DNA from: Flavobacteriia bacterium
Lineage (GTDB): Bacteria > Bacteroidota > Bacteroidia > Flavobacteriales > Schleiferiaceae
Assembly (NCBI GenBank): GCA_013373425.1
Contig: JABXHW010000043.1
Span: 1 to 56,141, forward strand
DNA: 56,141 nt
Direction: 5' to 3'
In this document: positions 1 through 56,141 of the stretch, in pieces
Layout of the letters: each line of letters opens with the position of its first letter
Position numbering within the stretch: position 1 is the first letter of the stretch
The notes under the pieces: generated by a model
Databases searched by the model: none
The model's input: only the letters and a program-made list of their open reading frames with translations
Told to the model about the DNA's origin: nothing
Made by a program: the position numbers and the translations under genes

Positions 1-2
1 TG

Positions 3-218
3 GTTTGCTTCAAGGACATGGGAACTGAAGATTACTTCATTACTCGTTCTTGCGCCAACACAAAAGACACCATCGAAATCGAAGGTACAGAGTACCCACT
101 CGTAAAGATGGAAATCTCTTCATACTCTCACCCGTTCTACACTGGTAAGGTGAAGATGATCGATACAGCAGGACGTGTGGACAAGTTCCGCAACCGTTAC
201 GCGAAATTCAAGAAGTAA
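3..218 (+). CDS. rpmE2: 50S ribosomal protein L31 type B (5' end missing)
   Basis: Large-subunit ribosomal protein. The visible 72 residues begin inside the protein: the window edge reads V-C-F-K-D-M, which matches the conserved VVFKDM stretch that follows about 14 residues of N-terminus in type-B L31. The diagnostic [20 protein letters not shown] region and a basic C-terminus (RNRYAKFKK) are present. No CxxC zinc knuckle is seen, which is expected of the zinc-independent type B. The first internal ATG (18) is not the true start. A strong hairpin terminator follows 30 bp after the stop, so the gene ends its own transcript. Linkage to a GlmU-like gene is common in Bacteroidota. Confidence 0.95.
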
Positions 219-248
219 GACGAGTAACTCGTACTTATCGAAATTGGG

Positions 249-283
249 AAACCCTCGGCAGAAATGTCGGGGGTTTTGTTTTT
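249..283 (+). terminator. Rho-independent terminator after L31
   Basis: A 12-bp stem (249-260 with 265-276, containing two G-T pairs) closes a GAAA tetraloop and is followed by a run of T (274-283). The mirrored A/T flanks mean it might also work on the other strand, but the T-run lies on the + side. Confidence 0.9.
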
Positions 284-286
284 AGA

Positions 287-376
287 GGTTGAGAGGTGCT
301 GAAGTTAGGTGAAGCTCAGGTTGAAAGAGTGCTTTCCTACATCCCTAGTACCTGAGCACTTCAAAACCTCTCAACC
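287..376. repeat. Imperfect inverted repeat, GGTTGAGAGGT type
   Basis: The left arm (287-321) starts GGTTGAGAGGTGCTGAAG and ends GCTCAGGT. The right arm (350-376) is its reverse complement apart from two mismatches and an 8-base insertion (TAGGTGAA) in the left arm. It directly follows the L31 terminator. The reverse strand of the right arm plus flank resembles the sequence after the glycosyltransferase stop at 42863, including a GTAAGGATT(T)AG stretch. Function unknown. Confidence 0.6.
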
Positions 377-391
377 TTTACTCCTAATCCT

Positions 392-399
392 TACCTTCG
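392..399 (+). promoter_or_regulatory. Candidate -7 box for the GlmU-like gene
   Basis: TACCTTCG differs by one base from the Bacteroidota -7 consensus TAnnTTTG and lies 25 bp before the ATG at 425. No TTG was found at the -33 position, so support is modest. Confidence 0.35.
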
Positions 400-424
400 C
401 TATCAACAAATAGATCTCCATACT

Positions 425-1606
425 ATGAATCTGATCATGTTCGATGGTCCGCAGCGCGACCACTTACTTCCACTCACTTTTACTCGTCCAGTTTCAGAAT
501 TGAGAACTGGAATTTTAACGATTCGCGAGAAGTGGGAAATCAGATTAGAGGCAAAGGCGACTCATTTAACTCAGCCGTATTTGAGTGCGCTGTTTCCGTT
601 GAAGTCTGCTAAGGAGAATTTGCTTGTGAATGGAGCCGTTTGTCCGGATATGCGATTGCTTGCAAAAGTGATTGAGTTGAAAAAAGGGCAAGGGCTGTTT
701 TCTGGTGAACATCTGATCGCCGCCTTCTTGGAGGAAGGAAGAATCGCTGATGTGATGAATCCTGAGAATCTTGAACGTATTCAATTTGAACCAGAGGTGA
801 CTTTCATCAACAAGCCTTGGGATATTTTCTCGAAGAATGGAGATCAGCTTGAAAGAGATTACAACCTACTCACTGAAGGCCGAACTTCACAGCCAATTTC
901 TGACACGAATACAATCATTGGTGATCGAATCTTCTTGGAAGAAGGAGCCGTTGTTGAAGCGGCAATACTCAATAGTACAAGTGGCCCTATTTACATAGGG
1001 AAGGATGCCGAAGTAATGGAGGGTTCCATCGTGCGTGGTGGCTTTGCGCTTTGCGAACATTCACAGCTCAAGCTTGGCTCTAAAATATATGGTCCGACTA
1101 CCGTTGGTCCACATTCCAAAGTGGGTGGAGAGGTGAATAATTCTGTCATTACAGGCTATTCAAACAAAGGTCACGATGGGTTCCTTGGGAACTCCGTATT
1201 AGGAGAATGGTGCAACATCGGCGCCGATTCGAATACGAGTAACCTCAAAAACAATTACGACGAGGTGAAGCTTTGGAACTACGGAAGAGGTGGTTTCGAT
1301 AGAACGGGCTTGCAATTCTGTGGTTTGATCATGGGCGACCATAGCAAGTGTGGTATCAATACAATGTTCAACACAGGAACAGTTGTAGGCGTAAGTGCCA
1401 ATATCTACGGAAGCGGATTCCCGCGCAACTTCGTGCCGAGCTTTGCCTGGGGCGGGGCGTCTGGATTTACCGAGTATCGAGTAGATAAGGCAATTCAAAC
1501 GATGGACAGGGTGATGGGTAGACGCGGTCTGAGTGTTACTCCAGAAATCCAGGTGATGATTGAACACATCTACAAGGAGACCGCCAAGTTTAGAAACTTC
1601 TCTTAG
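425..1606 (+). CDS. GlmU-family sugar nucleotidyltransferase/acetyltransferase, Bacteroidota type
   Basis: Likely bifunctional enzyme making UDP-N-acetylglucosamine (glucosamine-1-phosphate acetylation plus uridylylation) for peptidoglycan and lipid A. Residues 1-160 form a divergent nucleotidyltransferase domain with an N-terminal FDGPQRDHLLPLTFTRPVSELR signature typical of the Bacteroidota GlmU-like family. From about residue 165 (GDRIFLEEGAVV) onward, hexapeptide repeats (IYIGKDAEV, TTVGPHSKVGGEV) indicate a left-handed beta-helix acyltransferase domain. At 393 aa it is shorter than E. coli GlmU (about 456 aa) but normal for this subfamily. The ATG at 425 is preceded by a candidate -7 box. 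Family assignment is firm; the exact substrates are inferred. Confidence 0.85.
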   Translation: MNLIMFDGPQRDHLLPLTFTRPVSELRTGILTIREKWEIRLEAKATHLTQPYLSALFPLKSAKENLLVNGAVCPDMRLLAKVIELKKGQGLFSGEHLIAAFLEEGRIADVMNPENLERIQFEPEVTFINKPWDIFSKNGDQLERDYNLLTEGRTSQPISDTNTIIGDRIFLEEGAVVEAAILNSTSGPIYIGKDAEVMEGSIVRGGFALCEHSQLKLGSKIYGPTTVGPHSKVGGEVNNSVITGYSNKGHDGFLGNSVLGEWCNIGADSNTSNLKNNYDEVKLWNYGRGGFDRTGLQFCGLIMGDHSKCGINTMFNTGTVVGVSANIYGSGFPRNFVPSFAWGGASGFTEYRVDKAIQTMDRVMGRRGLSVTPEIQVMIEHIYKETAKFRNFS

Positions 1607-1656
1607 TCTGCCACTTTAGGTATTACCCGTTCATAACTCCGCCATAATTGCAGTCA

Positions 1657-1775
1657 TGTGCCCTTGGCACACTGGTTGACCACTCTCACATCTCATTGCG
1701 ATGGTGAGCATTTCCTGTATGGGTATTTGTATTCGCTGTCAGTTTGACTTAATACATAGCGTGGCGCTCTGCCAC
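1657..1775 (+). promoter_or_regulatory. Cluster of three stem-loops in the lon leader
   Basis: The 182 bp before lon contains three short inverted repeats: TGTGCC-ctt-GGCACA (1657-1671), CTCACATC...GATGGTGAG with one bulge (1685-1708) and GTGGC-gctct-GCCAC (1761-1775, 13 bp before the ATG). A partial -7-like TCAGTTTG lies between the second and third. None has a T-run suggesting termination. They could be operators or leader RNA structure; which is not decidable here. Confidence 0.4.
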
Positions 1776-1788
1776 ATTAAGATATATC

Positions 1789-4260
1789 ATGGAGAAATTG
1801 ATGATCAATCATTTGCTATCAGAGGAAACGGAATTCATTCCGTTGATTACCAATGAAGCTGAAAATGAACTCAACGAGGGTGAAGTTCCAACAGAAATCC
1901 CCATCCTCCCACTGCGAAATACGGTGCTCTTCCCTGGCGTTGTAAGTCCAATTACTGCAGGTCGAGATAAATCGATTCGTCTCATTGAAGACGTGCAAGC
2001 CAGCTCCGATAAATTGATTGGTGTGGTTGCTCAACGCGACGTCGATGTTGAGAACCCAGGTTTCGGCGATATGTACGAAGTGGGCACTCTAGCCAAGATC
2101 GTTCGAAGCTTCAAGATGCCCGATGGAAATACCACCATCATTATTCAAGGTAAACGCCGATTTAGAATTACTGAGATTGTGGCCTCTGAGCCTTACCACA
2201 AGGCTAAAATTGAATTGATCGTAGAGGAGAAGCAGCTTGACCCAAATCCTGTCTTTCAGAGTCAGATTGACTCCATCAAAGATCTTGCGAATCAAATCAT
2301 CGAGCAGTCGCCACAAATCCCTACAGAGGCTCAAGCGGCACTGAAAAATATTACTAGCGATACATTCCTTCTTCACTTCATCGCTTCCAATATGAATATG
2401 GAAGTGGAGGGCAAGCAGAAGTTATTGGAGACCAATTCTCTTGGCGAACGCGCTAAGCAAGTTTTGGAACAACTTACTCGTGAGCTTCAGATGTTGGAAG
2501 TGAAGAATGAAATTCAAACGAAAGTTCGTTCCGAGTTCGATCAGCAGCAACGCGAATACTTCTTGCAACAGCAAATGCGCACCATCCAAGAAGAGTTGGG
2601 TGGTAACTCAATCGAAGCTGAGATTGAAGAGATGCGCAGCAGAGCTAAGACCAAGAATTGGGATACCAATACGGCTGAGCATTTCGAAAAGGAAATTACT
2701 AAGCTTCAACGCCTAAATCCTCAAGTTCCTGAGTACAGTATTCAGAGAAATTACTTAGAGTTGCTTCTCGACTTGCCGTGGAATGAATTCAGCAAGGATG
2801 ATTTCGACTTGAAGAGAGCGCGTGCCATTCTCGATCGCGATCACTACGGATTAGATGAAGTGAAAGAGCGCATTATTGAGTATCTCGCTGTGCTCAAGTT
2901 GAAGAATGATATGAAGAGCCCAATCCTTTGTTTGTATGGCCCTCCGGGTGTGGGTAAAACAAGTTTGGGCAAGAGTGTAGCTGAAGCTTTAGGCAGAGAG
3001 TACATCCGTATTTCCTTAGGAGGGCTACGCGACGAAGCAGAAATCCGTGGTCACCGTAAAACGTATATCGGAGCGATGCCTGGCCGCATCATCCAAAGCA
3101 TCAAAAAAGCGGGGACATCTAACCCAGTATTTGTCCTTGATGAGATTGATAAGCTTACATACGGCGGTCAAGGAGATCCAAGCTCTGCCATGTTGGAAGT
3201 ACTCGACCCAGAACAGAACAGTGCCTTCTACGATAACTTCGTAGAACTTGGATACGATTTAAGTAAAGTGCTTTTCATCGCCACTGCAAACAATATTGGT
3301 GCGATTCAGCCCGCGTTGAGAGACCGTATGGAGATCATCGATATCACTGGATACACCATTGAGGAAAAAGTAGAAATTGGCAAACGTCACCTTTGGCCAA
3401 AATTGGTGAAAGACCATGGTTTGAAGAAAACGCAAGCGGTTATCGGCAAGCGTGAATTGACCAAAGTGATTGAATCCTACACTCGCGAATCTGGAGTTCG
3501 TGGTTTGGAAAAGCAACTGGCTCGTCTCGTGCGAAACATTGCCAAATCTGTCGCGATGGAAGAGGAATATATGCCGAAGGTATCTATGGATACCATTCGC
3601 GATGTACTCAAGGCTCCGCGCTTTACTCATGACCGATATCAAGGAAATGATGTTGCGGGTGTTGTTACAGGTCTGGCTTGGACCCCTGTGGGTGGAGATA
3701 TTCTCTTCATCGAGAGCTCTTTGAGTCGAGGGAATGGCAAAACAACTATCACTGGTAATCTCGGGGATGTGATGAAAGAATCGGCGACGATTGCTTTGGC
3801 CTATCTCAAATCACATGCTGAAGAATATGGCATTCCGTTGGAAGCTTTCAAAATGTGGGATATCAATATTCACGTACCTGAAGGAGCTGTTCCAAAGGAT
3901 GGTCCATCGGCAGGTGTTACCCTTCTCACAGCTTTAGCTTCATTATTTGCTCAAAGAAGAGTGAAAGCGAGGTTGGCGATGACAGGGGAAATCACGCTTC
4001 GAGGTAAGGTATTGCCAGTGGGTGGAATCAAAGAGAAGATCCTTGCAGCCAAGCGTGCCGAAATCAAGGAAGTGATTCTTTGTGCTCAGAATAAGAAAGA
4101 CATTGAGGAAATCAATTCTGAGTACATTAAGGGTATGACTTTCCATTTTGTAGAGAACATGTCGGAAGTGATAGAACTCAGCTTGACACAGCAAAAGCCA
4201 AAGCATGCTCTAGAGCTGGTTCCTACTGTTAAAAAAGAGAAGCAGAAAGCCGCCCAATAA
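1789..4260 (+). CDS. lon: Lon endopeptidase La (ATP-dependent protease)
   Basis: Cytosolic AAA+ serine protease that unfolds and degrades damaged and regulatory proteins. Domains in order: N-terminal substrate-binding LON domain (about 36-235, starting [14 protein letters not shown]), coiled-coil linker, AAA+ module with Walker A GPPGVGKT (about 385-392) and Walker B VLDEID (about 448-453), then the protease domain with the catalytic Ser in KDGPSAG (Ser707) and catalytic Lys in GGIKEK (Lys748). All key residues are present and the 823-aa length is normal. ATG 1789 is used, though ATG 1801 is also possible. It stands alone behind a 182-bp leader with several stem-loops, which suggests its own regulation. 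porQ follows 5-47 bp later depending on start. Confidence 0.97.
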
Positions 4261-4307
4261 TCAGGGTGGCTTTCCGTTCTTTGGAAGGAATAAACTACCT
4301 TCCCCTC

Positions 4308-5348
4308 ATGTTTAGAAGGCCTCTCACGTCTTTATTCATCGTTGTTTTTTCACTTGCAGCACTTGGAGTGTCCGGTCAAGTTGGAGGAAACTATACGTAT
4401 GCGTTTTTAAACTTAAGTCCAGCCGCTCGACCATCCGGTTTGGCGCAAGCTACCTTGGCTTCTGTTGGTCGAGATATTCAATTTGCTTGGCTCAATCCGG
4501 CTTTGCTGAATTCAGATCACCGCAGACAAATAGGCTTTAGTTATGTAAATGTTCCCGGCGGAGTTGGTTCTGCCGAAGCGTCCTACGGCTTTGGATATGG
4601 CGATAAGCACAACATCATGGTCGGATTCCGTTACTTGGATTTCGGAAACTTTGTTGGAACTGATATCGCAGGAAATCCAACGGGTGACTTCAGAGCTTCA
4701 GACCAATTGTTGAATGGAAGTTACAGTTACCGACTCGATTCAAACTGGCAGTTTGGTGGAAGCTTCAAGTTGATCAATTCAGTCTATGAATCGTACAACA
4801 GCTTCGGAACTGCCATCGACTTGGCTGCGATTTATCAAATTCCAGAGAGCCGATTTGCTTTCGCTGTCATCGCTAAGAATATAGGTGTTCAGTTGGTGAC
4901 CTATGCAGGTCAGCGTGAACCTTTGCCCTTCGAAATGCAGTTTGCCGTGTCTAATCAATTTGAGCATTTGCCATTCCGGTGGACTGTGCAGTTGGAGAAT
5001 TTGCAACAATGGGACTTGACCTATTTCGATCCAAATGCGGTCACGCGAGATCCTATCACCGGTGAGGAGACTTATGATGACTTGAACTTTGGAGAGAAGT
5101 TGCTCCGACATGTTTCTGTGTCAGGTGATTTGGACTTCAAGAGTTTCAATGCTCAATTGGGCTATAGCTTCAGAGCGAGAGGTGAAATGACCATTCCATC
5201 GAGAAGAACATCGGCAGGATTGACCTATGGATTAGGTATCAAACTGTACAAATTTAGAATCAATTATTCTAGAAAATACGTTCACGTAGCGGGCAGAATG
5301 CACCATATCGGTGTTACTGTAAACCTTGACGAATTCGGATCAGAATGA
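4308..5348 (+). CDS. porQ: Type IX secretion system protein PorQ
   Basis: Outer-membrane beta-barrel-like protein of the Bacteroidota T9SS; in Porphyromonas PorQ belongs to the PorUVQZ attachment complex, which processes cargo at the cell surface. The start at 4308 gives a clean signal peptide (MFRRPLTSLFIVVFSLAALG, cleavage near VSGQ); an in-frame ATG at 4266 would add 14 residues in front of it and looks less likely. The mature part starts GGNYTYAFLNLSPAARPSGLA and continues with alternating aromatic beta-strands, ending in a long run of C-terminal strands. It overlaps cmk by 4 bp (ATGA), a porQ-cmk linkage widely seen in Bacteroidota. Cargo may include the T9SS-sorted protein at 15981. Confidence 0.9.
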   Translation: MFRRPLTSLFIVVFSLAALGVSGQVGGNYTYAFLNLSPAARPSGLAQATLASVGRDIQFAWLNPALLNSDHRRQIGFSYVNVPGGVGSAEASYGFGYGDKHNIMVGFRYLDFGNFVGTDIAGNPTGDFRASDQLLNGSYSYRLDSNWQFGGSFKLINSVYESYNSFGTAIDLAAIYQIPESRFAFAVIAKNIGVQLVTYAGQREPLPFEMQFAVSNQFEHLPFRWTVQLENLQQWDLTYFDPNAVTRDPITGEETYDDLNFGEKLLRHVSVSGDLDFKSFNAQLGYSFRARGEMTIPSRRTSAGLTYGLGIKLYKFRINYSRKYVHVAGRMHHIGVTVNLDEFGSE

Positions 5349-6043
5349 CGGGAAATATCACCGTTGCCATCGACGGGCATTCATCGACTGGAAAGAGCAC
5401 ACTTGCCAAAGCCATTGCCAAGAAGTTTGGATTCCTTTATGTGGATTCCGGAGCCATGTATCGAGCGGCAACATTGCAGGCTATGCGTATGAATCTCCTT
5501 GGTACTGGAACGCCTCTTGAGAACAACTCCGATGGTGTTCAGTCCCTTCTCAATCAATTAAAGATTGATTTCTACATTGCAAATGATGGCGCTAACCGTA
5601 CCCTTCTAAATGGTGAGGATGTTGAGGATGAAATACGTTCAATGGAGGTCTCTTCTCGAGTGAGTGCGGTGAGTAAGATTAGCGAGATTCGAAAGGCCTT
5701 GGTAGACCAGCAACGCCAAATCTCTGAAGGCAGTAATGTTGTGATGGACGGACGCGATATTGGAACTGTTGTCTTTCCCAATGCTGATTTGAAGATTTTC
5801 ATGACTGCTTCTGATGAAGTGAGAAGTAAGAGAAGATATGAAGAGCTTAAAGCCAAGGGTGATGAGGTGACCTTGGAAGAAGTTAGAACAAACTTGATAG
5901 AGCGAGATCGTATTGATAGCCAGCGAGCTGATAGCCCACTTGTTCAGGCAGATGACGCTATTCTTCTCGACAATTCAAACTTGACGAGAGAAGAACAATT
6001 TGATAAGGTTGTGGGCTGGGTAGAGGAGAAGCTTGAGGGCTAA
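5345..6043 (+). CDS. cmk: Cytidylate kinase (CMP/dCMP kinase)
   Basis: Phosphorylates CMP and dCMP to the diphosphates using ATP. P-loop GHSSTGKST (residues 11-19), the early segment VDSGAMYRAAT that starts the CMP-binding region, VVMDGRDIGTVVFPNADLKIF in the middle and the lid-type RRYEEL are all present. Length 232 aa is standard. The start overlaps the porQ stop by 4 bp, implying translational coupling. It ends 2 bp from the convergent acyl-CoA-binding protein gene, with no room for a terminator between them. Confidence 0.95.
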   Translation: MTGNITVAIDGHSSTGKSTLAKAIAKKFGFLYVDSGAMYRAATLQAMRMNLLGTGTPLENNSDGVQSLLNQLKIDFYIANDGANRTLLNGEDVEDEIRSMEVSSRVSAVSKISEIRKALVDQQRQISEGSNVVMDGRDIGTVVFPNADLKIFMTASDEVRSKRRYEELKAKGDEVTLEEVRTNLIERDRIDSQRADSPLVQADDAILLDNSNLTREEQFDKVVGWVEEKLEG

Positions 6044-6045
6044 TC

Positions 6046-6351
6046 TCAGTTGTGATTCTCGATAGTCGATACTTGCGGCTCATCCACTTCCATCAATAAC
6101 TCCTTTATAAAAGAAATGTATTTGCGCATGGCCTCTTCGCGGCTCATTCCGCGAAGACGACGCCATTGGTCGTGCATGAAAGTGCGAACGATATCAGAAT
6201 TGGAGGTAGGTCGGTCGAGAACGTTGTCTCCTTCAGTAGCTTGCTTAAAGTAACCGTAGGCGATCAGCATAATGTCCGGCGCTTGCTTTGGCATATTCGC
6301 CCCAAGCTCTACATATTTCTTGAATTCGGCATTCAAGTTTTTATCCTCCAT
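6046..6351 (-). CDS. Acyl-CoA-binding protein (ACBP fold)
   Basis: Small cytosolic carrier of long-chain acyl-CoA esters. The ACBP signature is clear: YGYFKQATEGD at residues 32-42, a tryptophan in DQWRRLRGMSREEAMRKYISF and the conserved Tyr78. The family is mainly eukaryotic but also found in some bacteria, including Bacteroidota. Start 6351 (MEDKN) is preferred over 6369 (MYKFYR) because a candidate -7 box lies at 6367-6374. The gene sits downstream of psd, cdsA and an LUD gene on the same strand and ends 2 bp from convergent cmk. The context points to phospholipid or acyl-CoA handling; the physiological ligand is inferred from the family. Confidence 0.85.
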   Translation of the reverse strand: MEDKNLNAEFKKYVELGANMPKQAPDIMLIAYGYFKQATEGDNVLDRPTSNSDIVRTFMHDQWRRLRGMSREEAMRKYISFIKELLMEVDEPQVSTIENHN

Positions 6352-6366
6352 TCGGTAGAATTTGTA

Positions 6367-6374
6367 CAAAAATA
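6367..6374 (-). promoter_or_regulatory. Candidate -7 box for the ACBP gene
   Basis: TATTTTTG on the minus strand fits TAnnTTTG and is 15 bp before the ATG at 6351. A TTG at 6398-6400 is 23 bp upstream, at the wide end of accepted spacing. If used, it rules out the upstream ATG at 6369. Confidence 0.45.
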
Positions 6375-6438
6375 AACAATTTACAACCTCTGGTTTACAA
6401 AAGCCTGAATAAGGCTATCAACAGATATATCAACAAGT

Positions 6439-7092
6439 CTATAATTCAGCGATAACGGTTTCGCCTCCAATAGGGCGATCATCGATCTTAGCATGAATTT
6501 TAGCAGTCACGGGGAGTAAGATGTCTACTCTAGATCCAAAGCGAATAAAGCCACACTCACCAGCAGTTTTAACCACTTGGTTTGGCTTTGCGTAATTGAT
6601 AATTCTTCGGGCGACGGCACCTGCAATCTGTCGGTGCATTACCTCTTGACCTCCTTCAGATTCAACCACCACGGTAGTTCTTTCGTTCAAGGTGCTCGAC
6701 TTCGGGTGCCATGCTACTAGGAACGCGCCTGGGTGATGCTTAGAGTATTTTACCTTTCCACCGATAGGGTAACGATTCACGTGCACATTTAGTGGGGACA
6801 TGAAGATGGAAATTTGGATGCGTTTGTCATTGAAGTACTCTGCTTCATCCACTTCTTGAATCGCTACAATCTTGCCATCTGCAGGCGCTATGATTTGTCC
6901 AGGCTCTGCCTGAGTAAATCGCTTTGGGTCGCGGAAGAAATGTACCATGAAGCCGTACAGCACAACGGAAGCCAATAGAATTACTCCTTCAATCCATTCG
7001 TACAAGCCGATAAAGCTTATCAGAATGTTGATGGCAGCGAAAATCAATAGGGCTATAAAAAGGGGCTTTCTGCCCTCGCGATGTAGTTTCAT
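6439..7092 (-). CDS. psd: Phosphatidylserine decarboxylase, short form
   Basis: Converts phosphatidylserine to phosphatidylethanolamine at the inner membrane; the proenzyme self-cleaves to create a pyruvoyl group. Two N-terminal membrane segments (about 11-29 and 34-50) precede the conserved APADGKIVAI and NVHVNRYPIGG segments. The self-cleavage site is the Gly-Ser pair of IRFGSRVD (Gly186-Ser187), the short-form variant of the classical LGST site. 217 aa is normal for short Psd. It is 10 bp downstream of cdsA, so CDP-diacylglycerol formation and PE formation are co-transcribed. A separate phosphatidylserine synthase is not in this window. Confidence 0.93.
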   Translation of the reverse strand: MKLHREGRKPLFIALLIFAAINILISFIGLYEWIEGVILLASVVLYGFMVHFFRDPKRFTQAEPGQIIAPADGKIVAIQEVDEAEYFNDKRIQISIFMSPLNVHVNRYPIGGKVKYSKHHPGAFLVAWHPKSSTLNERTTVVVESEGGQEVMHRQIAGAVARRIINYAKPNQVVKTAGECGFIRFGSRVDILLPVTAKIHAKIDDRPIGGETVIAEL

Positions 7093-7102
7093 CGGTGTGT
7101 AA

Positions 7103-7906
7103 TTAGAGTTGAGCTACGAGGAACAAATATACAGCTGCAGCAGGCACGACGAACAAGAAGCTGTCGATGCGGTCGAGAATTCCTCCGTGTCCAGGGAGGA
7201 TATTTCCGGAATCTTTCACTCCAGCGGAACGCTTGAGGCCACTTTCAAACAAGTCACCTAGCGTGCTAAAGATTGAAGTGACAATAGCAAGGCCGGCCAT
7301 CTTGGGCCATGTGTTTACGGGAGTGTCTATATAAATGAACATGAAGTACGCGGCTACTCCGGTGAGTAGTATGCCTCCTAGTAATCCTTCAATTGTTTTA
7401 TTTGGGGATAGTCTTTTGAGCATCGGAGTTCGTCCAATTAGTCGACCTGTGAGGTAAGCAAACGTATCGTTACACCAAATCAGAATGAACAAGCTGAGGA
7501 TTAAGGAGGAGTCGAATATCGAATCTGTTCCGGCCAAGCTCAGTGGAATTGCTAGATAAAAGGTGATGATCAAACTTGTGCCTAGACCTTGAATGGAATG
7601 TTCTGACCCCTTCGTGAAGATATGCTCCATGGAAAGAGCAAGAAATATAGCAGGGAAGAACAGTGTACCCGCCACAAGAGCAGTGTAATCTTCGTACCAA
7701 TACGCGGCACACAGCCCAATAATTGATAGGAGGGAAGTCCAATAAATCTTGAACTTTTTACGGAACATGGCTCTAAACTCGAAGTAGCCAAGAAATCCGA
7801 AAAGTCCAAATAGTATCAGGGAGTAAGGTTTGTCTAAATAGAGGAGTCCAACCACGGCTCCGACATATACAAGTCCCGATAAAGCTCGAGTAATCAGCTC
7901 TCTCAT
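7103..7906 (-). CDS. cdsA: Phosphatidate cytidylyltransferase (CDP-diacylglycerol synthase)
   Basis: Integral membrane enzyme making CDP-diacylglycerol from phosphatidic acid and CTP, the branch point for all phospholipids. The protein is hydrophobic with about eight membrane segments. Near the C-terminus it carries the CdsA signature as LKRSAGVKDSGNILPGHGG followed by LDRIDS, and mid-protein PNKTIEGLLGG. 267 aa is normal. Its start overlaps the stop of the LUD gene by 4 bp and psd follows by 10 bp, so LUD-cdsA-psd form one operon. Confidence 0.95.
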   Translation of the reverse strand: MRELITRALSGLVYVGAVVGLLYLDKPYSLILFGLFGFLGYFEFRAMFRKKFKIYWTSLLSIIGLCAAYWYEDYTALVAGTLFFPAIFLALSMEHIFTKGSEHSIQGLGTSLIITFYLAIPLSLAGTDSIFDSSLILSLFILIWCNDTFAYLTGRLIGRTPMLKRLSPNKTIEGLLGGILLTGVAAYFMFIYIDTPVNTWPKMAGLAIVTSIFSTLGDLFESGLKRSAGVKDSGNILPGHGGILDRIDSFLFVVPAAAVYLFLVAQL

Positions 7907-8541
7907 TTGAGATCGTCTTCGATGAGAAGGAGGTAGAGCGTGCGATTCTTGTTCGGGTCGGCAGAAGCCTGACGAACAGATTCAGAATTGGCCCCTTTCA
8001 AAGTTGTAATCTGATTTGGACGGTCGCTTCTGTAGGTAGAGTTAATACGACTCATTCCAGAGCTTAAGCTGTCCACAACCTGACCTGTCTTTGCGAGTAT
8101 TATGTGCGTTTCAGGCAATTCTGAGATCTTATAGATGCCCAACTGGTAGTTGGTTATCATAATACCACCGTTGAAAGCCACTAGCGCTTCGCAGGTCGTA
8201 CAGATGCCGTCGCAGATGTTGAGGTTTTCAGTCTCTACAGCCAAACCGTTCTTTTTGAGCGGGTCACTGATGGAGTCTTCGGGAACGTAGAGACGCTGAA
8301 GATTTTGCTCAGTGCAAATCTTCTGAACGTTCATGATAGCCTCTTCGTAACTTTCACAATACAAAAAGTGCCCACCGTTCTGCGTATACGTTTTTACAAA
8401 CTGCAGATCGATGGGCTCTTCTTCCTTTGGGGCATATGGGCTCTTAGCTTCCGGGGTCTCTTCATCATTCCCATCTTCTGGGCGTCCGCTGAGGACCGAT
8501 AAGAACTTTCCGAATAATCCGGGTTTGCCTTTTTGAGCCAT
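7903..8541 (-). CDS. LUD-domain (DUF162) protein, LutC/YkgG-like
   Basis: The LUD domain occurs in LutB and LutC of L-lactate oxidation. Here the protein is LutC-like without iron-sulphur motifs of its own. About 60 N-terminal residues are charged and low-complexity (PEDGNDEETPEAKSPYAPKEEEP); the domain follows, with conserved pieces CDGICTTCEALVAFNGGIMI and the late ETHIILAKTGQVVDSL. No lutA or lutB lies nearby. It is placed between ftsH and cdsA, overlapping cdsA by 4 bp, an arrangement known in Flavobacteriia but of unknown meaning. A perfect inverted repeat lies 7 bp before its ATG. A role in lactate use is not supported by context; function unknown. Confidence 0.75.
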   Translation of the reverse strand: MAQKGKPGLFGKFLSVLSGRPEDGNDEETPEAKSPYAPKEEEPIDLQFVKTYTQNGGHFLYCESYEEAIMNVQKICTEQNLQRLYVPEDSISDPLKKNGLAVETENLNICDGICTTCEALVAFNGGIMITNYQLGIYKISELPETHIILAKTGQVVDSLSSGMSRINSTYRSDRPNQITTLKGANSESVRQASADPNKNRTLYLLLIEDDLK

Positions 8542-8547
8542 ACTGTC

Positions 8548-8573
8548 GTACTACAATATTACAAGTGTAGTAC
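8548..8573 (-). promoter_or_regulatory. Perfect inverted repeat upstream of the LUD gene
   Basis: GTACTACA-N10-TGTAGTAC, two 8-bp arms with centre-to-centre spacing of 18 bp, sits in the 65-bp gap between ftsH and the LUD gene and ends 7 bp before the ATG. There is no T-run, so it is not a standard terminator. Spacing fits either a dimeric repressor site or an intercistronic RNA hairpin; a further GTAC lies at 8577-8580. Confidence 0.55.
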
Positions 8574-8606
8574 AAAGTACCCAATTTTTAAAGAACTTGA
8601 GAAATC

Positions 8607-10772
8607 TTAGTCCTTCGAACTATCAACATTCTCTTGTGAGGAAGTTGAAGATTCTTCAGATTGATTTTCAGTGCTCTCCGTTCTAACTTCTGGCATTTCC
8701 GACTTTGATTCATCGGTCTCGCCTTCATTTGTCAGTCCTTCAGCGTCCTTTTTAGCTTGTTCAATTCGACTAGCACGGTCGAGCCATGGACGCTTACCAA
8801 AGATTTTCTCCAAGTTCTCTTTGAAGATCACTTCTTTCTCAAGCAAGGTCTCAGCTAGTTCTGTTAGCTTGTCTTTGTTTTCGCGGAGAAGCTCAACGGC
8901 TCTTTCGTACTGCTCCTCGATGATGGCTTTAATTTCCTCATCGATTTTCTGTGCCGTTTGCTCACTATATGGCTTGTCGAACGTGAACTCGTTCTGTCCG
9001 GTACTGTCGTAATACGTCACATTACCGATACGCTTGTTCAAACCATATACGGTAACCATTGCACGCGCTTGCTTGGTCACTTTCTCCAAGTCGCTCAACG
9101 CACCTGTACTGATTTTACCGAAGATGACTTCTTCTGCGGCACGACCGCCTAGTGTGGCTGCCATCTCATCTTGCATCTGCTCAGTGGTTGTAATCTGACG
9201 CTCTTCTGGCAAGTACCATGCAGCACCAAGGCTACGACCGCGAGGTACGATAGTCACTTTTACAAGAGGAGAAGCGTGTTCCAATAGCCAGCTAACAGTA
9301 GCGTGACCAGCTTCGTGGAAAGCGATTACTTCTTTCTCTTCTGAAGTAATAATTTTCGACTTTTTCTCGAGGCCTCCAACAATTCTATCGATGGCGTCGA
9401 GGAAGTCTTGCTTCTCAATTTCCTTTTTGTTTTTACGAGCAGCTACGAGTGCAGCTTCGTTACAAACATTGGCGATATCTGCACCAGAGAAGCCTGGCGT
9501 CTGACGTGCCATCAAATCGGTATCGAGTTCTTTGGAAACCTTCAAGTTCTTCATATGAACTTTGAAAATCTCTCTACGCTCGTTCAATTCTGGTAGGTCG
9601 ACATAAATAAGGCGATCAAAACGACCTGCACGCATGAGGGCACGGTCGAGGATATCAGCACGGTTAGTGGCGCCCATCACGATAACGTGTTCGTTAGTAC
9701 CGAAGCCGTCCATTTCTGTGAGGAGCTGGTTCAAGGTGTTTTCTCTTTCGTCATTTCCTCCAGAGAAGTTGCTCTTGCCACGCGCTCTACCGATGGCATC
9801 AATCTCGTCAATAAAGATGATACATGGTGATTTTTCCTTGGCTTGGCGGAATAGGTCACGCACACGAGAGGCGCCAACACCTACAAACATCTCTACAAAG
9901 TCAGAACCACTCAAGCTGAAGAATGGCACCTTCGCTTCGCCTGCAACAGCTTTAGCTAGAAGGGTTTTACCTGTACCCGGAGGGCCTGAAAGCAATACGC
10001 CTCTTGGAATTTTACCGCCTAGGTTGCTGTACTTCTGAGGGTTCTTAAGGAAATCGACAATTTCGAGAACTTCTTCCTTGGCGCCTTCCATACCCGCCAC
10101 ATTCTCAAAGGTAACTTTCACCTTGGTGTCTTTATCGTACACCTGGGCGCGCGACTTACCAATGTTGAAGATTTGAGAGCCTGGTCCGGAGCCACCACCG
10201 CTCATTCTGCGGAAGAGGAATACCCAGATAAATACGAGGATGATTATTGGGAGAAGTATTGAAAGAATCGTGTCCCAGTTGTTTTCTACTTTGCGGTAAT
10301 CGCGGTAGAGTGGACCATACTCTTCTTTTACTTCTGGATTGTTTTCGTAGAACTCGGCGAGCTGAGCTTCGAAGAATTCAGCCGGCATTTCGAACTCATA
10401 ATGAGGGCCGGGGTTGAGCTCGTCGTTAAGTCCGCTAGTTGCGATATCCTTGAAGGCAGTATCAGTTCGAAGTGCGGATTCGTTGATGTAAACCAGAATG
10501 TCGTTTTGGTTGATGATCTCAACGCGCTTTACTTTGTTTTCCTTCACCCAAGAGAGGACTTCTGACAATTTGGTCTTTTCCGTGTTGGTGGCGTAGTTAC
10601 CCATCACTTGGAGCACGATGAGTAGCAGAAGCACTACACCGTAAATCCAGTAAGGGTTAAAGCGACCTTTCGAATTGTTCTTTTTGCCTGAACCTTTTTT
10701 ATTGTCTTGGTTCTTTTTGGAGAACTGTTCCTTCAGTTTCTCCATTTGACGTTTATCGTCTTCTTGACTCAT
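8607..10772 (-). CDS. ftsH: ATP-dependent zinc metalloprotease FtsH
   Basis: Membrane-anchored AAA+ protease for membrane and soluble substrates. N-terminal basic, Lys-rich tail, a first membrane segment (about 41-57), an extracytoplasmic loop, a second membrane segment (about 165-183, just before FRRMSGGG), then AAA+ with Walker A GPPGTGKT (about 260-267), Walker B IIFIDEIDAIG, SRH region, and the zinc site HEAGH (about 485-489). The acidic Ser/Glu-rich C-terminal tail (last about 45 residues) is typical of Bacteroidota FtsH. Start 10772 is chosen because it abuts the rsfS stop by 1 bp; the longer reading frame to 10811 would overlap rsfS. Transcribed with rsfS. Confidence 0.96.
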   Translation of the reverse strand: MSQEDDKRQMEKLKEQFSKKNQDNKKGSGKKNNSKGRFNPYWIYGVVLLLLIVLQVMGNYATNTEKTKLSEVLSWVKENKVKRVEIINQNDILVYINESALRTDTAFKDIATSGLNDELNPGPHYEFEMPAEFFEAQLAEFYENNPEVKEEYGPLYRDYRKVENNWDTILSILLPIIILVFIWVFLFRRMSGGGSGPGSQIFNIGKSRAQVYDKDTKVKVTFENVAGMEGAKEEVLEIVDFLKNPQKYSNLGGKIPRGVLLSGPPGTGKTLLAKAVAGEAKVPFFSLSGSDFVEMFVGVGASRVRDLFRQAKEKSPCIIFIDEIDAIGRARGKSNFSGGNDERENTLNQLLTEMDGFGTNEHVIVMGATNRADILDRALMRAGRFDRLIYVDLPELNERREIFKVHMKNLKVSKELDTDLMARQTPGFSGADIANVCNEAALVAARKNKKEIEKQDFLDAIDRIVGGLEKKSKIITSEEKEVIAFHEAGHATVSWLLEHASPLVKVTIVPRGRSLGAAWYLPEERQITTTEQMQDEMAATLGGRAAEEVIFGKISTGALSDLEKVTKQARAMVTVYGLNKRIGNVTYYDSTGQNEFTFDKPYSEQTAQKIDEEIKAIIEEQYERAVELLRENKDKLTELAETLLEKEVIFKENLEKIFGKRPWLDRASRIEQAKKDAEGLTNEGETDESKSEMPEVRTESTENQSEESSTSSQENVDSSKD

Positions 10773-10773
10773 T

Positions 10774-11142
10774 TCAATATTTTGTTTCAATGTGGCGCAC
10801 TTCTGCGTCACCCCATAAACTTTCTAAATCGTAGAACTCACGCTGTTCTTTTTGGAAGACGTGCACTACGGCATTGACATAATCCATCAGCACCCATTCA
10901 GAGCGGTCGGCTCCTTCAACGTGCCATGGCTTATCGCCTAATTCTTCACGAACTCTTTTCTCGACAGCTTCCGAAATGGATTTCACTTGTGTGGATGAGT
11001 TTCCACTGGCGATAACAAAATAATCGCATACGGAGTTTTCGAGATCGGTAAGGTCTAATACCGTGATCTCTTCTCCCTTATTATCAGTGATGCCTTCGAT
11101 GATTTGTTCGATCAGCGCTGGATACTCGTGCTGGTCTTGCAT
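10774..11142 (-). CDS. rsfS: Ribosomal silencing factor RsfS (Iojap/YbeB)
   Basis: Binds ribosomal protein L14 and blocks subunit joining when nutrients are low. Conserved family pieces are seen: DLENSVCDYFVIASGNSSTQ, KPWHVEGADRSEWVLMDY and VVHVFQKEQREFYDLESLWGDA. 122 aa is normal. Start 11142 (MQDQHEYP) is favoured over 11160 because a well-spaced promoter (TTTG-N16-TAATTTTG) ends at 11162, so transcription would begin around 11155. First gene of an rsfS-ftsH operon and divergent from birA with an 80-bp shared upstream region. Confidence 0.93.
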   Translation of the reverse strand: MQDQHEYPALIEQIIEGITDNKGEEITVLDLTDLENSVCDYFVIASGNSSTQVKSISEAVEKRVREELGDKPWHVEGADRSEWVLMDYVNAVVHVFQKEQREFYDLESLWGDAEVRHIETKY

Positions 11143-11161
11143 GCAGGTGAATTTTCTCAAT

Positions 11162-11189
11162 CAAAATTAATGTTTTTAACCTTGTCAAA
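11162..11189 (-). promoter_or_regulatory. Promoter of rsfS-ftsH
   Basis: On the minus strand, TTTG (11189-11186), 16 bp, then TAATTTTG (11169-11162), a full match to the Bacteroidota -33 TTG / -7 TAnnTTTG pattern. The same 16-bp spacing recurs at 47323-47349. It sits within the short region shared with the divergent birA promoter. Confidence 0.6.
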
Positions 11190-11209
11190 CAGAGTGCCAC
11201 GGCGACGAT

Positions 11210-11217
11210 TATCTTTG
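11210..11217 (+). promoter_or_regulatory. Candidate -7 box of birA, 5 bp before ATG
   Basis: TATCTTTG matches TAnnTTTG exactly, with only GCCTA between it and the ATG at 11223. Transcription would then start at or next to the start codon, giving a leaderless mRNA. The nearest TTG (11182-11184) is 25 bp upstream, a little far. Confidence 0.5.
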
Positions 11218-11222
11218 GCCTA

Positions 11223-11975
11223 ATGAACAAGCCTCAGATTCAATATTTGCATTTCAGTGTCGTGGAATCCACTAATGCTCTAGCATCTAGCTATTTAGAT
11301 GAAGATTTAAATATGGATTGGCTAGTAATTTCAACTGACAGCCAGAGTAAAGGGCGCGGGCAAATGGGGACAACATGGCAGGATGTACCTCGACAAAACG
11401 TATTGATGTCAGTTGTCTCGCCAAAAATCTCCTGGCCGATTAGTCGAGTGTTTGAGTTGAACATTGCAGTGAGTCTGGCGATTCACAAAGTGTTAAGTCC
11501 ATTTGTAAACATTGAGCTTAAATGGCCGAATGATCTTCTCGTTCGTCGAAAAAAGCTAGGCGGAATATTGATTGAGCCGAGTGTCCGTGGAAGCTTTGTC
11601 CACCGTATGATTATTGGCGTGGGCATCAATGTGCTCCAAAAGGAATGGTCGCAAGGTGTGGAGGCCACTTCTCTTTCGCTAGAGGCTTTAGTGGAGCCTG
11701 AGATTCCTGAATTGCGCCGCCGTTTAGCGGAGAAAATCAGTGTGGAGTTGGAACGAATTATTCGAACCGGTCAGGTTGATAAGGAGGAGTATCTCTCTCT
11801 ATGCGTGGGATATCAAGCGTGGGGAGAGTATCTAGAAGGCGAAAAGAGCTTCAAGGCCAAGTTCATCGACATCGATGGAAATGGCCGTCAAATATTAGAG
11901 CTCGAAGATGGATCTCGACAAGCTTTTGATTTGAAAGAAGTGAGGATGAATTTGAATCAGAGCTTCTCTAGCTGA
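11223..11975 (+). CDS. birA: Biotin--[acetyl-CoA-carboxylase] ligase
   Basis: Activates biotin with ATP and attaches it to the carrier lysine of biotin-dependent carboxylases. The catalytic domain shows SKGRGQMGTTWQD (biotinyl-AMP loop), KWPNDLLVRRKKLGGILIE and IIGVGINV. There is no N-terminal winged-helix domain, so unlike E. coli BirA it should not repress transcription. 250 aa fits the monofunctional class. Its last 19 bp overlap the end of the convergent SRPBCC gene. The upstream -7 box suggests a leaderless transcript. Linkage to rsfS, ftsH and pyrE is a conserved flavobacterial neighbourhood. Confidence 0.94.
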   Translation: MNKPQIQYLHFSVVESTNALASSYLDEDLNMDWLVISTDSQSKGRGQMGTTWQDVPRQNVLMSVVSPKISWPISRVFELNIAVSLAIHKVLSPFVNIELKWPNDLLVRRKKLGGILIEPSVRGSFVHRMIIGVGINVLQKEWSQGVEATSLSLEALVEPEIPELRRRLAEKISVELERIIRTGQVDKEEYLSLCVGYQAWGEYLEGEKSFKAKFIDIDGNGRQILELEDGSRQAFDLKEVRMNLNQSFSS

Positions 11976-12349
11976 TCGCTCAATTTACCCAAGAAGTTGG
12001 TTAGAGGCTTACTCACCATCATTTTCAACATCGGGTTAAAATCACCTTCAAACTTGAGCCTAGCGTTGGTGCTATCTCCATTGTCTGAAAGCGTTCCGAT
12101 GAGTTGAAACGTGAGCTTATCGCTAGCCGATTTAAGCGTGATACTTTCTGGTGCATTCAGTTCGGCCACCTTCATCTTTACTGCAGGAATTCCCTTCAAC
12201 TCAAATAGGAACCAATCTTCTCCCGCCTCAAATCGATTCACGTCTTCTGGCATGATGTCTTTGAAGTTCGCCGGTACGCTCAAGTGATCGTACACCGCCT
12301 GGCGAGGTTTGTTGATGGTTACTTCTCTGCCTTCTATATGCGTGTTCAT
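11957..12349 (-). CDS. SRPBCC-fold (START-like) protein
   Basis: 130-aa protein with the helix-grip pattern of the SRPBCC superfamily: an N-terminal strand EGREVTINKPRQAVYDHLSVPANF, repeated beta-strands (WFLFELKGIPAVKMKVAEL, ESITLKSASDKLTFQLIG) and a long C-terminal helix ending LTNFLGKLSDQLEKL that would cover a hydrophobic pocket. Ligand unknown. It lies 10 bp downstream of pyrE on the same strand and overlaps the 3' end of convergent birA by 19 bp, without a terminator between them. Homologues next to pyrE are usual in flavobacteria, but no link to pyrimidine synthesis is shown. Confidence 0.75.
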   Translation of the reverse strand: MNTHIEGREVTINKPRQAVYDHLSVPANFKDIMPEDVNRFEAGEDWFLFELKGIPAVKMKVAELNAPESITLKSASDKLTFQLIGTLSDNGDSTNARLKFEGDFNPMLKMMVSKPLTNFLGKLSDQLEKL

Positions 12350-12359
12350 AACGTCTAAA

Positions 12360-13001
12360 TTATTTGCCCCACTCAGATGGGTTGAGTCTCCATTGGTTCA
12401 GCGTGCGCTCTTGCGATCTATCCACGTAACCTCCGTCCACTGCTTTGGTGATGAGGTTTTCGTAATCACTTAAAGTGACAAGCTGGCAGTTCGCTTCTTC
12501 AAACGCTTTTTCTGAGATGTCGAAACCGTAAGTGAAGATGGCGCCCATGCCTAAAACTCGAGCTCCTGCTCCACGAAGCGCTTCAACGGCTTGCAATGAA
12601 CTCATGCCTGTGGAAACCAAATCTTCAATCACTACCACATTTGCACCTTCTGGGAGATGACCTTCAATCATATTCTGTCGACCGTGTTCCTTGGCCTTGC
12701 TGCGGACATAAACAAAAGGTAGTCCGAGTTGCTCCGCCGCAAGGGCTCCTAGTGCAATCGCGCCTGTCGCCACACCCGCAATCACATCCACAGATGGATA
12801 GTGCTCTTCAATGAGCTGAGCCATAGAGCTACGGATGTAGTTGCGAATGCTCGGATAAGAAAGACTCATCCTGTTATCACAATAAATTGGACTTCTCCAA
12901 CCTGATGCCCATGTAAAAGGCTCTTCAGGTTGTAGTTTGATTGCCTTAATTTGCAGAAGAAATTCAGCGGTCTTTTCCGCTGTCTCAGTATTGAAAACCA
13001 T
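12360..13001 (-). CDS. pyrE: Orotate phosphoribosyltransferase
   Basis: Forms orotidine 5'-phosphate from orotate and PRPP in pyrimidine synthesis. PRPP-binding motif VVVIEDLVSTGMSS, the flexible loop SKAKEHGRQNMIEG, and an N-terminal WASGWRSPIYCDNR segment are all visible. The start at 13001 (MVFNTETAEK) gives the family's standard length of 213 aa; the reading frame stays open to 13079 but that would be non-homologous. The ATG is 7 bp from the ATG of the divergent NUDIX gene, and the likely -7 box (TACATTTG, 13006-13013) lies on top of the NUDIX start codon. Confidence 0.95.
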   Translation of the reverse strand: MVFNTETAEKTAEFLLQIKAIKLQPEEPFTWASGWRSPIYCDNRMSLSYPSIRNYIRSSMAQLIEEHYPSVDVIAGVATGAIALGALAAEQLGLPFVYVRSKAKEHGRQNMIEGHLPEGANVVVIEDLVSTGMSSLQAVEALRGAGARVLGMGAIFTYGFDISEKAFEEANCQLVTLSDYENLITKAVDGGYVDRSQERTLNQWRLNPSEWGK

Positions 13002-13005
13002 GGCG

Positions 13006-13013
13006 CAAATGTA
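13006..13013 (-). promoter_or_regulatory. Candidate -7 box of pyrE, overlapping the NUDIX start codon
   Basis: TACATTTG on the minus strand is an exact TAnnTTTG match, separated by CGCC from the pyrE ATG at 13001. It covers the ATG (13009-13011) of the divergent NUDIX gene. A TTG at 13028-13026 is only 12 bp upstream, shorter than usual. Confidence 0.5.
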
Positions 13014-13623
13014 CACGATTTTCATCAACGACCTCACCATATATCTCACCAAAAATCCACCTGAGAACGAACAGTTCATTGAGGTGGAGGATGATATTCA
13101 AACCTGGCTTAGGGAGTACTGGCCAAAGGTCTGGGACACAAAGGTGAACGGTCGATTATATCTTCAATCCGACAATGTGGAGGCGCTTTGGGAAGCTTTA
13201 CAGAGTATGTATACCATCATTGAAGCGGCGGGCGGTTTAGTGACGAATGAAGAGGGAGAAGTCCTATTCATTCATCGCCTCGGGAAGTGGGACTTGCCAA
13301 AGGGTAAGTTGGAAGAAGGGGAAGACATTCCAACCTGTGCGCTTCGCGAAGTCGAAGAGGAGTGTGGATTGAACGGACATGTGATTGACTCAGCATTACC
13401 AGATACCTATCATACCTACTTTTTGAAAGGCAATCCCATCTTAAAGCGAACGTATTGGTTCAATATGAGTGTGAGTGGCAGACCTGAACTCATCCCACAA
13501 ACGGAAGAGGATATTACAGAGACTGTTTGGTTAGGTAAGGATAGATGGCTTGAAGTGGATCGTAATACCTATCCGTCTATTCGTTATTTACTTGAGCTTC
13601 ACCGCATCGGGCACGAAGAGTGA
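13009..13623 (+). CDS. NUDIX hydrolase with N-terminal extension
   Basis: Hydrolyses a nucleoside-diphosphate-linked substrate, identity unknown. The Nudix box is complete from residue 102: G-x5-E-x7-REVEEECGL. About 65 residues of a separate N-terminal domain (MYTIFINDLTIYLT...) precede the Nudix fold; this architecture is typical of the flavobacterial homologue beside pyrE. Start 13009 is chosen because homologues begin with MYx-F-IND; ATG 13000 is also in frame and would share two bases with the pyrE start codon. Its 3' end overlaps convergent coaD by 36 bp. No clear promoter is visible, so it must lie inside pyrE. Confidence 0.85.
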   Translation: MYTIFINDLTIYLTKNPPENEQFIEVEDDIQTWLREYWPKVWDTKVNGRLYLQSDNVEALWEALQSMYTIIEAAGGLVTNEEGEVLFIHRLGKWDLPKGKLEEGEDIPTCALREVEEECGLNGHVIDSALPDTYHTYFLKGNPILKRTYWFNMSVSGRPELIPQTEEDITETVWLGKDRWLEVDRNTYPSIRYLLELHRIGHEE

Positions 13624-14049
13624 GTAATCTCCATCATTGCGGAATACATCACGAACAATACTTGACGAGATGTAAGCGTATCTCGCTGATGTGAGTAAGA
13701 ATACCGTTTCCATATCCGGACTCATTTCACGGTTCGCCTGGGCGATGGCCTTTTCGAACTCAAAATCTGCCGGGTTTCTCAATCCACGGAGTAGAAAATT
13801 GGCCCCACAGGATTCAGCAAAACGAACGGTTAGACTGTCGTATGATTGAATATCAATCTTACTCTCTCCCTCAAAAGTGTCAGCAATCCACTGCATCCGC
13901 GTGTCGAGATCGAACATATAGTTCTTGTTTGCATTTTTCCCGACAGCCACAACAATCTTATCGAACAACGGTAGCGCCCTTCTCACTATGTTCTCATGTC
14001 CGCGGGTAATGGGGTCGAATGATCCAGGAAATAATGCGATTCGTGACAT
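13588..14049 (-). CDS. coaD: Phosphopantetheine adenylyltransferase
   Basis: Adds AMP to 4'-phosphopantetheine in coenzyme A synthesis. The nucleotidyltransferase signature GSFDPITRGHENIVRR (GH of the T/HxGH motif) is at residues 9-24; LLRGLRNPADFEFE and the C-terminal ISSSIVRDV (ISSTxVR type) complete the active site. 153 aa is normal. It follows ddl by 10 bp on the same strand, and its last 36 bp overlap the convergent NUDIX gene. Confidence 0.96.
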   Translation of the reverse strand: MSRIALFPGSFDPITRGHENIVRRALPLFDKIVVAVGKNANKNYMFDLDTRMQWIADTFEGESKIDIQSYDSLTVRFAESCGANFLLRGLRNPADFEFEKAIAQANREMSPDMETVFLLTSARYAYISSSIVRDVFRNDGDYSLFVPDAVKLK

Positions 14050-14059
14050 GCTGTGAGTT

Positions 14060-15037
14060 TTATGCTAGGGCTTCGTTGAGGACTAAGGTAAAGAAGTTTG
14101 TCAAGCTCATGCCTGCGTGCTCCACTTGTTGCGGAACGATACTCGCTGGTGAAAGTCCGGGAACCGTGTTCACTTCAATAAGATAAGGCATGCCTGTTTT
14201 TCCTTCGATAATATAATCAACACGCACAATTCCTTTCAAATGTAGGAGCTCATAAACTCTCTGTGTGACATGACGGATTTCGGCTTCAACTTCAGGAGCA
14301 ATGCGTGCAGGAGTAATTTCCTCAGACATGCCCTTGTACTTCGCCTCGTAATCAAAGAAAGCTTTTTTGGGAACGATTTCCGTGAGTGCAAGAATTTCCA
14401 CCTTGCCATCTTTCATAAAGGCACCGCAGCCGACTTCCGTTCCTATGACGCCTTGTTCGATGATCACTCTGTCGTCCTCAGTACGAGCGAATTTCACCGC
14501 CTCATCGATCTGATCAACACGTTCAACTCGGCTTACACCAAAGCTGCTTCCAGCTCTGCTTGGCTTGACAAAGACGGGGAATTGAAGCAATTTGGTTATC
14601 ATTTCTGAATCTGCCTGTTGTCCGGGGTGAACGTAAACAGAAGGGGCACAGCGAATCCCAAAGTCGCGCAGAACTTGATTGCACTCTCCCTTATTAAAGG
14701 TGAGCGAGGCTTCAAAGGCAGCACAGCTTGTATGAGGGATTCCCATCATGGCCAAATAGCCTTGTAAGAGTCCATCTTCTCCAGGTGTTCCGTGGATTGC
14801 GTTGAAGAGGACATCGAACTGAATGGTTTCTCCGTTCAATTGAACTGTAAAGTTGTTTTTGTCGACAGGAACGCGATTATCACTATCCACTAATACCCAT
14901 TCGTTTTTCGTCACGTGAATGGCGAATGGCTCGAACAGGCTACGATCGATGTTGTCCAGAACCGTTTGGCCGCTCAAAATGGATATTTCGAATTCGGAGG
15001 AATATCCTCCCATCAGAACTCCTACCTTCTTTTTCAT
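14060..15037 (-). CDS. ddl: D-alanine--D-alanine ligase
   Basis: Joins two D-alanines for the peptidoglycan stem peptide. N-terminal GVLMGGYSSEFEISILSG binds the first substrate region; the ATP-grasp fold shows FVKPSRAGSSFGVSRV, the metal-binding EVNTVPGLS and the SIVPQQ end. 325 aa is normal. Divergent from the PASTA gene with 119 bp between starts; the only minus-strand -7-like element there is TACTTTCG (15067-15060). coaD follows by 10 bp. Confidence 0.96.
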   Translation of the reverse strand: MKKKVGVLMGGYSSEFEISILSGQTVLDNIDRSLFEPFAIHVTKNEWVLVDSDNRVPVDKNNFTVQLNGETIQFDVLFNAIHGTPGEDGLLQGYLAMMGIPHTSCAAFEASLTFNKGECNQVLRDFGIRCAPSVYVHPGQQADSEMITKLLQFPVFVKPSRAGSSFGVSRVERVDQIDEAVKFARTEDDRVIIEQGVIGTEVGCGAFMKDGKVEILALTEIVPKKAFFDYEAKYKGMSEEITPARIAPEVEAEIRHVTQRVYELLHLKGIVRVDYIIEGKTGMPYLIEVNTVPGLSPASIVPQQVEHAGMSLTNFFTLVLNEALA

Positions 15038-15132
15038 GCGATGACACTGAGTATTTATACGAAAGTAAGTAGAGGAAAGATATCTTGGACAATTGGGAAG
15101 ATAATTCCATCCACAGCCTGCGTTGATATGTA

Positions 15133-15140
15133 TATCTTTG
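15133..15140 (+). promoter_or_regulatory. Candidate -7 box of the PASTA gene
   Basis: TATCTTTG fits TAnnTTTG and lies 16 bp before the ATG at 15157. There is no TTG at the right distance upstream. Confidence 0.4.
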
Positions 15141-15156
15141 AACCGATATTACGCTT

Positions 15157-15981
15157 ATGAAGATTATTCGCTTTCTAAAGAGCAGAACGCTCGGATTCAA
15201 TCTCATCGTGATGGGAGTTATCGCCATTGCGGGCATTTTTGTTCTTCGCATGTGGCTAGCTTCGATCACAGATCACGGAGAAGTAGTCATCGTTCCAGAC
15301 CTCACTGGTATGTCGCTCAACATGGTAGAAGAAGACTTGTCGGGTTTGTCGCTCACCTTCGAGGTGCTCGATTCATCTGAATTCAGTACGCGATATGAAC
15401 CTGGTTCTGTTGTGATGCAGTATCCAGCTGCAGGGGCCGAAGTGAAAATGAACAGAAGAATAATGCTCACTCTCAATCCTATGAATGAGAGAAAGCTGGC
15501 TCTTCCGAATATTGTGGACATTCCTAGGGTAGACGCTCAGTATCGATTAGAAAGTAGAGGATTTAAGATTGGTCAGATTCGCTATTATCCTGACATCGCC
15601 AAAGACAATGTGCTATGGGTTGAAATGAACGGGGTAAAGGTTGAGCCCGACGCTTTGTACTCGAAAGGAACAGCCTTCGACTTAGTGCTAGGAGCTGGCT
15701 TGAGTGATGAAAAGACCTATGTGCCAATACTCTATGGATTGAGTTTGGATTCAGCACAGATGAGACTGAATAGTGGAATGCTCAATGTGGGCGCCATTTT
15801 ATATGATGAAGATGTTACAGATACAGCGAATGCTGTGGTGTTCAAGCAGGTGCCGCTACCGAATCGCGACCTTGTGATTCGCATGGGAGGCGGTGTTGAT
15901 ATTTGGATGACGAACGACGGTACGAAAATACCGCAGACCACGTTTACCATGGACACCACGAGAATTGATACGCTGTACTAA
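15157..15981 (+). CDS. Membrane-anchored PASTA-domain protein
   Basis: 274 aa: short basic N-terminus, one membrane segment (about 12-34, GFNLIVMGVIAIAGIFVLRM), then three PASTA repeats in the periplasm (about 43-108, 112-182, 188-255), each beginning with a V/L-P-x-L/I motif (VPDLTGMS, LPNIVDIP, VPILYGLS). PASTA domains bind peptidoglycan or beta-lactams in Ser/Thr kinases and PBPs, but no kinase or transpeptidase domain is present here. Position divergent to ddl and overlapping the T9SS-cargo gene by 1 bp suggests a cell-wall-linked role, which is inference. The gene set ddl / PASTA / rluD is recurrent in Bacteroidota. Confidence 0.85.
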   Translation: MKIIRFLKSRTLGFNLIVMGVIAIAGIFVLRMWLASITDHGEVVIVPDLTGMSLNMVEEDLSGLSLTFEVLDSSEFSTRYEPGSVVMQYPAAGAEVKMNRRIMLTLNPMNERKLALPNIVDIPRVDAQYRLESRGFKIGQIRYYPDIAKDNVLWVEMNGVKVEPDALYSKGTAFDLVLGAGLSDEKTYVPILYGLSLDSAQMRLNSGMLNVGAILYDEDVTDTANAVVFKQVPLPNRDLVIRMGGGVDIWMTNDGTKIPQTTFTMDTTRIDTLY

Positions 15982-17768
15982 TGACTAAGATTTTTACATC
16001 GATTTGTCTCCTTTTTTCGGTCATCACCTTCGCTCAACAAGAAGTGATTGGGGTACCGGGATTTCGTCCACAAACCGCTTCGGCTGTGATGATGAAAACA
16101 GGGGATACAATCACACTTCCTTTTCGAGACGACTTTAGTTCAGCTTCGAATGTACCTTCACCCGCAAGATGGGTGGATTCAAAGGCGCACATCAATAATA
16201 CCTTCCCGATTGACCAGCGCAGTAGAGGCGTGGCCACTCTCGATGGCCTTGATGAAGGAGGGAAGGCCTATAATCTCGACCGACCAAATTTGGATTCGAT
16301 CACCGATGTACTCACTTCTAAGTATATCAATCTTTCCGGTGCAAACTCTCCATATTTAGTGTTCTCCTATCAACAAGGCGGATGGGGTGAGTCTCCTGAA
16401 TCGGGTGACAGCTTGTTCGTTGATTTTTGGAATGTGGACAGCTCAGCATGGGAGCGAGTTTGGAGCGTCAATGGCGGGGGGATTCAAAACCAATGGGACT
16501 GGGCCGCTATACCCGCCACGAATCCCAAATGGTTAAAGAACGGTTTCAGATTTCGATTGGGAATCTATGGCGCTCCGCATGGAGGATATGATGTTTGGAA
16601 CATCGACTACCTGTCTATGGAGGTAGGACGTACACCAGCAGACACGGTAATTTCAGATCCATCTATCACCAAGCCACACCCAAGTTTACTGCAGAACTTC
16701 CGATTAGTGCCATGGTTCCACATGAGTTCAGCATCCTTTCAGAACCAACTGGAGTTCGACTATCGTAGAAATGGACCTGTTCCTAGCGGTGGATGGTCGC
16801 TCAACTTAGGTAAGTATAGGCTCTTTCAAGATGGCAATTTGGTTGCCTCAGACCTAACCGTTCCAGTAGTTACAAACTTGAATCACAATGTAGACCTAAG
16901 CTTTACAGTGAATTATGACCCGAGCACAATTGTAACTCCAACGGCGAGTACAGAGCTTGAAATGGTTACATGGTTTGATGGAGAGGCAGTGGGTGTTCGG
17001 AGCAACGATACGGTCTACTACCAACAAACCTTCGATAACGATTACGCTATTGATGATGGTTCTGCGGAGCGTGTTTATGGCCTGACAGATGCTGATTCAT
17101 ACTTGCTTTATCAATTCCAACCTCTCGTATCTGACACATTAAAAGGCTTCAAGATTTTCTTTGGTCAAGCTGATGAGGACATCACCCAAACGCCATTCAA
17201 GCTAGTGGTGTATTCGTTCCAGAATGGCGCTCCTGGGAGCATCATTTATGAAAGCGACAGTGCCTATGCGCCTTACTTTGTTGGAGGGAATAATCAGTTT
17301 GGATATTACCCATTAGATACTTCGGGATTGTGGATCAACGGTACGGTTTACATTGGATTGAAGCAATTGAGCGCAACACCATTAACTGTCGGGTTGGATA
17401 GAAATACAGAGGGAGGAGCAACAACCATTGTTTATGGCGATGGGCTGAACTGGTATCCTTCGCAGGAAGTGGGTGCGCTCATGCTGCGTCCGTATTTTAA
17501 GTATCAGCCTTCTGATTTGTCTTCACCAGAGATGGCCTTAAGCGATGCTGTACTTTATCCAAATCCTGCAGAAGATTGGATTCGATTTGACGGTTTAGAG
17601 AAAGAATCATCCGTTGAGGTGATCGATCTTTCTGGAAAAGTGATGCTTCTTCAAGAAGGCGTAACTTCAGAGACTACAATTGATATTTCGAGCTTGCTTT
17701 CAGGTTTCTACATCGTTCGTTGGAGCAATGATGTAGCTTCAGGTATAGAGAAGATTTTGATACGATAA
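15981..17768 (+). CDS. Secreted protein with T9SS type A sorting domain
   Basis: 595 aa with signal peptide (MTKIFTSICLLFSVITFAQQ) and a C-terminal T9SS sorting domain from about residue 525: YPNPAEDWIRFDG, then VEVIDLSGKVML, and ISSLLSGFYIVRW near the end. The central part is beta-rich and aromatic (repeated YxVWN, FxIFFGQ), with segments such as FRDDFSSASNVPSPARW that recall adhesin or lectin-like jelly-roll regions, but no catalytic motif is recognised. It would cross the outer membrane by T9SS, of which PorQ is encoded at 4308. Its ATG shares the last base of the PASTA gene's TAA, so the two are co-translated. Substrate or binding target unknown. Confidence 0.85.
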   Translation: MTKIFTSICLLFSVITFAQQEVIGVPGFRPQTASAVMMKTGDTITLPFRDDFSSASNVPSPARWVDSKAHINNTFPIDQRSRGVATLDGLDEGGKAYNLDRPNLDSITDVLTSKYINLSGANSPYLVFSYQQGGWGESPESGDSLFVDFWNVDSSAWERVWSVNGGGIQNQWDWAAIPATNPKWLKNGFRFRLGIYGAPHGGYDVWNIDYLSMEVGRTPADTVISDPSITKPHPSLLQNFRLVPWFHMSSASFQNQLEFDYRRNGPVPSGGWSLNLGKYRLFQDGNLVASDLTVPVVTNLNHNVDLSFTVNYDPSTIVTPTASTELEMVTWFDGEAVGVRSNDTVYYQQTFDNDYAIDDGSAERVYGLTDADSYLLYQFQPLVSDTLKGFKIFFGQADEDITQTPFKLVVYSFQNGAPGSIIYESDSAYAPYFVGGNNQFGYYPLDTSGLWINGTVYIGLKQLSATPLTVGLDRNTEGGATTIVYGDGLNWYPSQEVGALMLRPYFKYQPSDLSSPEMALSDAVLYPNPAEDWIRFDGLEKESSVEVIDLSGKVMLLQEGVTSETTIDISSLLSGFYIVRWSNDVASGIEKILIR

Positions 17769-17769
17769 G

Positions 17770-18813
17770 ATGCTAGACGAGCACAAAGCAGACCCTTCTT
17801 CGGAAGAGGAGAATGACGACTTATTCGAACATTACCGCTTCGAAGCAGACCCAGGGCAAAAGCCACTTCGGGTAGATAAGTTTCTGAATAATTTCATGAT
17901 TAACACCTCCCGCAACAAGATTCAGAGTGCTGCGGAACAAGGCGCTGTTCGCGTTAATGATGAGGTTGTAAAGAGCAACTATAAGGTAAAGCCTGGTGAT
18001 ATTATCACAGTTGTACTCACTTACCCTCCTCAAGAAATTGAGCTTGTTGCAGAAGATATTCCTCTGGATGTTCGCTATCAAGATGAGGAAGTAATGGTGA
18101 TTCACAAGGAAGCCGGTATGGTCGTGCATCCTGGTTATGGTAATCATAACGGAACGCTTGTGAATGCGCTCATGTACTTGATTGATAACCTGCCAACTGC
18201 CAATGGTGAACGTCGCCCTGGACTCGTTCATCGTCTTGATAAGAATACATCTGGAATTATGGTAGTGGCCTTGACAGAAAGCTCACTTGGCAATTTGGCC
18301 AAGCAGTTTTTCGATCGCACTACGGATAGGGAGTACATCGCAATTGTGTGGGGTGAGGTAGCCGAAGAAGAAGGCACTATCACTGGACACATTGGAAGAA
18401 GCCTAAAGAACCGAAAGGTTATGACTGTCTTCCCAGAAGGTGAGTATGGTAAGCATGCTGTTACGCATTATAAGGTGATAGAGCGATTGGGTTATGTAAC
18501 CGTAGTAAGCTGTAAGCTTGAAACGGGGAGAACTCACCAGATTCGCGCCCACTTTCAGCACATCGGTCACCCCTTGTTCAACGATCCCGAGTACGGTGGA
18601 GATAAGGTGTTGAAGGGAACCCTATTTACAAAGTACAAGCAGTTCGTTCAGAACTGTTTTGAAGCTTGTCCGAGACACGCTCTTCACGCAAAACGTTTGG
18701 CTTTCGACCATCCTGTAACAGGAGAGCGTAAAGAATTTGACAGTGTTATTCCCGAGGATATGCAGACGGTTATTGACAAGTTTCGTGTTTACACGCAATC
18801 GCGACACGACTAG
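17770..18813 (+). CDS. rluD: RluD-family 23S rRNA pseudouridine synthase
   Basis: Isomerises uridines to pseudouridine in large-subunit rRNA. An S4 RNA-binding domain (about 30-95, RVDKFLNNFMINTSRNKIQ) precedes the RluA catalytic domain with HRLDKNTSGIMV (catalytic Asp about residue 156), TDREYIAIVWG and ETGRTHQIRAHFQHIGHPL. The exact site cannot be told from the sequence, though the S4-plus-RluA layout fits RluD. An acidic N-terminal tail of about 30 residues is typical of Bacteroidota. It starts 1 bp after the T9SS-cargo gene, giving a three-gene unit with the PASTA gene. Confidence 0.92.
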   Translation: MLDEHKADPSSEEENDDLFEHYRFEADPGQKPLRVDKFLNNFMINTSRNKIQSAAEQGAVRVNDEVVKSNYKVKPGDIITVVLTYPPQEIELVAEDIPLDVRYQDEEVMVIHKEAGMVVHPGYGNHNGTLVNALMYLIDNLPTANGERRPGLVHRLDKNTSGIMVVALTESSLGNLAKQFFDRTTDREYIAIVWGEVAEEEGTITGHIGRSLKNRKVMTVFPEGEYGKHAVTHYKVIERLGYVTVVSCKLETGRTHQIRAHFQHIGHPLFNDPEYGGDKVLKGTLFTKYKQFVQNCFEACPRHALHAKRLAFDHPVTGERKEFDSVIPEDMQTVIDKFRVYTQSRHD

Positions 18814-18869
18814 GCTCATTTGTGACGGTGAACACCGATGGTCCTTCGTCTGTTATGTATTTTAGTAGT

Positions 18870-19940
18870 ATGAAGAAATACGTCGTTATCTCATTGATTT
18901 TAGCAGGAGTAATTGCTTGTCAGCCTGATCAATTGGAAGAGCTTCCAATGCCAGGTCCAGATGTGACGTATATCGATTTTCCAAAGCCTGATAATTTTCC
19001 CGTACCTGAACTTCCTGCCGACAATCCACTTACCGAAGAAGGAGTCGAGCTTGGCAGACATTTGTTTTATGAAGTCCGATTATCGGGAGATAATACCTTG
19101 GCATGCGCAGGATGCCATCTACAGGATCAAGGTTTTTCAGATTTCAATGCCACTAGTGTAGGTATTGATGGGATTAGTGGAACAAAGAATGCTATGGCCA
19201 TTTTCAATCTAGCCTGGCAAGAGCACTTCTTCTGGGACGGTAGATCTCCGAGTCTTGAGCACCAAGCCGCCCTTCCAGTTGAAGACCCGATAGAAATGCA
19301 TACCACCTGGCCTGAAGCGCTTGCAAAGCTGGAGCAAGACAGTTTGTATCAGGCCTTGTTCGCCGCTGCCTTTGGTCCAAACTCCATCACCAGAGAGAAT
19401 GCCACTAAGGCCATTGCGCAATTCGAACGTATGCTGGTGAGTGCAGACTCCAAATTCGACGCATGGCAACGAGGTGATTATCAATTCACGCAGGAGGAGG
19501 CGCTAGGCTATAATATCTTCAACAGCGAGCGAGGCGACTGTTTCCATTGTCATGGCGATATCAATACAGGAAATACTTTCGGAGCATTCGGAACACTGCA
19601 GTTCACAAACAATGGATTGGACTCCAACTTAACTCCGGGCTCAGGTCGGGAAGGGGTTACAGGTGATAGTTTAGACAGAGCAAAGTTTAAGATTCCTTCA
19701 CTTCGAAATGTGGAATATACTTTCCCTTATATGCACGACGGACGCTTTCAAACACTCTTTGATGTTGTTGAGTTTTACAACACTGGTGGGTTCCCGTCGT
19801 ACACAATTGATCCAAACATGAAAGCAGCGGGAGTAGGAAGAAATTGGACTCCGGCGGAGAAAGCGGCATTGATTGCATTCATGCGCACGTTGAGTGATCC
19901 CAATTTTGTTACGAACCCGGCATTCTCGGATCCTTTCTAA
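18870..19940 (+). CDS. Di-haem cytochrome c peroxidase (MauG/CcpA family) lipoprotein
   Basis: Reduces hydrogen peroxide in the periplasm, or acts as a MauG-like oxidase. Start 18870 gives a lipoprotein signal (MKKYVVISLILAGVIAC, lipid-modified Cys17); ATG 18822 would add 16 residues before the signal and is rejected. Two haem c sites are visible: CAGCH (79-83) and CFHCH (224-228), with PSLRNVEYTFPYMHDGRFQTL and an FFWDGRSPSLEHQ segment between haems typical of the family. A TATTTTAG box lies 4 bp before the ATG. 56 bp separate it from rluD. Electron donor not encoded nearby. Confidence 0.9.
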   Translation: MKKYVVISLILAGVIACQPDQLEELPMPGPDVTYIDFPKPDNFPVPELPADNPLTEEGVELGRHLFYEVRLSGDNTLACAGCHLQDQGFSDFNATSVGIDGISGTKNAMAIFNLAWQEHFFWDGRSPSLEHQAALPVEDPIEMHTTWPEALAKLEQDSLYQALFAAAFGPNSITRENATKAIAQFERMLVSADSKFDAWQRGDYQFTQEEALGYNIFNSERGDCFHCHGDINTGNTFGAFGTLQFTNNGLDSNLTPGSGREGVTGDSLDRAKFKIPSLRNVEYTFPYMHDGRFQTLFDVVEFYNTGGFPSYTIDPNMKAAGVGRNWTPAEKAALIAFMRTLSDPNFVTNPAFSDPF

Positions 19941-20009
19941 GTTCTTTCTGGTGGGGGATTCTGGGACTAGAATGAGCTTTCTGGTACAGAAGAGTTTTTT
20001 GGTTTGTGG

Positions 20010-20106
20010 CTCGGGGCCGCCTCCGGCCACCCTCCGACGCAAAGTTCCGAATTCCATCCCGGTTACCCGTAAAGTAGACGTTTGTAAACGGCTAGTTTTG
20101 AACAGG
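20010..20106 (+). repeat. 97-bp direct repeat, copy 1
   Basis: 93 of 97 bases match copy 2 at 20283-20379 in the same orientation. The differences are two transition changes mid-repeat and two bases near the 3' end. Inside are a GC-rich hairpin GGCCG-cctc-CGGCC (20015-20028) and a second short inverted repeat CGTTTGTAAACG. Base composition of the first half (very GC-rich) differs from neighbouring intergenic DNA. No terminal inverted repeats or transposase. Confidence 0.85.
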
Positions 20107-20282
20107 CTATTGGCTATGCGATTTGCAAGGAGGAGAGTCGAAGCCTGAGAAGAAAGGAAATAAATACTGTCATGGAGTAGGGAGCTAGCCTAGTTAATAC
20201 GCTAAACCCGCATAAGGTTTGGGATTGGAGAAAGCGTAGAGATATCGAGGAGTGCTAGTGGGTGTGAGAATTGAGGTTGTTC

Positions 20283-20379
20283 CTCGGGGCCGCCTCCGGC
20301 CACCCTCCGACGCAAAGTTCCGAATTCCATCCCGGCTATCCGTAAAGTAGACGTTTGTAAACGGCTAGTTTTCCACAGG
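20283..20379 (+). repeat. 97-bp direct repeat, copy 2
   Basis: Second copy, offset 273 bp from the first. On the reverse strand both copies encode the same open peptide stretch containing EFGTLRRRVAGGGPE, but the frame has no consistent start or length in the two places, so a protein is unlikely. It ends 42 bp before the terminator of the acyl-CoA ligase gene. Confidence 0.85.
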
Positions 20380-20420
20380 GTAGGAAGTGAGAAGATCATC
20401 GGGTTTAAGAGGTGCCTTCG

Positions 20421-20459
20421 AATAAAAAAGCCTCGCAATCGGTCGTGACTGCGAGGCTT
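20421..20459 (-). terminator. Terminator of the acyl-CoA ligase operon
   Basis: Perfect 10-bp stem AAGCCTCGCA/TGCGAGGCTT (20428-20437 with 20450-20459). On the minus strand it is followed by a T-run (20429-20421). It lies 21 bp after the stop of the ligase. Confidence 0.9.
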
Positions 20460-20480
20460 GTGATTTCTTCTAGTACAAAT

Positions 20481-22262
20481 TTACGAGCGAGGTGGGTGAC
20501 CATATATGTTCTCGTAAAGTGCGGCGTACTTCGCAATGATAGGCTTACGACGTAAGCTCAGTTTTGGAGTAAGTTCGCCTCCTTCAACGCTCCAAGGTTC
20601 AGGAGTGAGTTCGAATTTCTTTACCTGTTCCCATTTGCCATAGCGCTGGTTGACGTCATTGATATCCCTTTCAATTCGCTCCTTAACTCTGTCGAGTTTG
20701 ATGGCTTCCGCATCTCCCGGATAGTCAATTTCCTTTCTTGCGCACCAATCTTTCAAGAAGGCAAAATCTGGTTGAACAAAGGCAGCTGGGTGTTTCTCAC
20801 CGTCCCCGATAACCATGATTTGCTCAATGAATCTCGACTCTTTGAATGAGTTCTCCATGATCTGTGGGGCTACATATTTACCTCCACTTGTTTTGAACAT
20901 CTCCTTCTTTCGGTCGGTGATTTTGAGATACTGACCTTCAACTATTTCACCGATGTCGCCCGTGTGGAACCATCCGTCTTTATCCAAGACTTCAGCTGTC
21001 TTCTCAGGCTGATTGTAATAGCCCATCATGATGTTCGGGCCTTTAGCCAGGATTTCACCGTCCTCAGCAATCTTCACTTCACAGCCTTCGATGGGTCGAC
21101 CAACAGTTCCGATACGAGTGCCATCGTCCAGCGGACAGTTAACGCTGATAACAGGCGATGTCTCAGTGAGGCCATACCCTTCCTGGATGTTGATATCTGC
21201 CGCAAGGAAGATTCTCGCCAATTTCGGATTCAGTGCAGCGGATCCTGAAGCAATGGCTTTTACATTTCCTCCAAGTGCTTCTTGCCACTTGCTGAAGATC
21301 AGCTTTCGGGCAATTTTTAGCTTGAAGTTGTACCAGCCGCTTCGACCGTTAATGGTGTATTTTTCTCCGACAGAAACAGCCCAAAAGAAGAGGCCTTTCT
21401 TGATGCCGGTAAGCTCTGCGCCTTTGCCCATGATGCGGTCGTAGACTTTCTCTAGAAGTCGAGGGACAGCTGTGAAGATGATTGGCTTTACTTCTCGAAT
21501 GTTATCTCCGATGGTGTCTAGAGATTCAGCATAGTAAATCGGAACACTCTTGTAGGCATAGAGGTAAATGAGCATTCTTTCAAAGATGTGACAAAGTGGT
21601 AAGAAGCTGATTGCCCTTCCTTCTACATCAACAGGTAAACGACTTTCACAATTGAGAACATTGCTAACGATGTTCCAGTGACTCAACATTACGCCTTTAG
21701 GTTTTCCAGTAGTTCCAGAAGTGTAAATAAGCGTTGCCAAATCTTCTTTCTTGACCGCCGCTTTGCGCTTTTCAATTTCGTCCGACTTCGGATTGTTTTT
21801 TCCGAGTTCGAGAACCTCTTTCCAGTTTGGAACGCCAGCTTCATCATCAAAAATGAATACTTCCTTGAGCGTTGGGCAATCTGGCTGAACTCGCTTCACC
21901 TTGTCGTAGAGTTCCTTGTTACTCACGAAGCACATCTTCACAGAAGCGTCGTTGAAGATATAGGTGTAGTCTTCTTCAGAAGCAGTAGGATACATCGGAA
22001 CGTCGATGGCGCCAGCTTGAAGGATGCCAATGTCCATGATATTCCATTCGTATCTGTTGTTGGCGCTGATGAGAGCAACTTTATCTCCAGGCTCAATTCC
22101 CTTTTCGATTAAAGCTGAGGAAATATGACTGGCATTGTCGACGTATTCTTGCGTGCTGATTTTAATCCAGTTTCCATTCACCTTGGTGGCAATGGCGTCG
22201 GATAAAGGCTTGTTGGCAAGTTGATAATGAGGTACGTCAAACAGGCGTTCCGGTTTATTCAT
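20481..22262 (-). CDS. Long-chain fatty acid--CoA ligase
   Basis: Activates fatty acids to acyl-CoA via an acyl-adenylate. ANL-superfamily motifs are in order: P-loop LIYTSGTTGKPKGVML (about 176-191), the gate region VEGRAISFLPLCHIFER, YGLTETSPVIS, WFHTGDIGE and ITDRKKEMFKTSGGKYVAP with the catalytic Lys region near the C-terminus. The 593 aa and the KKGLFFWAVSVGEKY segment fit the bacterial long-chain Faa1/FadD15 type. Its start overlaps the amidohydrolase stop by 8 bp, and it ends with a strong terminator. Could feed acyl-CoA bound by the ACBP at 6046; that link is inference. Confidence 0.93.
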   Translation of the reverse strand: MNKPERLFDVPHYQLANKPLSDAIATKVNGNWIKISTQEYVDNASHISSALIEKGIEPGDKVALISANNRYEWNIMDIGILQAGAIDVPMYPTASEEDYTYIFNDASVKMCFVSNKELYDKVKRVQPDCPTLKEVFIFDDEAGVPNWKEVLELGKNNPKSDEIEKRKAAVKKEDLATLIYTSGTTGKPKGVMLSHWNIVSNVLNCESRLPVDVEGRAISFLPLCHIFERMLIYLYAYKSVPIYYAESLDTIGDNIREVKPIIFTAVPRLLEKVYDRIMGKGAELTGIKKGLFFWAVSVGEKYTINGRSGWYNFKLKIARKLIFSKWQEALGGNVKAIASGSAALNPKLARIFLAADINIQEGYGLTETSPVISVNCPLDDGTRIGTVGRPIEGCEVKIAEDGEILAKGPNIMMGYYNQPEKTAEVLDKDGWFHTGDIGEIVEGQYLKITDRKKEMFKTSGGKYVAPQIMENSFKESRFIEQIMVIGDGEKHPAAFVQPDFAFLKDWCARKEIDYPGDAEAIKLDRVKERIERDINDVNQRYGKWEQVKKFELTPEPWSVEGGELTPKLSLRRKPIIAKYAALYENIYGHPPRS

Positions 22263-23940
22263 GACTATGCATTTGTTCGTTTGTGAAAACTACTTCACCT
22301 CCAATGACAGTGAAGAGCACCTTAGCTTGAAGAATCTCCTCCTCAGGGCAGTGCAATAGGTCCGTATCTAAAATAGTAAAGTCAGCCCATTTTCCTCGCT
22401 CTATTGAGCCTTTTTCATCTTCTTCGAAATTCGAGTATGCTGCCCAGATGGTCATTCCGCGCAATGCATCTTCTCTCGAAAGAGCATTTTCCATCTGAAA
22501 TCCATCATCCGGATAACCCTCATGGTCTTTACGAACAACCGCAGCATAGAAAGTGTTCAGCGGGTCGATACCTTCAACAGGAAAATCAGTGCCTAGTGGG
22601 AGAGCGTCGGAATTGTTAAGGAGATCTTGATAAGCATAAGCGTGGTGAATTCGCTCTTCACCTAATCGCTCATCTGCCCAGTACATATCACTTGTGGCAT
22701 GGGTAGGTTGAACACTTGGAATGATGCCATACGCTGTAAATCGACTTAAATCTTCGGGTGAAACTACCTGTGCATGCTCAATTCTCCATCGGAAAGGATT
22801 TCCTGTGTAATCCATGTTTCGCGCAACTTCGCTTAATGCATCATTGTAAATATCCAAGATGAGGTGATTCGCACTATCCCCAATGGCATGCGTGTTCATT
22901 TGGAACCCTGCTGCAGCCAACCTTCGCGCTGATTCTCTGAAATGCTCCTCAGTACTCAATATCAAACCATAATTGTCGGAATCGTCGTGGTAAGGCTGAC
23001 GTAGACATGCACCTCTAGAGCCAAGAGCTCCATCACCATAGAATTTGAAACTGCGGACATTCAGGCGGTCGGTTTTGTACGGACCATTGCTCAGATAATA
23101 CTCGAGCCAATCAGGATGATCGCTCACCATGGCGTACAAGCGCATTTTTAGCATTGCTGCTTGCTGCAAAGAATCGATAAAGTCAATCATTGGCTTACTC
23201 AAGCCCGCATCATCGATTGTGGTTAACCCCACGGCAAAACAGTTTTGTTCCGCTTGAAGCAACGCGTTTGCCAGTTGTGAGTTTGAAATCTCAGGAATTT
23301 GAATGAGAGAAGTAGCATTGTCGATTAGGACTCCTGTAGGTCGACCAGCTTCTACAAGAACAAGCCCGCCATCAATAGTTGTTTCAGCAGTGATATGTGC
23401 GAGTTGTAGAGCTGCATCGTTGGCAATTACCGCGTGGCCGTCGATTCGTGTCAGGACTACAGGTAGATTTGGAAAGGCTTCATTCAGTGCTTTGTTGGTG
23501 GGGAACTCTGATCCCTCGCCCCAATCGTTCTGGTCCCAACCTCTGCCAGTGATGAAGTTGAAATTCGGATGAGCTTCAATGAAAAGTTTGGTTTGAGAAA
23601 CGACTTCTTCCCAGGATTTGGTGCCTATCAAATTCACACTTTGAAGCCCCTTGGCATACCCAACAAAATGTGCATGGGCATCGATGAAACCAGCGTATAA
23701 GTATGCCCCCTTTAAGTCTATGGTGTCGTTAGCTACCCATTGGAAGTCAGATCCCTTGTGAAAATCAGAAATCTTTCCAGCCATTGTCGCAATGGAATAC
23801 CCTTCAACAGTACTGTCGGGTGTAACGAGTGTGGCGTTGGTAAAGACGTATTGCTTTCGATTGTTGTCAGAAGGACCGGAATCGCAAGCAGTCAGAACGA
23901 CTGCCATGGCGAGGGAAGTGAGAATGTAGGCTCTTTTCAT
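22255..23940 (-). CDS. Amidohydrolase lipoprotein (YtcJ-like, Amidohydrolase 3 family)
   Basis: Metal-dependent hydrolase anchored as a lipoprotein: start 23940 gives MKRAYILTSLAMAVVLTAC with modified Cys19. Metal-site motifs of the YtcJ group are present: FIDAHAHFVGY, GRGWDQNDW, RIDGHAVIAN, MNTHAIGDSANH, EHAQVV and a GTDFPVEGIDPLN segment carrying the last metal Asp. Substrates of this family include amides and cyclic imides; the specific one is unknown. The frame stays open to 24012, but that would place 24 residues before the signal peptide. A TATCTTCA box lies 4 bp before the ATG. Co-translated with the acyl-CoA ligase by 8-bp overlap. Confidence 0.88.
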   Translation of the reverse strand: MKRAYILTSLAMAVVLTACDSGPSDNNRKQYVFTNATLVTPDSTVEGYSIATMAGKISDFHKGSDFQWVANDTIDLKGAYLYAGFIDAHAHFVGYAKGLQSVNLIGTKSWEEVVSQTKLFIEAHPNFNFITGRGWDQNDWGEGSEFPTNKALNEAFPNLPVVLTRIDGHAVIANDAALQLAHITAETTIDGGLVLVEAGRPTGVLIDNATSLIQIPEISNSQLANALLQAEQNCFAVGLTTIDDAGLSKPMIDFIDSLQQAAMLKMRLYAMVSDHPDWLEYYLSNGPYKTDRLNVRSFKFYGDGALGSRGACLRQPYHDDSDNYGLILSTEEHFRESARRLAAAGFQMNTHAIGDSANHLILDIYNDALSEVARNMDYTGNPFRWRIEHAQVVSPEDLSRFTAYGIIPSVQPTHATSDMYWADERLGEERIHHAYAYQDLLNNSDALPLGTDFPVEGIDPLNTFYAAVVRKDHEGYPDDGFQMENALSREDALRGMTIWAAYSNFEEDEKGSIERGKWADFTILDTDLLHCPEEEILQAKVLFTVIGGEVVFTNEQMHSHE

Positions 23941-23944
23941 AGTG

Positions 23945-23952
23945 TGAAGATA
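23945..23952 (-). promoter_or_regulatory. Candidate -7 box of the amidohydrolase gene
   Basis: TATCTTCA on the minus strand followed by CACT and the ATG at 23940. Same 4-bp spacing as at pyrE, 38252 and 45014. Two bases differ from TAnnTTTG, so weaker alone than as part of the series. Confidence 0.35.
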
Positions 23953-24026
23953 GCGATTGTGGTTCCTCCAAAGGAATGTTGAAAAACAGAGAAGCGCAAT
24001 CGTATGGAACATCCCGCCAATATGCC

Positions 24027-24034
24027 TACTTTTG
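24027..24034 (+). promoter_or_regulatory. Candidate -7 box of purL
   Basis: TACTTTTG is an exact TAnnTTTG match followed by CA, 26 bp before the purL ATG. No TTG at the right upstream distance. Confidence 0.5.
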
Positions 24035-24060
24035 CAGTCTATTCGTAAAGCCTTTTACAC

Positions 24061-26295
24061 ATGTCGGTAAGCACCGTTGAAACTACTGTAGAAACCGCTG
24101 TTGAACTCGGTCTACTTCCAGAGGAATTTGAGAAAATCAAGTCGATTCTCGGTAGAACTCCAAACTACACTGAGCTATCCATTTACTCTGTAATGTGGAG
24201 TGAGCACTGTAGCTACAAGAATTCCATCGTTTGGTTGAAAACACTTCCAAAAGACGGTCCACATATGCTTGTTAAAGCAGGGGAAGAGAATGCAGGTCTA
24301 GTTGATATCGGAGACGGATTGGCATGTGCCTTTAAAATCGAATCACACAACCACCCTTCTGCACTTGAGCCTTATCAAGGTGCGGCAACAGGTGTTGGAG
24401 GAATCAACCGCGACATCTTCACAATGGGTGCTCGACCGATTGCTCAGCTCAACTCTCTTCGCTTCGGCGAAATTGAAAATGCACGCACTCAGTGGTTGGT
24501 GAAAGGAGTAGTTAAAGGAATTGGCGATTACGGAAACTCTTTCGGTATTCCTACCGTTGGCGGTGAGGTTTACTTTGATAAGAGCTACAATCAGAATCCA
24601 TTGGTAAATGCCTTCTCGGCAGGTATCGTTGAAGTAGGTGGTCAGATCTCTGCAAGCAGTAGAGGTGTTGGCAACCCAGTATATATCGTTGGATCAGCAA
24701 CTGGTCGTGATGGTATTCACGGTGCTGCCTTCGCATCTAAAGATCTTACCGAAGATTCAGCAAACGACATCCCTTCTGTACAGGTAGGCGACCCGTTCCA
24801 AGAGAAGCTTCTTCTTGAAGCAACCATGGAATTGGCTAAAACCGGAGCAGTTGTCGGCATGCAAGACATGGGAGCCGCAGGTATCACATGTTCTACTTCA
24901 GAAATGAGTGCTGCTGGCGAGCATGGCATGACTATCTGGTTGGATAAAGTTCCAACGCGTCAGGACGGAATGGAGCCATGGGAAATCCTTCTTTCAGAAA
25001 GCCAAGAGCGTATGCTCGTTGTGGTTGAAAAGGGGCGTGAAACTGATGTTGAAGCCATCTTCGAGAAGTGGGATATCCACTGTGAGCAAATCGGTGTGGT
25101 TACTGAAGGCAACACACTAGAGTACTACTGGGGAGACGATATGATTGCAACCTCACCTGCACATGACTTGGTGCTTGGTGGAGGCGCTCCAGTTTACTAT
25201 CGCGAAACTCGCGAACCTGCTTACTACCAAGAGTTCAAGCAATTCGATATCAATGACGTTGCAGTTCCAGCTGATTTGAAGGCTGTGGCTGACGTTCTCG
25301 TCACTTCACCGAACATCGCTTCTAAGAAGTTTATCTACGAGCAGTACGATAGCATGGTAGGTACAGTGAACATGAGCACAAACGGTCCAACTGATGCTGC
25401 TATCGTAAACATCAAGGATACGAATCGCGGGATTGCAATGACCGTTGATTGTAACAGCCGTTACGTGAATGCCGACCCGAAAGTGGGTACAATGATCGCG
25501 GTTTCAGAGGCGGCGAGAAACATCGTTGTATCAGGAGGTGTGCCGAGCGCAATCACAAACTGTTTGAACTTTGGTAACCCGTACAGCCCAGAAGTATACT
25601 GGCAGTTTGTGGGAGCTATCAAGGGCATGAGCGAAGCTTGTGAGAAGTTTGCAACTCCGGTAACAGGAGGTAACGTGAGCTTCTACAACCAAACGGTTTT
25701 GAAGTCGGGCACTGAGCCTGTATTCCCAACTCCAACCATCGGTATGATCGGATTGGTAGACGACAAGAAGCACATCACAACAATTCCTTTCAAGGATAAA
25801 GGTCACTTGATTTACATGATTGGAGAAAGTCGTAACGACATTTCTCAATCTGAATATCTCGTACGCTATCACAAGATTGAAAAGTCGCCTGCGCCTTACT
25901 TCAGCTTGGAGGAAGAGTACGCCAACCAGGAGCAATTGAAAATGTTGATCCGTAAAGGTGTACTCCGTTCAGCTCACGATGTAAGTGAAGGTGGGTTGTT
26001 CATCAGCTTACTTGAAAAAGCAATGGCATCTGGACTAGGTTTTGATATTACAACCGACGCAGCAGTTCGTAAGGACGCATGGTTGTTTGGCGAAGGTCAA
26101 AGCCGCGCAGTTGTTTCAGTGGATTCAGATCACGAGAATGAATTCATCGATTTGATGATGTTGAATGGCGTGGAGTTCGATCTACTCGGACACGTAACCA
26201 AAGGAAGCATCCGGATTGATGACGAAGATTGGGGCGACGTAGCTGAATGGAAAGACAAGTACGATAATGCTATCGGAAAGCACTTCGAAGAATAA
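24061..26295 (+). CDS. purL: Phosphoribosylformylglycinamidine synthase subunit PurL (small form)
   Basis: Fourth step of purine synthesis, converting FGAR to FGAM with ATP and ammonia. At 744 aa this is the small PurL, which needs separate PurQ (glutaminase) and PurS; neither is in the window. Visible: YSVMWSEHCSYKNS (catalytic His region, about residue 44), KIESHNHPSALEPYQGAATGVGG, GMQDMGAAGITCSTSEMSAAG and the repeat of the fold from about 425 with CNSRYVNADPKVG and GNVSFYNQ. It stands alone, with a candidate promoter upstream and a hairpin terminator 22 bp after the stop. Confidence 0.95.
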   Translation: MSVSTVETTVETAVELGLLPEEFEKIKSILGRTPNYTELSIYSVMWSEHCSYKNSIVWLKTLPKDGPHMLVKAGEENAGLVDIGDGLACAFKIESHNHPSALEPYQGAATGVGGINRDIFTMGARPIAQLNSLRFGEIENARTQWLVKGVVKGIGDYGNSFGIPTVGGEVYFDKSYNQNPLVNAFSAGIVEVGGQISASSRGVGNPVYIVGSATGRDGIHGAAFASKDLTEDSANDIPSVQVGDPFQEKLLLEATMELAKTGAVVGMQDMGAAGITCSTSEMSAAGEHGMTIWLDKVPTRQDGMEPWEILLSESQERMLVVVEKGRETDVEAIFEKWDIHCEQIGVVTEGNTLEYYWGDDMIATSPAHDLVLGGGAPVYYRETREPAYYQEFKQFDINDVAVPADLKAVADVLVTSPNIASKKFIYEQYDSMVGTVNMSTNGPTDAAIVNIKDTNRGIAMTVDCNSRYVNADPKVGTMIAVSEAARNIVVSGGVPSAITNCLNFGNPYSPEVYWQFVGAIKGMSEACEKFATPVTGGNVSFYNQTVLKSGTEPVFPTPTIGMIGLVDDKKHITTIPFKDKGHLIYMIGESRNDISQSEYLVRYHKIEKSPAPYFSLEEEYANQEQLKMLIRKGVLRSAHDVSEGGLFISLLEKAMASGLGFDITTDAAVRKDAWLFGEGQSRAVVSVDSDHENEFIDLMMLNGVEFDLLGHVTKGSIRIDDEDWGDVAEWKDKYDNAIGKHFEE

Positions 26296-26586
26296 AGAAG
26301 TGTACATATAGATATGAAAAAGCCGCCCCGAGAGTAGGAGCGGCTTTTTTTATTGCGATAACCCGTTATGTCAAACCCGAAGCCACCTATTCTTCGGGCT
26401 AACCCGTCTGTGCAAATCACCCACGGAGAACTGAGAGAGAGTAGTTTTTTTGTTTATCACAACTTTCAAAAGGATAAACTTCCGTGTCATCGCTAAAACG
26501 AATATCTAGTAACGGCTCAATACTTCAAGGGGATAATTAACAACCTGCACATTTCAGTTGACAAAGTGCAAATCTATACAGGATGT
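26296..26586. other. 291-bp intergenic region between convergent purL and the LytTR regulator gene
   Basis: After the purL terminator the remaining 230 bp hold a 6-bp hairpin CCCGAA...TTCGGG (26376-26398) without a T-run. I see no small gene with a credible start or family, and no second terminator for the regulator gene. Confidence 0.6.
26317..26352 (+). terminator. Terminator of purL
   Basis: Stem AGCCGC/GCGGCT (26321-26326 with 26340-26345, extended by two pairs past one mismatch and by flanking A/T pairs), then TTTTTTTATT. The A-run on the left would allow action on minus-strand transcripts too. Confidence 0.88.
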
Positions 26587-27294
26587 TTACAATCGATTCG
26601 TGACGTTTCCTTTGTAGGTGCGACTAACCTCTAGCGTTCGACCGTCAGACATCAGAGCGGTTGGCTTACTTCCTTTGTCGTATTTCGACACCTCATTGAG
26701 ATTGATAATGTACTTCTTGTGTGAACGAACGAATTGATTCGGATTCAACTCCTTTTCGAAATGTCCAAGGCTCTTAGAAGCTAGAACTGACTTTCCACCT
26801 TTGAGATAGAACTCTGTATAGGCTCCATCTCCGATGAGATAGAGTATATCAGACGCTTTTAGTCTTAAGGTTTCAGAACGACTAGGAATAGTTATGATTC
26901 CGGAAGCATCTGAACCGTTCTGTGCGGATGATTTGCCATTGATGCTACGTTCTAAAGCGGTATCTAATGCGGCCAAACTGTATGGCTTTAGCAGGTAATG
27001 AATGGCTTCATATTGAAAGGCATCTACTGCATAATGATCGAATGCGGTGGTGAAAATGACATCAAATTTTCTATTCGTGAAGTGGTCCAAAATTTCGAAC
27101 CCAAGACGATCCTGAATTCTCACATCCAAAAATATGATGTCGGGTTTACGCGTCTCAATGAGGGTAATACTGGAGTCGACATTACTGGCCTCACCCACGA
27201 CTTCGAGAGGATGAGCGCTTTGTGAAATGAGTTGATTTAACAACTTTCGTGCATGTGGTTCATCATCTATGATGATACATCTCTTCACGTTCAT
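26587..27294 (-). CDS. LytTR-family response regulator
   Basis: Receiver domain (1-120: IIIDDEP acidic pocket, phosphorylated Asp57 in FLDVR, conserved Thr-Ala in FTTAFD and Lys in YLLKPY) followed by a linker and a LytTR DNA-binding domain (about 138-235: IITIPSRSETLRLKASDILYLIGDGAYTEF and FVRSHKKYIINLNEV). 235 aa is standard. It starts 16 bp after the stop of the propeller kinase and is its evident partner. Target genes cannot be told from this window. Confidence 0.93.
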   Translation of the reverse strand: MNVKRCIIIDDEPHARKLLNQLISQSAHPLEVVGEASNVDSSITLIETRKPDIIFLDVRIQDRLGFEILDHFTNRKFDVIFTTAFDHYAVDAFQYEAIHYLLKPYSLAALDTALERSINGKSSAQNGSDASGIITIPSRSETLRLKASDILYLIGDGAYTEFYLKGGKSVLASKSLGHFEKELNPNQFVRSHKKYIINLNEVSKYDKGSKPTALMSDGRTLEVSRTYKGNVTNRL

Positions 27295-27310
27295 AGCGTA
27301 GCATAGGGGG

Positions 27311-30300
27311 TCATAGAGCTAATTTAAGCACAAAGTGAGTGCCAGAAGCTCCTTCTATTAAACTCATCTTGTAGGATTTTTCGTGCATTTCACTCAAGAT
27401 TTCTAGTCTCCTTAATACGTTCCGAAGTCCGAGAGACCCTTTGATTTCACCTCCTTGTTCCAGCACTTTCCATCTGTCAATCGGAAAACCTCCTCCATTG
27501 TCCTTCAAGTGAATAACCAAAGTATCATCCGATTTTTCAATCTCAATCTGAACTTTTCCTCCCGATTCCATTTTACTCACTCCATGCCAGACTGAATTCT
27601 CAAGGATAGGTTGAAGCAGCATCGGAGGGATGTAAACAATGGATTGGTTGATCTCTTCAGATACGGCAATGGTATACTCAAACGCGCCATCTAAACGCAT
27701 AGATTCTATGGACAAAAATTCTTCGATGTAATCGAGTTCCTCTTTGAGCGAAATCCGATGCAAATCTGGCCGCTCAATCGTGCGACGAATCAAGTCGGCC
27801 AATCGGGTTAAGTACTCACTCGCTGTTTCATTCTTCTTGGTGGTAATCAAGTACTGAATGGAGTTGAATGAATTGAAGATGAAATGTGGGTTGATTTGCA
27901 TTTTCAACGTCGACATGTTCGATTCAAGCAAAGCTCTTGAAAGTCGGCGCTGTCGAATGATATTATAAATACTCACTACAATTAGGACGAGCACTGGGCT
28001 TAAAATGAAGCTCCAGAACCACCATGTCTCATTGAGCAAAGGGCGAATTTTGAATGTGCGTAGTACTTCTACTTCTCCCCACTGACCGAATTCATCGCGA
28101 AACTGGCATTCAAGGGTGTATGTTCCATCGCGTAGGTTTTGTTGATTGACTTCACCTGTTTTAGTGTAGTTCCAGTTTTCAGCACCTTGATACCTCCATC
28201 TCCACAAAACATTTTCTCCGCCCAGAATTCTGTTGGATTTAAAAGTCCACGATAAATTATTCTCTCCACGCGGGAGTACCACGGCTTGCTCTTCTTTGTG
28301 TATTTGGAAAATTGAATCTGGATAGTAGTTTACGTCAAAACCCACATACGACTGACCTCGATCAAAGTAATTGTCTGGAAGAAAAGTGAGATTATTTTCA
28401 TCAATTAAGATGATGCCTCGGTCGTGTGATATGATATCCGTAGCATGATCAATACCTTCGATATAATCATATGGAAGGTGCCTATAACCAGCGAGACCGT
28501 CTTCGTTAAACCATCCAACAAATAATGCAGAGCCACAGATGACATAAAGTCTGTCATCACGTGTAATCATGTAATGAATTACATTGTCGGGTAGAACGTT
28601 TTGCTCGTTTAGATTGAAGAGGGTATCATCACGGAAGATGAGCAGACCGTCTTCTTTGGTATTTCCGGCGACCCAATTGTGCTCTAATTCACCTAAGAGC
28701 TGTACTCGAATGCTGGCCAAAGGCTCGTCTTGAAAGGCCTTTCTCGTGATGCCATCTTCGAAGATGTAAAGTCCATTAAAACCTGAGAGCCACTTAAGTT
28801 CGTCATTGACAATTGTGAAACTCTCAAACTGTGTTTCCTCAGTTTGTGTCGGGATAGCGCTAACTGTATGATTATCAATCCGGAGTAAGGTGTTTCTGCT
28901 GATTAAATAGGCAAGTTGACTACCTAAAAAGTGCACCTTTCCTAAATCTCCCAATCGTCCTCCCTTCGGATGGGTCATCGTTGAATCGCTAATCCAATAA
29001 TGTAATTCAGGCTGCCCATCTGGCAATTTAATGTTGTAGTAGGAGTTGAAACTGACCATCGAATCTAGCCATTGCACCCGACTGAAACGATTGTTATTAA
29101 AATAGTCGATGTCGTATACGTTCTTCCCTGCGAGTGCAAGTGAATCTGAATCCCAAGAGTAGGTGTACATGGTCTTCCCAGACATGAGATAGAGAGTTCC
29201 TTCCTGGAAGTGGATATTTCCCCTTTCTATATCCATATCGGCATTCAAGTCAAGTTGTGAAGAGACAATGTCCCAGCTTCTGACCTGAAAAATTCCATCA
29301 TTCAGAGAGACTACCCAATAATCTCCGCCCTCATCCTTGTAAACCTGGTTGATATCTTCAGTACCGAAACAATGCGTATGCGATGACACTTCCCCGTGCT
29401 TATCGAAAACGTAGATGTGTAAACCGTTGTCATAAGTGCACACGAACAAAGTATCTCCATGAACAACTCCATTGATAATCAAACCAGGAAGCTCAAACAT
29501 GAATTTTGAATCCGTGTCAGAATTAGCTGAAACCCTGTAAAGATTGTTCGAGCTCAAGAAGAGACGCATATCGCTGGAAGACAAGGGGTCAGTTAATACA
29601 CTTCGAGCTGAAGGCTCAACGTGCATTTGATTCGAGGTGATGTAGTTGAAATTAATCTGAAAATGTTCAAGCCCCATGCTTTCAAAAGCCTCGTCAAAGA
29701 GAGTGTCAATCGCTACTTCATATCGAGTTGATCGAAGTGGATACGTCACTCTACGAATGGGAGCATAAGGAGACGCTCTGTGCCCTTTCAGTGAAAAGTG
29801 AGAAAGCACGACATGTCCATCATCGAGAAACGCATGTGAATTTCTATATCGACCAAAATCATGTGAGGGATAATCTATCAATTCAAAAGTGTCGGCGCTG
29901 ACATGCATTTTGAATATTGAATGGGTGGAGTCGCTGAACCGTTGGAGAAGTACTTCATCATTCTCATTTACAAAAATGTGATACGCGAACGATGGATTCA
30001 TCTTTCTTCGCACACTCTCGTTCCATTCAGGAACCACCCATTCATCATTTTCATAGTAACACACGCCGCCGGCATATGTCAATGCCCAAATTCGGCCTGC
30101 ATGATCGCGGTATAATTTGAAGACGGTATTATCAACAAGTCCATCTTCGGTGGTTACTTGCTCTACCGTATTACCATCGATGATGAAAATTCCTTGATCC
30201 GTACCGATAAACATTCGGTGATTCGAATCTTCCTGTATGTAATAAGTGTCCGAAGCCGTAATCCCTTGCTCTGGTCCAATGTTCCTACCGACGAATCCAG

Positions 30301-30370
30301 AAACTGAATTCTGAGCGTAGCAATGGATTGTCAAACTGAAAAAGAAAAGGAGAAATGCTTTTAGCTTCAA
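27311..30370 (-). CDS. Giant sensor histidine kinase with periplasmic propeller (LytS-type kinase)
   Basis: 1019 aa. Signal peptide (MKLKAFLLFFFSLTIHCYAQ), then about 680 residues of beta-propeller repeats of the two-component-regulator type (YRDHAGRIWALT, YKDEGGDYWVVSL, GTDQGIFIIDG), a Y_Y_Y-like domain near 700-770 (LRDGTYTLECQFRDEFGQWG), one membrane segment (about 778-800) and a His_kinase domain with INPHFIFNSFNSIQYL (phospho-His about 827) plus ATPase motifs NSVWHGV, DNGGGFP and GSLGLRNV. Start is TTG at 30370; an in-frame stop lies 15 bp upstream and no ATG precedes the signal peptide. Ligand unknown. Propeller kinases of this kind usually sense polysaccharide or envelope signals in Bacteroidota. 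Confidence 0.88.
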   Translation of the reverse strand: MKLKAFLLFFFSLTIHCYAQNSVSGFVGRNIGPEQGITASDTYYIQEDSNHRMFIGTDQGIFIIDGNTVEQVTTEDGLVDNTVFKLYRDHAGRIWALTYAGGVCYYENDEWVVPEWNESVRRKMNPSFAYHIFVNENDEVLLQRFSDSTHSIFKMHVSADTFELIDYPSHDFGRYRNSHAFLDDGHVVLSHFSLKGHRASPYAPIRRVTYPLRSTRYEVAIDTLFDEAFESMGLEHFQINFNYITSNQMHVEPSARSVLTDPLSSSDMRLFLSSNNLYRVSANSDTDSKFMFELPGLIINGVVHGDTLFVCTYDNGLHIYVFDKHGEVSSHTHCFGTEDINQVYKDEGGDYWVVSLNDGIFQVRSWDIVSSQLDLNADMDIERGNIHFQEGTLYLMSGKTMYTYSWDSDSLALAGKNVYDIDYFNNNRFSRVQWLDSMVSFNSYYNIKLPDGQPELHYWISDSTMTHPKGGRLGDLGKVHFLGSQLAYLISRNTLLRIDNHTVSAIPTQTEETQFESFTIVNDELKWLSGFNGLYIFEDGITRKAFQDEPLASIRVQLLGELEHNWVAGNTKEDGLLIFRDDTLFNLNEQNVLPDNVIHYMITRDDRLYVICGSALFVGWFNEDGLAGYRHLPYDYIEGIDHATDIISHDRGIILIDENNLTFLPDNYFDRGQSYVGFDVNYYPDSIFQIHKEEQAVVLPRGENNLSWTFKSNRILGGENVLWRWRYQGAENWNYTKTGEVNQQNLRDGTYTLECQFRDEFGQWGEVEVLRTFKIRPLLNETWWFWSFILSPVLVLIVVSIYNIIRQRRLSRALLESNMSTLKMQINPHFIFNSFNSIQYLITTKKNETASEYLTRLADLIRRTIERPDLHRISLKEELDYIEEFLSIESMRLDGAFEYTIAVSEEINQSIVYIPPMLLQPILENSVWHGVSKMESGGKVQIEIEKSDDTLVIHLKDNGGGFPIDRWKVLEQGGEIKGSLGLRNVLRRLEILSEMHEKSYKMSLIEGASGTHFVLKLAL

Positions 30371-30422
30371 TGCAGCTGGATTTTACGGAGCGAATGAAGC
30401 ATGAAATTACAACTTCTCCTGC

Positions 30423-31325
30423 TTAATTGAAGAACCAAGCGCCCAATCGATAGGTGTTGGCGTGTGCTTCTATAATGTCCGATAGCTTCTCTGAGTAGCC
30501 ACCGCCCATGTTCACAGCTACAGGGATTTGGTTCCGCTTGCACACATCGAAAACCATTCTGTCGCGCTCCTTGCATCCTTCGATGCTCAACCCCAATCTC
30601 CCAAGCTTGTCGGTAGAAAGTACGTCTACACCTGACTGGAAGAAAATGAACTGCGGCTCAAGTTGGTCCACCAAAGATTTAAGATGACGGTCGAGTAGTG
30701 AGAGGTAGGCTTCATCCGTTATACCATCTGGAACGCCTACATCCAAGTCGCTAGTTTCCTTGTGCATGGGATAGTTTTTCTCACCGTGCATGCTAAAGGT
30801 GAAGACGCGATTTTCATTTTCAAAGATTTGGGCAGTGCCATTTCCTTGGTGAACGTCGAGGTCAACCACCAATATTTGTTCAAACTGATGTTTTTCCAAG
30901 AGGTGATGTGCACCTATCGCGATATCGTTCATCAGGCAAAAGCCCTCTCCACGATCCGTATAAGCGTGATGAGTGCCACCCGCGATGTTGTAGCTCACAC
31001 CATCCTTCAACGCATATTCTGTGTTTTGAATGGTACCTTGACAAATGATTCGCTCCCGCTTCACCAATTGCTCGCTCCAAGGGAATCCAATCTTTCGCTC
31101 CTCTTTTCTACTGAGCGTTCCGTTTTTCAACTTCTCCCAATAGTTAACATTATGAGTGCGGAGTATTTCATCCTCTGTCAACAACGAAGGACGAAAGAAT
31201 GCATCTTCAGAGACTGTTCCTTCATGTACGAGCTGCTCTGGAAGGAGTTCATACTTGGCCATGGGAAACCTATGTCCCTCAGGAAGTGGGTGACAATAAA
31301 TGGGGTCGAATGCAATGCGGTACAT
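30423..31325 (-). CDS. Histone deacetylase family hydrolase
   Basis: Zinc-dependent deacetylase related to acetoin-utilisation AcuC and acetylpolyamine amidohydrolases. Active-site set is complete: GGTHHAYTDRGEGFCLMND with the two catalytic His, VVDLDVHQGNGTA with zinc ligands Asp and His, FQSGVDVL with the third ligand Asp, and a C-terminal MGGGYSEK. 300 aa is normal for the bacterial class IV-like group. It lies 11 bp after pheT and 52 bp before the kinase, same strand. The substrate (acetyl-lysine, acetylpolyamine or another amide) is unknown. Confidence 0.9.
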   Translation of the reverse strand: MYRIAFDPIYCHPLPEGHRFPMAKYELLPEQLVHEGTVSEDAFFRPSLLTEDEILRTHNVNYWEKLKNGTLSRKEERKIGFPWSEQLVKRERIICQGTIQNTEYALKDGVSYNIAGGTHHAYTDRGEGFCLMNDIAIGAHHLLEKHQFEQILVVDLDVHQGNGTAQIFENENRVFTFSMHGEKNYPMHKETSDLDVGVPDGITDEAYLSLLDRHLKSLVDQLEPQFIFFQSGVDVLSTDKLGRLGLSIEGCKERDRMVFDVCKRNQIPVAVNMGGGYSEKLSDIIEAHANTYRLGAWFFN

Positions 31326-31336
31326 CTCGGTGCTTA

Positions 31337-33778
31337 CTATCTAAGTTCAGCCCCGAAGTCGTTCTCAAGTTTTTGACGAATGCGATCCATCGCGCTGTCG
31401 AGCTGCTTGTCGTTCAACGTCTTATTAGCATCGATTAAGGTGAAACGCAAACCGTAACTCTTCTTGCCTTCGGGTAGATTTTTCCCTTCATAGACATCGA
31501 AGAGCTCCACATTGTTTAGCAATCCTTTTTCTGCTTTTCTCGATGCTCGAACCAAATCAGCATACTGCACTTTCTGGTCAACTAGAAGAGCTAAATCGCG
31601 CTGGACTGCAAATGTCTTTGGTAGATCTGTATAAGTCACCTTGCTTCTGCGGATAATCGGAAGCAATGCATCCCAGTTGAACTGGGCGTAGTACACCACA
31701 TCTTCAATGTCAGTCATCTTTAGATACTTCCGAGGAACGAATCCGATGCGACCAACTAATTTTCCTTGTGCATGGAATTCTAGTCCATCCGCAAACAAAG
31801 GATGACTGTTCAATGGCCTTTCTTGGAAATCGACACCCACTTTGGTGAAAAGCGCTTCGCAAATGCCTTTCAGGGTGAAGAAGTTCGACTGAGAAGCTGG
31901 AGCATTCCAAGTTGGTGCATTGCTGCTTCCAGCGATCCAAATGCCTAACTGAGATTGCTCAACATATCCCTTTTCAGAATTCTCATAAGCCTTACCAAAC
32001 TCAAAGCATCGAATGCTCTTCTGCTGGCGGTTGTAATTGTAGGCTACAGTTTCTAATCCACCAAAAAGAAGCGTTCTGCGCATTACGCCTAAATCCTGAC
32101 TCAGCGGATTGAGAATGCTAACCGTCTCATCAGCATTGAAATCGTCATTGCCCTCGTAATACGATTGCTTAGACAATGAATTATTCATGATTTCTGTTAG
32201 ACCCATTCCCACAAGAATGCTGTTCACCTTTCTACGAACATCATCTGGATGACGCTTCTCTGAATGAGGCATACTCATGCGCATGCCTGAAGGGAATTCA
32301 ATATTATCGAAGCCATAGATGCGCAGAATCTCTTCAACAACATCCGCTTCGCGAGTCACATCCCAGCGGTAAATAGGCGACTCCACCTGGAGGTAGTCAC
32401 CGTTCTCTCCACGAACAATGAAATCGAGTGAGTCGAGAATTGAAAGAACATCCTTTCTTGGGATTTCTTGACCGAGCAGACGGAACATACGCTCATAGCT
32501 CAAGTCGATTTTAACCGGCTCAAACTTCTTGTCTTTGAATTCAACAATGCTAGAGCCAATTCGCGCTCCTGCGACTTCTTTCAAAAGAAGGGCAGCTCTC
32601 TTCAACGCATATTCGCTAAGCATCGGATCAACGCCTCTCTCATATCTGAAAGATGCGTCTGTATTGAGTCCATGTCGCTTGGCTGTTTTGCGAATTCGCA
32701 CAGGATTGAACCAAGCAGATTCTAGGAAGATAGTCGTGGTAGAATCGCTTACGCCGCTAGTAAGACCACCGAATACACCAGCCATACACATGCCGCCATT
32801 TTCGTTGGTAATCATCAAGTCAGCATCGTTCAGCTTGCGCTCCTTTTCGTCCAAGGTCTTAAATGCCGTATCGGTCGGAAGTGTTCTGACAATCACGTGA
32901 TCGCCATCAATTTTATCTCCGTCGAAAGCGTGGAGTGGGTGACCCGTTTCATGAAGAACGAAGTTAGTCACGTCCACGACGTTGTTAATTGGAGTAAGAC
33001 CAATGCTCAAAAGTGCGTTCTTCAACCAAGAAGGAGATTCTTGCACTTTGATGTCGGTTAAAGTCAATCCGAGGTACTGTGGGCACGCTTCTGCATCCTG
33101 AACGGTGAGCTTAAATGGACGCTCTAGATGATCAGGGGTGAATGCAACTACGCTTGGCAAGCTGATGTCGGATTGGATGCCGTCTCGAAGTAATCCCGCT
33201 CTCAAGTCGCGAGCTACCCCATAGTGACCCATTGCATCGGTACGGTTAGGTGTCAGACCGATTTCGAAAACGGTGTCGCTTTCAAGTTCGAAGTACTGCG
33301 CAGCTGGCATGCCCACTTTGGCCTTGGTCTCGTCGAGTACCATGATGCCGTCATGCGACTTTCCGAGACCGAGTTCATCTTCAGCGCAAATCATTCCAGC
33401 ACTAACCTGACCTCTGATTTTGCCTTTTTTAATCTTGAGTTTATCCTCACCGCCACCTGGGTAAAGGACAGTATTCACGGTTGCCACAGGTACAAACTGA
33501 CCCGCATCAACATTCGGTGCACCACATACAATTTGCACCGGTTCAACTTCACCTACATCAACAGTAGTCACTTTCAATCGGTCGGCATCTGGATGTTGCT
33601 CGCACGTAAGTACCTTTCCAACCACGACTCCTTGAAGTCCGCCTTTTACAGATTCTACTTCATGGGAACCCTCCACTTCCAAGCCTGTGCGGGTGAGTAC
33701 CTCAGAAACCAATTCTGGAGTTACTTGTGAAGGGTCAAAATTGATATATCGTCGAAGCCAACTATAGCTAATTGTCAT
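31337..33778 (-). CDS. pheT: Phenylalanine--tRNA ligase beta subunit
   Basis: Beta subunit of the alpha2-beta2 PheRS, carrying editing and tRNA-binding parts. Starts MTISYSWLRRYINFD; then the EMAP-type tRNA-binding OB domain (about 40-150), B3/B4 editing domain (about 210-370, GLTPINNVVDVTNFV), B5 domain (about 400-475), the catalytic-like core and the FDX-ACB anticodon-binding domain at the C-terminus (TYTDLPKTFAVQRDLALLVD). Start 33778 matches homologues; the frame runs to 33817 without homology. pheS is not adjacent. A TACCTTTG box and a 16-bp palindrome lie just upstream. Confidence 0.96.
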   Translation of the reverse strand: MTISYSWLRRYINFDPSQVTPELVSEVLTRTGLEVEGSHEVESVKGGLQGVVVGKVLTCEQHPDADRLKVTTVDVGEVEPVQIVCGAPNVDAGQFVPVATVNTVLYPGGGEDKLKIKKGKIRGQVSAGMICAEDELGLGKSHDGIMVLDETKAKVGMPAAQYFELESDTVFEIGLTPNRTDAMGHYGVARDLRAGLLRDGIQSDISLPSVVAFTPDHLERPFKLTVQDAEACPQYLGLTLTDIKVQESPSWLKNALLSIGLTPINNVVDVTNFVLHETGHPLHAFDGDKIDGDHVIVRTLPTDTAFKTLDEKERKLNDADLMITNENGGMCMAGVFGGLTSGVSDSTTTIFLESAWFNPVRIRKTAKRHGLNTDASFRYERGVDPMLSEYALKRAALLLKEVAGARIGSSIVEFKDKKFEPVKIDLSYERMFRLLGQEIPRKDVLSILDSLDFIVRGENGDYLQVESPIYRWDVTREADVVEEILRIYGFDNIEFPSGMRMSMPHSEKRHPDDVRRKVNSILVGMGLTEIMNNSLSKQSYYEGNDDFNADETVSILNPLSQDLGVMRRTLLFGGLETVAYNYNRQQKSIRCFEFGKAYENSEKGYVEQSQLGIWIAGSSNAPTWNAPASQSNFFTLKGICEALFTKVGVDFQERPLNSHPLFADGLEFHAQGKLVGRIGFVPRKYLKMTDIEDVVYYAQFNWDALLPIIRRSKVTYTDLPKTFAVQRDLALLVDQKVQYADLVRASRKAEKGLLNNVELFDVYEGKNLPEGKKSYGLRFTLIDANKTLNDKQLDSAMDRIRQKLENDFGAELR

Positions 33779-33798
33779 GGTCGTGTAATTACGGAATA

Positions 33799-33822
33799 CC
33801 GAAATCGATTTCGGCAAAGGTA
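33799..33822 (-). promoter_or_regulatory. pheT -7 box with adjacent 16-bp palindrome
   Basis: On the minus strand, TACCTTTG (33822-33815, exact TAnnTTTG) is immediately followed by CCGAAATCGATTTCGG (33814-33799), a perfect 16-bp palindrome. It would cover the transcription start region, 20 bp before the pheT ATG. Good position for a repressor; a T-box or attenuator is not seen. Confidence 0.5.
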
Positions 33823-33860
33823 AGGATGAGGAATGGAAGTTCTAAGCGTTCTAAAAGCTT

Positions 33861-34475
33861 CTATGCGATGGCTTTCCACAGAACTAAGGCATAGATGACA
33901 AAGCGGACATATCTGATGAGTGCAACCCTCAGAAACAGACCTAATTTCACACCGGAAAGACCTGCAATCATGGAAAACAACGGGTAGGGAAGAGGTGTCA
34001 GTGCTGCGATTGCAATTAACAACCCGCCAAAACGCTTGATCTGCGAAATCTGATCATGAAGTTTGTTGTGCAACCACGCATGAATGCGTGTAAACTTGTC
34101 CATGCGCTGACCAATGAGAAAGGAGATCACCCCTCCGAGATAACTCACGGTAGCCAATATCAATAACATGGCCCATGAATGCTCGAAGGATTCAGCCCAA
34201 AGAATGAAGGCCTCCGGAGGTAATAGTCCAATGATAACTTCACTCACAAACAACCATGCTACCACTGCTACCGGTGAATACTGAGAGGTGAGCTGATTCG
34301 AGAAGTCGGAGAAACTGAAAACATACTCGTTGATTAACCAAGCAACCACTCCAAACGCAATCAAGAATAGCAACAGTCGAAGGAGATTCTCCCCCACAAA
34401 CTTGTATCCCCCAGTTATTTTAAAATAACGGTGAACGCGAATTTGGCGACTCCAAAAGCGCTTAATCGGGGACAT
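33861..34475 (-). CDS. DedA/VTT-family membrane protein
   Basis: 204 aa with four to five membrane segments. The VTT/SNARE-associated pattern is present: a re-entrant LLPPEAFILWAE segment (about 90-101), GGVISFLIGQRMDKF, and RFGGLLIAIAALTPLPYPLFSMIAGLSGVKLGLFLR with the conserved Pro/Gly-rich F/R-x-P-x-P part. DedA-like proteins flip undecaprenyl phosphate or phospholipids; which one this does is unknown. About 35 basic residues precede the first membrane segment. Spacing to pheT is 82 bp with a promoter between, so it is probably a separate unit. Confidence 0.75.
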   Translation of the reverse strand: MSPIKRFWSRQIRVHRYFKITGGYKFVGENLLRLLLFLIAFGVVAWLINEYVFSFSDFSNQLTSQYSPVAVVAWLFVSEVIIGLLPPEAFILWAESFEHSWAMLLILATVSYLGGVISFLIGQRMDKFTRIHAWLHNKLHDQISQIKRFGGLLIAIAALTPLPYPLFSMIAGLSGVKLGLFLRVALIRYVRFVIYALVLWKAIA

Positions 34476-34640
34476 GAATTGACGTTTCTAGTGGTTTGTT
34501 TCTCAGTCTTGAAGGCGCATTTTCATGCGAACATGCAAGTTAGGAACAAAGGAGGGATGGAGAAAGTTTCAGAAAGAAGAAAAAGAGGCTCTACAAAGTT
34601 TTCAATCCCTGTCAGCCAGTTGATGAGTGCAGATAGATTT

Positions 34641-35096
34641 TTAGGAGAGCTTTCCCAATCGAATATCGTTGGCAAAGGCGACGGCTTTTCGAATTCGAGC
34701 GTCTTCTGATTTCATTCTATCAATGGCGAAGAGTATGGATCGCTGTTTCCCAATGCTCAATTGGTGGAAACCATGTCCAATTTCATCATCGGCTTCAATC
34801 AGTTCAATCCATTCCTTTGGTTCAGGAGCTTGATACTTGGTCTCGTCGGATTGAATAACCACGGGGATTTCTTCAAAAGGAAAGGCATCGATCTGCTTTA
34901 GCGTTGCCCCTGAAATGTAAAGAAAGCCCTGACCATTCTTGGAGTTCAAGGCCCGGTGAAAGGGACCTTTTTCGTTGAACCAAACTTGTACACGCTTGAT
35001 TTTCGAAGCTTTGAGTTCTTCAACAATACTACCTGGGATGTGGACGTATTGCATATCGCCGTCCTTTTCAATCCAACCGGTGAAGTTCGATTTCAA
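34641..35096 (-). CDS. YdeI/DUF1905-like protein
   Basis: 151 aa. The N-terminal half has the DUF1905 beta-barrel pattern (VHIPGSIVEELKASKIKRVQVWFN, then FHRALNSKNGQGFLYISG, then EIPVVIQSDE). The C-terminal half ends in a YdeI-type helix, LSIGKQRSILFAIDRMKSEDARIRKA. Proteins of this kind are called OmpD-associated or bacteriocin-protection proteins, but their biochemical role is not known. It begins 5 bp after the papain-like gene, so they are co-transcribed. 165 bp without a recognisable gene separate it from the DedA-like gene. Assignment rests on pattern only and is moderate. Confidence 0.55.
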   Translation of the reverse strand: MKSNFTGWIEKDGDMQYVHIPGSIVEELKASKIKRVQVWFNEKGPFHRALNSKNGQGFLYISGATLKQIDAFPFEEIPVVIQSDETKYQAPEPKEWIELIEADDEIGHGFHQLSIGKQRSILFAIDRMKSEDARIRKAVAFANDIRLGKLS

Positions 35097-35101
35097 GAAT
35101 T

Positions 35102-36019
35102 CTACTTTTTAGGGAGAATGGCTTGGTCGATGTACTCGATTACATAGCTCTCATCTTCAGATGGCTTTCCTTGCTTTTTTGTCTTCTTACGAACCACAGT
35201 TTCGCTATTCTCCAAGATGTAAGCTTCGCGCACAACTTCCACAAAAAGGTCATAAGCGATCCACCCATATCCATCTGTTCCCCAGTCGGTACCCCAACTG
35301 TTGAAGACCTTGTAAGCGCCTCTTCGATCATCGTAGCCAACAACAACCAAAGCGTGACCACCACCTCTTCGGTTCGAGGCTACTCGGTATACTTCTCCTT
35401 CCTCTAATTTCACAAACCAAGAATCGGTCTGCATTCCGATCACGACAGGGTTTCCTTGAACGAGCAATGTCTTCATCAAACCTTCGTTGAAAAACTCTAC
35501 GCGCTTCCAGCCTTCTATCGTGTAATCTGTGGCGCTTGCCTTTACATCTCCATTCGGCTCGAGTTGACAATCGGTTTCATCATAAGGGAATTCGGCCATT
35601 GTCGCTACACCAGAGCTTTGCATTAGCTCGAGTGCATCTGTAATGCTCGATCCACCCATGCACCCCCATTGATTGATTTGATTGTAGACGAACGCTGGAC
35701 TAAAAATCTCATCGTCGGTGCTCGGGGGAGTCTGACGCTCCACAGCGTGCAAATATGATTTCACACCGTAGGCCACGGCCCATCCTACGCATGAACCTTG
35801 TTCGCCTTGATCACCTGGAGTAGGGAACCACTTCGATAGGTCTTGAGACGGTGGGACGTTTTCCATCAGCTCGATGGAGGCTTTTTCCATCGCGATGTAC
35901 TCGGATTCACTCATCCATCTCAACCCTTGGGCACTCGATGAAATGCTTGCCGCCAATAGAATGAAAGTCAAGCTAAAAAACTTGAAACGTGAGTTTGAAA
36001 GTATAGAGAGTAACTGCAT
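35102..36019 (-). CDS. Papain-like (C1A) secreted cysteine peptidase
   Basis: 305 aa. Signal peptide SRFKFFSLTFILLAASISSSAQ, a short linker, then a C1A catalytic domain: GDQGEQGSCVGWA with nucleophile Cys77, GGGHALVVVGYDD with His222, FNSWGTDWGTDGYGWI with Asn240, the oxyanion Gln71 region. Start 36019 is chosen since 27 extra residues from 36100 would overlap recG. The usual I29 inhibitory propeptide is absent: only about 35 residues lie between signal and domain. Extra Cys in QWGCMGGSS suggests a disulphide. Probably periplasmic or exported; substrate unknown. Linked to the YdeI-like gene. Confidence 0.85.
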   Translation of the reverse strand: MQLLSILSNSRFKFFSLTFILLAASISSSAQGLRWMSESEYIAMEKASIELMENVPPSQDLSKWFPTPGDQGEQGSCVGWAVAYGVKSYLHAVERQTPPSTDDEIFSPAFVYNQINQWGCMGGSSITDALELMQSSGVATMAEFPYDETDCQLEPNGDVKASATDYTIEGWKRVEFFNEGLMKTLLVQGNPVVIGMQTDSWFVKLEEGEVYRVASNRRGGGHALVVVGYDDRRGAYKVFNSWGTDWGTDGYGWIAYDLFVEVVREAYILENSETVVRKKTKKQGKPSEDESYVIEYIDQAILPKK

Positions 36020-36081
36020 ATCTATTAGAGTAACGAGGTAGGGCTCGACAAAGTTTGAAAATACAAAATGTTTGCCACGAT

Positions 36082-38187
36082 TTAGGAGATGCGACTCCAC
36101 TGTACCTTGCCCTTCGCTTGTTCAATGTAGAACTGTCGGGTAGCAGCATGCTCCGGCTTGGTTAGCTTTGGATCTTCTGCCAATAATCCTTCTGCTTCCT
36201 TTCTCGCCAAATGTAAGAGTTGGTTGTCCTTCGTGATATCGGCAATCTTCAAGTCCAACATCCCACTTTGACGTGTTCCCATCATGTCGCCTGGCCCACG
36301 CAATTGGAGATCGACATCGGCAATTTCAAATCCATCGTTTGTTCTAACCATGGTCTCAATGCGGGTTCTAGCTTCATTGCTTAACTTTTGCCCGCTCATA
36401 AGAATACAGAAACTCTGCTCGGCACCTCGGCCTACTCTTCCGCGTAATTGATGAAGCTGACTCAGTCCAAATCGCTCTGTGCTTTCAATGACCATCACAC
36501 TTGCGTTGGGAACATTCACACCCACTTCAATCACGGTAGTGGCCACCATGATTTGGGTTTCACCCTTCGCAAAGCGCTGCATTTCATAATCCTTATCCTC
36601 GGCTTTCATTCTACCGTGCACAATGCTAACGTGATAATCAGGAGTTGGAAATTCCCTGCAGATACTGTTGTATCCATCTTCCAAATCTTTGAAGTCCATC
36701 TTGGCACTCTCCTCAATGAGTGGATAAACAACATAGCACTGTCGGCCTTTGGCAATTTGCTCTTTCATAAATCCAAACACCTGAAGTCGGTTTGAATCAT
36801 ATCGATGCACGGTCTTGATAGGTTTACGACCTGGTGGGAGTTCGTCGATGACGCTTGAATCCAAATCTCCATACAAGCTCATGGCAAGTGTGCGCGGAAT
36901 CGGTGTGGCAGTCATGATGAGAATATGCGGTGGAATGCTGTTCTTTTTCCAAAGTTTGGCGCGTTGCGCAACCCCAAAGCGATGTTGTTCATCAATCACC
37001 GCTAAACCTAGATTTCTAAACTGCACCGTGGGTTCGATAAGGGCATGGGTGCCAACGAGTATATCAAGCTGTCCATTGAGTAAGTCGGCATGAATCTCCT
37101 TTCTGCGTGCTGTTTTTGTCGATCCAGTTAATAGAGCAATACGCACTTCTGTTCCTTCCAACATCTCACTCAATCCATTGTAATGTTGCTGGGCCAAAAT
37201 TTCAGTAGGCGCCATCAAACAACTTTGGAAACCATTGTCAGCGGCGATAAGCATGCTCAGTAATGCAACCACGGTTTTGCCTGAACCTACATCACCCTGT
37301 ACGAGTCGGTTCATGTGATGGCCCGACTTTGTGTCTTTTCGAATTTCCTTTAGGACCCGCTTTTGTGCTCCAGTTAATTCAAAAGGAAGGTGATTGCTGT
37401 AGAAGCCATTGAACGCATCTCCCACTTTGTCGAAAACCTGACCTTTCGTAAGCACCGTTGTCCTTTGCTTTTGCAGCAGCATGCTGATTTGAATGAAGTA
37501 GAACTCCTCAAATTTCAACCGTTTTCTAGCGCTTTCTAGTGATTCTAGGTCTTTCGGAAAATGAACCGCCATGAGCGATTGTTCCTTGGAAGGCCATTTG
37601 TAGTGCTCAAGAATTCTAGCGGGCAAGTTCTCTCGAATTACACCCTTAAGTTGGGGGAGTAAGACCTTGGTGAGTTTACCGATTCCTCTGGCATTCAAAC
37701 CCTTGTTGGTCAATTTCTCAGTGCTTGGGTAGACGGGCTGCAAACCTTGGATCGGACTCTTTTTGAAATCTTCAACCTTTTCCAATTCGGGGTGAGGGAA
37801 GGAGTACTTTCCCTTGAAGTAGTTCGGCTTTCCGAATAGAACGTACTCGGTTCCAATTTGAAGTGACTTCTTGATCCATTGTGCACCTTTGAACCAAACC
37901 AGTTCTACTCTGCCCGTAGAATCTTCAAAGTGTGCTACCAATCTTTTCTTTCTAGGCTGACCTACCTCTTCTATGCTTGTGATTTTTCCTCGAACTTGAA
38001 CTTCCGTACTCGCCGATTGAATCTCTTTAACCGTGTAGAACTTAGAACGATCGATATAGCGAAAAGGATAGAGAGTGAGAAGATCTCCAAACGTGAAAAT
38101 GCGCATCTCGGTTTTGAGCAAATCTGCCTTTGCCGGACCGACGCCTTTCAAGAATTCTATGGGTGTTTTGAGAAGGTCTTTCTCCAT
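36082..38187 (-). CDS. recG: ATP-dependent DNA helicase RecG
   Basis: Remodels stalled forks and Holliday junctions. N-terminal wedge/OB domain (about 60-150, VRGKITSIEEVG), then superfamily 2 helicase motifs: GDVGSGKTVVAL (Walker A), DEQHRFGVAQR (motif II), MTATPIPRTLAMS (III), and GRMKAEDK, VATTVIEVGVNVPNAS and QLRGRVGRG (IV-VI) in order. 701 aa is normal. Upstream on the minus strand CATTTTAG-cggt precedes the ATG at the 4-bp spacing seen elsewhere. Divergent from the aminopeptidase gene with 76 bp between starts. Confidence 0.96.
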   Translation of the reverse strand: MEKDLLKTPIEFLKGVGPAKADLLKTEMRIFTFGDLLTLYPFRYIDRSKFYTVKEIQSASTEVQVRGKITSIEEVGQPRKKRLVAHFEDSTGRVELVWFKGAQWIKKSLQIGTEYVLFGKPNYFKGKYSFPHPELEKVEDFKKSPIQGLQPVYPSTEKLTNKGLNARGIGKLTKVLLPQLKGVIRENLPARILEHYKWPSKEQSLMAVHFPKDLESLESARKRLKFEEFYFIQISMLLQKQRTTVLTKGQVFDKVGDAFNGFYSNHLPFELTGAQKRVLKEIRKDTKSGHHMNRLVQGDVGSGKTVVALLSMLIAADNGFQSCLMAPTEILAQQHYNGLSEMLEGTEVRIALLTGSTKTARRKEIHADLLNGQLDILVGTHALIEPTVQFRNLGLAVIDEQHRFGVAQRAKLWKKNSIPPHILIMTATPIPRTLAMSLYGDLDSSVIDELPPGRKPIKTVHRYDSNRLQVFGFMKEQIAKGRQCYVVYPLIEESAKMDFKDLEDGYNSICREFPTPDYHVSIVHGRMKAEDKDYEMQRFAKGETQIMVATTVIEVGVNVPNASVMVIESTERFGLSQLHQLRGRVGRGAEQSFCILMSGQKLSNEARTRIETMVRTNDGFEIADVDLQLRGPGDMMGTRQSGMLDLKIADITKDNQLLHLARKEAEGLLAEDPKLTKPEHAATRQFYIEQAKGKVQWSRIS

Positions 38188-38191
38188 ACCG

Positions 38192-38199
38192 CTAAAATG
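38192..38199 (-). promoter_or_regulatory. Weak -7-like box of recG
   Basis: CATTTTAG with 4-bp spacer before the ATG at 38187. Two to three bases off consensus; kept because the same TATTTTAG-N4-ATG layout occurs before the peroxidase gene (18858-18865). Confidence 0.25.
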
Positions 38200-38251
38200 C
38201 AGAAAACTTTTGAAGCGTTATGGAACCTCAAGGGTCTCTCACCTAATTTTC

Positions 38252-38259
38252 TATCTTCG
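38252..38259 (+). promoter_or_regulatory. Candidate -7 box of the M1 aminopeptidase gene
   Basis: TATCTTCG followed by ACCA and the ATG at 38264. Nearly identical to the glycosyltransferase upstream at 45009 (TATCTTCG-ACCT-ATG). Implies transcription starting at the start codon. Confidence 0.45.
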
Positions 38260-38263
38260 ACCA

Positions 38264-40663
38264 ATGCGAAAATTTCTCTTCCTCTTATTGCCTTTTTCTC
38301 TAAGCGCTCAAGTGTTTGAAGCGGATACAGTCCAGCCTCGAGTGCTTACTATTGATCAAGATAGTCTGCATGTTAACTTGAGTTTTGAACCCTCTCAAGG
38401 CCTCGTCAGAGGAGAGGTGCAGATCTGGGGTACACGTCTTCCTGAATCAGATTCGATTTGGCTGGATGCCATGCCTAATATTGATGTGTTGACGCCGCCC
38501 CAATTCAATGGAGGTTCAACACGTTGGAATCGCGAAGACCAGGGCATTGTCATATGGCCGGAAGGCGATTGGGATGAAGGTCTCATCGAAATCACATACG
38601 AATCACGCCCATTCAAAGGCGTGTATTTTAATGGCTGGAACGATCCAGATGACCGAGCGCGGAAGCAGCTGTTTACACAAGGGCAGGGGATAGACCACCG
38701 TCATTGGCTCCCCCATCAAGACGCCCAAAACGATAAGCTCAAAACATCAATGACAATCTTTTTTCAAGATGGGTTTGATGTATTGGGAAATGGAAGATTG
38801 GTAGAGAAGCGAGCAGCGGATGATGGTCTTTACTGGACCTATGCGATGGACCATCCACACCCGTCCTATTTGATGGCGTTCGTCATCGGTGAGTATGAAG
38901 AAATTCCAATGGGAGAAACTCCATTTCGGGCGGTTTACATGTACTCCGATCACATGGAGGATACTGCCACTACCTATTATGCAAACGAGAAGATCTGGAA
39001 TTACTTGAACGATAGAATCGACTATCCATTCGTTTGGCCGACCTATCGCCAAGTTCCAGTTGCCAATTTTCCGCATGGGGGAATGGAGAACACCACTCTG
39101 ACTATTTACACCGAGAACTTCATCTCTAATCAAACCAACTTCAATGAGCGAAACTATGTGTACGTCAATGCGCACGAGCTTGCTCACCATTGGTTTGGCG
39201 ATTTGGTAACCGTTCCAAGTTCTCATGATTTCTGGCTGCACGAGGGGTTCGCGACTTATTACCAAATGGAAGCAGAACGCGAGGTCTTCGGTAGGGAATA
39301 CTACACAGAGAGATGGATGGAAGCACTGCATTTAGCGAACAGTGCAAATCAAGTTGATCAGTTTCCATTGCAACACAGTCGAGCGGGAACGTTCCGCTTT
39401 TATCAATTGGGAGCCTTAGTACTGAGAGCACTCGAAACGGAGGTAGGTACATACGCCTTTGATGAAGCTGTGGAGAGCTACTTGGATGAGCATGCTTTTG
39501 GTATGGTTACTACCGAAGACTTCAAATCTGCGGTTGAAGAATCTTGTGGATGCAATCTAGATGCGTTCTTCGAAGGATACGTTGAAAAACCTTTTTCTCT
39601 TCGAGGTAATTTAGAGATGAAGGAAGAAAATGGCAGAATCCTGGTGCGTGTTCGAGTGCAGAATGAGTTGGGAAATCCAGTTTCAATCCGTCATTTAGAG
39701 TTGAGACTTTGGACAACATTGATTGACGAATCTCCTCAAAGCACCACGATAGATTTGTCAGATGGTGACTGGTGGGAGCTCGACTTTGACCAGTTGGCGT
39801 TTGTGGAGGTAGACCCTGAGAATCGATATCCCATTCAGTGGGATGTGGATATGGAAGGAAGCGGTTCAATGTATGCAGCTATGTTCGGAAGCTACGCCTC
39901 TCAGCACATCAATGCACGTCATTTCTTTACGGCACCTGATTTTTCGGAAGATGCTCTGGATATCTTACTGTCGCGAATAGAGGTCGATACACGAACACAT
40001 GCAGTTCTCGATTCACTCGTAATTCATTGTCCGGCTAAATACAGATCTCATCTAATGAGTCGCTGGATTGTTTTAGATCGACTTTTACCTTCGGCTAAAG
40101 CCGTTTCAGACCATTGGGATTTTACACAGTTTGATAGGGAGCTCATGAATGATATCATTAAGCTCTTGCAATCGCCCAATTCTCGAGAATGGCTGACCGA
40201 CCAGGATGCATTCTATTACGGATTGGCAATTATCAATGCGAATCCTAGAAGGGTGGTTTCGGTGTTAGAAGCCTGGGAAGGTCGAGATGGTGGGATGGAC
40301 AGAAATGTCGAGTTGTTCCGAGCCTACTTGGTTACTTTGGTGAAAGGAACGTCTGATCCAGAAGGGCTTCCTTTACTACTAGATCGTGCTAGTCCGTCCT
40401 ATTCAGATGATGTTCAGATAGGAGCATGGGAGATATTGTCCTTGCTCGATTACAAGGAGAAGGATTTAAGACATATGCAGTATCGAGCACTCACAAGCAG
40501 ACACCGCCACCTGCGAAATGCAGCCAAGAGATATTGTTTGGAATACATTGAAGAATTCGATCGAGAGAGTGAAATTTCTGAGATTGAGTTCGCTTTGCGC
40601 GTAGCAGAATCAAGCGATGTTGAACGAGTTGAGCGTATATTAGGCATCGAATTGGATATCTAA
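38264..40663 (+). CDS. M1-family zinc aminopeptidase, secreted
   Basis: 799 aa with a signal peptide (MRKFLFLLLPFSLSAQ). The M1 fold has GGMENTTLTIYTENF (exopeptidase GxMEN motif), zinc motif HELAHHW (His304, Glu305, His308) and the third ligand Glu327 in WLHEGFATYY, with the expected 18 residues between. The C-terminal third (after about 500) is weaker in conservation and contains HEAT-like helices. Start 38264 removes a non-homologous extension of 63 residues into the recG promoter region. Probably trims peptides in the periplasm; alternative name aminopeptidase N. A TATCTTCG box ends 4 bp before ATG. Confidence 0.93.
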   Translation: MRKFLFLLLPFSLSAQVFEADTVQPRVLTIDQDSLHVNLSFEPSQGLVRGEVQIWGTRLPESDSIWLDAMPNIDVLTPPQFNGGSTRWNREDQGIVIWPEGDWDEGLIEITYESRPFKGVYFNGWNDPDDRARKQLFTQGQGIDHRHWLPHQDAQNDKLKTSMTIFFQDGFDVLGNGRLVEKRAADDGLYWTYAMDHPHPSYLMAFVIGEYEEIPMGETPFRAVYMYSDHMEDTATTYYANEKIWNYLNDRIDYPFVWPTYRQVPVANFPHGGMENTTLTIYTENFISNQTNFNERNYVYVNAHELAHHWFGDLVTVPSSHDFWLHEGFATYYQMEAEREVFGREYYTERWMEALHLANSANQVDQFPLQHSRAGTFRFYQLGALVLRALETEVGTYAFDEAVESYLDEHAFGMVTTEDFKSAVEESCGCNLDAFFEGYVEKPFSLRGNLEMKEENGRILVRVRVQNELGNPVSIRHLELRLWTTLIDESPQSTTIDLSDGDWWELDFDQLAFVEVDPENRYPIQWDVDMEGSGSMYAAMFGSYASQHINARHFFTAPDFSEDALDILLSRIEVDTRTHAVLDSLVIHCPAKYRSHLMSRWIVLDRLLPSAKAVSDHWDFTQFDRELMNDIIKLLQSPNSREWLTDQDAFYYGLAIINANPRRVVSVLEAWEGRDGGMDRNVELFRAYLVTLVKGTSDPEGLPLLLDRASPSYSDDVQIGAWEILSLLDYKEKDLRHMQYRALTSRHRHLRNAAKRYCLEYIEEFDRESEISEIEFALRVAESSDVERVERILGIELDI

Positions 40664-40673
40664 CCTTCGTCCA

Positions 40674-42032
40674 TTGAATAACCGCAGTCAGAAATTACTC
40701 CGCATATTTCAACTTTTTGGAGATGTTGTGCTCCTCAATGCGGTGTTTGCTATTGCGGGATGGATCCGGTTTGATGACCTAAAAGTTGAGAATGAGCAGT
40801 ACTACAATTACTACATCCAACTTTTAGTATTCTTCAATTTGATTTGGGCTCTGCTCAGCGTCGGGTTGAGGATTTATGAACTCAAGCCAGGAACAGAAAT
40901 CCGCACTGCTGTTGGAAGAAGCTTGAATGCCTTGATTGTTCATTTAGCGCTCTTTGCCGTGTTGGCTTTTAGTTTGAAGGGCGACTATTATTCCCGACTC
41001 TTCCTCATTTATTTCTATTCAGCCTTCGGAGTCTTGGTGTTAGTTTCTCGCATGCTCTTCATCACCCTGTGGCGATCTTGGTTGAGAACGGGTAGATATG
41101 CTCGAACGATTTGGTTGGTCGGTGACAGTGAAGCTGGACAAAGCTTTAAGGCCGAGATTGAAACCCATCCTGAATATGGCTACCGAATCAGTAAGCATTT
41201 GATGAGCATTCAACATGCCGAACAAGAACTCAAGAAGAATAAGAAGCCAAGTGAGATTTATTGCGCATTTACCCGAGGGGATACTTCTTTGGGAGAATGG
41301 TATGCATTGGCTGAAACGGAAGGAATCCGATTTCGATTTTTACCCGATTTGAAATGGACGAATATTCGCCATGCTAATGTTGAGCTATTGGGCGATGTTC
41401 CCGTTCTCATTCCTCGAAAAGAGCCTTTGAGTTATTGGCATTCAAGGTTGATAAAACGCACATTCGATCTGCTCATTTCGTTGCTCATTTTTTTCGCTGT
41501 TCTGTGGTGGCTCTTGCCCCTGTTGGCAGTAATCATCCGATTGGATTCTAAAGGCAACCCATTCTTTGTCCAGCGTAGATCTGGAATCAATGGTGAGGAG
41601 TTTCCTTGTTTCAAGTTGCGAACGATGCGCGTTGGACATGGGAAGGAAGAAGAGCAAGTTAGAGAAGGCGACTCTCGGATAACCGCAGTTGGTATATTCT
41701 TGAGAAAGACCAGTTTGGATGAACTACCCCAATTCATCAATGTCATTTTAGGCCAGATGAGCATCGTTGGGCCACGACCACACATGTTGGAGCACACCGA
41801 AAGCTACCGCCAGCGCATAGATGAGTTCATGGTTCGTCACTGGATTAAGCCAGGTATTACTGGATTGGCCCAAGCCATGGGTTTACGAGGCGAGACTAAA
41901 GAGGACAGCGATATGGCCGAGAGAGTTAAAGCCGACGTGTACTACCTCGAACACTGGTCGATTCTTCTCGACATCAAAGTGTTCTTCTGGACGATTGGAA
42001 ATGTGCTGACAGGGAGGAATTCGGGAAGGTGA
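40674..42032 (+). CDS. Exopolysaccharide polyprenyl glycosylphosphotransferase
   Basis: 452-aa enzyme that loads the first sugar-phosphate onto undecaprenyl phosphate to begin exopolysaccharide or O-antigen units. Four to five N-terminal membrane segments (about 15-115), a soluble CoA-binding-like linker (about 140-255), one more membrane segment (about 265-290) and the catalytic bacterial sugar transferase region: KRTFDLLISLL, NPFFVQRRSGINGEEFPCFKLRTM, SLDELPQFINVILGQMSIVGPRP and GITGLAQAMG. It uses TTG at 40674: an in-frame stop is at 40641 and no ATG lies in the first 120 codons. It begins 10 bp after the aminopeptidase gene. A GGTG-rich tract starts at its stop codon. Confidence 0.92.
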   Translation: MNNRSQKLLRIFQLFGDVVLLNAVFAIAGWIRFDDLKVENEQYYNYYIQLLVFFNLIWALLSVGLRIYELKPGTEIRTAVGRSLNALIVHLALFAVLAFSLKGDYYSRLFLIYFYSAFGVLVLVSRMLFITLWRSWLRTGRYARTIWLVGDSEAGQSFKAEIETHPEYGYRISKHLMSIQHAEQELKKNKKPSEIYCAFTRGDTSLGEWYALAETEGIRFRFLPDLKWTNIRHANVELLGDVPVLIPRKEPLSYWHSRLIKRTFDLLISLLIFFAVLWWLLPLLAVIIRLDSKGNPFFVQRRSGINGEEFPCFKLRTMRVGHGKEEEQVREGDSRITAVGIFLRKTSLDELPQFINVILGQMSIVGPRPHMLEHTESYRQRIDEFMVRHWIKPGITGLAQAMGLRGETKEDSDMAERVKADVYYLEHWSILLDIKVFFWTIGNVLTGRNSGR

Positions 42033-42070
42033 AGGTGTTGAGGTGCTAAGGTGCGGAGGTACTCAGGTTG
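42025..42070 (+). repeat. AGGTG-rich tract after the glycosylphosphotransferase
   Basis: Purine-rich, imperfect period of about 9-10 bases (GAAGGTGTTG, AGGTGCTAAG, GTGCGGAGGT, ACTCAGGTTG) spanning the stop codon at 42030-42032. It shares AGGTGCTRAGG and ACTCAGGTT with tracts at 287-321 and 42828-42872. Confidence 0.6.
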
Positions 42071-42120
42071 ATATGCCGATGTGATTTCGTGCAAGTGTGC
42101 TAACGTATTCATACTTGATG

Positions 42121-42128
42121 TAATTTTG
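42121..42128 (+). promoter_or_regulatory. Candidate -7 box of the 2OG oxygenase gene
   Basis: TAATTTTG, exact TAnnTTTG match, 7 bp before the ATG at 42136. No TTG at the right distance. Confidence 0.45.
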
Positions 42129-42135
42129 CCGTCAA

Positions 42136-42756
42136 ATGACAGCGCACCCGTTGTTCAATCGAATTGCCGAGGGGTTATCGGCAGACGGTTGGTATGTGAT
42201 TCCCAACTTCGTGGAGAAAAACGAAGCACTCAAAATTCGCGAGGCAGCACAAGAGCTTCGCTCCGAAGGAGAATTTAAGAGCGCCGGCATTGGCAAGCAA
42301 AATGATTTTCAACTCGAGAAGGATATCCGAGGGGATGAGATTTTGTGGGTAGATGAAGATGTAGCCACGCCTGAGGCCGACACATTCCTTGGAAGAATGC
42401 AATCACTCCAAATGTATCTCAATGAGTCTTGCTTCCTCGGACTCCGAGATATTGAGTCACACTTCGCGGTGTATCCTGTGGGTACTCGGTACGCCCGTCA
42501 CGCTGATCGTTTTAGAGCAAATCCGCACCGCGTAGTGAGTTTTGTTCTCTACCTGAATCCAACCTGGTCGGAAGGCGATGGTGGAGAACTAATGATTTAT
42601 CCAGAAAGCGGTGATGAGATCAAAATCGCACCAGAACTCGGTAAGCTCGTTTGCTTCCGGTCAGAACTAGAACATGAGGTTTTACAGTGCAACGCCCCAC
42701 GTTATAGCATGACAGGCTGGTTTTTAGATAAACCGGTGGGGTTGACTTTTTTGTGA
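42136..42756 (+). CDS. 2-oxoglutarate/Fe(II) oxygenase, SM-20 (prolyl hydroxylase) type
   Basis: 206 aa. The double-stranded beta-helix core carries YPVGTRYARHADRF with iron ligands His122 and Asp124, VVSFVLYLNPTWSEGDGGEL, then FRSELEHEV with His180 and the 2OG-binding Arg in NAPRYSMTGW. This layout matches SM-20/EGLN-like bacterial proteins; a Pseudomonas homologue hydroxylates a proline of EF-Tu, but a target here is unknown. It sits beside exopolysaccharide genes without co-transcription evidence. A separate -7 box is 7 bp upstream. The stop codon overlaps the first copy of an octamer repeat. Confidence 0.85.
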   Translation: MTAHPLFNRIAEGLSADGWYVIPNFVEKNEALKIREAAQELRSEGEFKSAGIGKQNDFQLEKDIRGDEILWVDEDVATPEADTFLGRMQSLQMYLNESCFLGLRDIESHFAVYPVGTRYARHADRFRANPHRVVSFVLYLNPTWSEGDGGELMIYPESGDEIKIAPELGKLVCFRSELEHEVLQCNAPRYSMTGWFLDKPVGLTFL

Positions 42757-42794
42757 GCTGGTGAGCTGGTGAGCTGGTGAGCTGGTGAGCTGGT
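42755..42794 (+). repeat. Tandem octamer repeat (GAGCTGGT) x5
   Basis: Five exact consecutive copies of GAGCTGGT, beginning inside the TGA stop codon (42754-42756) of the 2OG oxygenase. It lies outside the coding region apart from that codon, so copy-number change would not alter the protein. Intergenic DNA after it continues G/T-rich. Confidence 0.9.
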
Positions 42795-42827
42795 TTTGTG
42801 GTAGGGTAGTGGGCTTGTGAACTAACA

Positions 42828-42872
42828 ACCGTGCACTTTCAAACCTTAGCACCTTTCAACCTCTAAATCCTT
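42828..42872 (-). repeat. AGGTTGAAAGGTGCTAAGG tract after the glycosyltransferase
   Basis: Read on the minus strand, immediately after the TAG of the gene ending at 42863: AGGTTGAAAGGTGCTAAGG then TTTGAAAGTGC. Closely similar to 287-321 and, including the upstream GTAAGGATTTAG, to the reverse strand of 350-395. Confidence 0.6.
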
Positions 42873-43951
42873 ACCTGTCCAAAAATCAATTCATATTGTT
42901 CTGCGATCGATTTCCATCCAAAGTGCTCCCGAATCGCATTGGTGTTTTTTCGCGTAATAGAGCTGAGTTCTTCAGACGTGAGCTCCTTATCAAGTAACGC
43001 AGACACATCTTCTGGAGTCTTGAAGTAGAATCCGTTTTCTTTAAGAACTGTCTTGTTGAAGTTGTTCTCGTGCGCCGCAACCGGTGCACCACATGCCATC
43101 GCCTCGAGCAAAGAAGGGTTTGTCCCGCCTACAGAATGACCGTGGAAATAGAGGTGGCAATGCGCCCTTAAATTATTGACGATGTCTTTATTGTACTCTG
43201 CGTGAAGGAAGCGAATGCGCGAATCCTTGTACTTCGATGTAAGCCATTGTCCGTGTGGAGTTTCCAAGTTCCCCATCACAAGCATGATGCGACCTGACTC
43301 CGATTGAATCACTCCTTCCAACACTTCTTTTATGTGGTTTTCAGGCTCCATGCGAGCGATAATGAGGTTGTATTCCCCGGGCTTGACGTGGTAAGGCTCT
43401 AATACACTTGGATCAGCCTTTTTAATGACTTCAGCACCGTACGGGATAAAGACACATTGCCCGCCATACTTGTCGTGCAGGTATCGTTCAATCTCCTGAT
43501 TATCGGCTACCATTAAGTCGGATCGGCGAGCGACCCATCGCTCCGAGCGCAGAAGGAATTTTTGAACGAGCGGACTGTACTTCGTGCGCTTCCATTCTAA
43601 GCCATCCATGTTGGAGACCACCTTAACATTCTTTGGTAGTAACCATTGCCAAATTCCACTGGAAGTGTAACCCAGCTGAAGAATGACGTCGAACTTGCGC
43701 CAACGACAATCGATGATTTGGTTGAAGTCGTAGATGAATTGACCAACGGTTCCGAAGCGATGCTCCGGGTCGTATTTGTGAATGATACGAACGCCCTGGA
43801 ATTCCTTCTCTGCATAGGGGTGGCGATGCCCATTGTAAACAAATACGCTGTGTCCCATCTTGACCAAGCGGACAGATATCTGCTCAGCCATTTCTTCGAA
43901 GCCTCCATATCGATTTGGGATTCCTCTCGAACCGATAATTCCTATGCGCAT
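42863..43951 (-). CDS. Glycosyltransferase with DUF1972 domain (family 4-like)
   Basis: 362 aa. The N-terminal segment MRIGIIGSRGIPNRYGGFEEMAEQ is the DUF1972 signature found in rhamnosyltransferase-type enzymes. The C-terminal GT-B half holds EPENHIKEVLEG, YFHGHSVGGTNPSLLEAMACGAPVAAHENNFN, the nucleotide-sugar binding E-x7-E region. It should extend a lipid-linked or surface glycan in the cytosol, with the sugar unknown. It is the downstream gene of a pair with the GT at 43987, 35 bp apart. Same functional theme as the polyprenyl glycosylphosphotransferase on the other strand. Confidence 0.88.
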   Translation of the reverse strand: MRIGIIGSRGIPNRYGGFEEMAEQISVRLVKMGHSVFVYNGHRHPYAEKEFQGVRIIHKYDPEHRFGTVGQFIYDFNQIIDCRWRKFDVILQLGYTSSGIWQWLLPKNVKVVSNMDGLEWKRTKYSPLVQKFLLRSERWVARRSDLMVADNQEIERYLHDKYGGQCVFIPYGAEVIKKADPSVLEPYHVKPGEYNLIIARMEPENHIKEVLEGVIQSESGRIMLVMGNLETPHGQWLTSKYKDSRIRFLHAEYNKDIVNNLRAHCHLYFHGHSVGGTNPSLLEAMACGAPVAAHENNFNKTVLKENGFYFKTPEDVSALLDKELTSEELSSITRKNTNAIREHFGWKSIAEQYELIFGQVRI

Positions 43952-43986
43952 AGTAGAGTAGTGGTTAGTGTTGGGAAGTTAGCCAA

Positions 43987-45009
43987 TTAGACAGATAGTC
44001 GGGTGGTATAAAGCTCTTTTAATCGCTCTGCCGCTTTCTCCCAAGTAAAGGAACGAGCATGCAGAATTCCATCTTTTTGGGATTCAGCTTGAAGGGATGC
44101 TTTCAGTTTATCTTGAAGTTCGGAAATATCATTTGGGTCGAACACATTCACGTAGTCCTTCAGCACTTCCAGCGCTCCCACATTTTTTGATACTACTACG
44201 TTGCATCCCTGCGATAGCGCTTCGAGAGCAGTGAGTCCGAAGGTTTCAAAATGACTCGGTACCACTACGGTTTTGTGAGAGCGGTAGAGCATTCTCAATG
44301 CAGACATTGATGAGTGTGGACGAAAGGAGTGATTGGAGCTAGCGACCCTTTTGCACTTGTTGAAATAGCTCGGATTGTTTGCAGCTGCATCGCCCACGAA
44401 AGTAACGGGCTCGGCTATATTTCTCGTGGCTTCAATCACAGCCATCTGGTTTTTCAGCTCTTCAAAACGGGCGACACATAAAATTCCGGAGCGTTCTTCT
44501 TTTTCTGGAGGTAAGGTGTCAATATATTCATCGGGAAGACCCGGGTGCACTACATAGGTGGGCTCCGCGCCTGTAAAGCTATCGTGCAGTTTCTCAATTT
44601 CCCTTTCAGTGGTGGTGATGAACAAATCGGTGCCATCGATCACCGCTTGTATGGATTTCTCGTGACCTTGTACAAGGTATCTCCACGGCGGGAATCTATC
44701 GTTACCAATCAGACCACGAGCGATAACCTTCATCCACTCTTTCTTCGGGGAGTCGCCATAATCAACCCAAATTGTACTGCAGAATACCGGCTTGGTTTCC
44801 CAGCCCTTAAGTCGGAGTAAATCTGCAGGTCTCCCCAAATTGAAGAAGTGAATCAAGTCGTACTGATTCACATTGATTCGTTCACCTGAAAGTCTCACAT
44901 CTACCTCCACGCCAATTTGCTGAAGGGCTCGAGCAGTTTCTACTACCTGTTGAGTATCCCCTCCGGGTTGTTTGTGAAGTGTAGATCGAGCGATGAATAG
45001 AATCTTCAT
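43987..45009 (-). CDS. Glycosyltransferase family 4
   Basis: 340-aa GT-B enzyme. N-terminal KILFIARSTLHKQPGGDTQQVVETARALQ is an acceptor-domain pattern; in the C-terminal half GILCVARFEELKNQMAVIEA, then VVPSHFETFGLTALEALSQGCNVVVSKNVGALE form the donor-binding region with the E-x7-E motif. Sugar and acceptor unknown. A TATCTTCG box sits 4 bp before the ATG, so the mRNA may be leaderless; the downstream DUF1972 gene would share it. Confidence 0.9.
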   Translation of the reverse strand: MKILFIARSTLHKQPGGDTQQVVETARALQQIGVEVDVRLSGERINVNQYDLIHFFNLGRPADLLRLKGWETKPVFCSTIWVDYGDSPKKEWMKVIARGLIGNDRFPPWRYLVQGHEKSIQAVIDGTDLFITTTEREIEKLHDSFTGAEPTYVVHPGLPDEYIDTLPPEKEERSGILCVARFEELKNQMAVIEATRNIAEPVTFVGDAAANNPSYFNKCKRVASSNHSFRPHSSMSALRMLYRSHKTVVVPSHFETFGLTALEALSQGCNVVVSKNVGALEVLKDYVNVFDPNDISELQDKLKASLQAESQKDGILHARSFTWEKAAERLKELYTTRLSV

Positions 45010-45013
45010 AGGT

Positions 45014-45021
45014 CGAAGATA
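45014..45021 (-). promoter_or_regulatory. Candidate -7 box of the glycosyltransferase pair
   Basis: TATCTTCG on the minus strand, then ACCT and the ATG at 45009; same arrangement as 38252-38264. Confidence 0.45.
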
Positions 45022-45102
45022 TGAAAAGGGGGCGTGAGAGCGTGAGTGTGGGCACGAGCTTACTTATGCCAATAGCCCCGCACTGCCCCACGTACCTACT
45101 TA

Positions 45103-45138
45103 AGCAAAAAGCCCCCTCCGCACATTGGCAAAGGGGGC
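45103..45138 (-). terminator. Terminator of the NTF2-like gene
   Basis: 7-bp GC-rich stem GCCCCCT/AGGGGGC (45111-45117 with 45132-45138). On the minus strand it is followed by TTTTTGCTT. It lies 42 bp after the stop at 45181. Confidence 0.8.
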
Positions 45139-45180
45139 ACACACAAAATCACTACTGACTATATAAACTCTTGAAAGTGT

Positions 45181-45594
45181 TTAGTTGGGGAGCACAGTTG
45201 AATGGTGATCCTCAATTTTCCATTGGCCATTTCGTTTTGAGAGGACGAATGTGTAACGGGCCGGAAGAGCCACTTTATTTCCTTCTTCATCTTTCCATGT
45301 GAAGACATACACTCCGGTAACTACAGGTAGACCAGCTATTTCGCTAACCTCCATTTCATTGAAGCGAACCTTTAAATCCTCTTTATCTGGATTGAGGAAC
45401 TCTTCAAAATATCGGCGGATGCCTTCTTCATCACAACGCAAGCGCTTCGTAATCGAACCCCAAAGTGCGGCGTTCTTTGAATAGCATGATGCAACATCAG
45501 TGGCTACTTTGCTTTTAATTCCAACTAACCAATTCTGAAGTAGGTCGAGAATCTCACTTTGTCTCTGGTTGGCTTGAAGGGCTAATGCGTACAT
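45181..45594 (-). CDS. NTF2-like protein (SgcJ/EcaC or DUF4440 type)
   Basis: 137 aa with the NTF2-fold order: N-terminal helices (QANQRQSEILDLLQNWLVGIKSKVATDVASCYSKNAALWGS), middle helix with EEGIRRYFEEFLN, then beta-strands GVYVFTWKDEEGNKV, ARYTFVLSKRNGQWKIEDHH. The C-terminal GQWKIEDHHSTVLP is usual in SgcJ/EcaC-like proteins. Such proteins may be enzymes, binding proteins or calmodulin-kinase association-domain relatives; no catalytic residues can be assigned. Its own terminator follows. An acidic N-terminal region is not seen and no signal peptide is present. Function unknown. Confidence 0.75.
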   Translation of the reverse strand: MYALALQANQRQSEILDLLQNWLVGIKSKVATDVASCYSKNAALWGSITKRLRCDEEGIRRYFEEFLNPDKEDLKVRFNEMEVSEIAGLPVVTGVYVFTWKDEEGNKVALPARYTFVLSKRNGQWKIEDHHSTVLPN

Positions 45595-45676
45595 GACTCA
45601 TAGGATTTTGTTATACATAATGATGGTTTTCAATCATCGTGCCAACTCATCTACGAGGGAAGTACAAGCTTGGATT

Positions 45677-47026
45677 TTAGGAGGTTGAACTTTTTATCAT
45701 TTGGTTCACTTTTGAAGTGAATCTCCACCATTGTGCTAAGGCGGATAACGTAAGTCCAACGGCCAAACCAATCCATACGCCCATGGCGCCCATTTCCAAT
45801 TCCTTTCCAAGGATATACCCCAATGGAATAGATATCACCCAGTAAGAAACGAAAGTGATTATAGTAGGCATTCGAACATCGCTAAGTCCTCTCAAAGCAC
45901 CGAGTGCAGTAACTTGTACGCCATCACTAATCTGGAATAGGGTAGTGACAATGAGCAAGGTTGCTGCGATTTGAATCACCTCTATCTCTTCGGTGAAGAG
46001 ACCTGGTAAAAAGTCACGTCCGACAAGATAAACTACTCCAGCTGCGGCCATGAAAAGCACAACCATTTCGAAGAGTGTAGTGGCTGCAACTTTCAACGTT
46101 TTATAGTCTTTACGCCCCAGCTGGTTTCCAACTCTCACTGTTGCAGCTGCTCCAAAACCACTTGCGGCCATGTAGCTGATTGAAGCCAATGAAATCGCAA
46201 TTTGGTGGGCGGCTTGTTCGATGTAATCGATGGATCCAATAATCAAAGACGAGGCAGCGAACGCTCCAACTTCAAAGATGTATTGCAATCCTGAAGGAAC
46301 ACCAATGGCCAATACGGCTCGCATTTCATCCCACTTCAATTTAGTATCCCAGAAGATGGTCATGTGTTCTTTGTACCTAGCCTTGCTGTGAACCCACCAA
46401 ATCATTAACGCCATCATGACGATACGCGAAATTAATGTGGCATAGGCTGCGCCCACCATCCCCATTGGCTCAATTCCGAACTTGCCGAAGATGAAAATCC
46501 AGTTGAGAATGATGTTCAACACATTGGAAGCGAGACTCAAGCGCATTGCCGCCTTAGTATCGCTCAGACCTTCTGTAAACTGCTTGTAATTGAAAAAGAT
46601 TTGAAGTGGAAAGAAGCTAAGAGTCACTACGGTGAAGTAGGGAATAGCTTCCAGAACCACAGCAGGATCTTGATCAAATTGATCCATAAACGGACGCAAG
46701 GCGAATAGGATTCCTACGATGAGAATTCCAACCACAGTATTGACAACCATTCCGTTCTTAAACAGACGAGCGGCTTTGCGAGTCTTACCTTGTGCATCGG
46801 CATTGGCCACTAGAGGCGTGAGTCCGTAGGCTACTCCAATTCCAAAAACTAGGGGAATAGCTAGTAGGGAGTTTGCATATGAGATGGCGGCAAGCGGAAC
46901 GTCTCCGAGCTGCCCGACCATCAAACTGTCGACTACCCCCACAAGGATTTGACCCAAGGAACCGATCATGACCGGGTAGGCTAGCGACAGTGATTTTCTA
47001 TATTCTGATTTAGGAGCTGTAAACAT
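45677..47026 (-). CDS. MATE-family efflux transporter
   Basis: 449 aa, 12 predicted membrane helices in two six-helix halves. The N-half begins YRKSLSLAYPVMIGSLGQILVGVVDSLMVGQLG, typical of NorM-type MATE proteins that export cationic drugs with Na+ or H+. The second half has ISYMAASGFGAAATVRVGNQLGRKDYK. Substrate unknown. Its ATG lies 5 bp past the terminator of the 76-aa gene, and the terminator's T-run ends in TTTTTTTG followed by CACC and ATG, so it may double as a -7 element. Confidence 0.93.
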   Translation of the reverse strand: MFTAPKSEYRKSLSLAYPVMIGSLGQILVGVVDSLMVGQLGDVPLAAISYANSLLAIPLVFGIGVAYGLTPLVANADAQGKTRKAARLFKNGMVVNTVVGILIVGILFALRPFMDQFDQDPAVVLEAIPYFTVVTLSFFPLQIFFNYKQFTEGLSDTKAAMRLSLASNVLNIILNWIFIFGKFGIEPMGMVGAAYATLISRIVMMALMIWWVHSKARYKEHMTIFWDTKLKWDEMRAVLAIGVPSGLQYIFEVGAFAASSLIIGSIDYIEQAAHQIAISLASISYMAASGFGAAATVRVGNQLGRKDYKTLKVAATTLFEMVVLFMAAAGVVYLVGRDFLPGLFTEEIEVIQIAATLLIVTTLFQISDGVQVTALGALRGLSDVRMPTIITFVSYWVISIPLGYILGKELEMGAMGVWIGLAVGLTLSALAQWWRFTSKVNQMIKSSTS

Positions 47027-47030
47027 GGTG

Positions 47031-47061
47031 CAAAAAAAATCCCGACTCGATGGCCGGGATT
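47031..47061 (-). terminator. Terminator of the 76-aa gene, abutting the MATE start
   Basis: 7-bp stem AATCCCG/CGGGATT (47038-47044 with 47055-47061) followed on the minus strand by a T-run (47039-47032). It is 9 bp after the stop at 47070 and 4 bp before the MATE ATG. Confidence 0.8.
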
Positions 47062-47069
47062 ATATAGTG

Positions 47070-47300
47070 TTATGATTGACTTTGATAGCGATCTATCTCC
47101 CGTTGATAGAACGCTTCTGCTTCTTCGATTAATGTGGATACCTCTTCGGTGACGTCTTCTTTGCTTTCGCCACTGATGTCGTCAAACCACTCTACATCAT
47201 CATTCTCTAGATTGAGAATGAAGCGTGGAAATTCAGTGTGAACGATGAAGACCGCATCTGGGTGGTCCGTATTGTCGCCGATGAGGAATTTGGGCACCAT
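47070..47300 (-). CDS. Conserved small acidic protein of unknown function
   Basis: 76 aa, acidic in the second half (NLENDDVEWFDDISGESKEDVTEEVSTLIEEAEAFYQREI). The first half, KFLIGDNTDHPDAVFIVHTEFPRFILN, is a compact hydrophobic strand-rich stretch; I recognise the protein as a short orphan found in Bacteroidota, without assigned function. It has no signal peptide or membrane helix. It has its own promoter with consensus spacing and its own terminator, so it is a monocistronic gene. It is a good candidate for a small regulatory or adaptor protein, by inference only. Confidence 0.8.
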   Translation of the reverse strand: MVPKFLIGDNTDHPDAVFIVHTEFPRFILNLENDDVEWFDDISGESKEDVTEEVSTLIEEAEAFYQREIDRYQSQS

Positions 47301-47322
47301 GTTTTCTTGTGGTTTTGAGGTG

Positions 47323-47349
47323 CAAAGCTATATAAATCCACTCTGACAA
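47323..47349 (-). promoter_or_regulatory. Promoter of the 76-aa gene
   Basis: TTG (47349-47347), 16 bp, TAGCTTTG (47330-47323), 22 bp before the ATG at 47300. Exact match to the Bacteroidota pattern, same spacing as the rsfS promoter. Confidence 0.6.
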
Positions 47350-47370
47350 TGAACAAGGAATGGGTTGTAA

Positions 47371-47401
47371 TAAAAAAGCCGTCTATTTTTTGACGGCTTT
47401 T
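47371..47401 (-). terminator. Terminator of the five-gene operon
   Basis: Perfect 10-bp stem AAAAGCCGTC/GACGGCTTTT (47374-47383 with 47392-47401) with an 8-base loop and a T-run on the minus strand. It is 83 bp after the sigma-54 activator stop (47484). Confidence 0.9.
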
Positions 47402-47483
47402 GAACGTGTGTCGAATGAATTCTAAAGTCAATTCACACCGAGAAATATTTCTTCTATTGGACTAGTGCCTTAATGCACAACTC

Positions 47484-48647
47484 CTACTTTCTCGCGAATC
47501 TATGTACATCATCTTCTGTGATCTCGGCTCCTGCCAAAATGTAGAGTCGTTCCATAACATTTCTGAATTCGCGAATATTTCCAGACCAATCAAAGTCTTG
47601 AAGTGCCTTCATAGCTTTAGGGGCAATATTCTTGGGAGCGATTCCTTGTTCTTCGGAAATCTTTGCACCAAAGTGTTCAGCTAACTCTGGAATGTCTTCC
47701 TTGCGATCGTTAAGGCCTGGAACGCGAATGACGATTACGCCCAATCTGTGGTATAAATCCTCACGGAACTTTCCGGCTTCAATCTCCTTCTGAAGGTCTT
47801 TGTTGGTTGCTGCTACAACGCGAACATCCACCTTGATTTCTTTATCACCGCCCACCGGAGTTATCTTGCTCTCCTGTAGTGCGCGAAGAACCTTCGCCTG
47901 AGCAGACAAGCTCATATCTCCAATTTCGTCTAAGAACAAAGTTCCGCTGTTAGCCAATTCGAATTTTCCTTTGCGATCCTTTACAGCAGAGGTGAAGGCG
48001 CCTTTCTTATGGCCAAAAAGTTCACTCTCTATGAGTTCAGCAGGAATGGCGGCACAGTTGACTTCAATCAAAGGCGATTTACTCCTTTCACTTTTTTCGT
48101 GGATGTGATGGGCAACGAGTTCTTTACCAGAACCATTTGGCCCCATGATTAAGACACGCGCATCTGTTGGTGCAACTTTCTCAATCATTTCTCGCACCTC
48201 AGTAAGCGCACCCGAGCTGCCAATCATTTCGTATTTCTTGCTCACCTTTTTCTTGAGAACTTTCACCTCAGTGGCGAGTTGCTTTCTGTCTAGCGCATTC
48301 CGAACTGTGTTCAGCAATCGATTCAAATCAGGTGGCTTGGAGATAAAGTCGTAAGCGCCCTTCTTAATACAGTCAACTGCAGTTTCAATATCACCGTGTC
48401 CAGAGATCATCACCACCGCTGTATCTGGATACTCAGCAGCAATTCTATCGAGAACTTCTATGCCGTCCATTCCCGGCATCTTGATATCACACAAGACTAA
48501 GTCGTACGATTGTTGGGCCATTTTATCTAAGCCCATTTTGCCATTCTCAGCGTCATCGACATTGAAATCTTTGCTCTCCTCAGATAGGATGTTTCTAAGC
48601 ACTCGGCGGATTGCCTGTTCGTCTTCTATAATGAGAATGTTAGCCAT
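47484..48647 (-). CDS. Sigma-54-type response regulator without HTH
   Basis: 387 aa. Receiver domain (1-120, Asp54 in [10 protein letters not shown]) and a sigma-54 activator AAA+ domain (about 140-375): Walker A variant GPNGSGKE (about 168-175), loop motif GAFTSA (about 215-220; canonical GAFTGA), Walker [12 protein letters not shown] and [15 protein letters not shown]. The protein ends right after the lid helix (DVHRFARK), so the usual C-terminal Fis-type HTH domain is absent; all three downstream frames lack one within 40 codons, so no frameshift explains it. It probably acts on RNA polymerase-sigma-54 from solution or through a partner. Last gene of an operon; 3 bp after ppx. Confidence 0.9.
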
Positions 48648-48650
48648 CTC

Positions 48651-49568
48651 TTATTTCTTTAATCGTTCTGCATACACCCCTTCCTTAAGGGAGTAAGTGG
48701 ATAATCTAATCTTGTCGATAGAAAGCAAATCCAATACCAAAGCAATCTGGATTCCGGCTAGGTGAATCATTTCGGCACGCATCTCCAACATGCCGGGCAT
48801 TTGCAACCTCTCTTCTGTAGTGGCTCCAATTAAATCGTTGATGAGAATGCGTAACTCTCCTTCATCGAAACTGCCACTGATCTGCCCCAATTGCAGAGGA
48901 GCGCGATTGTGGCGAAGCGCCAAAACATCGTAAAGTGTATCAAATGATCCAGATGAACCAATGAGCATTCTCGCTGGGTGTTCCTTGTAAGCATGTAGAA
49001 GATCACCGAGCATAGACTCTACATGCTGACGCACAGCCATGGCTTCTGCAGGCTTGATAGGATTATTCGGAGAGAAGTAGTCGAGCAGTCGGGTTACCCC
49101 GAGCTCATAACTATTGGCCCAGAAGACTTCATGTTTATTACCCAGAATGAATTCGGTGGAACCACCGCCTATGTCCATGATGAGAACAGGTTCTTCTCCT
49201 ATGTCGACGGCTTGCTGAACTCCTTTGAAAATGAGCTCTGCTTCGCGCATTCCTCCAATAATCTCAACCTTTATCTGAGTGGCTTCAAAAACAGCATCGA
49301 CGAATTCCTGTCCGTTCGATGCGCTTCGAACCGCACTTGTCGCAAAGGCTAAAATGACATTTGCGTGATAATCTGAGGCTGTAGACTTATGAGAGATCAT
49401 GGCTTCCAGGCCTCGTTCGAAGGCATCTGGAGCAATCTTACCACTGGTGATTCCCTTGCTTCCAAGCTTCACGGGAATCTTGTTGTTGTATATCACTTCC
49501 CCCGACTCAGAGTCGCGGATGAGTAAGTTAAAAGTATTGGTGCCGAGATCGGCTATAGCTATTCTCAT
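48651..49568 (-). CDS. Ppx/GppA exopolyphosphatase family protein
   Basis: 305 aa covering only the two ASKHA actin-like domains. Phosphate-binding loops are visible: IADLGTNTFNLLI (residues 4-16), the adenosine/phosphate-loop MDIGGGSTEFILG (about 131-143) and GSSGSFDTLYDVL. The C-terminal HD-like helical domain of E. coli Ppx is missing, which is usual for short Bacteroidota forms. Hydrolyses polyphosphate or pppGpp; which is unknown. The start overlaps mscS by 4 bp. Confidence 0.9.
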   Translation of the reverse strand: MRIAIADLGTNTFNLLIRDSESGEVIYNNKIPVKLGSKGITSGKIAPDAFERGLEAMISHKSTASDYHANVILAFATSAVRSASNGQEFVDAVFEATQIKVEIIGGMREAELIFKGVQQAVDIGEEPVLIMDIGGGSTEFILGNKHEVFWANSYELGVTRLLDYFSPNNPIKPAEAMAVRQHVESMLGDLLHAYKEHPARMLIGSSGSFDTLYDVLALRHNRAPLQLGQISGSFDEGELRILINDLIGATTEERLQMPGMLEMRAEMIHLAGIQIALVLDLLSIDKIRLSTYSLKEGVYAERLKK

Positions 49569-50515
49569 TCTTGTTGGTCTTCGTCGGTTGCTACCGACCC
49601 GTGCCTCAGTTTATCTTTAGGCCAATCTTTTACCCACAAGTCGCGCTGCGGGAATGGTATGGTAACATTGTTGTCGCGGAACTTCTGATCAATGGCAAAT
49701 CTCAAATCGCTCTTCACCTTTTCAATCCTGAATAGGTTATTGCTGTAGAAGAGTAAACTGAAATCCAGAGAGCTGTCACCAAAGCCTCCAAAGTGCACCG
49801 TGGGCTCAGGGTTCTTTGCTACCATGCTATGCTCATTGGCCGCTTCAATTAGTAGCCTCTCCACTTTTCGTGTGTCTGACCCATAAGCAACCCCTACGTC
49901 AACTGCGAATCGGGTTACACGTTTAGACTGACTCCAATTGATGACGTTCTCACTGGTCAGTTTTTGATTGGGAATGATGAGGTATATGTCATCTCTCGTT
50001 TGCACTAAAGTGGTCCTAAGTCCAACTTCAAGTACCCGACCTACAATGTTGTCGACCTCCACGACATCGCCTACCGTCATGGTGCGCTCCATCAAGATGA
50101 TAAAGCCGGCTACAAAGTCTTTGAAGGTGTCTTGTAAACCTAGGCCTAATCCGACAAATAAGGCGGTAGAACCGAGTAGGAGGGCCGTAATCTTAATGCC
50201 GATGTAGTCTAAGATGAATACAATGGCAATGGTCCAAACGAGGTAGGTTACAATCTGAGTGATGGCATAGGCCTTCCCCTTGTCGAGTTTGCTGTTATTT
50301 ACCCTGTTCTGTAGCCATCGTTTCACAAACCAAATGCTCGCTCTGGTGATAGCCAGGACCAGGACAATCATCACCACGTTCAGATAGGTAAAGCGATACG
50401 TATTGTCGCCAATATCAAACGTGAAAATATCCTTGCTCAGGAAATCAATGATTCCAGCTGCCTCCTTCGCGACAGTGGAAGACGTGTCTACTTCAGTTTG
50501 CGCTTGTGCTCTCAT
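49565..50515 (-). CDS. MscS-family mechanosensitive channel
   Basis: 316 aa. About 25 N-terminal residues precede three membrane segments (about 42-60, 85-107, 111-131); the pore helix lies around ALLLGSTALFVGLGLGLQDTFKDFVAGF. The cytosolic beta-rich part begins at VGDVVEVDNIVGRVLEVGLRTTLVQTRD. Opens under membrane tension on osmotic down-shock. Overlaps the ABC permease stop by 4 bp and ppx by 4 bp. N-terminal segment not clearly a signal peptide. Confidence 0.93.
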   Translation of the reverse strand: MRAQAQTEVDTSSTVAKEAAGIIDFLSKDIFTFDIGDNTYRFTYLNVVMIVLVLAITRASIWFVKRWLQNRVNNSKLDKGKAYAITQIVTYLVWTIAIVFILDYIGIKITALLLGSTALFVGLGLGLQDTFKDFVAGFIILMERTMTVGDVVEVDNIVGRVLEVGLRTTLVQTRDDIYLIIPNQKLTSENVINWSQSKRVTRFAVDVGVAYGSDTRKVERLLIEAANEHSMVAKNPEPTVHFGGFGDSSLDFSLLFYSNNLFRIEKVKSDLRFAIDQKFRDNNVTIPFPQRDLWVKDWPKDKLRHGSVATDEDQQE

Positions 50516-51822
50516 GAGGGATTATATCTTATCCACTTCCAAAGTTCCTTGTAGGATGGTTTCTTACCGTACATCAAGATGCCTACACGGTAGATTCGAG
50601 CGGCAAGTCCGGTGGTTGCCAAGAACCCGAGAATCATGAGTGCCATGCTCAAGGCAAGCTCCCAGCCCGGTACGTCGAATGGAATTCGCACCATCATCAC
50701 AATAGGTGAAGTGAACGGAATCATCGAGAACCAGAAGGCCAAATCCGAATGTGGATTCTCAATAACATTTGAGCTCACAATCAAGCCAAGAACCAGCGGA
50801 ATCGCCAATGGTGCCATGAATTGTTGAGAGTCCGTTTCTGTGTCCACCGCAGCACCTACTGCCGCGAATAACGCACCGTACAGGAGATACCCTCCAATAA
50901 AGAAGAAGAGGAAACCTCCGAGGATGGTCGCCAATGGTAGCGATGAAATCTGATCCATAATCTCCATTCCCTGAGTAGAGGCCTCCATGCCGGCCGCGAT
51001 CTCTTCAGGTGATAGTTGTGTATCGAGAAGCGTTGCACTTGCCACTTGGAAAATGACAATCGATAAAACAACCCAAATCACGAACTGCAATACGCCCACG
51101 GTTCCGATTCCGAATACTTTCCCAACCATTAATTGGAATGGACGAACCGATGAAATGAGTACTTCTACAATTCGACTTGTCTTTTCTTCAATTACACCAC
51201 GCATAATCTGCGCAGAGTACAAGAAGATGAAAATATAGATGAAGAATCCACAGGCGTATCCAACGACAATTTTAATTTCCGTAGCCGACTCTTGCTCTAA
51301 ACTTTCAGAAAGGTTGAAAGTGCGAAGGGATACGGAAGTTTTGGCATTCTCAACGATTGCGTAATCGACGTCTTGGGAGACTAACTTCTCCTTGAAAATT
51401 GCAGATTCAAGAAGTTCAGTACAATAGCTTTCTAGGCCAAGTGAGACATCTTCTTTTCCGTAAATAGCACCATTTCGCTTCCAAAAGTCAGGGTCGCCAG
51501 ACTCACTGACTTCGATGTAAAATAGTGCATCGTATTTCTCATCACTCTGAAGTCGCTCAATGGCTTGTTCTCGATTGATCTCTTCAGGGTTGAGGAATTC
51601 TAGCTTGTGCTTGTCGTCTGATTTCGCATCAAAACGAAGAAGCAAATAACTCTGGTCAACGACCAAAATTTCTTTCGGTCCTTCAGGGATGGAAGCTACC
51701 AATGCAGGGGCCACCATTAATCCACCAAAAAGGATAGGACCGAGCAAGGTCATGATGAGGAATGACTTCTTTCTGACTCTAGAAAGGAATTCCCTTTGGA
51801 TGATAAGTAAGGTCTTATTCAT
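50512..51822 (-). CDS. ABC-2 type transporter permease (NatB-like)
   Basis: 436 aa. Start 51822 (MNKTLLIIQREFLSRVRKKSF) is chosen: the frame runs to 51861 but would overlap the ATPase further without homology. One N-terminal membrane helix, a large extracytoplasmic domain (about 45-185), then five C-terminal helices (about 185-425) with the ABC-2 pattern MRGVIEEKTSRIVEVLISSVRPFQLMVGKVFG. Resembles NatB, exporter partner of NatA for Na+ or related substrates; the real substrate is unknown. Overlaps the ATPase gene by 8 bp and mscS by 4 bp. Confidence 0.88.
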   Translation of the reverse strand: MNKTLLIIQREFLSRVRKKSFLIMTLLGPILFGGLMVAPALVASIPEGPKEILVVDQSYLLLRFDAKSDDKHKLEFLNPEEINREQAIERLQSDEKYDALFYIEVSESGDPDFWKRNGAIYGKEDVSLGLESYCTELLESAIFKEKLVSQDVDYAIVENAKTSVSLRTFNLSESLEQESATEIKIVVGYACGFFIYIFIFLYSAQIMRGVIEEKTSRIVEVLISSVRPFQLMVGKVFGIGTVGVLQFVIWVVLSIVIFQVASATLLDTQLSPEEIAAGMEASTQGMEIMDQISSLPLATILGGFLFFFIGGYLLYGALFAAVGAAVDTETDSQQFMAPLAIPLVLGLIVSSNVIENPHSDLAFWFSMIPFTSPIVMMVRIPFDVPGWELALSMALMILGFLATTGLAARIYRVGILMYGKKPSYKELWKWIRYNPS

Positions 51823-52744
51823 TGTTATTGCCTTTTTGTACCATGCGAATGAAAATGTCATTCACGCTGGGAATTACTTCTTCAAAGTGATCTATTACCG
51901 CGATAGGTAGAAGGGCCTCAAGCAATGCATTCGGCTTGGTGTTCTCGGGCAATTTCACGGTAGCTTCGCGATGGTCTTGCCAGTTATGGTCGTCTACGAG
52001 TTCAAAATTCTCCTTGATTACAGAAGTCACTTGGTCGGAATCTCCTACATAAGCCACTTTGAATGTGTTGGTACGGAAGTCGTTTCGAACCTGCTTTAAC
52101 GGGCCTTCGAGAATCTTCTTACTTCTGTTGATAAGCGCAATGTGATCACAAATCTCTTCAACGCTTTCCATTCTGTGCGTAGAGAAGATGATGGTCGCCC
52201 CTTCTTTATTCAATCGACGGATTTCCGATTTAATCAACTCGGTATTGATGGGGTCAAAGCCTGTGAATGGCTCGTCGAAAATCAACAAATCAGGTTGATG
52301 CAGAACGGTAACGATGAACTGAACCTTCTGAGCCATCCCTTTGGAAAGCTCTTCAATTTTTTTGTTCCACCATGATTCAATTTCAAATCGCTCAAACCAC
52401 TCTTTCAGTTTTGCTTTTGCCTCTGAACCCGACAAGCCCTTCAGCTTACTGAGGTAGAGGGCTTGCTCACCGACTGTCATCTTTTTGTACAGACCGCGTT
52501 CTTCTGGCAGATACCCAATACGAGCTATGTCTGCCGATTTCATTGGCTTTCCGTTCAGCAGAAGTTGTCCAGAATCCGGAGCAGTGATTTGGTTGATGAT
52601 TCGAATAAAGCTCGTTTTCCCAGCACCGTTGGGACCGAGCAGCCCGAAGATACTTCCTTCGGGTATGGCCAGATTGAGATCCGTGAGTGCACGGTGCCCA
52701 TCGTAGCTCTTATTTACGTTAACCGCTTCTAGTAGTGCGTTCAT
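51815..52744 (-). CDS. ABC transporter ATP-binding protein (NatA-like)
   Basis: 309 aa. Walker A LGPNGAGKTSFI (about 37-48), Q-loop region, ABC signature LSKGMAQKVQF, Walker B LLIFDEPFTGFDP, and an H-loop His in STHRMES. C-terminal extension of about 90 residues (about 215-309) is beyond the ATPase core. First gene of the five-gene operon; the 63 bp before it contain a weak TACCTTAG box (52771-52764). It is separated from DinB upstream. Confidence 0.93.
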   Translation of the reverse strand: MNALLEAVNVNKSYDGHRALTDLNLAIPEGSIFGLLGPNGAGKTSFIRIINQITAPDSGQLLLNGKPMKSADIARIGYLPEERGLYKKMTVGEQALYLSKLKGLSGSEAKAKLKEWFERFEIESWWNKKIEELSKGMAQKVQFIVTVLHQPDLLIFDEPFTGFDPINTELIKSEIRRLNKEGATIIFSTHRMESVEEICDHIALINRSKKILEGPLKQVRNDFRTNTFKVAYVGDSDQVTSVIKENFELVDDHNWQDHREATVKLPENTKPNALLEALLPIAVIDHFEEVIPSVNDIFIRMVQKGNNNE

Positions 52745-52807
52745 ATGCTTTTGTTGTGGGAACCTAAGGTAGCGATAGAAGCAGCTTCGAGCAAGTGTAT
52801 GTGAAGA

Positions 52808-53377
52808 CTATTGTAGAATCTTCTGCGCTTGAAGAATATGTCGCTCCGTATGCGCAAGAATAAAGGCCACGGCATCGCCAATTCTAATCTTGACAGATTT
52901 CCCCAAAGCAGTTTGAATCCTCGTCTTCTTCCAAGGGAGTTTCTGTATTTCTGGAATCAACTTTACAAGCGCATCCATGTCTTCATTGAACTTCTCGAAA
53001 ACCACGTGTTCAACGAGTCGCGCTTTTGGATCCTTTACATTCAAGGGTTGCAGCGACGGGAAAGTTTTCATCTTCCACTTGATGCGCTCGCCTTTGGGCT
53101 TCATGGCTTTGGTCATCAACTTTCCCCACATTCCCATCTTGTATTGATCATCGGCATGGGTGAAATCAGTGCTGCGTTCTACTGCTTGTGCGAAGGTTCT
53201 CAAATAAAGGTGGTTGGTGAGATTGATGTGTTCGATGCACTGCAAAATGCTCCAACCTCCATTAGCAGGCCTCATGTTTAGCTCCTCGGCTTCCAAGAAG
53301 TAAAAGGAGTTTTGAACTCGAGTTCTCAACTCTTCAATTTTGGCCAACTGCTGGTCTGCAAACTCTTTTTGCGTCAT
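52808..53377 (-). CDS. DinB-family protein (DinB 2 superfamily)
   Basis: 189-aa four-helix-bundle protein of the DinB/YfiT type, metal-binding through three His: ILQCIEHINLTNHLYL carries the first and the C-terminal LAHTERHILQAQKIL the others. Reported members act as glutathione- or bacillithiol-linked transferases, while many are uncharacterised. It starts 2 bp after mfd, suggesting a shared transcript and a possible DNA-damage link, which is only inference. Confidence 0.85.
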   Translation of the reverse strand: MTQKEFADQQLAKIEELRTRVQNSFYFLEAEELNMRPANGGWSILQCIEHINLTNHLYLRTFAQAVERSTDFTHADDQYKMGMWGKLMTKAMKPKGERIKWKMKTFPSLQPLNVKDPKARLVEHVVFEKFNEDMDALVKLIPEIQKLPWKKTRIQTALGKSVKIRIGDAVAFILAHTERHILQAQKILQ

Positions 53378-53379
53378 GG

Positions 53380-56141
53380 TTATTCAGCTTCTGTGGTCAC
53401 TTCTCTCTTGGGGACGAGAGGTTGTAGTAGTTCCATAGCCTCGTTAATGGTGTTCACTTGATTGATCACCAAACTCAACCTTTCATTTTTCTGCTTCATC
53501 TGGGCTCGCTTGTGCTGTGTCGCTGTGAACGATAGCATGGCGTGGAAAGTCTCGGATTCAAAGTATCCGCTTTCCGGTTTCGACAAGAAGTAGCCGATGA
53601 ACTTACCCATCTTGAGCACTATCTTTTCAAACCCGAGCTGCTGCCCCATCCAGCGCAGATGCATAGAAGTGACAAGGTCGTCCACTTCTTGAGGAAGTTC
53701 GCCAAATCGGTCCACCAAGGCCTGGCGATAATCTTCTAGTTGCTCTTCAGATTCCAAGCTGTCAAGTTCTTGATACAAGCGAAGTCGCTCCTCGATGTTA
53801 TTCACATAATAGTCCGGAATCAAGAGCTCAAGGTCGGTGTCTAGCTGACATTCCTTGACATATTTGCCTTCTTCGAGTTCTTGCTGATAAAGATCCTTGA
53901 ACTCGGTTTCCTTGAGTTCTTCAACGGCTTCAGCAAGAATCTTTTGGTAGGCATCAATACCCATATCGGTAATGAAGCCGGATTGCTCTGCACCGAGCAT
54001 GTCGCCAGCTCCCCTGATTTCTAAATCGCGCAATGCAATCTTGAATCCCGACCCGAGGTCGCTAAACTGCTCAATAGCGCGAAGGCGTTTCCTCGATTCA
54101 TCAGGCAAAGAACCTAGGGGAGGAGCAATGAGTTTACAGAAAGCCTTTTTATTGCTTCGACCAACTCGACCACGCATTTGGTGGAGGTCGCTCAATCCAA
54201 AGTTTTGAGCATGGTTGATGACGATGGTGTTCGCATTGGGAACATCGAGTCCACTCTCAATAATGGTAGTGCTCACCAATACATCAAACTCACCTTCCAT
54301 GAATCGAAGCATCAGATCTTCGAGCTTCTTTCCGTCCATTTGTCCGTGGCCGATGCCAAATCGAACATCCGGACATAGTCGCTGAAGTGTTCCGGCAACT
54401 TCTCTAATATTTTGAATGCGATTGTGAATGAAGAAGACTTGACCGCCTCGGCTCACTTCGTACATGATGGCATCGCGAATCGTCTCTTCATTAAAACCGA
54501 TAATTTCAGTCTCAATGGGCTGTCGGTTTGGTGGTGGAGTGTTGATCACACTCAAGTCTCTAGCGGCCATCAATGAGAATTGCAACGTTCTCGGAATCGG
54601 CGTTGCTGTGAGAGTAAGTGTATCCACATTCACGCGAAGGGTCTTCAATTTGTCCTTTACGGATACACCGAACTTTTGCTCTTCATCGATGATGAGTAGT
54701 CCAAGGTCTTTGAATTTCACATCTTTTCCTACCAAGCGGTGCGTACCAATAATGATATCGACCTTGCCCTCTTCCAAATCTTTTAATGTAGCCTTGGTTT
54801 TGGCTGTAGATTTGAAACGGTTCAAATAGTCGACACGCACAGGAAAATCCTTCAAGCGTTCAGAGAAGGTCTTGTGGTGCTGGAAAGCAAGGATGGTCGT
54901 TGGAACAAGCACTGCCACTTGCTTGCCATCAGCTACAGCCTTGAACGCCGCCCGAATAGCCACTTCTGTTTTACCAAATCCAACATCGCCGCAAACTAAG
55001 CGGTCCATCGGAATGGTCTTCTCCATATCGGCCTTCACATCCTGAGTAGCTTTGTATTGATCAGGTGTGTCTTCGTAAAGGAAAGATGCCTCGAGTTCGT
55101 GTTGCAAATAACTGTCTGGAGAAAATGCGAATCCTTTCGCCTCTCGGCGTTTCGCGTAAAGTTGGATGAGGTCATAGGCAATCTCCTTGACCTTCTTTTT
55201 AGTCTTATTCTTAAGATTATTCCAAGCCGGTGATCCTAATTTGTGAATCGATGGAGCAGTGCCATCCTTGGAATTGTACTTCGAGATTTTGTGGAGGGAG
55301 TGAATGGAGATGTAAAGAACATCATTGTCGCGATAAATAAGCTTGATTGCTTCTTGCGACTTCCCATTCACCTCGATTTTCTGGAGTCCGCCGAACTTAC
55401 CAATACCGTGATCGATGTGCGTCACATAATCACCATACTGCAAACTGTTGAGCTCTTTCAGGGTTATGCTCTGCTTCTTCTCAAAACCATTCTTGAGGCG
55501 GAAGCGCTGATAACGCTCAAAGATTTGATGGTCGGTATAAAAGGCAAACTTTCGCTCTGGATCTTCCCAACCTTCATGAAGCGCTCCGAGGATAGGCTCG
55601 AATTTTACATCCGCGCCTAAATCTTCAAAGATGGAATGAAAGCGCTCAATTTGTTGCTGACTCCCGCAGAGAATGTAGTTGGTGAAGCCCTTTGAAGTAT
55701 TGGCGTTGAGCGTGTCCTTGAGCAGGTCGAAGTTCTTATTGAAGCTCGGTTGAGGTTGAGCCTGAAAATTGACCCGTTCTGCAACTGGGAAAGTCTTAGA
55801 GCCGAATTCAATAACTGCGTATTTTTCTAACTCGCGCTTAAAGTCTTCTCCTCTCAAGAAAAGCTCATACGGCTTGTAATGCTTGATGTCGGTGGATAGA
55901 GTTGCGAAGATTTCTTCGGCTTTCTCGTAGAGTTTGTCGAGTATCTGGGAGGCGGTTTGTACGTCCTTTACCCAGATGGAGGTCTTTTCGGGGATATAGC
56001 TCAAGAAGCTCTCGCGAGATTCCATCACCTTTTTATTTTCAACGTTTGGAACGATTTCCATGCGCTTGATGGAATCGATGGAAAGTTGAGTTTCCACGTC
56101 GAAGGTTCGTATTGAGTCTACTTCGTCACCGAAGAATTCAA
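53380..56141 (-). CDS. mfd: Transcription-repair coupling factor Mfd (N-terminus outside window)
   Basis: Strand-specific DNA-repair translocase that removes stalled RNA polymerase and recruits UvrA. At least 920 residues lie in the window; the edge reads FFGDEVDSIRTFDVETQLS, which belongs to the D3/UvrB-like region, so the first about 200 residues are missing. Visible in order: RNA-polymerase interaction domain (about LNSLQYGDYVTHIDHGIGKFGGLQKIEV), helicase motifs GDVGFGKTEVAIRAAF, DEEQKFGVSVKDKL, TATPIPRTLQFS, STTIIESGLDVPNA, QMRGRVGRS, and the C-terminal D7 (ITDMGIDAYQKILAEAVEELK onwards). GTG at 56097 is an internal codon. Followed by DinB after 2 bp. Confidence 0.95.
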   Translation of the reverse strand, partial: EFFGDEVDSIRTFDVETQLSIDSIKRMEIVPNVENKKVMESRESFLSYIPEKTSIWVKDVQTASQILDKLYEKAEEIFATLSTDIKHYKPYELFLRGEDFKRELEKYAVIEFGSKTFPVAERVNFQAQPQPSFNKNFDLLKDTLNANTSKGFTNYILCGSQQQIERFHSIFEDLGADVKFEPILGALHEGWEDPERKFAFYTDHQIFERYQRFRLKNGFEKKQSITLKELNSLQYGDYVTHIDHGIGKFGGLQKIEVNGKSQEAIKLIYRDNDVLYISIHSLHKISKYNSKDGTAPSIHKLGSPAWNNLKNKTKKKVKEIAYDLIQLYAKRREAKGFAFSPDSYLQHELEASFLYEDTPDQYKATQDVKADMEKTIPMDRLVCGDVGFGKTEVAIRAAFKAVADGKQVAVLVPTTILAFQHHKTFSERLKDFPVRVDYLNRFKSTAKTKATLKDLEEGKVDIIIGTHRLVGKDVKFKDLGLLIIDEEQKFGVSVKDKLKTLRVNVDTLTLTATPIPRTLQFSLMAARDLSVINTPPPNRQPIETEIIGFNEETIRDAIMYEVSRGGQVFFIHNRIQNIREVAGTLQRLCPDVRFGIGHGQMDGKKLEDLMLRFMEGEFDVLVSTTIIESGLDVPNANTIVINHAQNFGLSDLHQMRGRVGRSNKKAFCKLIAPPLGSLPDESRKRLRAIEQFSDLGSGFKIALRDLEIRGAGDMLGAEQSGFITDMGIDAYQKILAEAVEELKETEFKDLYQQELEEGKYVKECQLDTDLELLIPDYYVNNIEERLRLYQELDSLESEEQLEDYRQALVDRFGELPQEVDDLVTSMHLRWMGQQLGFEKIVLKMGKFIGYFLSKPESGYFESETFHAMLSFTATQHKRAQMKQKNERLSLVINQVNTINEAMELLQPLVPKREVTTEAE

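Follow-up and report, generated by a model that had tools for sequence, protein, structure and literature searches.

Paired repeats in a flavobacterial contig are half-copies of a dispersed, hairpin-ended family of intergenic elements

Introduction

REP sequences share a general layout, a palindromic hairpin with a tag at its foot, for which GGAG is one alternative. REPINs and GTAG-REPs carry a GT[AG]G tag at the hairpin foot. For the TIRYT families, GGGGWSAS is reported for some of the TIRs only (PMC3733652), and CGTC-tagged REPs are described as palindromic repeats of 20 to 40 bp that occur, without a dedicated transposase, in Bacteroidetes among other phyla (PMC3733652). In the enterobacteria, repeats of the RU/ERIC type are 100- to 200-bp intergenic palindromic sequences that contain no gene and are reported to be MITE-like (PMC2759123).

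The locus considered here lies in a 56,141-nucleotide stretch of Flavobacteriia bacterium DNA (contig JABXHW010000043.1), which we refer to as the window. A preliminary description of the window drew attention to a pair of direct repeats and offered several readings of them, among which were a structured RNA, an abundant dispersed family, and a nonautonomous element. Here, we report that the pair consists of shortened (5′-half) copies of a scattered palindromic family, and we argue, with somewhat more confidence than doubt, that this is a genus-wide family of small nonautonomous mobile elements, REPIN- or MITE-like, that were moved in trans, probably via their hairpin ends. No description of it was found in the open-licence papers searched, which is not proof that none exists; we regard these hairpin-ended intergenic elements as a genuine family that apparently has yet to be catalogued.

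Results

The repeat pair in the window

The two copies lie in the same orientation and are identical at 93 of 97 positions (the mismatches are at 20063, 20066, 20100, and 20101), exactly as first described, and they can be extended without gaps to the 106-nt limits given in Table 1, with a start-to-start spacing of 273. The outer hairpin, the CGTTTGTAAACG stretch (20079-20090), and the convergent arrangement of the flanking genes were likewise reported correctly. The claim that the pair occupies the only large gene-free gap was wrong, since a simple script that calls ORFs of ≥90 aa leaves six gaps of >250 bp in the window, including one of 981 bp at 37094-38074 and one of 508 bp at 13080-13587.

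Immediately outside the 106-nt repeat, the adjoining 20 nt of the two copies share only 4 of 20 identities on each side, and the longest BLAST match between corresponding flanks is ≤11 nt. Since the flanks are unrelated, the repeat itself is the duplicated unit, and a segmental tandem duplication of the region was rejected; that two such equal repeats arose by chance is out of the question.

Table 1. Features of the repeat pair and its surroundings (window coordinates)
Feature	Position	Strand	Basis or remark
Copy 1, 5′ half-element (outer hairpin end, end motif, central palindrome, tail)	20004..20109	+	106-nt repeat; R1 match 20009-20114, 46.6 bits
Copy 2, 5′ half-element	20277..20382	+	99/106 identical to copy 1; R1 match 20282-20381, 44.4 bits
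Outer hairpin GGCCG-CCTC-CGGCC of copy 1, within GGGG..CCC end	20015..20028	.	Sequence, DNA fold
Outer hairpin of copy 2	20288..20301	.	Sequence, DNA fold
AAAGTTCCG of copy 1, counterpart of the family inner end motif CAAGTTACG	20041..20049	+	Copy alignment and cmsearch alignment
Central palindrome (hub) of copy 1, GTAGACGTTTGT at 20074-20085	20063..20094	.	Aligned hubs
Central palindrome (hub) of copy 2	20336..20367	.	Aligned hubs
Tail CTAGTTTTGAACAGG of copy 1, copies diverge beyond	20092..20106	+	ACAGG tail in 4/21 short copies
Tail CTAGTTTTCCACAGG of copy 2, variant	20365..20379	+	Aligned hubs
CCP_MauG di-haem cytochrome c peroxidase family gene, context only	18873..19940	+	Pfam PF03150, 185 bits
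Terminator-like inverted repeat AAGCCTCGCAATC/GACTGCGAGGCTT, outside the family, context only	20428..20459	.	Inverted-repeat search
AMP-binding enzyme gene, context only	20481..22262	-	Pfam PF00501, 243 bits

A dispersed family in three species of one genus

When the window's own genome (G000) was searched with the 106-nt copy, six long matches were obtained on five contigs (100, 93, 85, 83, 84, and 76% identity over the aligned parts), which reveals a dispersed family. Among 149 genomes, this query had a match at an E value of ≤1e-4 in only two, G000 and one other genome of the same genus. The modularity of the family became apparent with a longer query taken from another copy, and full elements were seen in the stretches around the matches. 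A covariance model, R1, with rough E values, was built from an alignment of 19 full elements (A1). Counting both strands of near-palindromic copies, R1 gave 70 matches in G000 and 27 and 74 in two sister species (G001 and G002, the latter being Phaeocystidibacter luteus LMG 25704). These correspond to at least 43, 18, and 50 nonoverlapping places, respectively, or at least 111 over the three species of this one genus; nonoverlapping places of ≥165 nt among the matches listed numbered 31, 11, and 31. Under stricter filters, with 26 candidates scored per genome, no R1 match was found in the 96 other relatives among the 99 genomes searched.

The dispersed nature of the family is thus well supported, and the suggestions that the repeats belong to an abundant dispersed family and are a nonautonomous element are both supported by these counts. 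The outcome named beforehand as speaking against them, just two copies with no relatives, was not observed, and a simple local duplication does not account for the pair. Ninety-three copies, out of the at least 111 places, were studied further.

An end motif of the family was also sought by pattern. In the genome collection, 14 stretches contain this motif, AACTTGAGACYGGGGMGGGG; they come from P. luteus, Zeaxanthinibacter sp. PT1, and two flavobacterial metagenome-assembled genomes (MAGs), and no viral contig contains it. With one mismatch allowed, 5 of the 395 genomes searched in the order had it, namely, the three family carriers and two genomes of one other genus, one of which gave the same coordinates as Zeaxanthinibacter sp. 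PT1; a reversed control of the pattern gave 0 throughout. In one MAG (MAG_179), a AAACGTTT palindrome lies ~50 nt before the end motif. Zeaxanthinibacter yielded 59 matches to a 246-nt query with the AACTTGAGACYGGGGMGGGG end, mostly to its last ~60 to 75 nt and in some cases to another stretch.

Several of the Zeaxanthinibacter matches lie in tandem arrays. In L229 to L239 (Zeaxanthinibacter sp. PT1), these are arrays of a ~60-nt two-hairpin unit ending in AACTTGANACCGGGGCGGGG, with periods of 272 to 274 bp (L229 and L230) or ~330 bp (L231). An integron-like cassette array, considered for the 272- to 273-bp spacing in both Zeaxanthinibacter and the window, was rejected, as the spacers are duplicated together with the unit, wholly or partly, in the two arrays examined closely (L229 and L230). 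A phage or plasmid origin was also set aside: viral contigs held no exact match to the pattern, the window copy had only short, weak plasmid matches (3 records), and a full element had short, weak phage matches (2 records) and none in plasmids.

Anatomy of the full element

The full element spans ~174 to 191 bp and consists, in order, of a self-complementary GGGG..CCCC end, TCAAGTTACG, a central palindrome (GTAAACGTTTAC), CGTAACTTGA, and a second self-complementary end. Its typical 5′ start reads GCCCGGGG-stem-CCCC followed by A..TCAAGTTACG, and its 3′ closure reads CGAACTTGA..GGGG-stem-CCCC. The central palindrome has the consensus TAGYCGnnnGTAAACGTTTACnnnCGGCTA, and in 83 of the 93 copies its best match is located 62 to 68 nt after the 5′ start; in many G000 copies, it is followed by a second short palindrome, GCGTGAWTCACGC, and by TGAGATTC. 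Seventy-two of the 93 copies are ≥165 nt long and span both inverted ends of the model, and 69 of these measure 174 to 191 nt. The terminal inverted repeats are ~25 to 40 bp long, and in one copy (L054) pairing of the outer 25 nt is complete, with the element folding over its entire length at -95.4 kcal/mol (z = -9.3). The statement that terminal inverted repeats are lacking accordingly holds for the two half-copies in the window but not for the full-length family.

The window copies keep the order of outer end, AAAGTTCCG, central palindrome, and CTAGTTTTGAACAGG. An ACAGG tail beyond which the sequences diverge recurs in 4 of the 21 short copies (both window copies, L004, and L115) and in L014, and it is absent from the remaining 17 of 21; this recurrence raises the possibility that the half-element is an independent unit. 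At two G000 sites (L060:1503-1541 and L116:1971-2061), the central palindrome stands without the usual GGGG..CCCC end, which suggests a separable module or a decayed copy. In L050 (318-913; G000 contig C18), the 3′ end of an element recurs ~560 bp away, similarly oriented and immediately past an apparent ORF stop codon.

End stems vary but keep pairing

The end stems differ from copy to copy yet tend to remain self-complementary, as in GGGGATGC..GCATCCC, GGGGGTAGC..GCTACCCC, and GGGGCGCG..CGCGTCCC. When the arms were swapped between copies, the mean folding energy of 44 distinct 5′ ends rose from -10.45 to -8.41 kcal/mol, a difference reached in 0 of 1,000 permutations, and that of 46 distinct 3′ ends rose from -9.43 to -8.65 kcal/mol (2 of 1,000 permutations); these statistics ignore relatedness and cover the ends that fit a regular expression (62 of the 93 at the 5′ side and 67 of the 72 at the 3′ side). 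Some end types, e.g., GGGGCCACCAAGCCTCCTCCC, fold poorly, which counts against the explanation that we prefer. The consensus fold of A1 contains only six pairs, none of them compensatory, since the register of the end stems changes from copy to copy.

In the central palindrome, it is the sequence that is kept: 89.5% of its cells pair, versus 29 to 40% when the pairing is slid, and no covariation above that of shuffles was detected in it. On the plus strand, the DNA folds of the two window copies are slightly better than shuffles (z = -1.95 and -1.74), and on the minus strand, they are no better (z = 0.05 and -0.11). A search of the window against Rfam 15 gave 0 matches, and across six loci only a tRNA scored above threshold, while the one match that overlaps the L049 element falls far short of it (22 of 70 bits); a known RNA family is therefore unsupported.

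Elements lie between genes without a preferred orientation

An ORF overlap of ≤30 nt was observed in 79 of 93 copies, against 11.4 expected for random placement in the same loci, which were chosen for holding elements and annotated with a simple ORF caller. Both neighbours could be called for 91 copies: the flanking genes are in tandem for 49 of these, divergent for 25, and convergent for 17 (compared with 69, 22, and 13, respectively, of the background gaps of ≥30 nt). Between tandem genes, 24 elements are on the same strand as the genes and 25 on the opposite one. The 91 copies thus have no clear preference for gene orientation or strand, a result that disfavors both a terminator and an RNA tied to one strand; the central palindrome was likewise dropped as an operator, given that its placement shows no preference.

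Sites, flanks, and divergence

Both sister species lack the pair at the window site (no R1 match at an E value of ≤0.5; L173 to L176). In both (L177 and L178), the corresponding gap (window 19941-20480) holds an ORF that is absent from the window, of 158 aa in G002 and 157 aa in G001. The G001 product has an NlpE domain (47 bits), and no Pfam match was found for the G002 product. The gap has therefore been changed by more than an insertion, which again counts against our preferred explanation. The gap orthologous to the L049 site measures ~145 bp in G002 versus ~800 bp in G000, and the junction read from either sister holds no element. Only four positions among the 93 copies have both flanks shared between species, in a comparison that misses diverged flanks.

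Direct repeats of 3 to 10 nt at the ends did not rise above permutation in the 70 of 72 full elements covered; a lack of target site duplications of ≥3 nt is what one would expect from Y1-type movement, as well as from insertions that are old. The closest nontandem full copies in the three genomes are 88% identical, and the median is 48%, which gives no sign of recent activity or of a burst.

Near 46141-46327 of G000 contig C63 (L052), the flanks of an element lie ~15 to 17 kb apart and inverted in both sisters, implying a rearrangement breakpoint at or near the element. Many P. luteus copies (L119, L123, L126, L130, L133, L134, L136, and others) have further dispersed repeats of ~50 to 350 bp nearby, as judged from within-genome matches of their flanks.

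Candidate movers

A search for Y1_Tnp genes (PF01797) returned one in G000 and three in G002. There was no match in G001 or in G149, G150, and G151 (the genomes behind L164, L163, and L159); all four carry the family or its end motif, and two are MAGs, perhaps incomplete. Each Y1/RAYT-type gene of G002 (L065, L067, and L068) sits among its own array of palindromic repeats, which by eye are unrelated to the family, and R1 scores nothing above 1.7 bits there. In L066 (1200-1893), the G000 Y1 gene lies beside CATCGGGTGGTAACCCGATG-type/CATCGGGT hairpins, between which is a sequence resembling the central palindrome (11.7 bits; E = 0.007); the hairpin of this locus also occurs once in L104 (1777-1796), near an element. 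By pattern, the family end motif is absent from all four Y1 loci (L065 to L068), and no autonomous relative with the same ends was seen in the single-end loci read.

RAYT, considered first as the mover because of the inverted hairpins, is weakened as a present one, since no Y1 gene was found in four genomes that carry the family or its end motif, and the Y1 genes of the others lie beside other repeats. No mover was found among these genes, and the putative hairpin-reading enzyme may be gone from some hosts.

Discussion

We favor the reading that the elements would have been copied in trans by an enzyme that recognizes their terminal hairpins; the substrate would most probably be single-stranded DNA, a route that has been proposed for REPINs and for TIR-type repeats linked to Y1 tyrosine transposases. 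Of the mechanisms considered, we judge this hairpin-reading one the most likely. In its favor are the dispersal, the unrelated flanks of the pair, the inverted ends, the self-pairing of the variable end stems, the intergenic placement without a clear orientation preference, the two sites at which both sisters lack the element, the scarcity of positions shared between species, and the lack of direct repeats at the ends. Against it stand the failure to find a mover, the position of the Y1 genes beside other repeats or hairpins, the lack of GTAG/GGAG tags, and the low identity among full copies. The window pair would then be a shortened derivative, made up of the outer hairpin, the central palindrome, and the CTAGTTTTGAACAGG tail, that either landed twice or was copied nearby.

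A rival explanation, for the pair only, is that local duplication or gene conversion made one copy out of the other, without a second insertion. We lean against this but consider it plausible. The copies are 93% identical to each other and at most 85% identical to any other copy, and other close pairs are adjacent as well: two copies on contig C1 of G001 are 241 bp apart, and three on contig C25 of G002 are 277 to 278 bp apart, with the upstream flank also repeated in the G002 case. The flanks of the window copies, however, are dissimilar, unlike those of a segmental duplication. A recent duplication or gene conversion, as the preliminary description proposed, is possible for this pair.

The AACTTGAGACYGGGGMGGGG ends are common to Phaeocystidibacter, Zeaxanthinibacter, and two flavobacterial MAGs, with interiors that differ, and the end stems drift yet remain self-complementary. 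We also raise, tentatively and with doubt prevailing, a flavobacterial mobile-element system with the signature end AACTTGAGACYGGGGMGGGG plus hairpin that is moved by a non-Y1 enzyme. If so, the mover would read the hairpin shape and the CAAGTTACG foot rather than the sequence of the stem.

A classical MITE, i.e., an internally deleted DNA transposon whose inverted ends are bound by a DDE transposase, is unlikely. Here, the end hairpins would be a by-product of palindromic binding sites. The inverted ends of ~25 to 40 bp would suit it, as would the failure to find a Y1 gene in four carriers, and a single 2-nt offset gave 16 matches versus 7.3 expected, although it stood out as the best among several hundred combinations. 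Counting against it, 70 full elements have no target site duplication of ≥3 nt, although very old insertions could have lost one, and no autonomous relative was seen in the loci read. Moreover, binding of double-stranded DNA leaves unexplained why the end stems change and yet keep pairing with themselves, a property that fits the hairpin-reading enzyme that we prefer.

We consider it improbable that the family is regulatory, a structured RNA, or a protein-binding site that has spread, with the central palindrome serving as an operator-like site and the hairpins as RNA stabilizers. The central palindrome presumably resembles LacI-family operators. It is strongly conserved, its spacing to the 5′ start is nearly fixed, L060 and L116 have it without the usual ends, and a similar form lies beside the G000 Y1 gene; the same 12-mer also appears in one paper on a Paenibacillus xylose operon and in another on Staphylococcus aureus CcpA. 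No clear promoter, 3′, or strand preference was seen among the copies, however, no covariation of the palindrome and no credible Rfam match were found, and few positions are shared between species. The earlier suggestion of a structured RNA thus finds little support, the folds of the two window copies exceeding shuffles only slightly and on one strand.

The genus gains a family of small elements that is defined by clear ends plus a foot motif on the inner side and is present at ≥43 and ≥50 places in two species. This also means that small hairpin-ended mobile DNA can be separated from the Y1/RAYT enzymes usually tied to it, because G001 keeps the elements and no Y1 gene was found there. Naming the past or present mover would show whether another class of enzyme reads hairpin ends. 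On the practical side, annotation of the elements as genes or RNAs should be avoided; they are markers of places where the genome has changed.

How, then, does the family compare with the systems introduced above? With the REPIN/BIME sequences that have RAYT (TnpA-REP) partners (PMC3116915 and PMC6006769), the likeness lies in two inverted palindromic ends that form one dispersed, mostly intergenic, nonautonomous unit, with no target duplication found. The family has both palindromes inverted as one unit (72 of 93 copies, with L054 pairing end to end), and it is multicopy, dispersed, and intergenic (79 of 93 copies versus 11.4; at least 43, 18, and 50 places). In contrast, its unit is longer and has a conserved central palindrome, and GTAG or GGAG was found within 8 nt in 0 of the 143 ends covered, out of 144 possible. 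No Y1/RAYT gene flanked by the family repeat was found, and G001 has elements but no PF01797 match.

Compared with the TIRs of TIRYT families, GGGGWSAS fits 10 of the 143 ends, and no Y1 gene flanked by family ends was seen (L065 to L068). CGTC lies within 8 nt of 1 of the 143 ends, and at ~180 bp the family is longer than CGTC-tagged REPs. The layout is therefore of the REPIN or TIR type, but the tag and Y1 features fail, so that by the features tested the family falls in neither class. By description, it can be likened to the RU/ERIC-type repeats of a different phylum, and it shares with the CGTC-tagged REPs the character of palindromic repeats that occur without a dedicated transposase.
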